A stretch of DNA of 38,032 nt. Origin: Terriglobia bacterium. GTDB taxonomy: Bacteria; Acidobacteriota; Terriglobia; Bryobacterales; Bryobacteraceae. Position numbers and translations under genes: made by a program. The notes under the pieces are model-generated. The model ran no database searches. It had not been told where the DNA came from and saw nothing but the letters and a program-made list of their open reading frames with translations. Shown here one piece after another: positions 1 to 38,032 of the stretch (positions are counted from its first letter, which is position 1; every line of letters begins with the position of its first letter). The stretch spans positions 1 through 38,032 of the forward strand of contig JAFAWA010000482.1 of the NCBI GenBank assembly GCA_019242155.1, read 5' to 3'.

Positions 1-376
1 TGTCCCTGATCTCCGGAATCATTACCACCAGGGAAATCAGGGTCGAAACCGCGAACCCGCCATACTGGAGCCATCGCCCGAACGTAGCCAAACCTTTGTG
101 GCGCGCCAAAATCAGGCTGTACAATTCCAGCACCACCCATACCGAGAGAAACCATGTGACCGGCTGGGCAAGCGTCCAGAACCACAGGTATATCCGCCCG
201 CTAAAGTGATGCTCGAAGATCGGATTTAACCAGGAGTAGAGCGAGGTAAATAATAAGAATGCCAACAGTCCGCGGTAGGAGACCGCGAGGCCGCTGCGCC
301 ATAACTTCACACAGCAGAGGCCGCATCCGGCGGCGATCAGATAAGAAAAGGTTGTGGCCAGCGCGGCACTCGACAT
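1..376 (-). CDS. Multi-pass membrane protein, C-terminus beyond window edge
   Basis: This reading frame has no stop before the left edge, so only about 125 N-terminal residues are visible. It begins MSSAALATTFSYLIAAG at the ATG at 374-376; an in-frame TAG lies 24 bases upstream, so no longer ATG form exists. The visible part has about four hydrophobic segments (roughly residues 4-22, 35-48, 63-86 and 103-118) with short loops such as SWLNPIFEHHFSGRIY, which indicates an integral inner-membrane protein. I do not recognise the family. It lies 48 bases downstream of the repeat peptide gene on the same strand, so the two may be co-transcribed. It could be involved with that peptide, but nothing in the sequence proves this. 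Confidence 0.6.
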   Translation of the reverse strand, partial: MSSAALATTFSYLIAAGCGLCCVKLWRSGLAVSYRGLLAFLLFTSLYSWLNPIFEHHFSGRIYLWFWTLAQPVTWFLSVWVVLELYSLILARHKGLATFGRWLQYGGFAVSTLISLVVMIPEIRD

Positions 377-424
377 TAGCGATAGCCCAGGCTGATTCTA
401 ACATCGAGTGCCACAGAGTTGTCT

Positions 425-646
425 TCAATTTTGCACGACGCAGTCATCACACGGGAACGGCCCCATGATGATCCGGCTCGCGGTCTGCTGCACGCAGTCA
501 TCACACGGAAAGGGGCCCATGATGATCCGGCCGGCAGTCTGCTGCACGCAGTCGTCGCACGGAAACGGGCCCATGATAATCTGGTTCGCCGGCAGAGTCG
601 ATGTCAGAGCTAATGTAGTAATCGCAAGGAGTAGCAGTTTCTTCAT
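425..646 (-). CDS. Small secreted peptide with three 18-residue CDDC repeats
   Basis: This is a 73-residue peptide. The first about 20 residues (MKKLLLLAITTLALTSTLPA) are a clear Sec signal sequence, with probable cleavage after LPA. The rest is almost entirely three tandem copies of an 18-residue unit, IIMGPFPCDDCVQQTAGR, with one or two changes per copy; each copy carries a C-x2-C pair. I chose the ATG at 644-646 over the upstream GTG at 653-655 because GAAGGG lies 8 bases before that ATG and would touch the GTG. The mature peptide would hold six cysteines in three CDDC motifs, suited to metal binding, disulfides or post-translational modification. The pattern resembles multi-core precursor peptides, but no modification enzyme is visible. 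A membrane-protein gene follows it on the same strand. Confidence 0.7.
   Translation of the reverse strand: MKKLLLLAITTLALTSTLPANQIIMGPFPCDDCVQQTAGRIIMGPFPCDDCVQQTASRIIMGPFPCDDCVVQN
440..601. repeat. Three tandem 54-bp coding repeats
   Basis: Units start at 440, 494 and 548, each beginning GCAGTC(A/G)TC(A/G)CACGG on the + strand. They encode the three 18-residue peptide units. Units 1 and 2 are nearly identical and unit 3 is more diverged. Most differences keep the protein unchanged, which suggests selection on the peptide after duplication. Confidence 0.85.
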
Positions 647-798
647 GATCTTCACCCTTCTGTTAACCTTAGAACGCGCTTAGCGGATGATTTAGACTAT
701 ACGGTACTGCGGGGAATACGGCGTTTCTCTCAAGGATTTTCTAAAAACGGAACAGACCTTACGCCCCGAGCGTCCGAAAGCCGTACGGAAGCACTAAG

Positions 799-1224
799 GT
801 GACCCCGCAACGCGCATCAACAAAGAACCACTCCTGGAACCGTAGGCTGTTGGAAATTCCAACTCTTTTCGGGCGCCTGGTTTTCGTCAGTTCACTGCGC
901 GACTCTGCCGGCCTCTACCAGGAAATCGCACTCTCTACGATGCTCGGACCGAACGAGGCCCAACGCGTCCTCAGCCAGGCTCATCGCGAGATATTTTCCG
1001 AATGGCTGGCGCTTGGTCTCGCGGCTAAGAAGAGCGACCTCGAAACCTACCTGGCCGCCGCCGCCCAGGACCTCCGGGCACCGCTCTCCGCCCAATGGTT
1101 CCAGCAGCTTATACCGCTTTCGGCGCGGGCGCCGGAACAGCAGTTGTATCTGGCGGATCTGGAAGCGCTGTTGGAACGGTGGAGGGACGGATCTGGTCCC
1201 GCCGTTTCCCGTCAAGGAGCATAG
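799..1224 (+). CDS. Hypothetical cytoplasmic protein (acidobacterial type)
   Basis: This is a 141-residue soluble protein that starts with GTG at 799; GGAAG sits 7 bases upstream. It has no signal peptide or membrane segment. The middle part (LFGRLVFVSSLRDSAGLYQE, then a helical stretch with EIFSEWLALGL and DLETYL) resembles a family of short proteins that I associate with Acidobacteriota and whose function is unknown. Its 3' end overlaps the 3' end of the convergent XRE-type regulator by 116 bases, so one or both termini may be longer than the functional domain. No function can be assigned. Confidence 0.6.
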   Translation: MTPQRASTKNHSWNRRLLEIPTLFGRLVFVSSLRDSAGLYQEIALSTMLGPNEAQRVLSQAHREIFSEWLALGLAAKKSDLETYLAAAAQDLRAPLSAQWFQQLIPLSARAPEQQLYLADLEALLERWRDGSGPAVSRQGA

Positions 1225-1960
1225 CGGCCCCGATCACTTGCCCTACTACGTCAATTCCGCCCGGATACTGGAATTCGGCCGGGCTCTTCTCGGAGCTCGG
1301 GTGAAACTGCACTAGGAGACGGTTATTTTGCAACGCGCACCAGCCGCACAGAAACCCATGGCGGTGTTCTAAAAAATAGATGGGGCGATCAAATTCACTA
1401 GTCCACCCGCCGCGCGCCGGCCTGCGCCGGTTCTCATCAATTACCACCAAAGAACCAGGCCGCAGAATTGGGAACATCGACGAGTCCTTTAAACCCACCA
1501 GCCCGTAACGATAGCGCCGGTAATCGAAACCATGCAGAAAACTGAGAGGCACCTTGCCCCACTCGCGAATCAAGCGGCTCAAAAACGTGGTCTGATCGAG
1601 GTCGATCCCGGTTTCCGCCGTGATCGGAACCGCGGCGTGGCCATTAGGCGTAACCTCAAGGGTATGTGTTTCTCCCAACGGGACTTGAAGCGCCTCGCCC
1701 GCCAGCAGATGCACCGGAACCCCGTACCACCGCATCACTTCGTGCATATCAAGGTGGTACACCGCGCACAGGGTGTACAGACGGAACAGCGAGGGAAGAC
1801 ATCCCCCGGTTTCAATATCCGCCAACCGGCTCAGCGGCAAAGCAAAATCCGGATTCCCCCGGCGCGCCGCAATCTCCTGGCTGGCCTCCGCCACGTCGCG
1901 GTAAGTCAGCTTAAGCCGCTCGCGCGCGCGCCTCAGCTTTTCTCCGGCCGCCATTCCCAT
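1109..1960 (-). CDS. XRE-family transcriptional regulator with LexA/S24-like C-terminal domain
   Basis: A 283-residue protein. Residues about 5-60 form a helix-turn-helix of the Cro/C1 type (GEKLRRARERLKLTYRDVAEAS, then LSRLADIETG). The C-terminal half contains LVGLKDSSMFPILRPGSLVVIDENRR, matching the S24/LexA fold with the serine-like SSMFP motif; the general-base Lys is not obvious, so self-cleavage is doubtful. A Pro/Ala-rich tail of about 30 residues ends the protein. Starts at 1960 or 1954 are both possible, with AAGGGGAAGAG just upstream. It is divergent from ubiX, with a perfect inverted repeat between them that could be its operator. Its last 116 bases overlap the convergent hypothetical gene. 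Confidence 0.75.
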   Translation of the reverse strand: MGMAAGEKLRRARERLKLTYRDVAEASQEIAARRGNPDFALPLSRLADIETGGCLPSLFRLYTLCAVYHLDMHEVMRWYGVPVHLLAGEALQVPLGETHTLEVTPNGHAAVPITAETGIDLDQTTFLSRLIREWGKVPLSFLHGFDYRRYRYGLVGLKDSSMFPILRPGSLVVIDENRRRPARGGWTSEFDRPIYFLEHRHGFLCGWCALQNNRLLVQFHPSSEKSPAEFQYPGGIDVVGQVIGAAMLLDGKRRDQIRPSTVPTALPDPPDTTAVPAPAPKAV

Positions 1961-2053
1961 CTCTTCCCCTTACTTGCCGGCTTTATTCACCCTAAAAATA
2001 GACGCTCAGTATTGTATTCCGGTTGGGTAATTCCGGCAATAAAAAGTGTGGAC

Positions 2054-2075
2054 TTTGTTCCGAATCCGGAACAAA
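2054..2075. promoter_or_regulatory. Perfect 9-bp inverted repeat upstream of ubiX
   Basis: TTTGTTCCG-AATC-CGGAACAAA is a perfect inverted repeat with a 4-base centre, ending 25 bases before the ubiX start codon. It lies in the divergent region between the XRE-type regulator and ubiX. Two direct copies of TTCCGG (2017-2022 and 2031-2036) lie just upstream and share the half-site core. It is probably an operator, most simply for the adjacent regulator. A terminator role is unlikely because there is no T-run. Confidence 0.5.
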
Positions 2076-2100
2076 TTAAAAATATTCGAGAAATCCGCAG

Positions 2101-2661
2101 ATGACAATCGTCATTGGAATTACGGGTGCCAGCGGCGCAGTCTACGGCCTGCGTCTGCTAGAAAGACTGTGTCGCGAGCAAACCGAAATTCATTTGATTC
2201 TGACGAGGTCGGGAGAGAAAACAATCTTTCTCGAAACCGGTAAAGCCGTGGCTGAAGTTCGAAACCTGGCTAAGTATACTTATGCATTTGAGGATATCTC
2301 CTGCCGGCTGGCCAGCGGCTCTTTCCACACCGACGCCATGGTGATCGCGCCCTGTTCCATCCACACCATGTCCGCCATCGCCACCGGCATCACCTCAAAC
2401 CTGTTAGTCCGCGCCGCCGACGTCACCCTCAAAGAGCGCCGCAAGTTGATTCTCATGGTGCGCGAGAGTCCCTTTCACTTGGGCCATCTCCGGAATATGA
2501 CCGCCCTCGCCGAAATGGGCGCCATCATCGCGCCGCCGGTGCCCGGATTTTACACTAAACCCCAAACTGTGATGGACATCGTAGACCATAGCATAGACCG
2601 CATCATGGACCTGCTCGGCCTCCCCGATCCCCGCGCCCGCCGCTGGGAGGGCCCCAAGTGA
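2101..2661 (+). CDS. ubiX: Flavin prenyltransferase UbiX
   Basis: At 186 residues this matches the usual UbiX/Pad1 length. The family makes prenylated FMN, the cofactor of UbiD-type decarboxylases, from FMN and dimethylallyl phosphate. Visible motifs are the N-terminal nucleotide-binding GITGASGA (residues 6-13), the APCSIHTMSAIATGI segment, and the hallmark RRKLILMVRESPFHLGHLRNM-type region in the second half. It is cytoplasmic and has no transmembrane helix. Its stop overlaps the GTG start of pheA (GTGA, 4 bases), so the two are translationally coupled. UbiX would serve UbiD-family enzymes such as those of quinone synthesis; the organism uses the futalosine route, judging from mqnA elsewhere in the window. 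Confidence 0.9.
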   Translation: MTIVIGITGASGAVYGLRLLERLCREQTEIHLILTRSGEKTIFLETGKAVAEVRNLAKYTYAFEDISCRLASGSFHTDAMVIAPCSIHTMSAIATGITSNLLVRAADVTLKERRKLILMVRESPFHLGHLRNMTALAEMGAIIAPPVPGFYTKPQTVMDIVDHSIDRIMDLLGLPDPRARRWEGPK

Positions 2662-3515
2662 AGCCCCCCAAGGAACGGATCGCCTTCCAGGGCGAGCGCG
2701 GCGCATTCAGCGAAGAGGCAGCCCGCCGCCTGGTCGCACCGGGCGTTGCCGTCATGCCCTGCCCCCGTTTCGAAGACGTGTTTCGCAGCCTCAAGGAAGG
2801 AACCGTTACCGGCGCCGTGGTCCCCATCGAAAACAGCCTCGCCGGATCCGTGCACGAAAACTACGACCACCTCCAGAATTTCGAGCTGCCGATAACCGCC
2901 GAAACCAGCGTCCGCATCGTACACAATTTAATCGCGCCGAATCCGGTGAAATTCTCATCAATTCGCCGGGTCTTTTCCCATCCGGTCGCCCTGAATCAAT
3001 GTCTCAATTTCTTCGCCTCTAATTCTCAAATCGAACGCGTCCCTTTCTATGACACCGCCGGAAGCGTCAAAATGATCACCGAGGAGAAGCTTACCGATGC
3101 CGCAGCCATCGCCTCCGCGGTAGCCGCCGAAACCTACGGGGCAAAGATTCTCCGCAAATCGATCGAAGATGACCGCGAGAATTACACCCGCTTCTTTCTG
3201 CTCCGGCAGCCGCAATTTACTAAAAAATTTGGACCGAAGCCCGCCTCCGGCCCCGCCGAATGGAAGACATCGCTGGTGTTTACTACGCGCAACGCCCCCG
3301 GTAGCCTGTTTCGGGCGCTCGCTGCCTTCGCCCTGCGCGATCTGAACCTTACCAAAATCGAATCGCGGCCCCTCCGCGGTAAGCCTTGGGAGTATCTCTT
3401 CTACCTCGATTTTCTCGGGCATGTAGATTCCGCTCCCGCGCGTAACGCATTGAACCATTTGGCCGAACTGGCCGATTTTCTCCGTGTTCTCGGGTGCTAC
3501 CCTAAGGGCGCCTGA
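2658..3515 (+). CDS. pheA: Prephenate dehydratase with ACT domain
   Basis: A 285-residue monofunctional prephenate dehydratase, which converts prephenate to phenylpyruvate for phenylalanine synthesis. The catalytic domain opens with IAFQGERGAFSEEAA and includes VVPIENSLAGSVHENYD. It ends with the active-site TRF triplet (Thr177-Arg178-Phe179) in DDRENYTRFFLL. Residues about 203-280 are a regulatory ACT domain (TTRNAPGSLFRALAAFALRDLN) with the ESRP phenylalanine-binding motif at 235-238, so feedback inhibition by Phe is expected. No chorismate mutase domain is fused. The GTG start overlaps the ubiX stop. The lon start lies 22 bases beyond the stop, so the three genes probably form one transcript. 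Confidence 0.93.
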   Translation: MKPPKERIAFQGERGAFSEEAARRLVAPGVAVMPCPRFEDVFRSLKEGTVTGAVVPIENSLAGSVHENYDHLQNFELPITAETSVRIVHNLIAPNPVKFSSIRRVFSHPVALNQCLNFFASNSQIERVPFYDTAGSVKMITEEKLTDAAAIASAVAAETYGAKILRKSIEDDRENYTRFFLLRQPQFTKKFGPKPASGPAEWKTSLVFTTRNAPGSLFRALAAFALRDLNLTKIESRPLRGKPWEYLFYLDFLGHVDSAPARNALNHLAELADFLRVLGCYPKGA

Positions 3516-3537
3516 CGGTACACTGAAGGCAGAAGTC

Positions 3538-5916
3538 ATGGATGTCCAGGAAGAACAGTTACCCTCCCCGCCGGAGCCGGTCCTAGACGAACTGGAAGAG
3601 GTTCCCGTACTGACTGTCCGCGATACGGTGCTCTTCCCCGGCGCCATGATGCCCATTACCGTGGGCCGCCCCTCTTCACTCGCCCTGGTGCAGTCCCTGG
3701 GCGAAAACCGCTCCCTGGCCGTCGTCTCCCAACTCGACGCGCACGTCGACACGCCCGGTCCCGATGACCTCTACCCAGTGGGAACACTCTGCGTCCTGCA
3801 CAAAGTAATCCGCGTCCCCCGGGAAAACCTGCTGCTCTTCTGTGAAGGCGTGTCCCGGATCCGCACCCGCGAGTACACCGCGCGCGAGCCCTTCCTCAAA
3901 GCGCGCATCGAAAAGATTCCGGATCTCGAACCCGAGCCCAGCGAGGAATTGGAAGCCCTCCGCCAGAACGTGCTGTCCCTCTTCCAGCAGATCGTGGCTG
4001 CCGCTCCCAATCTGTCTGACGACCTTGCTTCAACCGCCGTCCACATCACCGAACCCGGCCGCCTGGCAGACTGGATCTCAGGCACCCTGCCGTCCCTCAG
4101 TCCCCCGGAGCGCCAGGAGCTGCTCGCTCAACCCGACGGCAGAACCCGGCTCAACGCCGTACATCGCCACCTCACACGCGAACTCGAACTGCTTCAGTTG
4201 CGCGGCCGCATCCAATCCCAAGTGCAAGGGCAGCTCTCCCAAAGCCAGCGCGAGTTTTATCTCCGCGAACAGCTCAAAGCCATTCAAAAGGAGCTCGGCG
4301 AAGGCGACGACACCCAGCAGGATCTCGAGGACCTCCGCCAAAAAATCGAGGCCGCCGGTCTGCCCGAAGAGCCCAAAACCGAGGCCATGCGCGAATTCAA
4401 CCGTCTCTCCCGCATGTCCTCCGGCTCGCCCGAATACGGTGTTACCCGCACCTACCTGGAGTGGATGGCCGCACTCCCCTGGAGCACCTCCTCCGGCTCC
4501 AAAATCGACGTAAAGCGCGCCCGCGAGATCCTCGACGAGGATCATTACGACCTCGAAAAGGTCAAAGAGCGCATCCTCGACTATCTCGCCGTACTGCAGT
4601 TACGCCCCGTGCTGAAAGGTCCGATTCTCTGTTTCGCGGGTCCGCCCGGAGTCGGTAAGACCTCCGTCGGCCGCTCGATTGCGCGCGCCCTCGGCCGCAA
4701 ATTCGCCCGCATTTCCATGGGCGGCATGCACGACGAGGCCGAAATCCGCGGCCACCGCCGCACCTATATCGGAGCGCTCCCCGGCCAAATCATTCAGGCC
4801 CTCCGCCGCACTGGCGCCAATGACCCGGTCTTCATGCTCGACGAGGTGGACAAGCTCGGCCGCGACTTCCGCGGCGATCCCGCTTCCGCACTCCTCGAAG
4901 TCCTCGATCCCGAACAGAACTCCACGTTTCGCGATAACTACCTCGATGTCCCCTTCGACCTCTCCAAAGTCCTGTTCATCACCACCGCCAATGTGCTCGA
5001 TCCCGTGCCCGAAGCCCTGCGCGACCGCATGGAGATCATCCCGCTCGAAGGCTACACCGAACAGGAGAAAGTCATCATCGCCTTCCGTTACCTCATTCCC
5101 AGGCAGATTGAAGAGAACGGAGTCACGGCCGAGAACGGCGTCAACTTCACCGACGAAGCCGTGCGTTTTCTCATTCGCCGTTACACCCGGGAGGCGGGCG
5201 TACGCGGCCTCGAACGCGAAATCGGCAGCATCTGCCGCAAGCAGGCCCGCCGCATCGCCGAGGGCGCGAGCGGTGCCACCGAAGCAACCCCCGCGCTCAT
5301 CGAACAGGACCTCGGCGCACCCCGCTTCCGCCCCGACACCGAAGTCGCTGGCCGCACCCGGCGTCCCGGCGTCGCCGTTGGTTTAGCCTGGACGCCCACC
5401 GGCGGTGACGTGCTCTTCATCGAAGCCGGTCGTATGCCCGGCGGCAACAAGGGCCTGATTATGACCGGGCAATTAGGCCCCGTGATGCAGGAGTCCGTCC
5501 AGGCCGCCCTGACCTGGGTTCGCCACAGCGCGCTCCGTTATTCCATCGACCCGGATCTGTTCAAGAACACAGACATCCACATCCATGTGCCCGCCGGAGC
5601 CATTCCCAAAGACGGCCCCTCAGCCGGTATCACCATGGCGACCGCTCTCCTCTCCATGCTCACCGAGCGATGCGTCCGGCCACTACTGGCCATGACGGGC
5701 GAAATCACGCTCACCGGCGAAGTGTTGCCCATAGGCGGTATCAAAGAGAAGGTCCTCGCCGCCCGCCGCAGCGGCGTCCGCGAAGTAATCCTGCCCGCGG
5801 ACAACGAAGTCAACGTTCGCGAGGATCTCAAAACCGAGCAAATCTCCGGCATCGAGATCCACTACGTCAAATCCATGGACGAAGTGGCGAAACTGGCCCT
5901 CGAACCCGGCTCCTGA
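3538..5916 (+). CDS. lon: ATP-dependent protease Lon
   Basis: This is a 792-residue LonA protease. The ATG at 3538, with AAGG upstream, was chosen; a longer form from a GTG at 3484 would overlap pheA and is not needed. The order is an N-terminal substrate-binding domain (PVLTVRDTVLFPGAMMPI onward), a coiled-coil region (QSQREFYLREQLKAIQKELG), the AAA+ module and the peptidase domain. Walker A is GPPGVGKT at 368-375 and Walker B is VFMLDE at 431-436. The catalytic dyad is Ser695 in PKDGPSAG and Lys738 in GGIKEK, 43 residues apart as in E. coli Lon. It degrades misfolded and regulatory proteins in the cytoplasm. A toxin-antitoxin pair lies just downstream, a natural Lon-linked system, though the adjacency may be chance. 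Confidence 0.95.
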   Translation: MDVQEEQLPSPPEPVLDELEEVPVLTVRDTVLFPGAMMPITVGRPSSLALVQSLGENRSLAVVSQLDAHVDTPGPDDLYPVGTLCVLHKVIRVPRENLLLFCEGVSRIRTREYTAREPFLKARIEKIPDLEPEPSEELEALRQNVLSLFQQIVAAAPNLSDDLASTAVHITEPGRLADWISGTLPSLSPPERQELLAQPDGRTRLNAVHRHLTRELELLQLRGRIQSQVQGQLSQSQREFYLREQLKAIQKELGEGDDTQQDLEDLRQKIEAAGLPEEPKTEAMREFNRLSRMSSGSPEYGVTRTYLEWMAALPWSTSSGSKIDVKRAREILDEDHYDLEKVKERILDYLAVLQLRPVLKGPILCFAGPPGVGKTSVGRSIARALGRKFARISMGGMHDEAEIRGHRRTYIGALPGQIIQALRRTGANDPVFMLDEVDKLGRDFRGDPASALLEVLDPEQNSTFRDNYLDVPFDLSKVLFITTANVLDPVPEALRDRMEIIPLEGYTEQEKVIIAFRYLIPRQIEENGVTAENGVNFTDEAVRFLIRRYTREAGVRGLEREIGSICRKQARRIAEGASGATEATPALIEQDLGAPRFRPDTEVAGRTRRPGVAVGLAWTPTGGDVLFIEAGRMPGGNKGLIMTGQLGPVMQESVQAALTWVRHSALRYSIDPDLFKNTDIHIHVPAGAIPKDGPSAGITMATALLSMLTERCVRPLLAMTGEITLTGEVLPIGGIKEKVLAARRSGVREVILPADNEVNVREDLKTEQISGIEIHYVKSMDEVAKLALEPGS

Positions 5917-6023
5917 CGCGCGGGAATTACAACCCGCCACTGTCATTGCGCCATCTGAGCCGTCTGCCCGCCTAGTTACCGATGCGATTTGGCGGGAGGC
6001 CTGGGTTGGAGTAGGATGGGGCC

Positions 6024-6248
6024 ATGGATCTCGCGGACATCCAACACGCCATCGAGGAGCTGCCCAAGGAGCAACAGGCCACGCTGGCCGCTTGGATCAC
6101 GGAACGGGACCAAGCGGAGTGGGACGCCGAGATCGAGCGCGATTTTGCGCCTGGGGGCGCCGGCATCGCCGTTATCGAGGAGATGAAGACGGACGCCCGC
6201 GACGGCCGATTCCGGCCGTTTGCCGAAGGCCGGCCGGCGAAGGGCTGA
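6024..6248 (+). CDS. Antitoxin-like small protein of a type II toxin-antitoxin pair
   Basis: A 74-residue acidic, helical protein (IEELPKEQQATLAAWITERDQAEWDAEIERDF) with a flexible C-terminal part ending GRFRPFAEG. The layout is that of short antitoxins that pair with RelE/ParE-fold toxins: an N-terminal helical part and an extended tail that wraps the toxin. A good ribosome site (AGGATGGGG) precedes the ATG. The toxin-like gene follows after 51 bases on the same strand. No clear DNA-binding motif is visible, so autoregulation is uncertain. The family assignment rests mainly on the neighbour. Confidence 0.7.
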   Translation: MDLADIQHAIEELPKEQQATLAAWITERDQAEWDAEIERDFAPGGAGIAVIEEMKTDARDGRFRPFAEGRPAKG

Positions 6249-6299
6249 CCGCAAGTTCCTGCTTGAAGCGCTCAACGTTCTTCAGGGCATGAACGGAAG

Positions 6300-6563
6300 A
6301 TGGCTCTCCGATCTTTTGCCTCCGAGCGCTTTTGGCAGCTTTACAGCGAACTGCCCGCCGAAGTGCAGCGCCTGGCAGACAAGCAATACGAATTGTTTCT
6401 CGAAGATCCCTTTCACCCGTCGCTTCGCCTTAAGCAGGTCGGGGAGGTCTGGACGGCCCGCATCGGCCGTTCCCATCGAGTGATCGGCTACCGCGAAGGC
6501 GATGCGTTCTATTGGGGGTGGATCGGCTCCCACGAAGCGTATAACAAGCTGCTGCGGAGGTGA
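6300..6563 (+). CDS. RelE/ParE-superfamily toxin
   Basis: An 87-residue protein with the compact RelE/ParE pattern: an N-terminal helical hairpin (FWQLYSELPAEVQRLADKQYELFLEDP), then FHPSLRLKQVGEVWTARIG, RSHRVIGYREGDAFYWGWIGSHEAYNKLL. The strand-forming R-I-G-R-S-H-R-V and the terminal His/Tyr region are typical of this fold. Toxins of the family are mRNA interferases or gyrase poisons; the sequence alone does not decide between them. The antitoxin-like gene lies just upstream in the same direction, the usual order. The start is preceded closely by GGAAG, so initiation may depend partly on translation of the upstream gene. Confidence 0.8.
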   Translation: MALRSFASERFWQLYSELPAEVQRLADKQYELFLEDPFHPSLRLKQVGEVWTARIGRSHRVIGYREGDAFYWGWIGSHEAYNKLLRR

Positions 6564-6711
6564 AGTTAGCCAGGCACTTTCCCCCCTCCTCGGAGATGCG
6601 GAAGGGTTCGGTGGGCTCGGGGTGCTGGATGCCGCCTCAAGCCCGTAGGTTCCCATTGCTTCTGTCATGGGGCTGCACCTTAGCGTACTCAGTTACCTTT
6701 ATCCGCGTTCT

Positions 6712-6727
6712 CTCTACTTCACCGGGA
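6712..6727. repeat. 16-bp direct repeat, copy 1 (3' end of secreted-protein gene)
   Basis: CTCTACTTCACCGGGA occurs here and again at 7362-7377, in the same orientation. This copy covers the last codons and stop of the secreted-protein gene (VPVK-stop read on the - strand). Confidence 0.8.
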
Positions 6728-7346
6728 CGTTTGGCGACAATGCAATCGAGCCTGTGTTCTTGAACCCTGCCGGTACGCAAAAGATACTCGGGTCGGGCTC
6801 CACGCCCATGATGATGTTGGTGTACTCGGTTACGTGTCTTACGCGTCTGCCATTGAACACCGACTCAAACTCACTCAGCACCGGGATTTTGTATTCAGGC
6901 GAGATCCAGGTTTGACCTGCAAGCTGTTTGGTATTGCCGTCATAATTTGGCACCGCCGCCGTAAACAGACCGTTGATTGTGCGCGTCTCTTGCCCCGGTT
7001 TAACCGCCAGGGGCGGCGCGTTATAAGGGGCGATCTTTCTGACTACCCCGTCCGATCCCCTTCCCTCAAAGATGGTGTACTGCTTCGTGAAGTACTTGAT
7101 GATTATGTTCTGATAATCCATATTCAGCACCGCGGTCATGGGCTGGTGGGTGCCTGTATAGTCGATCCTGATCTCCGTACCGTCCCCCGCGCGTGCAAAT
7201 AGGCCCGTAGACTGGTGATCTAGTTTGGCATTGCCGTCCTCATCCACCGTATACGTGGTAGTGACGATCGTGGCCGTAATCGGCGTGGTAACGCCTGCGC
7301 GTAGCAGGGCTCCGCAAAGGATCAGACTCGCGGCAAGTACTTTCAT
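6714..7346 (-). CDS. Secreted protein of unknown function
   Basis: A 210-residue protein with a short signal peptide (MKVLAASLILCGALLRAG). The mature part is rich in beta-type segments (ITATIVTTTYTVDEDGNAKLD, GTEIRIDYTGTHQPMTAVLN) and contains one Cys near the end (SIFCVPAGFKNTG). It is probably exported to the periplasm or beyond. A strong ribosome site, AGGAGGAG, precedes the start. I do not recognise a family with a known function. It is divergent from the SRPBCC-ArsR operon. The gene is bracketed by two copies of a 16-bp direct repeat; the upstream copy could be the tail of a lost tandem paralogue. Confidence 0.75.
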   Translation of the reverse strand: MKVLAASLILCGALLRAGVTTPITATIVTTTYTVDEDGNAKLDHQSTGLFARAGDGTEIRIDYTGTHQPMTAVLNMDYQNIIIKYFTKQYTIFEGRGSDGVVRKIAPYNAPPLAVKPGQETRTINGLFTAAVPNYDGNTKQLAGQTWISPEYKIPVLSEFESVFNGRRVRHVTEYTNIIMGVEPDPSIFCVPAGFKNTGSIALSPNVPVK

Positions 7347-7361
7347 ACTGTTCTCCTCCTA

Positions 7362-7377
7362 CTCTACTTCACCGGGA
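7362..7377. repeat. 16-bp direct repeat, copy 2 (upstream of secreted-protein gene)
   Basis: This is identical to 6712-6727. Read on the - strand in the same frame sense it would again encode IPVK-stop, just before the ribosome site of the 210-residue protein gene. Confidence 0.8.
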
Positions 7378-7405
7378 TCAACGTGCAAAACCATCCGCCC
7401 CTAAA

Positions 7406-7423
7406 TGCAACCCAACGGTTGCA
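7406..7423. promoter_or_regulatory. Distal operator for ArsR-type repressor
   Basis: TGCAACC-CAAC-GGTTGCA is a perfect 7-bp inverted repeat with a 4-base centre. Its arms are identical to those of the second copy 42 bases downstream, about four helical turns away. This fits binding of two dimers on the same face of the DNA. Confidence 0.7.
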
Positions 7424-7447
7424 CATCCCCGCCTCCCGGTGCTAAAT

Positions 7448-7465
7448 TGCAACCATAAGGTTGCA
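7448..7465. promoter_or_regulatory. Proximal operator for ArsR-type repressor, abutting SRPBCC start
   Basis: TGCAACC-ATAA-GGTTGCA ends two bases before the SRPBCC start codon. A dimer bound here would block both transcription and the translation start region. ArsR/SmtB-family dimers bind imperfect palindromes of this size, so the ArsR-type protein of this operon is the obvious ligand. Confidence 0.72.
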
Positions 7466-7467
7466 TA

Positions 7468-7923
7468 ATGTCTGAAACCGATCGCATCGAAAAGAAAGTT
7501 ACGTTGCGGGCGCCCCGCTCCCGTGTCTGGCGCGCTATCGCCAATGCCGACCAGTTCGGTGAATGGTTTGGTGTCAAGCTTGAGGCGGTCTTCGCCCCGG
7601 GCATCACCGTTCGCGGCAAAATCACGTATCCCGGTTACGAGCACCTCACCATGGAAATGATGGTGGAACGCATCGAGCCCGAAACCTATTTCGCCTATCG
7701 CTGGCATCCCTACGCAATTCAACCCGGAGTGGACTACTCGGCGGAACCGACGACGCTCGTCGAGTTTCGATTGGAGGAAGTGGAGGGCGGCACATTGCTC
7801 ACAATCGTTGAATCCGGATTCGACCAGATCCCCGCTGCTCGCCGTGCCGAAGCCTTCCGCATGAACGAACAAGGGTGGGCTGTTCAAACGCGGAATATCG
7901 AAAAGTATGTCTCGGAGCACTAA
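7468..7923 (+). CDS. SRPBCC/AHSA1-domain protein
   Basis: A 151-residue protein of the START/Bet v1 superfamily, AHSA1 branch. It has the usual opening KKVTLRAPRSRVWRAIANADQFGEWFG, a central MMVERIEPETYFAYRWHPYA and the closing amphipathic helix (FRMNEQGWAVQTRNIEKYV). These form a helix-grip fold with a hydrophobic ligand cavity; no catalytic residues are defined. It overlaps the ArsR-type gene by 17 bases. SRPBCC-ArsR pairs are common, and the SRPBCC protein is presumed to bind or handle the ligand sensed by the regulator. There is almost no leader, because the proximal operator sits immediately upstream; no classic ribosome site is seen. Confidence 0.88.
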   Translation: MSETDRIEKKVTLRAPRSRVWRAIANADQFGEWFGVKLEAVFAPGITVRGKITYPGYEHLTMEMMVERIEPETYFAYRWHPYAIQPGVDYSAEPTTLVEFRLEEVEGGTLLTIVESGFDQIPAARRAEAFRMNEQGWAVQTRNIEKYVSEH

Positions 7924-8251
7924 CCTATCGGAAGCCAAGCTAGTCAGAGCAGCCCCCGTATTCGCTGCGCTAGGTGACCCGACCCGTCTCCGCCTCGTAG
8001 CCCGCCTCTGCCGCGATGGACCGCTGTCCATCGCCCGCCTGAGTGAGAGCTCCGATGTGACGCGACAAGCGGTAACCAAGCACCTTCATGCGCTTTCAAA
8101 GGCCGGTCTGGTGTGTGGCCGCCGGCGCGGGCGCGAGAGTATCTGGGAGTTGGAACTCCAACGGCTCAAACTGGCGCGCGCGTCCCTGAACCAGATCTCG
8201 CAGCAATGGGATGCCGCCATCGGTCGCCTCAAGGCCTTCGTCGAAAAGTAA
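7907..8251 (+). CDS. ArsR/SmtB-family transcriptional regulator
   Basis: A 114-residue winged-helix repressor. APVFAALGDPTRLRLVARL opens the family fold. The recognition helix region is LSESSDVTRQAVTKHLHALSKAGLV and the wing is CGRRRGRESIWEL. No Cys-based metal motif such as ELCVCDL is present, so this is not a classical arsenic or zinc sensor; a small-molecule or partner-controlled repressor is more likely. It overlaps the 3' end of the SRPBCC gene and is thus in the same transcript. It is expected to repress the operon through the two TGCAACC-N4-GGTTGCA sites upstream. Confidence 0.9.
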   Translation: MSRSTNLSEAKLVRAAPVFAALGDPTRLRLVARLCRDGPLSIARLSESSDVTRQAVTKHLHALSKAGLVCGRRRGRESIWELELQRLKLARASLNQISQQWDAAIGRLKAFVEK

Positions 8252-8288
8252 CCGGCCGCGGCCCCACCCCGCACCGCGGCTCTACCCG

Positions 8289-8717
8289 TCATTTATCCTT
8301 AAACGTCGTCCCCGGCGCCGCGCCCGGATCACCCGCCGACGAACCTACGAACAATTTCTTCCCGTCGGTAAACGTAATTACGCTGCCGTTGGCCCGGTTC
8401 GCGCCGTCTTTCGCCTGGAAGCCTTCCACCAGAATTTCGGTTCCCGCCGGCAGTGAGTTCTTGGTCCAGCCGCGGCGCAGCAGCGAGTTCGGAGCCGCGG
8501 CCTCAATCATCCACGGCGTGACCTTCCCGTCATCCCCTTTCACGTCGATATGAATCCAGGCGTGTGGATTGATCCACTCCATCTTGGTGACGGTCCCCTT
8601 GAACTTGATCGGCTTATCCGCGTCGAACTCCGCCGCGAACGCGTGATGAGCCCGTGCCGGCGCTGCGGCCAAAAGTAAGGCGGCTGCGGCAAATGCGACT
8701 GCAACTGTTCTTCTCAT
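8289..8717 (-). CDS. DUF6152-type secreted protein
   Basis: A 142-residue protein with a signal peptide (RRTVAVAFAAAALLLAAAPARA), followed by HHAFAAEFDADKPIKFKG and TVTKMEWINPHAWIHIDV. This matches the small periplasmic family I know as DUF6152. The conserved HH after cleavage and the NPHAW motif suggest a metal- or ligand-binding OB-like fold, but the function is unknown. It is the last gene of a three-gene - strand operon, 17 bases after a secreted protein with a GHWEGD motif. I know such DUF6152 and GHWEGD-type genes as frequent neighbours in acidobacteria. Confidence 0.85.
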   Translation of the reverse strand: MRRTVAVAFAAAALLLAAAPARAHHAFAAEFDADKPIKFKGTVTKMEWINPHAWIHIDVKGDDGKVTPWMIEAAAPNSLLRRGWTKNSLPAGTEILVEGFQAKDGANRANGSVITFTDGKKLFVGSSAGDPGAAPGTTFKDK

Positions 8718-8734
8718 ATCTGGCTCCTAGTCTC

Positions 8735-9793
8735 TCACTGGTTGGCGGCTTTGGCCGCTGCTTTCTCCTTCGCGCGGGCGCCGCTGAGCGAATCGAACAT
8801 CGCGTAGTTGCCCTCATGACAGGCATACTCGAAATTCTGATACCCGGGCTCCTCAGTCAGCGGGAACGATACCTTAAACGGTCTGGTGAACGTTTTCGGG
8901 TCCTCGACCGTCACCTCGTACCGCAATTCCCTCGGACCTACAGGTGTGTACCGTTCCGTCAACTTCAGCGCATCACTCGTGGGAGTCCCGCCTCCGTTCG
9001 GCCCGAAGCCCGTTCGGTTGCCCAGGAAATTCGTCGTCTCCACCACCAGCGTATCGCCCTCCCAGTGCCCCCGCGCGTCGCCCATATAGGAACGAATGTT
9101 GGGACTCGCGTGCGGACGCCCATCCACCGGAATCACCCGCGCTTCATGCACCATCTCCTGCAGAATAGTTACATAACCGGGGGCCTGTACGATCTGCTGT
9201 CCGTTCCCATAAATCACCGGGAATACCGAGCCGGTTACACCGCGGCTGATGCACCGGATGTAATAACTGAAATCCTCCCAGGAATCGGCTTTCGGATTGT
9301 TATTCCCGGCCCCTTCCGGCACCGGCCTGGTCTTCGCCTCCGGCAGCAGATCCGGCATCCTGCCGTTCGGCGGATCCACGATGAGCGATGTCTGTCTGCA
9401 CGGCCGCCGCGCCCGCTCCCCCCAGTGGCTCGGAGGGCCTGTACCTACGCGTTGACTTTCGGCCACGGTCTCCTGCGAATCGGTTTCCTGCTGTTTCGCG
9501 ATGCGTGCCTGGCGCTCGGCTAGTTCCTGCTCCGTGTAGTAAAGCCGGTCGCCGAAGTTGGCCGCCCGGTTCAGAGGAGTACCGATGCAATCGTCACTGG
9601 TCCATGTTCCCTGCAGATCCGGATCGCCCCAAGGTGTCTTCGCGACTGCCCAATTCTTGCCCGTAAACGCCGTTTTTGCGGCTTGCCCGAAGGCCGGCCC
9701 TGTTACTACCGCCAGCATCCCGGCGGCGGCCGCCAGCGCGGCAATAGAGAAACACAACGGCCTGCCAACACGGCTTCGGTTCCCTGTTTTCAT
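8735..9793 (-). CDS. Secreted GHWEGDTLVV-motif protein, paralogue 1
   Basis: A 352-residue exported protein with an N-terminal signal segment (about residues 13-37, ending AFGQ). Family-type features are PDLQGTWTSDD near the N-terminus, GHWEGDTLVVETTNF in the middle and LRYEVTVEDPKTFTRPFKV near the end, with an Ala/Lys-rich C-terminal tail. The family is abundant in acidobacteria as an uncharacterised secreted group. The beta-rich pattern suggests a lipocalin-like or binding fold, but that is only inference. It lies between a shorter paralogue and a DUF6152 gene, with gaps of 42 and 17 bases, so the three probably form an operon. Confidence 0.8.
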   Translation of the reverse strand: MKTGNRSRVGRPLCFSIAALAAAAGMLAVVTGPAFGQAAKTAFTGKNWAVAKTPWGDPDLQGTWTSDDCIGTPLNRAANFGDRLYYTEQELAERQARIAKQQETDSQETVAESQRVGTGPPSHWGERARRPCRQTSLIVDPPNGRMPDLLPEAKTRPVPEGAGNNNPKADSWEDFSYYIRCISRGVTGSVFPVIYGNGQQIVQAPGYVTILQEMVHEARVIPVDGRPHASPNIRSYMGDARGHWEGDTLVVETTNFLGNRTGFGPNGGGTPTSDALKLTERYTPVGPRELRYEVTVEDPKTFTRPFKVSFPLTEEPGYQNFEYACHEGNYAMFDSLSGARAKEKAAAKAANQ

Positions 9794-9835
9794 CTCACAT
9801 CTCCTTACATGCGAACTCTCCCTTGTGGGGAGCCC

Positions 9836-10642
9836 CTATTTCTTCTTCAAATCTCCGTAAATCAGTTCTTCCACGAATTCCACGCATTTGAACTCGTTAA
9901 GCTGCGCATTCTTTTCCTTACGCCGGTAAAGAACCGTGCTGATCTTCCAAGGTCTCGTATAGATCGTTTTATCCTCGACCGTCGCCTCGTAGTTAATGTG
10001 ATCTGCGTCGGGCAGGGTGAAGCGTTCCACAATGTGCGTACCGTCGGTTTGGAAATTGCCCGACCGGTCGAACCAGCTATTGCCGTTCAGCCCGCTCACA
10101 TCCACTACCAGCGCATCGCCCTCCCAGTGGCCGTTCGACGTGCCCATCCAGGTATCCACGGCGCCCTCTTTGAACTTCCCCATATTGACCACGCGATTGG
10201 CGGTTGCGTACTCGTACGCAAACGCGATGTCGCGTTGCGACTGAATGATCTGGAACGGGAACGACATATAATTCGCGCGCGGGATTCCCGGCATGTAGCA
10301 CTTCACTTCGGGATCGAGTTTCATCCGGTTCTGAAAATTCTCTTTTTGCTTACGAGCCGCTTCCGGTGTGTACGGAATCTCGCCGCCTTCGACGATTCCC
10401 TCCCCCGCGGGAATGGCGCCGAGCGCGCCGAGTTGAAAGAACGGTCCCGGCTGAGCGCTGTGATCGCGGATATCCCAATACGCCGTCCCCAGCGCCTCCC
10501 AAAGCCCGGTAAAGTTCGGCTTCCCATCCGGCATGCGCGGAACCTGCGCGGCCGCCCTGGGCGTCTGGCCCATGCCTGGCGCGCAAAAGAAGACGGCGCA
10601 TCCGGCGAGCACCCAAGCCCGCACAGCCCCACTGTATGACAT
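9836..10642 (-). CDS. Secreted GHWEGDALVV-motif protein, paralogue 2
   Basis: A 268-residue protein with a signal peptide ending near GMGQ. It shares with the next gene GKPNFTGLWEALG (versus DLQGTWTSDD), the motif GHWEGDALVVDVSG (versus GHWEGDTLVVETTN) and the C-terminal INYEATVEDKTIYTRPWKI. The two are therefore paralogues, here about 80 residues shorter. KCYMPGIPRANYMSFPFQI with a lone Cys precedes the GHWEGD motif; the longer paralogue has an equivalent RCISRGV. It is the first gene of the three-gene operon. The function is unknown. Confidence 0.8.
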   Translation of the reverse strand: MSYSGAVRAWVLAGCAVFFCAPGMGQTPRAAAQVPRMPDGKPNFTGLWEALGTAYWDIRDHSAQPGPFFQLGALGAIPAGEGIVEGGEIPYTPEAARKQKENFQNRMKLDPEVKCYMPGIPRANYMSFPFQIIQSQRDIAFAYEYATANRVVNMGKFKEGAVDTWMGTSNGHWEGDALVVDVSGLNGNSWFDRSGNFQTDGTHIVERFTLPDADHINYEATVEDKTIYTRPWKISTVLYRRKEKNAQLNEFKCVEFVEELIYGDLKKK

Positions 10643-10755
10643 AACCTCGGCAACTCTCCCTGGAGCCGAATCATAAGCAACTCTGTCGCGGAGGTCAACC
10701 CCATGCTCGCCGTAGGGTGCGCGACGTAGAGTGGGATTCGCGGAGCGTCCTTTCT

Positions 10756-10779
10756 GAGCCGTGACCGCAGGGAGCGGTC
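10756..10779. repeat. REP-like stem-loop in intergenic region
   Basis: GAGCCGT followed by the perfect stem GACCGC-AGGGA-GCGGTC (10763-10779). Palindromes of the type GAGCCG..GACCG..GGGAGCGGTC are, from memory, a recurrent intergenic motif in Solibacter-like genomes. Only one copy is in this window, so repetitiveness cannot be shown here. There is no T-run, so it is a poor terminator. Confidence 0.4.
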
Positions 10780-10908
10780 GACTGCAGTTGCCGTTCGGCT
10801 ATTACGCAATCGACCCCTGCGACTCGCTATCCGGCGCCTGAATTAGCGCCGGGCTGATTCACGGAAGCCTTAGCCTTCGTGTGATGGCGGCGATCATTGA
10901 GGAGTGCG

Positions 10909-11583
10909 CTATCGGGTATTCGCGCGCCTCAAAGCACGCAGGCGTCCGAATCCCAAAGCCAGCCCCGCCGCAAGCAGCCATGTAGTCGAAGGTTCCGGAA
11001 CGGGGGCGGCAGCGAAGCGGATATTATCCACCGCAAACGCGGGCGCGGCCGTTGCGTTGAACGTCAGCGCGACCCGATTGAAAGGAAGCGTGCTGTCAAT
11101 TCCGGCAAAGCCGCCGGTAAATGACGGATCGGGCGAGCCCGAATACGCCAGAGAGCCCACCGGCGTAGCGCCGTCGAAGAGGGATATCGTCGTGGCGTTT
11201 GGCACCACCGCACCCGAGAGAATCGCGAATCCGTAGCCAAACAGATTTTCCTCTGACGGCAGCGTTACAGTCAGCGTGCCGGCATTGTTGCCGACCGACA
11301 CGATATTTGGCGGAGTGATGTTGTTCGTCACTCCGGGACCGCCATCTATTTCTACAGCGCCGTTTAGGGGAGAGCCGGCCACCGTATACGTGAAAGACAC
11401 GCCGTCAAACGTGAGGCCATTAACCTCCGTTCCGTCAGTGAGCCCGTCAAACGTAATCAGCGTCGAGCCCGCAGGAAAAGCCGTAGGCGGCACGGCGACC
11501 ACACTCGCCAGACCGCTTAGGCACAAGGTAGCCGCCATCGCCGAAATTCTAGCAACGCGGGGTAACGCCAAATTTGGAAGCAT
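10909..11583 (-). CDS. PEP-CTERM sorting-signal protein
   Basis: A 224-residue exported protein. The start at 11583 has AGGAGGA 8 bases upstream; a longer form from 11619 lacks this. After a signal peptide (about residues 1-31, LCLSGLASVVA) comes a beta-rich domain (LITFDGLTDGTEVNGLTFDGVSF, FNRVALTFNATAAPAFAVDNIRF). The C-terminus is a textbook PEP-CTERM signal: VPEPST, a hydrophobic helix (TWLLAAGLALGFG), then a basic tail (RLRALRRANTR). Such proteins are sorted and cleaved by exosortase (EpsH/XrtA type), which is not encoded in this window. The extracellular domain's role is unknown. It is divergent from the permease pseudogene. Confidence 0.88.
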   Translation of the reverse strand: MLPNLALPRVARISAMAATLCLSGLASVVAVPPTAFPAGSTLITFDGLTDGTEVNGLTFDGVSFTYTVAGSPLNGAVEIDGGPGVTNNITPPNIVSVGNNAGTLTVTLPSEENLFGYGFAILSGAVVPNATTISLFDGATPVGSLAYSGSPDPSFTGGFAGIDSTLPFNRVALTFNATAAPAFAVDNIRFAAAPVPEPSTTWLLAAGLALGFGRLRALRRANTR

Positions 11584-11669
11584 TCTTTTGTCCTCCTGCT
11601 TTCCTCGGAAAAGTGTCAACAGTATACGTCAGGTCCGCAGCCCCACAGGCCTGCAAATCGTTGTCGCTG

Positions 11670-11719
11670 AGGAGTTAAAGCGTGCATCGACAGCACCTTT
11701 CAAACAGGCTTCAAAAGCA
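11670..11719 (+). repeat. Imperfect direct repeat, copy 1, at the 5' end of the permease pseudogene
   Basis: The exact blocks AGGAGTTAAAGCG (11670-11682) and CAAACAGGCTTCAAAAGCA (11701-11719) recur at 14176-14188 and 14218-14236, on the far side of the pseudogene. Block spacing is 31 bases here and 42 there. Confidence 0.7.
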
Positions 11720-14131
11720 ATTCTGGACGGATCTGCGCCACTCGCTTCGGAGCCTGAGACGTTCACTGGGCTTCACAGCGACAGCAGTCCTAACCCTTGC
11801 CCTCGGCATCGGCGCATCGACCGCGGTCTTTACACTAATCCACGGCGTGATGTTGCGATCGCTGCGAGTTGCAAACCCGGAGCAACTCTGGACTATCGGC
11901 AAGACTGTCCGCTGCTGCTTCAGGACAGGGTATGCCCAAAACGACTGGACCCTTTTCTCGTGGGATGGGTACAAGCAATTCCGTGCCGACACTCCGGCGT
12001 TCGAATTGGCCGCGTTTCAGATTGGTAATACCGATTTAGGTGTAAGACGGAGTGGTTCTTTGACTCCAGTGACCACCGCCAACGGTGAGTTTGTATCGGG
12101 AAATTTCTTCAAAACTTTCGGCATTTCCGCTTGGAGCGGCCGGGTTGTTCAGCGATGGCGACGATCTGGGAAGGGGCACCCTCTGTCGCTGTTATGAGCT
12201 TCCGCATCTGGCACGCAAAGTACGGATCGGACCCATCGGTTGTGGGGGCGGCGTTCGACCTGAATGGCCACTCGTTCACCGTTGTCGGGGTGACACCGCC
12301 CGGCTTCTTCGGAGCTAAAATGCCGAATTTCGACATGCCCGATTTTTGGCTCCCGTTAACAACAGAGCCGCTACTTAATGGACCGACTGCGCGTCTCAAA
12401 GACTCCGGCATGGGTTGGCTCAGCTTGATCGGGCGAGCGCGATCCGGTACGAATCCTAAGACACTCGAGGCGCAACTACAAGTCGAGCTTCACCAATGGC
12501 TGTCGAGCCATCAAGCCGAGCGCCAAAAGAAAGAGTACTTCTCGAAAGGCAGACACTGCATCTCGCCCCCGGCGGTGCAGGAGTTTCGCTTATGCGAGAA
12601 ACCTATAAGGAAGGATTGCGGCTATTGCTGCTCGCCGCAGGTTGTGTTCTATTGGTCGCCTGCGCAAACGTGGCCAACCTATTGCTACTTAGCCGCTTAA
12701 AGTATCGCTCGCAGACAGCATTACAGGCAGCTCTAGGTGCCCCCCGCGTGCGCCTGGTATGTAAGGGCCTCGGTGCCAGCCTCACTCTGGCGCTGTTGGG
12801 TGGAGTCGCAGGGATTGCGCTTGCGTATGCGGGTGCCAGTGCCATCCTTAGCTTTGCCTTCAGTGGATCGGATCAGTGGGCCCCCATTGACCCGACTCCC
12901 TCGTTTACGGTTCTGCTCTTCGCTTTGGGAATCACACTCGTGACCGGAGTGGCTTGCGGCATTGCGCCGGCATGGATAATCTTGCGAATTGATCTGATCC
13001 AAGCGTTGCGTGGATGCCGATCGCGGGGCGGCAATCATTCTTGGGCACAGAAGACGCTGGTCAGCATACAAGCCACCATCTCAATCGTCCTTGTGAGTGC
13101 CGCAACCATGCTTGGCCAAAGCTTGCATAACCTGGAGTACCAGAACTTTGGATTGATACAAGGGGCCGCTATCTAGTTTCGATCAACGCGAAGCTATTTA
13201 ATTACAAACCGGAGCAACTGGTCGCGCTGTTCCGAGAAGACGATCTCTCAAGCAATTGGACGCGAATCACGCCCGGATTCTTCGCCACCCTGGGGACGAG
13301 GATCGTAATGGGCCGGACGATCAGCGATCAGGACAACGCCATTACACGACCTGTGGCCGTGATCAACGAAGCTTTTGCTCGGAAATTCTTTCCTGGACAG
13401 AACCGCTTGGGCAGCACTTCGGTCCTGCTTCCCACAAGAACGCAGGATTGTATGCAGGCCTCTATGAAGTTGTCGGCGTGTCCGCGAATATGCACTACTT
13501 CGCAGCTATAGGGCCTGAGCCTCCCATGTATTTTGTACCTCAAGCACAAACGGCTACTTTCGACGACCCAGACCTGGAAAGCCGCGAGGTCTGGTCACAT
13601 TACTTATACAACATCGTCATTTGGGCTCCCGGGAACTGGCCTAATTTCGAGTCGGAGGTCACGCGGGAGCTCGCACATTTTGACTTGGTGTATAGCATTC
13701 TGCCATATTCGGAAGTCGTTCGTGCGAATTTCGCGCAGCAGAGCATGATAGCTAGTTTGACGTGGATCTTCGGAGCTGTGGGGCTTTTGCTCGCTGCGGT
13801 TGGTCTTTACGGACCGACAGCCTATGGTGTTGAGCAGCGAACGGGTGAGATCGGCGTGCGCATGGCGCTGGGCGCGAATCGCGGCTCTGTTGTGCTGCTA
13901 GTTTTGCGCGAATCCTTTGCGGAAGTCGGCCTTGGGTTGGCTTTGGGAATTCCAGCGGCGATCGGCACCGGATATGCCCTCGCCGGAACGCTGTTCGGAG
14001 TTAAACCATGGGATCCTCTTATGCTGGCGGTTGCAGTGCTGCTACTGGCGCTTGCCGCGCTAACAGCGGCGGCTATTCCGGCGTGGAATGCATCTCATGT
14101 CGATCCGGTACGGGCGTTAAGGGCGGAATAG
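11682..14131 (+). pseudogene. Degenerate ADOP-type ABC transporter permease (MacB/FtsX family)
   Basis: The product would be an acidobacterial duplicated orphan permease: two MacB_PCD/FtsX halves in one chain. Recognisable pieces in order are LRSLRRSLGFTATAVLTLALGIGAS (N-terminal helix), VSGNFFKTFGI, GLFSDGDDLGRGT, PSVAVMSFRIWHAKYGSDPSVVG, LAPGGAGVSLMRETYKEGLRLL, VLLVACANVANLLLLSRLK, GRYLVSINAKL, ITPGFFATLGTRIVMGRTI, FGAVGLLLAAVGLYG and IGVRMALGANRGSV. The pieces lie in successive frames 0, 1, 2, 1, 0, 2, so there are at least five frameshifts (near 12130, 12180, 12540, 13160 and 13430). A family segment of roughly 50 residues is missing after QLVALFRE (about 13240), and the N-terminus is short. 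The gene is clearly inactive. Imperfect direct repeats flank it. Confidence 0.9.
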
Positions 14132-14523
14132 CTGCCCCTTACATTCTCCCGGACGCGGACTTCGTGGCATGGCTCAGGAGTTAAAGCGCAAGTGGATAGC
14201 GCATGGCCAGAACCTGCCAAACAGGCTTCAAAAGCACACCCTATGCTCAACCACACCATGCTCGGGACCCATGCCTAAGCAGCCCCGGTCTCCCCGGCCC
14301 CTCGCCCGTCAAACGTTTCCGCGCCCATCCTCGCGAGCCCTCGCGAGATTTCGGCAAGACTGCGTAGCCTAACCGGCCCGGCAACACAACTGCTCATTGG
14401 CGAATCGTGAACTCCTTCCGAATGCCGACGCATCATGAAAAGCTAATGACCCCAGTTGAGGAGCAACATAAGGCCATGCAACGTGGGGCGGTGCAACACG
14501 GTCCCGTGTCAAACAGGATCACA
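14132..14523. other. Gene-free stretch with pseudogene-flanking repeat
   Basis: This stretch contains the second copy of the repeat found at the 5' end of the permease pseudogene (14176-14236). It may be the remains of another permease start (NRLQK is encoded in both copies). The rest is C-rich sequence without a convincing coding frame. An ATG at 14407 opens an in-frame extension of the next gene, but it lacks a signal peptide and is judged untranslated. Confidence 0.5.
14176..14236 (+). repeat. Imperfect direct repeat, copy 2
   Basis: The exact 13-base and 19-base blocks listed for 11670-11719 recur here in the same order and orientation, 2.5 kb away and just after the pseudogene's last codon. 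Confidence 0.7.
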
Positions 14524-16119
14524 ATGATCATTCGCCTGGGGCTGAGAGCATTCCTGCTGGCGTCGACCTGTTATTCCGCCGGTGCGCAATCGCCAGTGAT
14601 TGCTGCAGGGGGAGTCGTCAATGCGGCGTCTTATACTCAGCCCGTCGCGCCGGGGTCACTCGTGGCCATTTTTGGTACGAATCTCGCACCGGGTGTCTAC
14701 AGTGCGTCCACGACACCTTGGCCCATCACCCTCGCGGGCACATCCGTATCGATTAACGGTATCGCGGCGCCGCTTTCCTACGTCTCGCCCACCCAGATCA
14801 ATGCACAAGTCCCTTCGTCATTGCCGTTCAGCTACGGAGCATACATCACAGCCAACGTCGTAGTTACGTCCGCGGCGGGCGTCAGTGCACCGGCCGCCGT
14901 TTCGATCTGGGAAGAGGGGCCCGGAGTGTTCACCACAGACGCAAGCGGCTGTGGCCAGGCGGCCGCTTTGAATATCGCGCCGGATGGAAGCTTCTCGCCT
15001 AACTCCCCGTCGAACAGTGCCGCGCCTGGGGATGTCATTGCCGTCTTCGGAACCGGCTTCGGGCTGCCCTACGCTTCACCCTCGGACGGCACTCCTGCTT
15101 CCGCGGCGCAGCGACTGCAATTCGCCGGGGGTTTCGCGATGAATGGGGCGGCCCTTCTGCCGCTCAAATACTTCGGCCTGGCTCCGGGCCTGGTCGGTCT
15201 CGATCAGGCCAACGTTCCCATCCCGGCTGATACGCGGGAAGGCTGTGCAGTTCCCCTGGCAGTCGGGGGCGCACTTTCTTTCAGTCCGGCAGTGACGGTC
15301 AGTATTAGATCCTCCCGCGGCCAGTGTATCGATCCCCCAACACAGTCTTACGGAACCATCACGCTTTCAAGAACTATAGCCACGGGCACCAGCGAAGATG
15401 GCGAAACCGATACTCTGGCCGCGTCCTTTCCCTCCGGTCCGCAACTGACGCGGCCCCTCGAGACCCAGACGCCCACGGCCGGTTACGTTTCCGGTGTTCA
15501 TCCACCGGCTGGGCCTGCCCGCTCATGTCCCGTTCCGGGTTACAGTCAACTTTCGGCCGGGGACATCGTGGTCAGCGGGCCAAAGGCGTCCGTCACCGCG
15601 GCGCCGGTTACCGTAGCCGGCTCGACCACGTACTCCCTGAGTCTTCCCCAGGGCTTCGTTAGCGGGGGCGCCTACAGCATCTCCGCTGCGGGAAGTGCCG
15701 CGATACGAGCTTTTCAGGGGAGCATTACGCTCGATCCGCCCATTCAGATTACCGGCCGTCAAGTCCCAGCGAATATCTCGAGCGGCGAGCCGATTACCGT
15801 GCAGTGGACCGGTGGGGCCCCAAGCAGCGTTGTGAAGGTCTCGCTGGTCTACAAAAGCTTTTTGACCGACTATACGGCATATGGTTATACGTCGGCCGGC
15901 TCCGGTTCTTACAGTTTCCAGCCGTTTTGCACGGGAAATCCCGTCTCGGCGGGCGGGAATGGTGTGGTCTGCGCGTTTGGCTTACCGGGATTGAGTGAGT
16001 TGGTGGTGGAACAGATGCCCGCTGCCGATCAGGTCTCCAGTTTCCAGGCCGGCGGAATTACGAGCAATATACAGGCCTCGTGGATCTACCGCTACGTCAT
16101 CGGCGTCGCTCCGCAATAA
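14524..16119 (+). CDS. Secreted TIGR03437-type (Solibacter) domain protein
   Basis: A 531-residue exported protein. The ATG at 14524 has AGGA 6 bases upstream and opens a signal peptide (IRLGLRAFLLASTCYSAGAQ); a longer in-frame start at 14407 would bury it. Residues about 22-260 are the TIGR03437-type domain abundant in Solibacter. Its hallmarks are VVNAASYTQPVAPGSLVAIFG, the paired SYVSPTQINAQVPSSL, and the second half FSPNSPSNSAAPGDVIAVFGTGFG with ALLPLKYFGLAPGLVGLDQANVPIP. The C-terminal about 250 residues are beta-rich and end with ASWIYRYVIGVAPQ. The function is unknown; an extracellular adhesive or binding role is a guess. It follows a permease pseudogene and a 390-base non-coding stretch. 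Confidence 0.88.
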   Translation: MIIRLGLRAFLLASTCYSAGAQSPVIAAGGVVNAASYTQPVAPGSLVAIFGTNLAPGVYSASTTPWPITLAGTSVSINGIAAPLSYVSPTQINAQVPSSLPFSYGAYITANVVVTSAAGVSAPAAVSIWEEGPGVFTTDASGCGQAAALNIAPDGSFSPNSPSNSAAPGDVIAVFGTGFGLPYASPSDGTPASAAQRLQFAGGFAMNGAALLPLKYFGLAPGLVGLDQANVPIPADTREGCAVPLAVGGALSFSPAVTVSIRSSRGQCIDPPTQSYGTITLSRTIATGTSEDGETDTLAASFPSGPQLTRPLETQTPTAGYVSGVHPPAGPARSCPVPGYSQLSAGDIVVSGPKASVTAAPVTVAGSTTYSLSLPQGFVSGGAYSISAAGSAAIRAFQGSITLDPPIQITGRQVPANISSGEPITVQWTGGAPSSVVKVSLVYKSFLTDYTAYGYTSAGSGSYSFQPFCTGNPVSAGGNGVVCAFGLPGLSELVVEQMPAADQVSSFQAGGITSNIQASWIYRYVIGVAPQ

Positions 16120-16194
16120 ATCGGCCGCATCACATACAGCTAGTGCCAGCCGGCCGGCCCGCGAAACCTCAAAAGTAACCAACCCCGCCCGCGC

Positions 16195-16323
16195 CTACCT
16201 TCTAACTCTCGACTTCGTTCTCTTGACCTTAACTTTGTGATGCTTGGGTGTGTGTTTGGCTTGCACGGTAGCTGTCAAGCCTAGAGCCAGCGCCAACGCC
16301 GCGGCGAATGTACGTAGTTTCAT
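16195..16323 (-). CDS. Tiny secreted basic peptide (42 residues)
   Basis: ATG at 16321-16323 and TAG at 16195-16197 enclose MKLRTFAAALALALGLTATV, then QAKHTPKHHKVKV and KRTKSRVRR. The first 22 residues form a standard signal peptide with an AxA-like site (VQA). The predicted mature part of 20 residues has 11 Lys/Arg and 3 His and no acidic residue. AAGG lies 4 bases before the ATG. It is downstream of the rhomboid gene on the opposite side of a short gap and converges with the TIGR03437 gene. I know of no named family. A nucleic-acid, polyanion or envelope-binding peptide is plausible from charge only. Confidence 0.6.
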   Translation of the reverse strand: MKLRTFAAALALALGLTATVQAKHTPKHHKVKVKRTKSRVRR

Positions 16324-16361
16324 CTTGCCTTATAGTACCCGAAACTCTTCATCTGCATTTC

Positions 16362-17213
16362 TTAAAATTGTGCCCCGCTGCCTCGCGTCAGCCATAGGAA
16401 CATTTCGAAGAAGCTGAAGGCCGTTACAGCCACGCAAACCCACGCCGCAACCCGCCACACCTGCTCGCGCGCAGAAGGTACGGCGCTCGGCAAGCCCGCC
16501 GCGTAAGCCACTCCGAACCCCGCCGCGAGGCCCCCAATATGGGCCGCATTATCTATTCCAATTCCCGGCAGCAGTCCGATCAGCAAAATATAAACCACCC
16601 AGCGGATGTAAGTGCCCCGAATGGCCGTGGTCATGGCGCTGCGATGGTGCATACTCAGCGCGATCATGGCGCCGATCAGGCCCATTAAGGCGGCGGAAGC
16701 CCCCACTGAAATCGCGCGGCTCCACAAAGTGCTCAGGTAAAACCCAGCCACCGTCGAGGCAAAATAAATTACCAGCAGCCGGCTCGTTCCGTAGATCTCT
16801 TCTACCTGCGCACCCACGTCGAACAGCACCCAGGAATTCATCAGGATATGCAGTACGCCGCCGTGCAGAAAGCCTGCCGTTACCAGCCGCCACCACTGCC
16901 CGGCCCGAATATAAGGCGGGTACTTCGCGCCGAAATTAAAAAGCGTCTGCGGGTCGATTCCCAAAAAGGCGCTGCCGTTGCCGCCCTTCATGCTATAAAG
17001 CACGGTCGCGATGAATAGGCCGAAGTTGATCACCAGGATCACAATCGTGGTGAACTGCGCCTGCGGAATCAGCCCGCCCAGGATCTCACCGGGATTGCGC
17101 CGGTCAATCGCCTTCGGCCCCACTTTCTCGTTGCAATAGGGGCAGACACGGTCGTGCGTCGTAATGAATGCCCGGCAATGCGGACACATGCGGCGGGTTT
17201 CCATCTGCCTCAT
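16362..17213 (-). CDS. Rhomboid intramembrane serine protease with N-terminal zinc ribbon
   Basis: About 283 residues from the ATG at 17213 (17204 is an alternative); a longer open frame to 17330 is not needed and would cross the divergent gene. Residues 10-27 hold two C-x2-C knuckles (CPHC, CPYC), a cytoplasmic zinc ribbon. The six-helix rhomboid core follows: the TM2 motif HILMN (His122, Asn126), catalytic Ser173 in VGASAALMG and His225 in DNAAHIGGLAAGFG. The residues match GlpG H150, N154, S201 and H254. The active-site motif is GASA rather than the common GASG. It cleaves transmembrane substrates in the inner membrane. Its start lies only 31 bases from the divergent aldolase start. Confidence 0.9.
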   Translation of the reverse strand: MRQMETRRMCPHCRAFITTHDRVCPYCNEKVGPKAIDRRNPGEILGGLIPQAQFTTIVILVINFGLFIATVLYSMKGGNGSAFLGIDPQTLFNFGAKYPPYIRAGQWWRLVTAGFLHGGVLHILMNSWVLFDVGAQVEEIYGTSRLLVIYFASTVAGFYLSTLWSRAISVGASAALMGLIGAMIALSMHHRSAMTTAIRGTYIRWVVYILLIGLLPGIGIDNAAHIGGLAAGFGVAYAAGLPSAVPSAREQVWRVAAWVCVAVTAFSFFEMFLWLTRGSGAQF

Positions 17214-17244
17214 TTTACAACCCGTTGCGTAGGAAACCCCGGAA

Positions 17245-18057
17245 ATGCATTCTGCTACAATCGAAGATCCCGCAATGGCAAAGACGGAGCGCGAGCAGCG
17301 CGACGAGATCATCCAGATCGGCCGGTTCATGTTTCAAAAGGGTTGGGTGGCCTCGAACGACGGCAACATCAGCGTCCGGCTCGACGAGGAACGCATCCTC
17401 GCCACTCCCACCGGCATGTGCAAAGGAATGATGCACCCGGACGATCTCATCGTTCTCGACCGCAAAGGCAATAAGATTCTGGGACGGCGCGAACGGACGA
17501 GCGAGATCAATATGCATCTCACGATTTACGATCTACGCCCCGACGTGCGCGGCGTGGTGCATGCCCACCCCCCGGTCGCGACCGGCTTTGCCACCGCCGC
17601 CCGGCCGCTCAATCTGGCTCTGCTGCCCGAGGTCATCATCGCATTTGGATGCGTGCCGATCGCAGAGTATGGATTGCCTGGAACCACCGAACTGACCGAC
17701 CCCATGCTGCCCCTCATCCCCCATCACAACGCCTTGCTCATGGCCAATCACGGCGTGGTGTGTTACGGCGAAGATGCGTTTGAAGCCTACTTCCGTATGG
17801 AAACCGTGGAGCACAGCGCCCACATCCAGTTCGTCGCCGAGATGCTCGGCGGCCCCAAAGTACTGCCCCGCAACGAGGTCAACAAGCTGCTCGATTCGCG
17901 CTCGCGTTATGGGGTGAAGGCGCCTGCCAGTGGCAGCGCGGGCTGTCCGATCGTCGCCGAGGAGTTGGACAACGCCGGGGAAGATCGGATCTCTGTGACG
18001 CGCGCCGAACTGATCAGCCTGGTCGATGAGGCGCTGCGGGCACGCCGTTCGAATTAG
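17245..18057 (+). CDS. Class II aldolase/adducin-family protein
   Basis: About 270 residues (260 if the ATG at 17275 is used; the one at 17245 has AGGAAA upstream). Class II aldolases are cytoplasmic zinc enzymes acting on sugar phosphates or related hydroxy-aldehydes. Motifs are GWVASNDGNISVRL near the N-terminus, LATPTGMCKGMMHPDDLIVLD, the catalytic-Glu region TSEINMHLTIYDLRPDV, the zinc ligands in VVHAHPP and the third His in LMANHGVV. The C-terminal about 40 residues (AGCPIVAEELDN onward) are an extra tail. Whether it is a fuculose-, ribulose- or rhamnulose-phosphate type aldolase cannot be told; no sugar kinase or isomerase is next to it. Confidence 0.88.
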   Translation: MHSATIEDPAMAKTEREQRDEIIQIGRFMFQKGWVASNDGNISVRLDEERILATPTGMCKGMMHPDDLIVLDRKGNKILGRRERTSEINMHLTIYDLRPDVRGVVHAHPPVATGFATAARPLNLALLPEVIIAFGCVPIAEYGLPGTTELTDPMLPLIPHHNALLMANHGVVCYGEDAFEAYFRMETVEHSAHIQFVAEMLGGPKVLPRNEVNKLLDSRSRYGVKAPASGSAGCPIVAEELDNAGEDRISVTRAELISLVDEALRARRSN

Positions 18058-18419
18058 CCGACGCGGGGCGGCAACCGGCCGCATAGGCTCGCGGCTTTCC
18101 CGATTCCGCCCCCGGTCCGGTGGGCGACCCTACGTCTGTTGTTGATCGAAGCATCCCTTAATGCGATCACGACACCGCTCCGCGACTTTCATCCCGTCTT
18201 CCTAACACTTACACGTGGCTTTTCCCCATCCGCCGTTGCGCCAGGGTTACTCTGAACAACGAAGGACGCCGAAAACCAATTGTCGATACTTCCCTTTCGA
18301 AACTGGCCTGAATGCACATCCGGTATTTCCCCCAAAATTGGCTTTGCTCGTCATTTTTTATTTCCTGCCGTGGATGTTTTTGAAGAATTCCCGCAATCCT
18401 TCCCCGGGTCTCTCGATCC
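18058..18419. other. Intergenic region, no gene recognised
   Basis: There are 362 bases between the aldolase gene and mqnA. I see no tRNA, no strong stem-loop with a T-run and no frame with coding character. The A/T-richer part from about 18270 to 18390 probably carries the mqnA promoter. Confidence 0.5.
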
Positions 18420-19247
18420 ATGTCTCCTGTTCCAGGCCTTCTGATACACTCAGAATTGCTTTCGAGCGATCACACCCGGCCCAAGGTCTGTGCGGTAAGT
18501 TTTCTGAACACGACCCCGCTCGTCTGGGGCATGCTGCACGGGCAGCAGCGCGGTATTTTCGACCTCGATTTTCAAATTCCTGCGGTGTGCGCCGATGCGG
18601 TCGCATCCGGGGCCGCCGATATCGGAATCATTCCCTCCTTCGAGTTTACGCGCCAAAATTTAGAGATGATTGCGGGGACCGGCATCGCCTGCCGTGGCCC
18701 GGTGCGAAGCATCTTACTCATTTCGACCTGCCCGGCGCGGAAAGTCCGGCGTCTCGCAGCCGATTCGAGCTCCCGCACCTCCGTCCAATTGGCCCGTGTC
18801 ATCCTGGCGGATCGCTACGGCGTCGAAGCCGACGTTGTACCGCACGCGCCTGATCTGGATGCCATGCTCGATCTCGCTGATGCCGCCCTCATCATCGGAG
18901 ATCCCGCCTTGAGAATCGATCCCTCCGAACTACCCTATGAAGTCCACGACCTCGGCGAGGAGTGGGTGGATATGACGGGCCTGCCCATGGTATTCGCGGT
19001 CTGGGCCGGGCGTCCCGGCGTGGTCACACCGGCGGTCACCGAGGCCTTTCAGCAATCCTGCCGCTATGGCCGCGAGCGCATCGAGGAGATCGTTTCTTCG
19101 GAAGCGCCCGTCCGCGGATTTGCACCCGATCTGGTCAGGCGTTATCTTACCCGGCACATCGTGCATGAGTTGGACGCGCGCGATTACGCCGGCCTGGAAC
19201 GCTTCTTAGCGAGCGCCCGCGCACTGCCCGCTATCAGCGCGCGATAG
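18420..19247 (+). CDS. mqnA: Chorismate dehydratase MqnA (futalosine menaquinone pathway)
   Basis: A 275-residue protein of the periplasmic-binding-protein-like MqnA/MqnD fold. MqnA dehydrates chorismate to 3-enolpyruvyl-benzoate, the first step of the futalosine route to menaquinone. Typical features are VCAVSFLNTTPLVWGM (substrate-binding N-terminal loop), SGAADIGIIPSFEF, SSSRTSVQLARVILADRYG and LPMVFAVWAGRPG. The ATG at 18420 has only a weak ribosome site; the family core begins about residue 22, so the true start may be slightly downstream. It stands alone with no other mqn gene adjacent, which is common. The UbiX in this window could supply prenyl-FMN to UbiD-like enzymes of the same pathway, an inference from pathway knowledge. 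Confidence 0.9.
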   Translation: MSPVPGLLIHSELLSSDHTRPKVCAVSFLNTTPLVWGMLHGQQRGIFDLDFQIPAVCADAVASGAADIGIIPSFEFTRQNLEMIAGTGIACRGPVRSILLISTCPARKVRRLAADSSSRTSVQLARVILADRYGVEADVVPHAPDLDAMLDLADAALIIGDPALRIDPSELPYEVHDLGEEWVDMTGLPMVFAVWAGRPGVVTPAVTEAFQQSCRYGRERIEEIVSSEAPVRGFAPDLVRRYLTRHIVHELDARDYAGLERFLASARALPAISAR

Positions 19248-19473
19248 GGTAACCACCGCGTACCGGATTTGTACAGTAATTTCCTGTGATCTTGTTGATA
19301 GTACCGGCTGCGAATTCTAACATTGACGGAGAACAATCCAGGGATTATTATCGCGAATCATGTCTTTTCTCACGGCTTCCGGTTCGAAGCAGTGAATTAA
19401 AAGGCCAAACTGATACTCAGCAATTCAGTTCTTTTGGAACCATGTCTGAAAAGAAAGGGCAGGTAACACGAAA

Positions 19474-20571
19474 ATGAAAATCACGAACGCATGCGCCCGC
19501 GTCTGGCGCGTGCCTTTGATTGGCGTGTGGGCGTGGGCGGCCGCGTCCTCGGCCGGAATCGCCTTTGCGCAAGGTGACGATGTACCCGATGTAGACGGGC
19601 CCCCGCACCCCTTGTTCGCCGCGCTGCGCAACATTGCTCCATCAGTTGCACCCGCGGCGGCGCTGCAAACCTGGAACGGCTCGTTCTCCTACAACAGCAG
19701 GACGTACACCTTCACCATGGTCGGAACCAACCCGAATACTACGAATGTCGTCACCACCATTCCCGTCTACATCATTCCCCTGAAGCTCACGCTCCAACGC
19801 GGAGGCCAGGTCTTTGATCCGATGAGTATCCCTGCAAATACCGGTGGTCTGACCGCCTTACAGAACACCGTCGAGTCGCCGCTCTTTGATTCCACCACGA
19901 CTTACATTCAGGGAGGCGTGAACGTCGGCACCACCCAGTATGAAGATGCGTATCAGCGCGCCAGTTTCTGGGGCGCCGTTCACACCAATACGAACTATCA
20001 CACGCTGTTGGGCGGGCCCACCGTTCTTCCGGAAGTGTCTCTCCAGGTCCCGACTAACAAAGGCAAAACCGGCACTCCGTTCGGCGAAACCGCCGCGGAA
20101 GTCAGTATCAACTGGCTCGATAGTCAGATTCAGTCGCTCATCACCCAACTTGGCATCCAGCCGAACACCTTGCCCATTTTCATGACCTACAAGACGTACC
20201 TGACGAAAGGCCCCGAGTGCTGCATCGGCGGCTATCACAGTGCAGTCGGAGGCCAGACTTACTCCGAATTCACGTATGTGGATCAGGCCGGTCTTTTCTC
20301 GCAAGACGTTTCGGCCTTATCTCATGAAATCGGGGAATGGATGACCGATCCCTTGGTGAATAACCAGACTGCTTGCGGCCTTTTGGAAGTAGGCGATCCG
20401 CTCGAGGGCAACTCTAATTTCGGAGATTACTCTTACGCATTACACGGATTTCAATACAACCTCCAGGATTTGGTGACGCTGCCCTATTTCGGAGCACCGC
20501 CTTCCACATCCGTTAATAACTTCTTCACCTTCCAAGGCGAAAGCTTGACGGTGTGCCAGAACGGCTCTTAA
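19474..20571 (+). CDS. Secreted protein with HEIGE...DP motif, possible metalloprotease
   Basis: A 365-residue exported protein whose signal peptide ends near IAFAQ (residue 33). The body is beta-rich and secreted-like (WNGSFSYNSRTYTFTMVG, TTIPVYIIPLKLTL). At residues 284-293 sits HEIGEWMTDP, an HExxE followed by a conserved-looking DP. Further on come GLLEVGDPLEG and a paired ECC at about 249-251. Zinc peptidases often show HExxH or HExxE with a distal ligand, so a metalloprotease-like role is possible but unproven. An AGG ribosome site lies ahead of the ATG, and the 226-base leader region is A/T-richer. The family is not otherwise recognised. Confidence 0.78.
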   Translation: MKITNACARVWRVPLIGVWAWAAASSAGIAFAQGDDVPDVDGPPHPLFAALRNIAPSVAPAAALQTWNGSFSYNSRTYTFTMVGTNPNTTNVVTTIPVYIIPLKLTLQRGGQVFDPMSIPANTGGLTALQNTVESPLFDSTTTYIQGGVNVGTTQYEDAYQRASFWGAVHTNTNYHTLLGGPTVLPEVSLQVPTNKGKTGTPFGETAAEVSINWLDSQIQSLITQLGIQPNTLPIFMTYKTYLTKGPECCIGGYHSAVGGQTYSEFTYVDQAGLFSQDVSALSHEIGEWMTDPLVNNQTACGLLEVGDPLEGNSNFGDYSYALHGFQYNLQDLVTLPYFGAPPSTSVNNFFTFQGESLTVCQNGS

Positions 20572-20630
20572 CGCTCCTCTTCGGAACCATGCGCGGGATC
20601 TCGATGGCCTTCGCGAGCGTCAGGCCTGAC

Positions 20631-20658
20631 AGGTGCGCCGCTCACCAACGGCGCACCT
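20631..20658. terminator. Stem-loop between convergent genes
   Basis: AGGTGCGCCG-CTCACCAA-CGGCGCACCT is a perfect 10-bp stem with an 8-base loop, midway between the stops of the secreted HEIGE protein and pal. A 12-bp palindrome (GTCAGGCCTGAC, 20619-20630) abuts it. The T-tract is weak on both sides, so the bidirectional terminator role is probable rather than certain. Confidence 0.55.
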
Positions 20659-20672
20659 TCTCCCACATGTGC

Positions 20673-21275
20673 TTAATTGTTTAGAGCCATCGCGACAATG
20701 TGTATGCGCCGGTTTCTTTGCCAGCAGGCTTCATTGTGTTGATCGCAGACCTGGTGCTCTTTTCCATAGCTCACCAGCTTCAGTTGATCCGCCGGAATGC
20801 CCACTCCGGCCAGGTACTTCTTGGCCGCTTCCGCGCGGGCATCTCCGAGTGCCAGGTTATACTCCGCCGATCCCCTCTCGTCGCAATAACCTTCGATCGT
20901 CAGCTTGTAAGCCGGATACTGCACGATAATGTCCCGCAACTCTTTGGAATCGGCTTCGAGCGTGTGCATCGCGTCGGGCCGCAGATTGTGGCGGTCGTAA
21001 TCGAAATAGGCGTCCTGGATCCGGGCCAGCAGCTCGTCAATGCGAGCGCGCGTGGCAGCGTCGGGGTAGCGTGGCGTCTCGGCCGCCGCCTCGGGCGTCT
21101 GCCGGGCTGGCTGCCGTGTGGGCGTCTGGGCCGGTGGCGCGCTTTGCGCCACCACAGGAGCCACGGCGGGCGCCGGTGTGGGCGGTACTGCCTTTGCCAC
21201 CTTCTTAGAACATCCCGCGGCAACGAGTGATGCCGTGACCGCCACCACCCAAGCCAGTTCGCGAGAAATCTTCAT
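20673..21275 (-). CDS. pal: Peptidoglycan-associated lipoprotein (Pal, OmpA-like)
   Basis: A 200-residue outer-membrane lipoprotein. The N-terminus is a lipoprotein signal with lipobox LVAAGC (Cys22), followed by a Pro/Ala-rich linker to about residue 75. The OmpA-like domain has AYFDYDRHNLRPDAMHTL, LTIEGYCDERGSAEYNLALGDARA, and the peptidoglycan-binding end QRNRRIHIV. Pal with the Tol proteins keeps the outer membrane attached to peptidoglycan, so a Gram-negative envelope is indicated. No tol gene is adjacent; the gene is divergent from the histidine kinase, with 72 bases between starts. Confidence 0.92.
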   Translation of the reverse strand: MKISRELAWVVAVTASLVAAGCSKKVAKAVPPTPAPAVAPVVAQSAPPAQTPTRQPARQTPEAAAETPRYPDAATRARIDELLARIQDAYFDYDRHNLRPDAMHTLEADSKELRDIIVQYPAYKLTIEGYCDERGSAEYNLALGDARAEAAKKYLAGVGIPADQLKLVSYGKEHQVCDQHNEACWQRNRRIHIVAMALNN

Positions 21276-21347
21276 AAACAGGAACTTCCCTCCATATCTT
21301 TCTTAACCCGCGGTCTCGTCTCATACCATCCTGTCTGGACAGGATTT

Positions 21348-22757
21348 GTGGCTGCTTGCGGTTTGCGTACACTGAAAGCGGGCAGTCGTGTGCGCGGCCG
21401 AAAACCATCGTGGATTATTTTGTCGCTGGGTTTCGGCGGACTGTTGTTGTTCCTCCTGGCTGCGGCCAGCGGTACTCTCATCGTTTTGGACCGGGCCCGC
21501 GCCGGCGAAACCCGCATGCGCCGGGCATTTCTCGAGCGCCTGCGCGCGCTCGACCAGATTCGCGGACAGATCTACCTCTCCGGAACCTACGTGCGCGATT
21601 TCCTTCTATCTCCCGATCTGAGCAGCGCCGACTCGCAGTCGGCGCGTATTTCCGCCCTGGAACAGGAAACGCATCGAGCTTTGGACGCTTACTCCCGTTC
21701 TCTCGAGCTTGAAGAGCGGCAGCCCTTCTCCGTGCTGCGCAGCGAAATTGACGGCTACTGGCGCGTTCTCGATCGCACGATCTCCTGGTCTCCCGAACAA
21801 CGCAGCCGGCTGCGGTATGCCTTCTTCTATAACGAACTCATGCCGCGCCGTACGGCCATGCTGCAGATCGCCGATCGTATCGCGCAGGTGAACGAACAGG
21901 GCCTGAATCGGGCCGAAGAGGCACTCGCGGCCTCGTCCGGAAGTTTGCGCCGTTCTTTGCTCGTGACCTTTGGAATCGTGCTGGCGGGAGGTCTGCTGCT
22001 GGCCGTGATGACCATCGGCTATACGGTTCACTTGGAAAAGGAGCTACAGCACCGCTTCGCCGAAAATACCCGCTCGAAGACCGATCTGGAGGATCTTTCG
22101 AACCGCCTGCTGCGCGCCCAGGAAGACGAGAGGCGCACTCTGGCGCGCGAGCTGCACGATCAGGTGGGCCAGTCCCTGTCGGCCATCCTCATGGAAGCGG
22201 GCAACGCGGAGTGCGCCGAACAAGGGGGTGAACAGAGTGTGCACCTGAATTCCATTCGCAGGCTGGCCGAACACACCGCAAGCGAGGTGCGTGATCTCGC
22301 GCTCCTGCTGCGCCCTTCTATGCTGGATGATTTCGGGCTGGTTCCCGCGCTCAACTGGTACAGCCGCGAGATGGCCAAACGCACCGGCCTGAAGATCGTT
22401 CTCTCCGCCGACGAATCGGCCAATCAGCTACCGGGCGAACATACCACTTGCATTTATCGCGTGGTACAAGAAGGCGTGAATAATGCCGCCCGCCATGCCC
22501 AGGCGCGCACCATAGAAGTTGTGGTCGCGCGCAACGCGCATCGCGTCGCGTTTTCGGTTCAGGACGATGGCGCCGGGTTTGACTCCCACATGGTGCGCGG
22601 CCTGGGCCTGCTCGGCATGGAGGAGCGTGTGCGCCGCTTAGGAGGCGTTTTGCGGCTGGACTCCCAACCCGGCCGCGGTACACGCATCTCAGCCGAATTG
22701 CCTGTCATCGAGCTGGCGCATAGGAACGGAAATGCCCATTCGCATACTGCTGGCTGA
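21348..22757 (+). CDS. NarL-type sensor histidine kinase (HisKA_3)
   Basis: A 469-residue membrane kinase starting with GTG at 21348 (AGGA 4 bases upstream). TM1 spans about 22-45 and TM2 about 203-227, enclosing a helical periplasmic sensor domain of about 155 residues. After a short linker coiled coil comes the HisKA_3 dimerisation helix with phospho-acceptor His270 in DERRTLARELHDQVGQSL. The HATPase_c domain then shows VVQEGVNNAARHAQA (N box), DDGAGFD and GLLGMEERVRRLGG, ending PGRGTRISAELP. It autophosphorylates and passes phosphate to the NarL-type regulator, whose start it overlaps by 26 bases. The signal is unknown. Confidence 0.92.
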   Translation: MAACGLRTLKAGSRVRGRKPSWIILSLGFGGLLLFLLAAASGTLIVLDRARAGETRMRRAFLERLRALDQIRGQIYLSGTYVRDFLLSPDLSSADSQSARISALEQETHRALDAYSRSLELEERQPFSVLRSEIDGYWRVLDRTISWSPEQRSRLRYAFFYNELMPRRTAMLQIADRIAQVNEQGLNRAEEALAASSGSLRRSLLVTFGIVLAGGLLLAVMTIGYTVHLEKELQHRFAENTRSKTDLEDLSNRLLRAQEDERRTLARELHDQVGQSLSAILMEAGNAECAEQGGEQSVHLNSIRRLAEHTASEVRDLALLLRPSMLDDFGLVPALNWYSREMAKRTGLKIVLSADESANQLPGEHTTCIYRVVQEGVNNAARHAQARTIEVVVARNAHRVAFSVQDDGAGFDSHMVRGLGLLGMEERVRRLGGVLRLDSQPGRGTRISAELPVIELAHRNGNAHSHTAG

Positions 22758-23379
22758 CGATCACACCGTGCTTCGCGACGGTTTACGCGCTCTTCTCGAA
22801 CGCCAGCCCGACATGGTGGTCGTAGCAGAAGCGGCCGACGGCCGCGAGTGTATCCACCTCGTCGAAACCGAGATGCCCGACCTGGTCTTGATGGATATAG
22901 GCATGCCCAACATGAACGGCATCGAGGCTACGCGCCGCATCGCGGAAGATCAGCCGCAAACCGCAGTCGTGATCCTGAGCATGCATCAGGACGAGAGCTA
23001 CGTTCTGCGGTCGCTCAAAGCCGGCGCCAAGGGATATCTGCTCAAGGACTCGCTGCGCACGGAGGTCCTCGAAGCGGTCCGCACAGTGGCCCGAGGACGC
23101 AGTTACTTCACTCGCAAAATCGGCCGTATGCTTCAGGAGGACTACGTGCGCCTTCTCGAGAGCCGGGGCCTCGAGGATAGCTACGATCTGCTCACCGGCC
23201 GCGAACGGGAGATTCTCCAGCTTGTCGCGGAGGGGAAAGCCAATAAAGAAGTCGCGACTCTCCTCAACATCGGCGTCACTACCGTGGAGACGCACCGCAC
23301 CCACATCTTGCAAAAGCTGGGCCTACACAGCGTTCCGGACCTCATCCTGTATGCGGTTCGCAAGGGTATCATTGCCTAA
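22732..23379 (+). CDS. NarL/FixJ-family response regulator
   Basis: A 215-residue two-domain regulator. The receiver domain (1-120) has the acidic pair at 9-10, phospho-acceptor Asp55 in LVLMDIGMPN, the Thr/Ser switch in VVILSMHQDE and the Lys in AGAKGYLLKDS. The LuxR-type HTH follows (LTGREREILQLVAEGKANKEVATLLN, TVETHRTHILQKLG). It is the output partner of the upstream kinase. Overlap with the kinase gene suggests coupled translation. Its last 57 bases overlap the 3' end of the convergent TetR-type gene. Confidence 0.93.
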   Translation: MPIRILLADDHTVLRDGLRALLERQPDMVVVAEAADGRECIHLVETEMPDLVLMDIGMPNMNGIEATRRIAEDQPQTAVVILSMHQDESYVLRSLKAGAKGYLLKDSLRTEVLEAVRTVARGRSYFTRKIGRMLQEDYVRLLESRGLEDSYDLLTGREREILQLVAEGKANKEVATLLNIGVTTVETHRTHILQKLGLHSVPDLILYAVRKGIIA

Positions 23380-23949
23380 ACCGCGAGGCCCCGCGAACGC
23401 TCTCCAAAATGCGTCGACGATTTGCTCCGGCATGCCCGGCGGTGCGGAGGTAAGCATCAGCCGATGGTACAGAACCGGGCCGAACAGCAGGTGAACCGCC
23501 AGGTCCATATCGAGATCGGCCCGCAGTTCGCCGGCCGCAATAGCGCGCTCGATCAGGCGCACCACGCGGAGGCGGCGCGGTGCTTCGATGCGTTCCCGCC
23601 ATGCTTTCAGGAATTGCGGATGGCGCGAAACATGCCCGAAAATTTTAGGCAACAGGCGCATCAGTTTGCGCGGCCGCGGAGCTTGCGCCAGGTGCCGCAA
23701 CAACTCGACCACTCCGGCGCGCGCATCTTCACCGGCGTTTTCGGGCGGGAGGCCATGCTGGAGTTTTCCGATAGCTTCGAGACACAGCGCATCCTTGTTC
23801 GCCCAGTGTTTATAGATGGTGGCCTTACTGACGCCCGAATGTTCGGCAATCGCATCTACGCTCACACCGTCGATGCCATGTTCGGCGATGAGCTTGAGAG
23901 CGGACGAGAGAGCCTCTTCGTGTGCGCGCTCACTGCGGGTGCGGGACAT
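23323..23949 (-). CDS. TetR/AcrR-family transcriptional regulator
   Basis: A 208-residue repressor. The N-terminal HTH is typical: SALKLIAEHGIDGVSVDAIAEHSGVSKATIYKHWANKDAL. The rest is the helical ligand and dimer domain, with RLIERAIAAGELRADLDMDLAVHLLFGPVLYHRLML near the C-terminus. It is the last gene of the exporter operon, 12 bases after the ABC permease, with a ribosome site AAGGGA. The palindrome CTAAAC-N6-GTTTAG at the operon's promoter is its likely operator, giving drug- or metabolite-responsive autoregulation. The 3' end overlaps the convergent response-regulator gene by 57 bases. Confidence 0.92.
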   Translation of the reverse strand: MSRTRSERAHEEALSSALKLIAEHGIDGVSVDAIAEHSGVSKATIYKHWANKDALCLEAIGKLQHGLPPENAGEDARAGVVELLRHLAQAPRPRKLMRLLPKIFGHVSRHPQFLKAWRERIEAPRRLRVVRLIERAIAAGELRADLDMDLAVHLLFGPVLYHRLMLTSAPPGMPEQIVDAFWRAFAGPRGLGNDTLANRIQDEVRNAV

Positions 23950-23961
23950 GGCGCGATCCCT

Positions 23962-24711
23962 TCAAACCTGAATCCGCGCAAACAGGCGCGCACCGAGCAG
24001 GATGAACAATGCCGAGAGGCCCGCCAGAACGCCCAGATCCGTCGTGATACTGAAGTGCGCGGCGGCGCCTCCGAGCGAGGCTCGCATCCCATCGACGGCA
24101 TACGCGAAGGGGTTGAACAGCGCGAGAATCCGCAGCGGCTTCGGGACGAAATTCAACGGGAAAAAGGCGCCCGACAGATAAAACATCGGCATCGCCATAT
24201 AGTTGATGAACAATTGATACGCCTGGAAATCTTCCATTGCCGAGGCCAGCGCCATGCCCCATGCGGTAAACAGGCAGGCGGTGAGCAGCATGAAAGCGAG
24301 CCCTAAGGCAGAGGCGGCCAAGCCGGCGGGCCGGAAGCCCACGATCGCGGTCGCCAGCGCCAGCAGGAGGCCGCCGAGAATGGAGACGGTCGCGCCCCCG
24401 GCCGTTCGTCCCATGAGCAGCGCCAGGCGCGAGACCGGCGCCACCAGCGTCATCTTAAGGAAGCCGAAACGGCGGTCCCACATCATATCGGCGCCGGAGA
24501 ACAGCCCCAGAAACATAATGGGCATGACGATCAGTCCGGGAGCGAAAAATTGGATGTAGCTGCCCTGTCCCGCGCGCTGGAAGATCTGGCCGAATCCCAA
24601 TCCGAACGCGACCAGGAACAGCAGAGGCTGGCTGAGCGACGCCGCCAACCGGAACCGCGAACGGCTGATGCGCTTCATCTGCCGGAGCCACAGCACGTAC
24701 ACTGTGTTCAT
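23962..24711 (-). CDS. ABC-2 type exporter permease (DrrB-like)
   Basis: A 249-residue inner-membrane permease with about six transmembrane helices. The start at 24711 was chosen because its ATGA overlaps the stop of the ATPase gene and GGAGG lies 6 bases upstream. Family features are FRLAASLSQPLLFLVAFGLGF near the N-terminus, GLIVMPIMFLGLFSGADMMWDRRFGFLKMTLVAPVSR, and FFPLNFVPKPLRILALFNPFAYAVDGMR. With the ATPase it forms a DrrAB-like exporter for hydrophobic drugs or lipids; the actual substrate is unknown. Co-transcription with the TetR gene suggests induction by a substrate. Confidence 0.9.
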   Translation of the reverse strand: MNTVYVLWLRQMKRISRSRFRLAASLSQPLLFLVAFGLGFGQIFQRAGQGSYIQFFAPGLIVMPIMFLGLFSGADMMWDRRFGFLKMTLVAPVSRLALLMGRTAGGATVSILGGLLLALATAIVGFRPAGLAASALGLAFMLLTACLFTAWGMALASAMEDFQAYQLFINYMAMPMFYLSGAFFPLNFVPKPLRILALFNPFAYAVDGMRASLGGAAAHFSITTDLGVLAGLSALFILLGARLFARIQV

Positions 24712-25490
24712 TGCCGCCTCCGCCATCTGCGAATCCGGCCTAGCTGCGGCGCAGGCGCCTCTTCGCGAATTGTCGTTCCTGTTAACGCGAGGAAAGCGCG
24801 TTCGAGCGAATCCGTACCGGTGCGCGCCTTCAACTCACTCACCGTTCCCTGCGCCACGATCCGCCCATGATCGATGATGCCGATTCTATGCGCCACGCGT
24901 TCCGCCTCTTCCATGTAATGGGTCGTCAGGAACACGGTGATGCGCTCCATGTCATTCAGTTTTTGCACGTGCGACCAGAGCAGGTTGCGGGTTTGCGGAT
25001 CGAGCCCCAGCGTCGGCTCGTCCAGAAACAGAATTTTGGGTGTGTGCAGGAAGCTGCGCGCGATTTCCAGACGCCGCTTCATGCCGCCCGAAAACTGTTT
25101 CACGGAATCGCGGCGGCGGTCCCAGAGTTCAAACAAGTTCAGCAGAAACTCAATCCGCTTCGCCCGCGGGCCGCGCGGCATACGATAGAGCCTGCCATGC
25201 AGGTCCATGTTGTCGTAGGCGGACAACTCGTCATCCGTGCTGGAATCCTGAAAAACAATACCAAAGCGCCTTCTCACCTCATCCGGATGGGCGGTTACAT
25301 CGAGGCCATCCACTTCCACCCGTCCGGCGGTCGGCCGGAGCAGTGTGGTTAACATTTTGATAGTGGTCGTCTTCCCCGCCCCGTTCGGTCCTAAAAAAGC
25401 AAATATCTCCGCTTCGGCCACTGTGAACGAGATATCGCTTACCGCTTTCACGTCTCCGTATTGTTTCACCAGATGTTCGACACGGATCAT
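24708..25490 (-). CDS. ABC exporter ATP-binding protein (DrrA-like)
   Basis: A 260-residue ATPase from the ATG at 25490. A longer open form to 25544 would place the promoter and operator inside the gene and is rejected. It has Walker A GPNGAGKTTT, the Q-loop in FGIVFQDSSTDDELSAYDN, the signature FSGGMKRRLEIARS, Walker B ILFLDEPTLGLDPQ and the H-loop in LTTHYMEEAER. The C-terminal part (TVSELKARTGTDSLERAFLALTG) is like DrrA. No ribosome site is visible, and the predicted promoter places the transcript start about 8 bases ahead of the ATG, so initiation may be nearly leaderless. The stop overlaps the permease start by 4 bases. Confidence 0.92.
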   Translation of the reverse strand: MIRVEHLVKQYGDVKAVSDISFTVAEAEIFAFLGPNGAGKTTTIKMLTTLLRPTAGRVEVDGLDVTAHPDEVRRRFGIVFQDSSTDDELSAYDNMDLHGRLYRMPRGPRAKRIEFLLNLFELWDRRRDSVKQFSGGMKRRLEIARSFLHTPKILFLDEPTLGLDPQTRNLLWSHVQKLNDMERITVFLTTHYMEEAERVAHRIGIIDHGRIVAQGTVSELKARTGTDSLERAFLALTGTTIREEAPAPQLGRIRRWRRRQ

Positions 25491-25504
25491 GCGGCTCTCG
25501 AACC

Positions 25505-25533
25505 ATACTAAACGGTTCAGTTTAGAAATACAA
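25505..25533 (-). promoter_or_regulatory. Promoter of the ABC exporter/TetR operon
   Basis: On the - strand TTGTAT (-35, 25528-25533) and TAGTAT (-10, 25505-25510) are separated by exactly 17 bases. The predicted start of transcription is near 25498, only about 8 bases before the ATPase start codon. The TetR-type palindrome fills the spacer and enters the -10 box. Confidence 0.6.
25508..25525. promoter_or_regulatory. TetR-type operator
   Basis: CTAAAC-GGTTCA-GTTTAG is an 18-bp perfect-arm palindrome of the kind bound by TetR-family dimers. It lies 18 bases before the ATPase start and overlaps the promoter, so binding would block RNA polymerase. The TetR gene at the end of the operon is the natural ligand. 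Confidence 0.75.
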
Positions 25534-25646
25534 GGGTGGAGCACCGCGAGCGCCGCACGGTACGTGTGGGAATTCGAGGGATTGGCCCGCCCGCCCCGGG
25601 ATTACCCCCGATCTTCCCCCAGGCCGCAACGCTACACTGATAGCAG

Positions 25647-27218
25647 ATGCATCGATTCGTTATTATTCCTCTTTTTGTCCTAATTTCCCTGACCCTGTTC
25701 GGTCAGCGCGGGAATCGCCCCGCACCGCCGGCTCCCTCCGAGGCGGCCGCGGGCGCGCCCGCTTCGCAAAGTCCCGCAGCACCGGCTGCTACGCCTCCCA
25801 AAGTCGAGGAAAAGACCTCCAAAACGGAGCATTCCATTCAGCTTAATGGCCAGGCTCTCAAATACACGGCGGTCGCGGGCACCATGCTGCTCAAAAAAGA
25901 AGACGGCACCCCCACGGCCAGCATCTTCTACATCGCCTATACAAAAGACGGCGTAACGGATTGGAGCCGACGCCCGCTCACGTTCGCCTTCAACGGAGGC
26001 CCTGGGTCCTCCTCCGTCTGGCTGCACCTGGGAACACTCGGCCCCAAGCGGGTCGTAATGGATCCTGAGGGCAATCCGCTGCCGCCGCCTTACCGGTTCA
26101 CCGATAACGAGTATTCTCTGATCGATCAGACCGATCTGGTCTTCATCGATCCCGTCAGTACCGGCTTCAGCCGCGCTGTGCCGGAAAACACCGCCCGGAA
26201 CTTTCATAGCCTGAATGGCGACGTGCAGTCGGTGGCCGATTTCATCCGCCTGTACACCACACGCAACGAGCGCTGGGCATCACCCAAGTTTCTTGCAGGG
26301 GAAAGCTACGGCACAACGCGCGCGGCGGCGCTCTCCGGCTATCTGCAAAATCAGCTCGGTATGAACCTGAACGGTATCGTGCTGCTCTCCTCCGTGCTCA
26401 ATTTCGAAACCATCCTGCCACAATCCGGGAACGACTTACCATATTCGTTATTCCTTCCTACCTACACAGCCGCCGCGTGGTATCACAACAAGCTGCCCAA
26501 AGATCTGCAAGCCGCGGGTCTCATCAAGGCCCTAGATGAGGCCCGGCGATTCGCGGGCGGTCCTTACACCACGGCGCTATTCAAAGGCGATTCCATTTCC
26601 GGGGAGGAGCGCGCCGCCGTCGTCAAAAACGTTGCGCGGCTCACCGGTCTCTCCCCGCAATACGTGGAGGAGAGCAATCTACGAATCCCTCCCAACCGTT
26701 TCGAGAAGGAGCTGCTGCGCGATCAGCGCCGGATTATCGGCCGGTATGACAGCCGCCTCAAAGGCGCAGATGAGGACGCCGCCGGCTCCAATCCCGATTA
26801 CGACCCAAGTTACACCTCCGTACAGGGCGCGTTCACCGCGGCGTGGAATCAGTATGTGCGCGCCGATCTGAAATTCGATAGCGACCTTCCGTACGAGGTT
26901 CTCACCGGCCGGGTCCAACCCTGGAGTTTTGACGGCTACGAGAATCGTTACGTGAATGTAGCCGACACACTGCGTGAGTCTATGACCCACAACGCGGCGC
27001 TCAAGGTATTCGTAGGGGCCGGTTATTACGACCTCGCAACGCCGTTCTTCTCCGTTGAGTACACGCTGAGTCACATAGGGCTCGATCCCAAAATCCGGGA
27101 TCACATTACCCTGGGTTATTACGAAGCCGGGCACATGATGTACACACACTTAAAGTCCCTCGAGAAGGCGCATTTGGATATTAGTAAGTTCCTGGCTTCT
27201 TGCTTGCCTCCGGCCTAA
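25647..27218 (+). CDS. Secreted serine carboxypeptidase (peptidase S10 family)
   Basis: A 523-residue exported alpha/beta-hydrolase. The signal peptide (HRFVIIPLFVLISLTLFGQ) is followed by a Pro/Ala-rich linker (about 25-55). The S10 hallmarks are RPLTFAFNGGPGSSSVWLHLG (oxyanion region) and FIDPVSTGFSR. The catalytic triad is Ser220 in AGESYG, Asp462 in GYYDLATPF and His496 in YEAGHMMY. It would remove C-terminal residues from peptides outside the cytoplasm and may feed on environmental protein. It has its own promoter region and converges on the sulfatase-like gene with only 24 bases between stops. Confidence 0.93.
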   Translation: MHRFVIIPLFVLISLTLFGQRGNRPAPPAPSEAAAGAPASQSPAAPAATPPKVEEKTSKTEHSIQLNGQALKYTAVAGTMLLKKEDGTPTASIFYIAYTKDGVTDWSRRPLTFAFNGGPGSSSVWLHLGTLGPKRVVMDPEGNPLPPPYRFTDNEYSLIDQTDLVFIDPVSTGFSRAVPENTARNFHSLNGDVQSVADFIRLYTTRNERWASPKFLAGESYGTTRAAALSGYLQNQLGMNLNGIVLLSSVLNFETILPQSGNDLPYSLFLPTYTAAAWYHNKLPKDLQAAGLIKALDEARRFAGGPYTTALFKGDSISGEERAAVVKNVARLTGLSPQYVEESNLRIPPNRFEKELLRDQRRIIGRYDSRLKGADEDAAGSNPDYDPSYTSVQGAFTAAWNQYVRADLKFDSDLPYEVLTGRVQPWSFDGYENRYVNVADTLRESMTHNAALKVFVGAGYYDLATPFFSVEYTLSHIGLDPKIRDHITLGYYEAGHMMYTHLKSLEKAHLDISKFLASCLPPA

Positions 27219-27242
27219 GTGTTTGCGCGCGCCCCGACTCAC

Positions 27243-29375
27243 TTACTGGACGTAACCCAGACTCTTCAGGCGCCGCAAAGCTTCGGGATCAAGCGAGATC
27301 GCCTGTCGCGGGTGGCTCGGAAAGGTCTTCATCCAGGCATGCAAGTCGCCATTCAACTCTCGCCCGAGACCTATCATGCTTGGGTATAAGTCGCGCGTCT
27401 CATCGGGGTCGCGACTGATATCGAAGAGTTGCCGGCGTCCATTGGTCGAAGTGACGAACTTATAAGGCCACGAAAAGACTGCGCGCGCGATGCAACCGCG
27501 CGGGCACTCGAGTGAGCCAAGCACCGCACACGGAAAGGTCTCGCTGAAGATTTCCCGGGCTTTCGCCTGAGGTGGTTCCAACAGGCTACGCCCCTGCATA
27601 TTCGGCGGCAAGGCCAGGCCGAGTTGCTGAAGAATGGTGGGCGCCACATCGATCAGGCTCACGATCGAGTCCACTGAGCCTTTCTTCGCGGAAAAGGGAT
27701 ATTTCACGATGAGCGGCACGTGGAGCAGATTTTGATACGGCGAGTTGGCGTGCCCCGTCAGGTTCCGCTCGCCGAAAGCTTCCCCATGATCGCTGGTTAC
27801 TATGATCATGGTGTCTTCATAGGCGTTTCGCCGTTTGAGCCAATCCACCAAGCTGCCGATCTGCGCATCCATGTAAGCAATGCCGCCGTCGTATTGCGAG
27901 ATGGTGTGCGGACGGTAGTTGGCCGGCACAGCCTCTCCGCGGGCAATCGCCTGCTGCTCTAGATCCAGATCGTCCCCGGTCAATTGCCGGTTTTTGCCTG
28001 GAAACAGTGTGTCATAGGGCGCGGGCGGCACGTAAGGGAAATGAGCGTCCATGAAGTTCAGAAACGCGAAGAACGGTGCGTCTGAGCTGCCGCGCCGGTC
28101 CAGAATCGAAACGAGCCGCTGCTCTATGTCTTGGCTGCGGCTGTACAACCGATCGAACTGTGAAGTGTCGAAGCCGTAACTGATCAACCGCCGCGCGGGA
28201 CGGCGCAGCAGGTACCAGTTCTCGGCGGTGAGCACCGGGACCGGGCGGGGAATTTCAAAAGCTTCGAATCCGCGCACTAAGCCGAATTCATCACGCATAT
28301 AGAGATTGGCGGCCACGCCCACGGTGAAGTAACCCCGCTCGCGTAGCAGTTCCGCAAGCGTGGGAACGCCCGCTTCCATTTTGCTGCCGTAAGCCGCTTC
28401 GGGAGGCCGGCAGTATGCGCCGTGCCAGCTTGGATAAAGCCCGGTGAACAACGAGGCGTGGCTGGTGAGTGTAAAATTCGAAGCCGCCATGGCGTGTGTG
28501 TAGACTGCGGCGTCGAGCGCCAGTTGCCGCAGATGCGGTGTGTTCGGCCGGACGTAACCGTCGAGTCCTAAATGATCCGCACGCACGGTATCCATTACGA
28601 CGAGCATCACGTTCGGTTTGCCTGCTTCGGAGAACACGGTTGCAGCCTGGGCTTTGGGAGTTTGCGTCCCGCTTGCCAATTCACTAACAGCTACTAAGAC
28701 AATGGCGGCGGCCGGCGCGAATGCCCACGAAGACGCTTCGATCCAGCGCCGCCGTTGAATCCGCGCTCTCGCGATACGTCCGATTACCACGGAGCCGATG
28801 GCTAAGGCAAACAGCAGCAGGATCAGCAGCCATAACATGACCCGGATGTGAGAACCGAACTGTTCGGCGGTCCCCATGTTACGCACCACCGCCTCTTGAC
28901 CTATGCCGAGCAGAAGGCCGGAAAACACCCACGGGTTTGTGAGATATCCGAAACGGATCCGCCAAGCATCGGACCGAAGGCCGGCGAGGAGAATCCCGAT
29001 AAACAGCGCACTGCTTGCAGCCAGCCAAAACCAGCCGTCGGATGTGCGGGGAGAGGCCAACAGGTTGACGAAGAAGGCGGCCGCTAAGCTCAACGTGGCC
29101 GCCTGCTGGAATTGGCACGGTTCGCCTGTATGACCAAAGAAAAAGACGGCGAGACCCGCGAGCGCGCCGCACACAGCTCCAAACAGCGCGAACGCCCCAA
29201 CGAGTAACCATGTGAGTTCCCAGTGCCACGGAGTGAAACCGGCGTACGGACGTGCAAAGCTGAAGAGGAGTGAAGAGAACACAAACTCCGTGGCGGCGTA
29301 CGCAGACCAGGCGGACAGGCCGAAAGCGACGCCGGTTCCTAGAGCGCTACGGAGGTCTCCTCGCCGGGCGGTCAT
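27243..29375 (-). CDS. Membrane-anchored sulfatase/AlkP-superfamily enzyme with Thr nucleophile site
   Basis: A 710-residue protein: an N-terminal membrane part of about 6-7 helices (to residue 235) and a sulfatase-fold domain (about 253-690). Metal ligands start at Asp262 in VVMDTVRADHLG and include the SDHGEAFGE motif. Where type I sulfatases have CxPxR (formylglycine), this protein reads Thr302-Leu-Thr-Ser-His306 in FTLTSHASLFTGLYP. Thr nucleophiles are known in LtaS-like phosphoglycerol and phosphoethanolamine transferases, so it may transfer or hydrolyse phospho-groups rather than sulfate. The topology, helices then an extracytoplasmic catalytic domain, also fits those transferases. The C-terminus is RRLKSLGYVQ, similar to the tail of the 63-residue protein in the divergent cluster. 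Confidence 0.85.
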   Translation of the reverse strand: MTARRGDLRSALGTGVAFGLSAWSAYAATEFVFSSLLFSFARPYAGFTPWHWELTWLLVGAFALFGAVCGALAGLAVFFFGHTGEPCQFQQAATLSLAAAFFVNLLASPRTSDGWFWLAASSALFIGILLAGLRSDAWRIRFGYLTNPWVFSGLLLGIGQEAVVRNMGTAEQFGSHIRVMLWLLILLLFALAIGSVVIGRIARARIQRRRWIEASSWAFAPAAAIVLVAVSELASGTQTPKAQAATVFSEAGKPNVMLVVMDTVRADHLGLDGYVRPNTPHLRQLALDAAVYTHAMAASNFTLTSHASLFTGLYPSWHGAYCRPPEAAYGSKMEAGVPTLAELLRERGYFTVGVAANLYMRDEFGLVRGFEAFEIPRPVPVLTAENWYLLRRPARRLISYGFDTSQFDRLYSRSQDIEQRLVSILDRRGSSDAPFFAFLNFMDAHFPYVPPAPYDTLFPGKNRQLTGDDLDLEQQAIARGEAVPANYRPHTISQYDGGIAYMDAQIGSLVDWLKRRNAYEDTMIIVTSDHGEAFGERNLTGHANSPYQNLLHVPLIVKYPFSAKKGSVDSIVSLIDVAPTILQQLGLALPPNMQGRSLLEPPQAKAREIFSETFPCAVLGSLECPRGCIARAVFSWPYKFVTSTNGRRQLFDISRDPDETRDLYPSMIGLGRELNGDLHAWMKTFPSHPRQAISLDPEALRRLKSLGYVQ

Positions 29376-29413
29376 AGTTGCGCATCCCCGGGAGAAAAGG
29401 ACATCATTGTCTT

Positions 29414-31534
29414 ATGATGACACGGCGCGCCGGGTTTATATTCATGGCGGCGGCCTGCTTTGCGAGGTTAGCTTGCGACTTGTTCTTCCATTACCGCAGC
29501 TCGCCCGTGGCTTTCGCCTATATAGGACCCGGCGCCGGATTCGCTTTTTTGGGTTCATTTTTGGCTGTGATTGGTGGATTGGCCCTCGGTCTGATCTCGG
29601 TGCTAACGTGGCCCTTCCGCTTGATATGGCGGACACTGAAGGGCCGGCAGGGTTACAAGAATGCAAAGATTCGAAAGCTGATTTTTTTAGGTTTGGACGG
29701 CTTGGACCCCGGCCTGGTAGAGCGCTTTCTGGGCGAAGGAAAACTTCCGAATTTTAACCGGCTGAGGGAGACCGGCGGTTTTCGGCGGCTGCGCACGACG
29801 TTTCCCGCACTCTCGCCCGTGGCCTGGTCGACGTTTGCGACTGGCGTGAACCCCGCTCGCCACAACATGTTCGACTTCCTCAATCGGAACCTGCGCACTT
29901 ACCTTCCGGAGCTTTCTTCGGCGCGGGTTCGCGGACCTCGAAGAATCTTGAAGCTCGGTAAGTATCGATTTCCGCTCTCGCGGCCGGTGGTCGAGATCCG
30001 GCGAAAGAGCCGGACGTTTTGGCAGATCCTGGGCGAGCACCAGATCAGCTCGACAGTTCTTCGCGTGCCTATCACTTTTCCGCCGGAGAAGTTCCATGGC
30101 CGCATGCTATCGGCCATGTGCACGCCCGACTTATTAGGGACTCAGGGGACCTTCGCTTTATTCACTACTGTGCGAACGCATGGTTCGATGGAGAGCGGAA
30201 ACGAGTACCTGCTCGCGCCCTGCTCTGATGGTTACACGGGGAAAATTCCGGGACCACAGAATTCGATGCTTGAAAACGGCGGCGATCTCGCGATCGCGTT
30301 TCGTTTGAACGTCAGCACTCATCCGGCGATCCTCGAGATCGGCGGCGAACGCCACCCCTTGCCCGAGGGCGAATACACGCCTTGGATCTCGCTGCGGTTC
30401 GCTGCGCCATTGGGCGTCAAGGTCCACGGAATCGCGCGCTTTCTGCTCACGCGATCTGAAGAAGGCCCGCGCCTTTATGTCACTCCCATCAACATCGATC
30501 CCGAACATCCCGCGCTGCCCATCTCGCATCCCACTTTTTACGCCACTTATCTGGCGAAACTGCTGGGCGAATACTCGACGCTCGGGATGGCAGAGGATAC
30601 CTGGGCATTAAACGAAGGCGCGATTGATGAGGCAGCGTTCCTGGACCAGGCCTACCTCACATATCAGGAGCGCGAGGGCATGTTCTTCAGTGCGCTCGAC
30701 CACACGCGCCGCGGGGTAGTGGCCTGCGTGTTCGACACCACGGACCGCGTGCAGCACATGTTTTTCCGGCATCTCGATCGCGGCGGACCCTATGCTAAAA
30801 CGATCGAAGACCTGTACCGGCGCGCCGACGAACTGGTCGGCAAAACGCTTCAGTATGTCGACGAAAACACGGTGCTCTTTGTACTCTCCGACCATGGCTT
30901 TGCCTCATTCGAGCGGGGCGTCAACCTCAACACGTGGCTGCGCGACAACGGATATCTCTTCTTGAAGGAAGGCGCGGCCGGTGAAGGTGAGTATCTGCGT
31001 GGCATCGACTGGAGGCTTACCAAGGCTTACACGTTCGGCTTAGCGGGCATTTACATCAATCAGAAAGGCCGCGAATCGGAGGGCATTGTAGACCGGCGGG
31101 AGGCGGCCGCGCTCAAGCGGGAACTGGCCGCGAAGCTTTCAGGGCTGCGCGATCCGGAACGCATGCGCATAGGCATTCGCAAAGCTTGGCCCTCGGACGC
31201 ACTGTACTCGGGACCCTATCTGGACGCCGCTCCCGATGTAGTAATCGGATATGAGAACGGATATCGCGCGTCTTGGGATGCCGCGGTCGGCAAAGTATCG
31301 GCCGAGGTTTTTGAAGACAACCGCAAGGCGTGGAGCGGCGATCACTGCATTGATCCGCATCTGGTTCCGGGTGTGCTTTTCTCGAATCGCAAGATCGCCG
31401 CGGAAAACCCCGGTATCGAGGACATGGCTCCGACCGCGCTCGAACTGTTCGGCGTTCCGATACCGCCCTACATGGAAGGAAGGCCGGTGCTGCGGCCCAA
31501 ACCTTCGCCGGTCCCGAGCGAGGTAACGGTTTGA
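29414..31534 (+). CDS. AlkP-superfamily phosphohydrolase/phosphodiesterase, membrane-anchored (paralogue 1)
   Basis: About 706 residues from the ATG at 29414; a TTG at 29378 is open but unlikely. The N-terminus is hydrophobic, with AYIGPGAGFAFLGSF and a second helix before residue 70. The catalytic domain is of the COG3379/nucleotide-pyrophosphatase type. It has the metal-binding Asp95 in FLGLDGLDPG, nucleophile region TTFPALSPVAWSTFATG (128-144), DTTDRVQHMFF (Asp444, His448) and VLSDHGF (Asp493-His494). Middle segments such as GKIPGPQNSML are unlike classical phosphatases and may form an inserted domain. The substrate is unknown. Its stop overlaps the TTG start of paralogue 2 (TTGA). It is divergent from the sulfatase-like gene with about 38 bases between starts. 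Confidence 0.88.
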   Translation: MMTRRAGFIFMAAACFARLACDLFFHYRSSPVAFAYIGPGAGFAFLGSFLAVIGGLALGLISVLTWPFRLIWRTLKGRQGYKNAKIRKLIFLGLDGLDPGLVERFLGEGKLPNFNRLRETGGFRRLRTTFPALSPVAWSTFATGVNPARHNMFDFLNRNLRTYLPELSSARVRGPRRILKLGKYRFPLSRPVVEIRRKSRTFWQILGEHQISSTVLRVPITFPPEKFHGRMLSAMCTPDLLGTQGTFALFTTVRTHGSMESGNEYLLAPCSDGYTGKIPGPQNSMLENGGDLAIAFRLNVSTHPAILEIGGERHPLPEGEYTPWISLRFAAPLGVKVHGIARFLLTRSEEGPRLYVTPINIDPEHPALPISHPTFYATYLAKLLGEYSTLGMAEDTWALNEGAIDEAAFLDQAYLTYQEREGMFFSALDHTRRGVVACVFDTTDRVQHMFFRHLDRGGPYAKTIEDLYRRADELVGKTLQYVDENTVLFVLSDHGFASFERGVNLNTWLRDNGYLFLKEGAAGEGEYLRGIDWRLTKAYTFGLAGIYINQKGRESEGIVDRREAAALKRELAAKLSGLRDPERMRIGIRKAWPSDALYSGPYLDAAPDVVIGYENGYRASWDAAVGKVSAEVFEDNRKAWSGDHCIDPHLVPGVLFSNRKIAAENPGIEDMAPTALELFGVPIPPYMEGRPVLRPKPSPVPSEVTV

Positions 31535-33435
31535 GGCGACGGCCACTGTGCGCTGCCGGCTGGGCGCTTTCGTTAACGATTTGCCTCGCCGGCTGCGGAC
31601 ACCAGAGCACTCGGGCCGCGAACGCGCGCATGATCGTGCTGGGCATCGACGGAATGGACCCGGTATTTCTGGAACGGCATTGGAACTCTCTGCCGAACTT
31701 GAACCGGCTTCGTCAACGCGGCGATTTCCGGCGCTTGGCTACCACGATTCCGCCGCAGAGCCCGGTCGCATGGTCGACAGTATCTACGGGCCTCGACCCG
31801 GGGGGCCATGGCATTTTCGATTTTATCCATCGCGACCCGGCCACACGCTTGCCCATCTCTTCGATGGCAGAGGTGACCGCGGCTTCGACGACGCTGCACA
31901 TCGGTCCCTACCTTCTTCCACTCTCCTCCGGAAGGGTTGAGAGCCTGCGCGCGGGGCGCACCTTCTGGCAACTACTCGGCGACCACGGTGTTCCGGCCAC
32001 GGTGATCCGCATGCCAGCGAATTTCCCGCCGGCCGAGTGCGAACAGGAATCGCTTGCGGGAATGGGCACGCCGGATCTGAACGGCTCGTTCGGGACGTTC
32101 ACATTTTTCACCAACGATCCCGCGGAGAGACGCACGCAGATCTCGGGCGGCCGGATTGTGCGGCTTCACATAGAAAGCGGCAGTACCGTTCTGCATATCC
32201 ACGGGCCGCCTAACACGCTCCGCGCGGATCACGCGACAAGAGATATTGCAGTGCAGGTACACGCCGATCCGACGGCGGCCGCCGCGCGCTTCGACATGCC
32301 GGAACAACAGTTTGTGTTGCGGCAAGGCGAATGGTCCGACTGGCAGCGCGCCGATTTCCGCTTGATCGCAGGCTTGAAGAGCGTCTCCGGAATTTTTCGC
32401 ATCTATCTGCAACAGGTACATCCATACCTGCGCATCTATGTGAGCCCGGTCAACGTGGATCCTAACGATCCGGCCCTGCCGCTCTCTACTCCTAAGCGCT
32501 TTAGCCGCACTCTGGCGGCTGAACTCGGTCCGTTTTATACACAAGGAATCGCGGAGGAGACTTCTGCCTTTCGCGCGGGCATTCTGTCGAAGCCGGAGTT
32601 CCTAGTGCAGAGCCGCAAAGTTCTGGCTGACAGTCTGCGCATGTTCCGCTACCAACTTAACCGGTTTTCGAGTGGGCTGCTTTTTTACTACTTCTCAAGC
32701 ATCGACCAGAACTCACATATGCTCTGGGGTAAATACGAAGCCGACCTGCTCGATATTTACCGTAAGGTGGACGGCGCCGTTGGTGAAGCTATGGCGCAGC
32801 CGAACACTGAGTTACTGATACTCTCCGATCATGGCTTTGCCCCTTTCGATCGCGCGGTACACCTCAACACCTGGCTCATGCAGCAGGGCTATCTGACGCT
32901 GAATAATCCCAGCCACATGGGCGATGCCGAAGAATTTGCGCACGTGAATTGGGAGAAGACGCAGGCATACGCGCTGGGCCTGAACGGAATCTACCTGAAT
33001 CTGTATGGGCGGGAGAACGGCGGCGTTGTCTCTCTCGCCGATAAGCAGGATTTACTCGATGAGATTTCTCAGAAATTGCTGGATTTTCGAGATCCCGTAA
33101 ACGGCGAGCACGTGATCGATAAGATCTACTTTGCGGACAAGGTGTACCGGGGGCGTAATCTGAAAAACGCGCCGGACATTATCGTCGGTTTCCGCCGGGG
33201 GTATCGCGCCTCCTGGCAGACTGCTCTGGGCGCCGTGCCCGCGGCCGCGATCGAAGACAACACGCAAGCGTGGATTGGCGACCATTGTATGGCAGCGGAT
33301 GAGGTGCCCGGCGTGCTGCTGAGCAATCGCAAATTCCAGGTAGGCAATCCAGAGATGACAGACATCGCGGCGACCATTCTGAACGAATTCGGCGTGCCGG
33401 GGACACGAGAGATGCTCGGGCGAATGGTGTTTTAA
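31531..33435 (+). CDS. AlkP-superfamily phosphohydrolase lipoprotein (paralogue 2)
   Basis: 634 residues starting with TTG at 31531, supported by GAGG 6 bases upstream and the 4-base overlap with the previous stop. The N-terminus ends in a lipobox (TICLAGC), so it is a lipoprotein. Domain motifs parallel paralogue 1: Asp40 in VLGIDGMDP, IPPQSPVAWSTVSTGLDPGGHGIFDF, FSSIDQNSHML (Asp392, His396) and ILSDHGFAPFD (Asp433-His434). Both share GRTFWQLLGDHG, the PANFPP/PITFPP segment and MGTPDL/MCTPDL, showing that they arose by duplication. Anchoring differs: paralogue 1 by helices, paralogue 2 by lipid. The substrate is unknown; a phosphodiester or phosphonate in the envelope is an inference. Confidence 0.88.
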   Translation: MRRRPLCAAGWALSLTICLAGCGHQSTRAANARMIVLGIDGMDPVFLERHWNSLPNLNRLRQRGDFRRLATTIPPQSPVAWSTVSTGLDPGGHGIFDFIHRDPATRLPISSMAEVTAASTTLHIGPYLLPLSSGRVESLRAGRTFWQLLGDHGVPATVIRMPANFPPAECEQESLAGMGTPDLNGSFGTFTFFTNDPAERRTQISGGRIVRLHIESGSTVLHIHGPPNTLRADHATRDIAVQVHADPTAAAARFDMPEQQFVLRQGEWSDWQRADFRLIAGLKSVSGIFRIYLQQVHPYLRIYVSPVNVDPNDPALPLSTPKRFSRTLAAELGPFYTQGIAEETSAFRAGILSKPEFLVQSRKVLADSLRMFRYQLNRFSSGLLFYYFSSIDQNSHMLWGKYEADLLDIYRKVDGAVGEAMAQPNTELLILSDHGFAPFDRAVHLNTWLMQQGYLTLNNPSHMGDAEEFAHVNWEKTQAYALGLNGIYLNLYGRENGGVVSLADKQDLLDEISQKLLDFRDPVNGEHVIDKIYFADKVYRGRNLKNAPDIIVGFRRGYRASWQTALGAVPAAAIEDNTQAWIGDHCMAADEVPGVLLSNRKFQVGNPEMTDIAATILNEFGVPGTREMLGRMVF

Positions 33436-34248
33436 ATGGACCTGTTCCACACAGTTGTAAACGCGGTGTTGCGGGCGTTTGTGGCGTTATTTTCGTGGGC
33501 TCCACCCTCCGTTGGACTCACGATCATCTCAGCATCGGCAGGGATGGGCATGCTTTGGGTGTTCCGCAGGACATCCGATCAGGCTCGCATCCGCCGGGTG
33601 AAGAAGAAGGTGTACGCCCATCTACTCGAGATGCGCGTCTACTCTGACGAGCCGGCTCTCACGTGGCGCGCGCAAAGATCTCTGCTGAAGGTCAATGTGC
33701 AATACCTGTTGCTCACCCTGCCGCCGTGTCTTTTCCTGGCAGTGCCTGTTGCGGTTTTGCTGATTCACGTGGAGGCCTTCTACGGCCGCGCGCCCCTCGA
33801 ATTGGCACGGCCGGCGCTGGTTACCGCCGCTTTCGATTCCGGCCCTGAAGGACCGGCGCCTGAGTTAACCATACCGCCGCAATTCGATATTTCCGCGCCT
33901 CCGGTTCGCGTGCTCTCGGAGCACCAGGTGAGCTGGCGCGTTCTCCCGCGCGCGCCGTTCTCGGGTGAACTCACCTTCGCCATCAACGGCCGGAAGGTCA
34001 CGAAGAGAGTGGTAGCCGGGCGCGGCCCGGCATTCGTTCCCGGCCGCAGGGTACGCTCAGTCTGGGCGTCGTTCTGGTACCCGGACGAGCCTCACATCAG
34101 CGCCCCAGGTATTGAATGGATCGAAGTCAGCTACCCCGGAGCGGTTATCTCCGTGTTTGGTTGGCAGATACCCTGGCTCGCATGGTTTGTGATCGTTTCT
34201 ATGCTTTCCGCGCTGCTGCTGAAGAAACGATTCGGTGTGACCTTGTAA
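33436..34248 (+). CDS. Three-helix membrane protein with extracytoplasmic beta domain
   Basis: 270 residues, with its ATG immediately following the previous stop. Helices are at about 26-43, 88-112 and 244-262. Between helix 1 and 2 is a basic, coiled-coil-like cytoplasmic stretch (SDQARIRRVKKKVYAHLLEMR). Between helix 2 and 3 is a beta-rich domain of about 120 residues on the other side (TIPPQFDISAPPVRVL, FAINGRKVTKRV). A basic helix between TM1 and TM2 recalls the small Oxa1/DUF106-type insertases, but no diagnostic motif is seen, so this is only a hypothesis. It is co-transcribed with the two phosphohydrolases and probably helps assemble or anchor them. Confidence 0.75.
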   Translation: MDLFHTVVNAVLRAFVALFSWAPPSVGLTIISASAGMGMLWVFRRTSDQARIRRVKKKVYAHLLEMRVYSDEPALTWRAQRSLLKVNVQYLLLTLPPCLFLAVPVAVLLIHVEAFYGRAPLELARPALVTAAFDSGPEGPAPELTIPPQFDISAPPVRVLSEHQVSWRVLPRAPFSGELTFAINGRKVTKRVVAGRGPAFVPGRRVRSVWASFWYPDEPHISAPGIEWIEVSYPGAVISVFGWQIPWLAWFVIVSMLSALLLKKRFGVTL

Positions 34249-34260
34249 TATGGAACTGCC

Positions 34261-34452
34261 ATGTTCGGACCAAGCATTAAGTTGAACAAGGACCTGTGGG
34301 AGAGGGTGAAGCGGTGCGCCTCAGCCGCCGGGTATAGCTCTCCGGAAGAGTTCGTGGAGCACGTGCTCGAACGCGAGCTGGCCAAAGTGGAAGGCGCGGC
34401 TTCAGACGAGGAGATTGTCAAGAAGCTACAGGGCCTGGGGTACATCGATTAG
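34261..34452 (+). CDS. Small ribbon-helix-helix-like protein with LQGLGYID tail
   Basis: 63 residues, 12 bases after the membrane-protein gene. IKLNKDLWERVKRCASAAG and SPEEFVEHVLERELAK read like a ribbon-helix-helix unit: a strand, helix A, a turn and helix B. The last 15 residues, EEIVKKLQGLGYID, form a distinct acidic/basic helix with a conserved-looking GLGYI end. The divergent sulfatase-like protein ends LRRLKSLGYVQ, so the two tails are alike. Ribbon-helix-helix proteins usually bind DNA, so this may be a regulator of the cluster. Its linkage to envelope enzymes makes a non-DNA role possible. Confidence 0.65.
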   Translation: MFGPSIKLNKDLWERVKRCASAAGYSSPEEFVEHVLERELAKVEGAASDEEIVKKLQGLGYID

Positions 34453-34510
34453 AGCACACACAGAGCCGCAACCGCGTCCTTTGTGCGAGCATCTTATAGA
34501 TATAGCGCTC

Positions 34511-35068
34511 ATGATTGTGCAACCTCGGTTTTGGGTTCTCTGTAGTCTTTTCGCCGCGCCGCTGCTCGCAGCCGATCCGGCCGGGCTTCCCAATTTCCAT
34601 CAGGTGAACGGCCAGGTGTATCGCGGAGCACAGCCTACCGAAGAGGGGCTCCGGTATTTGGCAAAGCTTGGCGTCAAAGTGATTGTGAACTTGCGGGGTG
34701 ATAGCACCTCCATCGCCGAAAAGAAACTGGCGGAGGCTGCAGGTATGCGCTACGTCAGCATTCCGCTGCCAGAGTTGCAGGCGCCGTCGCCGGAGAAGGT
34801 CGCCGAAGTCTTACAAATTTTGAACGACGCTGCCGCCGGCCCGGTGTTCGTGCACTGCCGCCGTGGCGCGGATCGCACCGGAACGGTGATCGCCTGTTAC
34901 CGGATTGCGCACGACGGTTGGGATAACTCGAGGGCGCTCCACGAGGCCAGACAGTTAGGCATGAGCTGGGTCGAGCGCGGCATGCAGCACTACGTGCTCC
35001 ACTACCGGGCCGACCAAGCGGCATCTACACAGCCGGCCGTAGTTCCTGCGGCTGCACTTGCACGTTAG
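34511..35068 (+). CDS. Secreted cysteine-dependent protein phosphatase (DSP/PTP-like)
   Basis: 185 residues from the ATG at 34511; the open frame upstream lacks a signal peptide. The first 21 residues form a signal sequence (VLCSLFAAPLLAA). The fold is the tyrosine/dual-specificity phosphatase type seen in bacterial secreted members: FHQVNGQVYRGAQPTEEGLRYL, VIVNLRGD, and the P-loop HCRRGADRTG with Cys116 and Arg122. An Asp acid in the general loop is not obvious from the sequence. Substrates could be phosphorylated proteins, inositol phosphates or phospholipids. It follows the AlkP-superfamily cluster, adding another phosphoester-acting enzyme to the region. Confidence 0.85.
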   Translation: MIVQPRFWVLCSLFAAPLLAADPAGLPNFHQVNGQVYRGAQPTEEGLRYLAKLGVKVIVNLRGDSTSIAEKKLAEAAGMRYVSIPLPELQAPSPEKVAEVLQILNDAAAGPVFVHCRRGADRTGTVIACYRIAHDGWDNSRALHEARQLGMSWVERGMQHYVLHYRADQAASTQPAVVPAAALAR

Positions 35069-35207
35069 AGTTGCTCGCGGCCAAGTGAGGCCGAGGCAGC
35101 TTTGATGTCATAGCGCGGACTCGAATACGTATTCACTAGAATACGACGATGCCGCGGGTCTGATTCGCGCTTCGTTCTGTCTCACCCTTCTGCTTGCAAT
35201 CGCAACC

Positions 35208-36038
35208 TTGGGCTTCGGCCAAAATCGGCCACCGCAGAGCCCGCCCGGACAGCCTCCACAGCTCCACAAGATTCGCGACGATCTTTACATGATCGAGAAT
35301 TCTAACGCGAACATGGCAGACCTGGCCTATTGGGGCGGGAACATTACATTCCTGGTGACAAGCGACGGTGTTCTGATGGTCGACGCGAAATTCGCCCGCG
35401 CCCATGACGACGTGGTAAGCAAGATCAAATCGGTTACCGACAAGCCGATAAAGTATCTCGTGCTAACCCATAATCACGGTGATCATGCTGACGGCGCGCA
35501 GCGGTTCGAGGACGGAGGCGCGCAGGTGATCATCTCGGCAGACGACCGTGCCAATATGCTGCGCGCCGCGAACGCGAACTGGGCGCCCTCGTTCACCTAC
35601 ATTGGCCAGGCGCGGATCTTCCTCGGAGGTAAAGAGGTCCAACTGCTCCAGCTTCGCGGTGACACGCGCGGCGGTACGGTCGCGTATTTCCCAGCCGACC
35701 GGGTGATCAGCCTAGGTGATCTGGTAACGACGGCCGAAGCGATCCCAAGTATCATCAACTACAGCGACGGCGGGGATTGGACGGATTGGGAGAGCTCGAT
35801 GAACAGGGCTCTCGCGCTCGATTGGGATACGGCCATTCCAGGCCACGGCCCTGCTGTGACTCGCCAGCAGGTGCTCCAGATTCGCGACAAGATGGTAGCC
35901 ATTCGCGAGCGCGTGCGCGTGATGAACCGCGAGAAGAAATCGTTGGAAGAGATCCAGCAGACGCTCGTGAAAGAGTTCAACTGGGGTGCCGGTCCGGCGG
36001 CGGGTGTGATTCCGGGGATGTTGGTGGAGTTGAGATAG
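35208..36038 (+). CDS. MBL-fold metallo-hydrolase, secreted, start uncertain
   Basis: 276 residues if the TTG at 35208 is used. The core has VLTHNHGDHADG (HxHxDH zinc site), WGGNITFLVTSDGVLMVDAKF, SLGDLVTT and AIPGHGPAV (further metal ligands), so it is a metallo-beta-lactamase-fold hydrolase. The open frame extends upstream of 35208 and reads IRASFCLTLLLAIATLGFGQ, a good signal peptide, but no ATG or GTG lies in that frame. An ATG at 35149 (MPRV) in another frame could supply the start if one base were lost or missing, so a recent frameshift or non-canonical start is suspected. The substrate is unknown. Confidence 0.82.
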   Translation: MGFGQNRPPQSPPGQPPQLHKIRDDLYMIENSNANMADLAYWGGNITFLVTSDGVLMVDAKFARAHDDVVSKIKSVTDKPIKYLVLTHNHGDHADGAQRFEDGGAQVIISADDRANMLRAANANWAPSFTYIGQARIFLGGKEVQLLQLRGDTRGGTVAYFPADRVISLGDLVTTAEAIPSIINYSDGGDWTDWESSMNRALALDWDTAIPGHGPAVTRQQVLQIRDKMVAIRERVRVMNREKKSLEEIQQTLVKEFNWGAGPAAGVIPGMLVELR

Positions 36039-36174
36039 GCGGGTCGGCTAAGGCTGCTCGACTTCGGGCTCAAGGCTTATTTGAGATGCGTCCAGGTTGC
36101 CTTGGCACATCTTTCAAGGGTCCGCGTCGAGGATACACTTCCGCAGGCCTTTCCACAGCCGATCGAAAGCTTCA

Positions 36175-36393
36175 GACACCGACGAGCACTGGGCCTCCAT
36201 TCGACAGGTAGTGGCTCATCTAGGCGTTGCCCAAGACACGATCTATCGCTGGATTGATACTAGGGCGTTGCCGGCCCATCGCATTGGCCGCCGTTGGCGA
36301 TTCAAGCTGTCGGAAATTGATTAATGGGTCCGCTCGGGTGGACCGAATGAATCGGGAGAAAGCGCGCCGCCGCAGATCCCTCACAGCCGTTAG
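36175..36393 (+). pseudogene. Excisionase-family (MerR/BldC-like) HTH gene with internal stop
   Basis: DEHWASIRQVVAHLGVAQDTIYRWIDTRALPAHRIGRRWRFKLSEID is a typical helix-turn-helix of the excisionase/BldC type. It then meets TAA at 36322-36324, in place of the usual Glu codon, before W-V-R-S-G-G continues in the same frame for another 23 codons. The expected N-terminal ATG is absent; codons there read GACACCGAC. A gain of a stop and loss of the start mark a decayed gene of a mobile or defence-linked locus. About 40 residues would remain if translated from an upstream ATG at 36097. Confidence 0.75.
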
Positions 36394-36516
36394 CGTTTTG
36401 TGCGCGGCGGGTACCAATCACCTCCAACAGCCTGGATTTGAGCTTTCATCCTCGATGCTGCCATCAGGTCCCTCCGCGCCTGGCGATTCCAAATCACAGG
36501 AGTTTCTCCGAGCCGT

Positions 36517-36706
36517 ATGAGTATCTTTGACATGCACGCCGCCGTTGTCCAGGACTATATCTCCAGTTCAACTGCAACTATCTGCGTCTGATCACGAAGG
36601 GTACGATCACATGGCGCTCGTGGTGGAGCCGGGGTATCGGCCTCTATGTGAGTTGCGAGAGCAGGTTCGAGAGTTACTTGAGGAAACCAGGCGTCGTTTG
36701 GCCTAG
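36517..36706 (+). pseudogene. Unrecognised gene fragments
   Basis: MSIFDMHAAVVQDYISSS begins at 36517 (AGGAG upstream) and stops within 75 bases. From 36554 in another frame, TISPVQLQLSASDHEGYDHM continues to ALVVEPGYRPLCELREQVRELLEETRRRLA and a stop at 36706. The first piece resembles starts of large helicase-like proteins in defence loci; the second I do not recognise. Together they look like the ends of one or two genes fused by deletion. Confidence 0.5.
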
Positions 36707-37457
<751 letters not shown>

Positions 37458-37560
37458 AATGGCTTCCAATTGACAATAAAGCACATAGCGTTTTTGTCGG
37501 CCTCGTTCTGGCGATTGAGGATGCGCCGTTTCCGTCCTGAAATTTCTCACGCCGCTTAAC

Positions 37561-37579
37561 AGTGTTCAAATAGTGTTCA
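37561..37579 (+). repeat. Short direct repeat AGTGTTCA x2
   Basis: AGTGTTCA occurs at 37561-37568 and 37572-37579, one helical turn apart, about 100 bases from the tRNA break. It might be an integrase arm site or a regulatory iteron; this is weak evidence. Confidence 0.3.
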
Positions 37580-37598
37580 CGCTGCCGAGGCCTCTTCC

Positions 37599-37865
37599 CT
37601 ACTGCCCGTGCTCCATGAAGGACTGAACCACGCGGACGATTGCATCATAGGCGTACACCATCGAGTCTTGCAGGGTTTCTACGGATGCGCCGTTGGCCCG
37701 CTGGTGCCACTCCAGTTCCTTCTGCTCCCTGATGATTTTGGCAATAGCCTGGATAGCCTCGCGTTCATCGGCGGCGGTGCTCATGGGAATCATCGTAGCC
37801 GGTGTTGTCCGGCCTGGCTCAGTGACACACGATCGTGTGTTTGTGTCTTTGTGACAATACATCAT
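37599..37865 (-). CDS. Small accessory-element protein
   Basis: Up to 88 residues. The ATG at 37865 overlaps the stop of the upstream gene as ATGA, supporting coupling. The more protein-like part begins at an internal Met (ATG at 37793 or 37784): MSTAADEREAIQAIAKIIREQKELEWHQRANGASVETLQDSMVYAYDAIVRVVQSFMEHGQ, read in two pieces split after the Glu-Leu-Glu stretch. It is helical and soluble, with no signal peptide. I do not recognise the family. It follows a ribbon-helix-helix-type gene, a layout seen in plasmid or phage maintenance loci. Confidence 0.55.
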   Translation of the reverse strand: MMYCHKDTNTRSCVTEPGRTTPATMIPMSTAADEREAIQAIAKIIREQKELEWHQRANGASVETLQDSMVYAYDAIVRVVQSFMEHGQ

Positions 37866-38032
37866 TGTGGGTTAATGGTGCCTTCAACCCATTGACGGGC
37901 AAAGCTCAGCATCACGGACTTCAGGGTTAACCCTTCTCCTCCGGCCTTGGCTTTCATTCTTCTGTGCAGGTCTTGTGGAAATTCAAACGTGACACGAACA
38001 GTCGGGCCGTCACTCGCCGGTGCTGGCTCGGG
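37862..38032 (-). CDS. Ribbon-helix-helix-type protein, N-terminus beyond the window
   Basis: The last 56 residues of a gene that enters from the right edge. PTVRVTFEFPQDLHRRMKAK reads as strand then helix A, and LKSVMLSFARQWVEGT as helix B of a ribbon-helix-helix fold (CopG/ParG/HicB-like). The protein ends INPQ. Its TGA overlaps the ATG of the next gene (ATGA). Such proteins are DNA-binding repressors in plasmids, phages and toxin-antitoxin loci. This fits a mobile element entering at the truncated tRNA-Gly. Confidence 0.65.
   Translation of the reverse strand, partial: PEPAPASDGPTVRVTFEFPQDLHRRMKAKAGGEGLTLKSVMLSFARQWVEGTINPQ

Follow-up and report, generated by a model that had tools for sequence, protein, structure and literature searches.

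The window, by which we mean the whole 38,032-nt stretch of DNA that was analysed, comes from a bacterium of the family Bryobacteraceae. Near its left end lies a small gene for a putative secreted peptide with internal repeats, and the next gene on the same strand encodes a membrane protein with seven predicted transmembrane helices (7TM). As judged from homologous loci, the two belong to a cassette of five genes, so far undescribed, in soil Acidobacteria; its other members are the genes for an HTH regulator, for a soluble helical protein and for a protein with a single TM helix. The following features were located in the window:

1–376, minus strand: first 125 residues of the 7TM protein, the gene being cut at the contig end
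425–646, minus strand: precursor peptide gene, 73 aa, signal peptide plus three units
428–472, minus strand: unit 3, IIMGPFPCDDCVVQN, 15 aa, spacer truncated
473–526, minus strand: unit 2, IIMGPFPCDDCVQQTASR, 18 aa
527–580, minus strand: unit 1, IIMGPFPCDDCVQQTAGR, 18 aa
581–646, minus strand: Sec-type signal sequence MKKLLLLAITTLALTSTLPANQ, with a predicted cleavage site; the same layout is shared by about 108 of the 126 homologous loci
696–701, minus strand: −10-like hexamer TATAGT of the putative peptide promoter, conserved as TAGTATAGTAC in relatives
737–754, minus strand: putative operator variant TGTTCCGTTTTTAGAAAA, in the gap that separates the peptide gene from the divergent 799–1224 gene
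799–1224, plus strand (opposite to the peptide): soluble all-helical protein OPP918, 141 aa
1109–1960, minus strand: cassette regulator, HTH_31 plus an S24-like C-terminal part with a conserved CGWC
2056–2073, palindromic, no strand assigned: putative operator TGTTCCGAATCCGGAACA before the regulator, 28 nt before ubiX

The peptide ORF starts with the ATG at 646, which has AGAAGG 9 nt on its 5′ side, and ends with a stop codon at 425–427; an in-frame GTG at 655 is a less likely start. The three units follow each other in coding order with a period of 54 nt, and the core IIMGPFPCDDC is unchanged across all of them. Pairwise Nei–Gojobori counts between these units gave pS of 0.51–0.81 and pN of 0.02–0.08, and hence the high nonsynonymous rate that the earlier note had named as evidence against its reading of a repeated secreted peptide did not occur. 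The ClpX zinc finger of Pfam matched weakly (21.1 bits, with a cut-off of 27), which was put down to the repeated CxxC, and no structured RNA was found in positions 1–3000 of the window.

A second version of the locus, with five units, is present on an 8.3-kb contig of the same genome bin (C117, L004), which is ∼89% identical to positions 1–3581 of the window and syntenic through pheA; the contamination of the bin is 4.99%, and C117 is probably a co-binned close relative of the window genome. Close relatives thus have different numbers of units (3 and 5), a comparison that the earlier note had proposed. Over the eight units together (three from the window and five from C117), the 11-residue core is identical in 8/8, with pN of 0 and pS of 0.52, while the spacers of the same units vary, with pN of 0.22, pS of 0.52 and pN/pS of 0.42. 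Moreover, in 15 other repeat precursors pN/pS was 0.02 in the core versus 0.41 in the spacers, the cores being defined by motif, with regular or nearly regular unit spacing and no degenerate unit seen to be skipped. These values agree with the suggestion that silent changes dominate and that selection acts on the repeated peptide, and together the signal sequence and the tandem identical cores support the anatomy of a multi-core precursor, which had also been proposed from the window alone.

A small secreted-peptide gene was found upstream of the 7TM gene in about 108 of 126 distinct loci, a count that takes in variant and long repeat precursors as well as loci added by eye. When one detector was used throughout, a signal-bearing small ORF with P-C..C lay upstream of 95 of 122 homologous 7TM genes, and the same detector gave 0/413 for upstream regions of other genes and 2/1220 for shuffled regions. 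The homologues and control regions rule out a chance repeat or a mis-called ORF, and the repeat-peptide ORF pointed out previously is thus real. The gap between the peptide and 7TM genes has a median of 91 nt across loci. P-x-P-x-C-x-P-C is the prevailing core pattern in Bryobacteraceae, with ADNPLPECDPCPFVR and DMPVPQCDPCPWVR as examples, and C-x2-C is found in most cassette peptides of the family, with the core varying between genera; strain KBS 96 carries a copy of the cassette with the core VIPVPHCYPCNNGK (L058). The peptide is present in 1–9 internal repeats or in 1–4 tandem genes per locus, so that homologues with varying repeat numbers, whose absence was to have counted against the repeat-peptide reading, do exist. 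Tandem genes number 3–4 in L057, 4 in L134, and 3 in each of L079, L125 and L163; internal repeats number 3 in L059, L061, L133 and L118, 5 in L051 and 4 in L162, and the L050 precursor has nine copies of ILPIPKCYPC plus spacer. Some repeats are without cysteine (8 × FEPPIPEPGNPYPP in L171 and 4 × YPPLPNPNSPYPP in L175). Peptide copy number has thus increased repeatedly in the family, by tandem genes and by internal repeats. In the long precursors of L144, L149 and L151, two cores, IVPIPDCFPC and PPGLPKCYPIC, alternate within each unit, which suggests two peptides per precursor. Beyond Bryobacteraceae but within the class, a secreted peptide usually precedes the distant 7TM homologues as well; its core is different, often ADGxPxPP, and repeats occur here too (3 × in L202, 2 × in L203 and 3 × in L207).

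The membrane-protein gene begins at 376, 48 nt past the peptide stop codon, and its full-length homologue was recovered on C117 (L004:4207–4986), encoding 260 aa with seven TM helices. The family is present in 199 of 237 Bryobacteraceae genomes (129 of 148 good genomes, and 68 of 76 genera), and among the relatives that bear names, all of them Bryobacteraceae/Bryobacterales, are Candidatus Sulfopaludibacter and strain KBS 96. In the class outside Bryobacteraceae, 200 of 317 good genomes carry a distant 7TM homologue at an E-value of 1e-6; at the same threshold the sampled remainder of the phylum gave no match, and no relatives were found on viral contigs. The AlphaFold2 model (pLDDT 89.6) has seven TM helices followed by a C-terminal amphipathic helix, and the distribution of positive charges suggests that the N-terminus is outside and the C-terminus inside. 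Conservation is higher in the cytoplasmic halves of the helices than in the outer halves (1.54 versus 1.16 bits, p = 5e-4), and the top conserved columns, N169, N251, W217, E84 and P163, lie in the tail or face the cytoplasm. The 7TM alignment has no invariant Cys or His ligand set, and the protein has neither an effector domain nor a kinase domain. It had been proposed that the membrane protein is an export or processing partner of the peptide; this is disfavoured, because transporter and protease families gave no match to the 7TM protein, we saw in it no conserved residues of a canonical catalytic site, and the leader of the precursor is already of the Sec type.

Twenty-five 7TM members gave isolated weak matches and no Pfam or NCBIfam family, and neither the 7TM nor the single-TM profile found a sequence match in the PDB; nor was a GPCR sequence family recognisable in the 7TM protein in Pfam, NCBIfam or PDB sequences. 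The top structural neighbours of the model are GPCR-like chains, with VIA-align Z up to 13.1 over ∼190 residues and rmsd mostly of 3.4–4.8 Å. Because such Z values are reached by chance helical bundles and the best Foldseek E-value was 0.046, we speak of a GPCR-like arrangement rather than of a GPCR. Peptide and 7TM divergence correlate (rho 0.34–0.36), with Mantel p-values that are optimistic since the loci are related. The partial correlation with peptide divergence is 0.20 for the outer half of the 7TM protein and 0.23 for the inner half, and thus coevolution with the peptide specific to the outer half was rejected, and the correlation does not indicate ligand-specific coevolution.

Neighbour clustering in the 126 loci identified three recurring partners, namely the single-TM gene after the 7TM gene (95 loci), the HTH regulator (73) and the soluble protein (70). 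The earlier note's pairing of peptide and membrane protein stands, although it missed the regulator at 1109–1960, the protein at 799–1224 and both operators. A second cassette in the window genome (L189) has the regulator divergent from the peptide, 7TM, single-TM and soluble protein genes, which are consecutive on one strand. In 20 sister loci of other families, the regulator is near the 7TM gene in 15, OPP918 in 16 and the single-TM gene in 12, with partner gene order and orientation different from those in Bryobacteraceae; at L194, L201 and L204 of these sister loci, regulator and OPP918 homologues are present and no peptide ORF was found. Nine well-flanked loci have the 7TM gene and no peptide, and at least two of the three partners are present in none of these nine compared with 50 of 61 peptide-bearing well-flanked loci (Fisher p = 2.6e-6, an optimistic value because relatedness of the loci is uncorrected). 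Five loci (L124, L128, L130, L147 and L173) carry the 7TM and single-TM genes but none of peptide, regulator and OPP918; at these loci the sensor half may exist on its own or have its peptide at a distance.

Among the cassette proteins only the HTH domain matched Pfam. No cassette protein reached any NCBIfam or PADLOC family, so that no model of anti-phage defence was matched, and PHROGs gave only weak matches of unknown function. In six aligned regulators C205, W207 and C208 are invariant. The regulator has the motif SMxPxLxPGS, in which the Ser is Phe in several members, and has no Pfam S24 match, a weak DdrO HTH match being the only one on the side of S24 repressors; no TPR domain was matched, only HTH families. 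For OPP918, the sequence profile found one weak match in the PDB (E 0.3), and its fold, from a fairly confident model, had no PDB match below E 0.5. Among the conserved neighbours we recognised no ABC exporter, modifying enzyme, radical SAM, YcaO or histidine kinase, and no processing protease is encoded within the cassette. In the databases and literature that were searched, no described family matching the peptide, the 7TM, the single-TM or the soluble protein was found, and the literature searched held no description of an Acidobacterial peptide signal.

The putative operator TGTTCYGAATTCRGAACA is a palindrome that precedes the regulator in 48 of 59 loci, and in 48 of 85 loci its variant TGTTCYGAWTTYNGAAAA precedes the peptide gene, at −98 to −130 relative to that gene, two of 49 peptide-side sites being outside this range; the chance expectation of the pattern is 0.03 per region. 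The predicted regulator promoter has a TATAAT-like −10, and at both promoters the operator centre is mostly 42–50 bp upstream of the conserved −10. In the 5.77-Mb assembly the degenerate operator pattern occurs at seven places, four of which are the two cassette sites in two alleles, while the other three, with GC-rich centres, look like chance, and a reversed-pattern control on the same assembly gave five matches. Class I activators bind near −60 from the start site. Because the operator is located near this position, we infer activation rather than repression, and positive feedback. A ubiX-like gene (2101–2661) starts 28 nt past the palindromic operator, and hence ubiX may share this control.

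We suggest, with a probability of about 0.55, that the cassette is an autoregulated extracellular peptide-signalling system. The product of the small gene would be a pre-propeptide that Sec exports and that is then cut down to a short peptide, in a single copy or in several. In the window this peptide would be IIMGPFPCDDC, probably with a disulfide across its CxxC once mature. Repeats of the core would raise the peptide dose, as they do in yeast alpha-factor. The sensor of the peptide would be the 7TM protein, the product of the next gene downstream, consistent with an N-out topology, a conserved cytoplasmic face and the conserved C-terminal amphipathic helix, and the signal would reach the HTH regulator, perhaps by way of the single-TM protein and OPP918. 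The regulator would then bind TGTTCYGAATTCRGAACA in front of two genes, its own and that of the peptide, in each case ∼60 bp upstream of the predicted start site, and would activate both, thus closing a feedback loop. We prefer this signalling circuit because it needs the fewest assumptions to account for invariant multi-copy cores, gene linkage and operators. That such signalling is class-wide, with Sec-secreted multi-copy pheromones and a stand-alone GPCR-like seven-helix receptor controlling a dedicated HTH regulator in Acidobacteria, is a more tentative proposal, to which we give slightly less than even odds.

The main rival to the signalling reading is that the peptide is a bacteriocin or fratricide peptide that kills related cells, with the 7TM and/or single-TM protein conferring immunity and the HTH protein regulating production. 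A small secreted peptide beside a membrane protein, in tandem or repeated copies with a core that varies between genera, is what this would produce, and the gene linkage would be explained. Nevertheless we consider it unlikely, because one core cassette is present in nearly every Bryobacteraceae genome while bacteriocins are patchy, the conserved neighbours lack an exporter and a modifying enzyme, the 7TM protein is most conserved on its cytoplasmic face, and PADLOC and PHROGs point to no such function. Moreover, tandem identical cores are unusual for bacteriocins. It is improbable, too, that the small ORF is a SecM-like leader or arrest peptide, whose translation regulates 7TM expression or membrane insertion with no extracellular role: its signal sequence, Pro-rich C-terminus and short distance to the 7TM gene would suit such a function, but an arrest site needs neither nine internal units nor four tandem genes nor conservation of the core in every unit, and arrest would not account for the operators at the peptide promoter, nor for the regulator and the OPP918 gene that go with them. 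We likewise give little credence to a metal or redox function, in which C-x-P-C peptides would act in the periplasm as metal ligands or in disulfide cycling, with the 7TM protein handling them and the CGWC of the regulator sensing the same cue. The C-x2-C of most Bryobacteraceae peptides and the invariant C205, W207 and C208 are compatible with it, and a repeated metal-binding ligand had been one suggestion of the earlier note; however, cysteine-free Pro-rich repeat precursors fill the same slot beside the same 7TM protein in L171, L175, L202, L203 and L207, and the 7TM protein itself lacks a ligand set of Cys or His. Finally, a RiPP natural product with a core modified by enzymes encoded elsewhere is very improbable, since a Sec signal stands in place of a recognition leader and no modifying enzyme or ABC transporter is recognised nearby, although the multi-core anatomy resembles precursors of cyanobactins or of Kex2-repeat RiPPs (a fungal case, PMC7329392).

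The cassette offers a concrete candidate ligand, receptor, regulator and operator, in genes that are present in named genomes such as that of strain KBS 96. Acidobacteria are among the most abundant soil bacteria. If the receptor reading is true, the cassette would perceive a peptide by a stand-alone 7TM protein, to our knowledge a mode of signalling not known from bacteria, and the variation in repeat number would amount to a dose series made by nature. Should the peptide instead prove to be a toxin, it would still represent an unannotated, family-wide class of secreted peptide.

Several known systems share parts of this arrangement. Like Sec-dependent class II bacteriocins, the cassette has a Sec signal, a small Cys peptide and an adjacent membrane protein, but it differs from them in being near-universal and single in the family, in its multi-copy cores, in a linked HTH regulator with a dedicated operator and in a 7TM protein whose conservation is highest on the cytoplasmic side. 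Agr, ComX and ComCDE also combine a secreted peptide and a polytopic membrane partner in an autoregulated operon, whereas the cassette has no histidine kinase, AgrB, ABC peptidase transporter or double-glycine leader; no PCAT/ABC exporter was recognised in the conserved neighbourhood, and the leader is of the Sec type rather than a GG leader. The RRNPP systems (PlcR–PapR, Rgg–SHP and ComR–XIP) likewise pair the gene of a small secreted peptide with a neighbouring HTH regulator that has an operator of its own, but those regulators bind re-imported peptide via a TPR domain, while in the cassette the regulator matched no TPR domain and is linked to a 7TM protein. The closest functional analogue, by analogy of arrangement, appears to be the yeast alpha-factor precursor (MFalpha1) with its 7TM receptor Ste2, which shares a secretory signal, several identical short peptides with spacers and a 7TM partner; in the cassette precursor too, identical cores stand in tandem behind the signal sequence, and the spacers between them diverge. 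The yeast system differs in being eukaryotic, in having Kex2/Ste13 processing sites and in a genetically unlinked receptor, and the likeness is one of arrangement. The repeat number of alpha-factor also varies between relatives (PMC5850478). Hence, if the pheromone reading is true, the cassette would be a bacterial counterpart of the fungal arrangement of pheromone and 7TM receptor.
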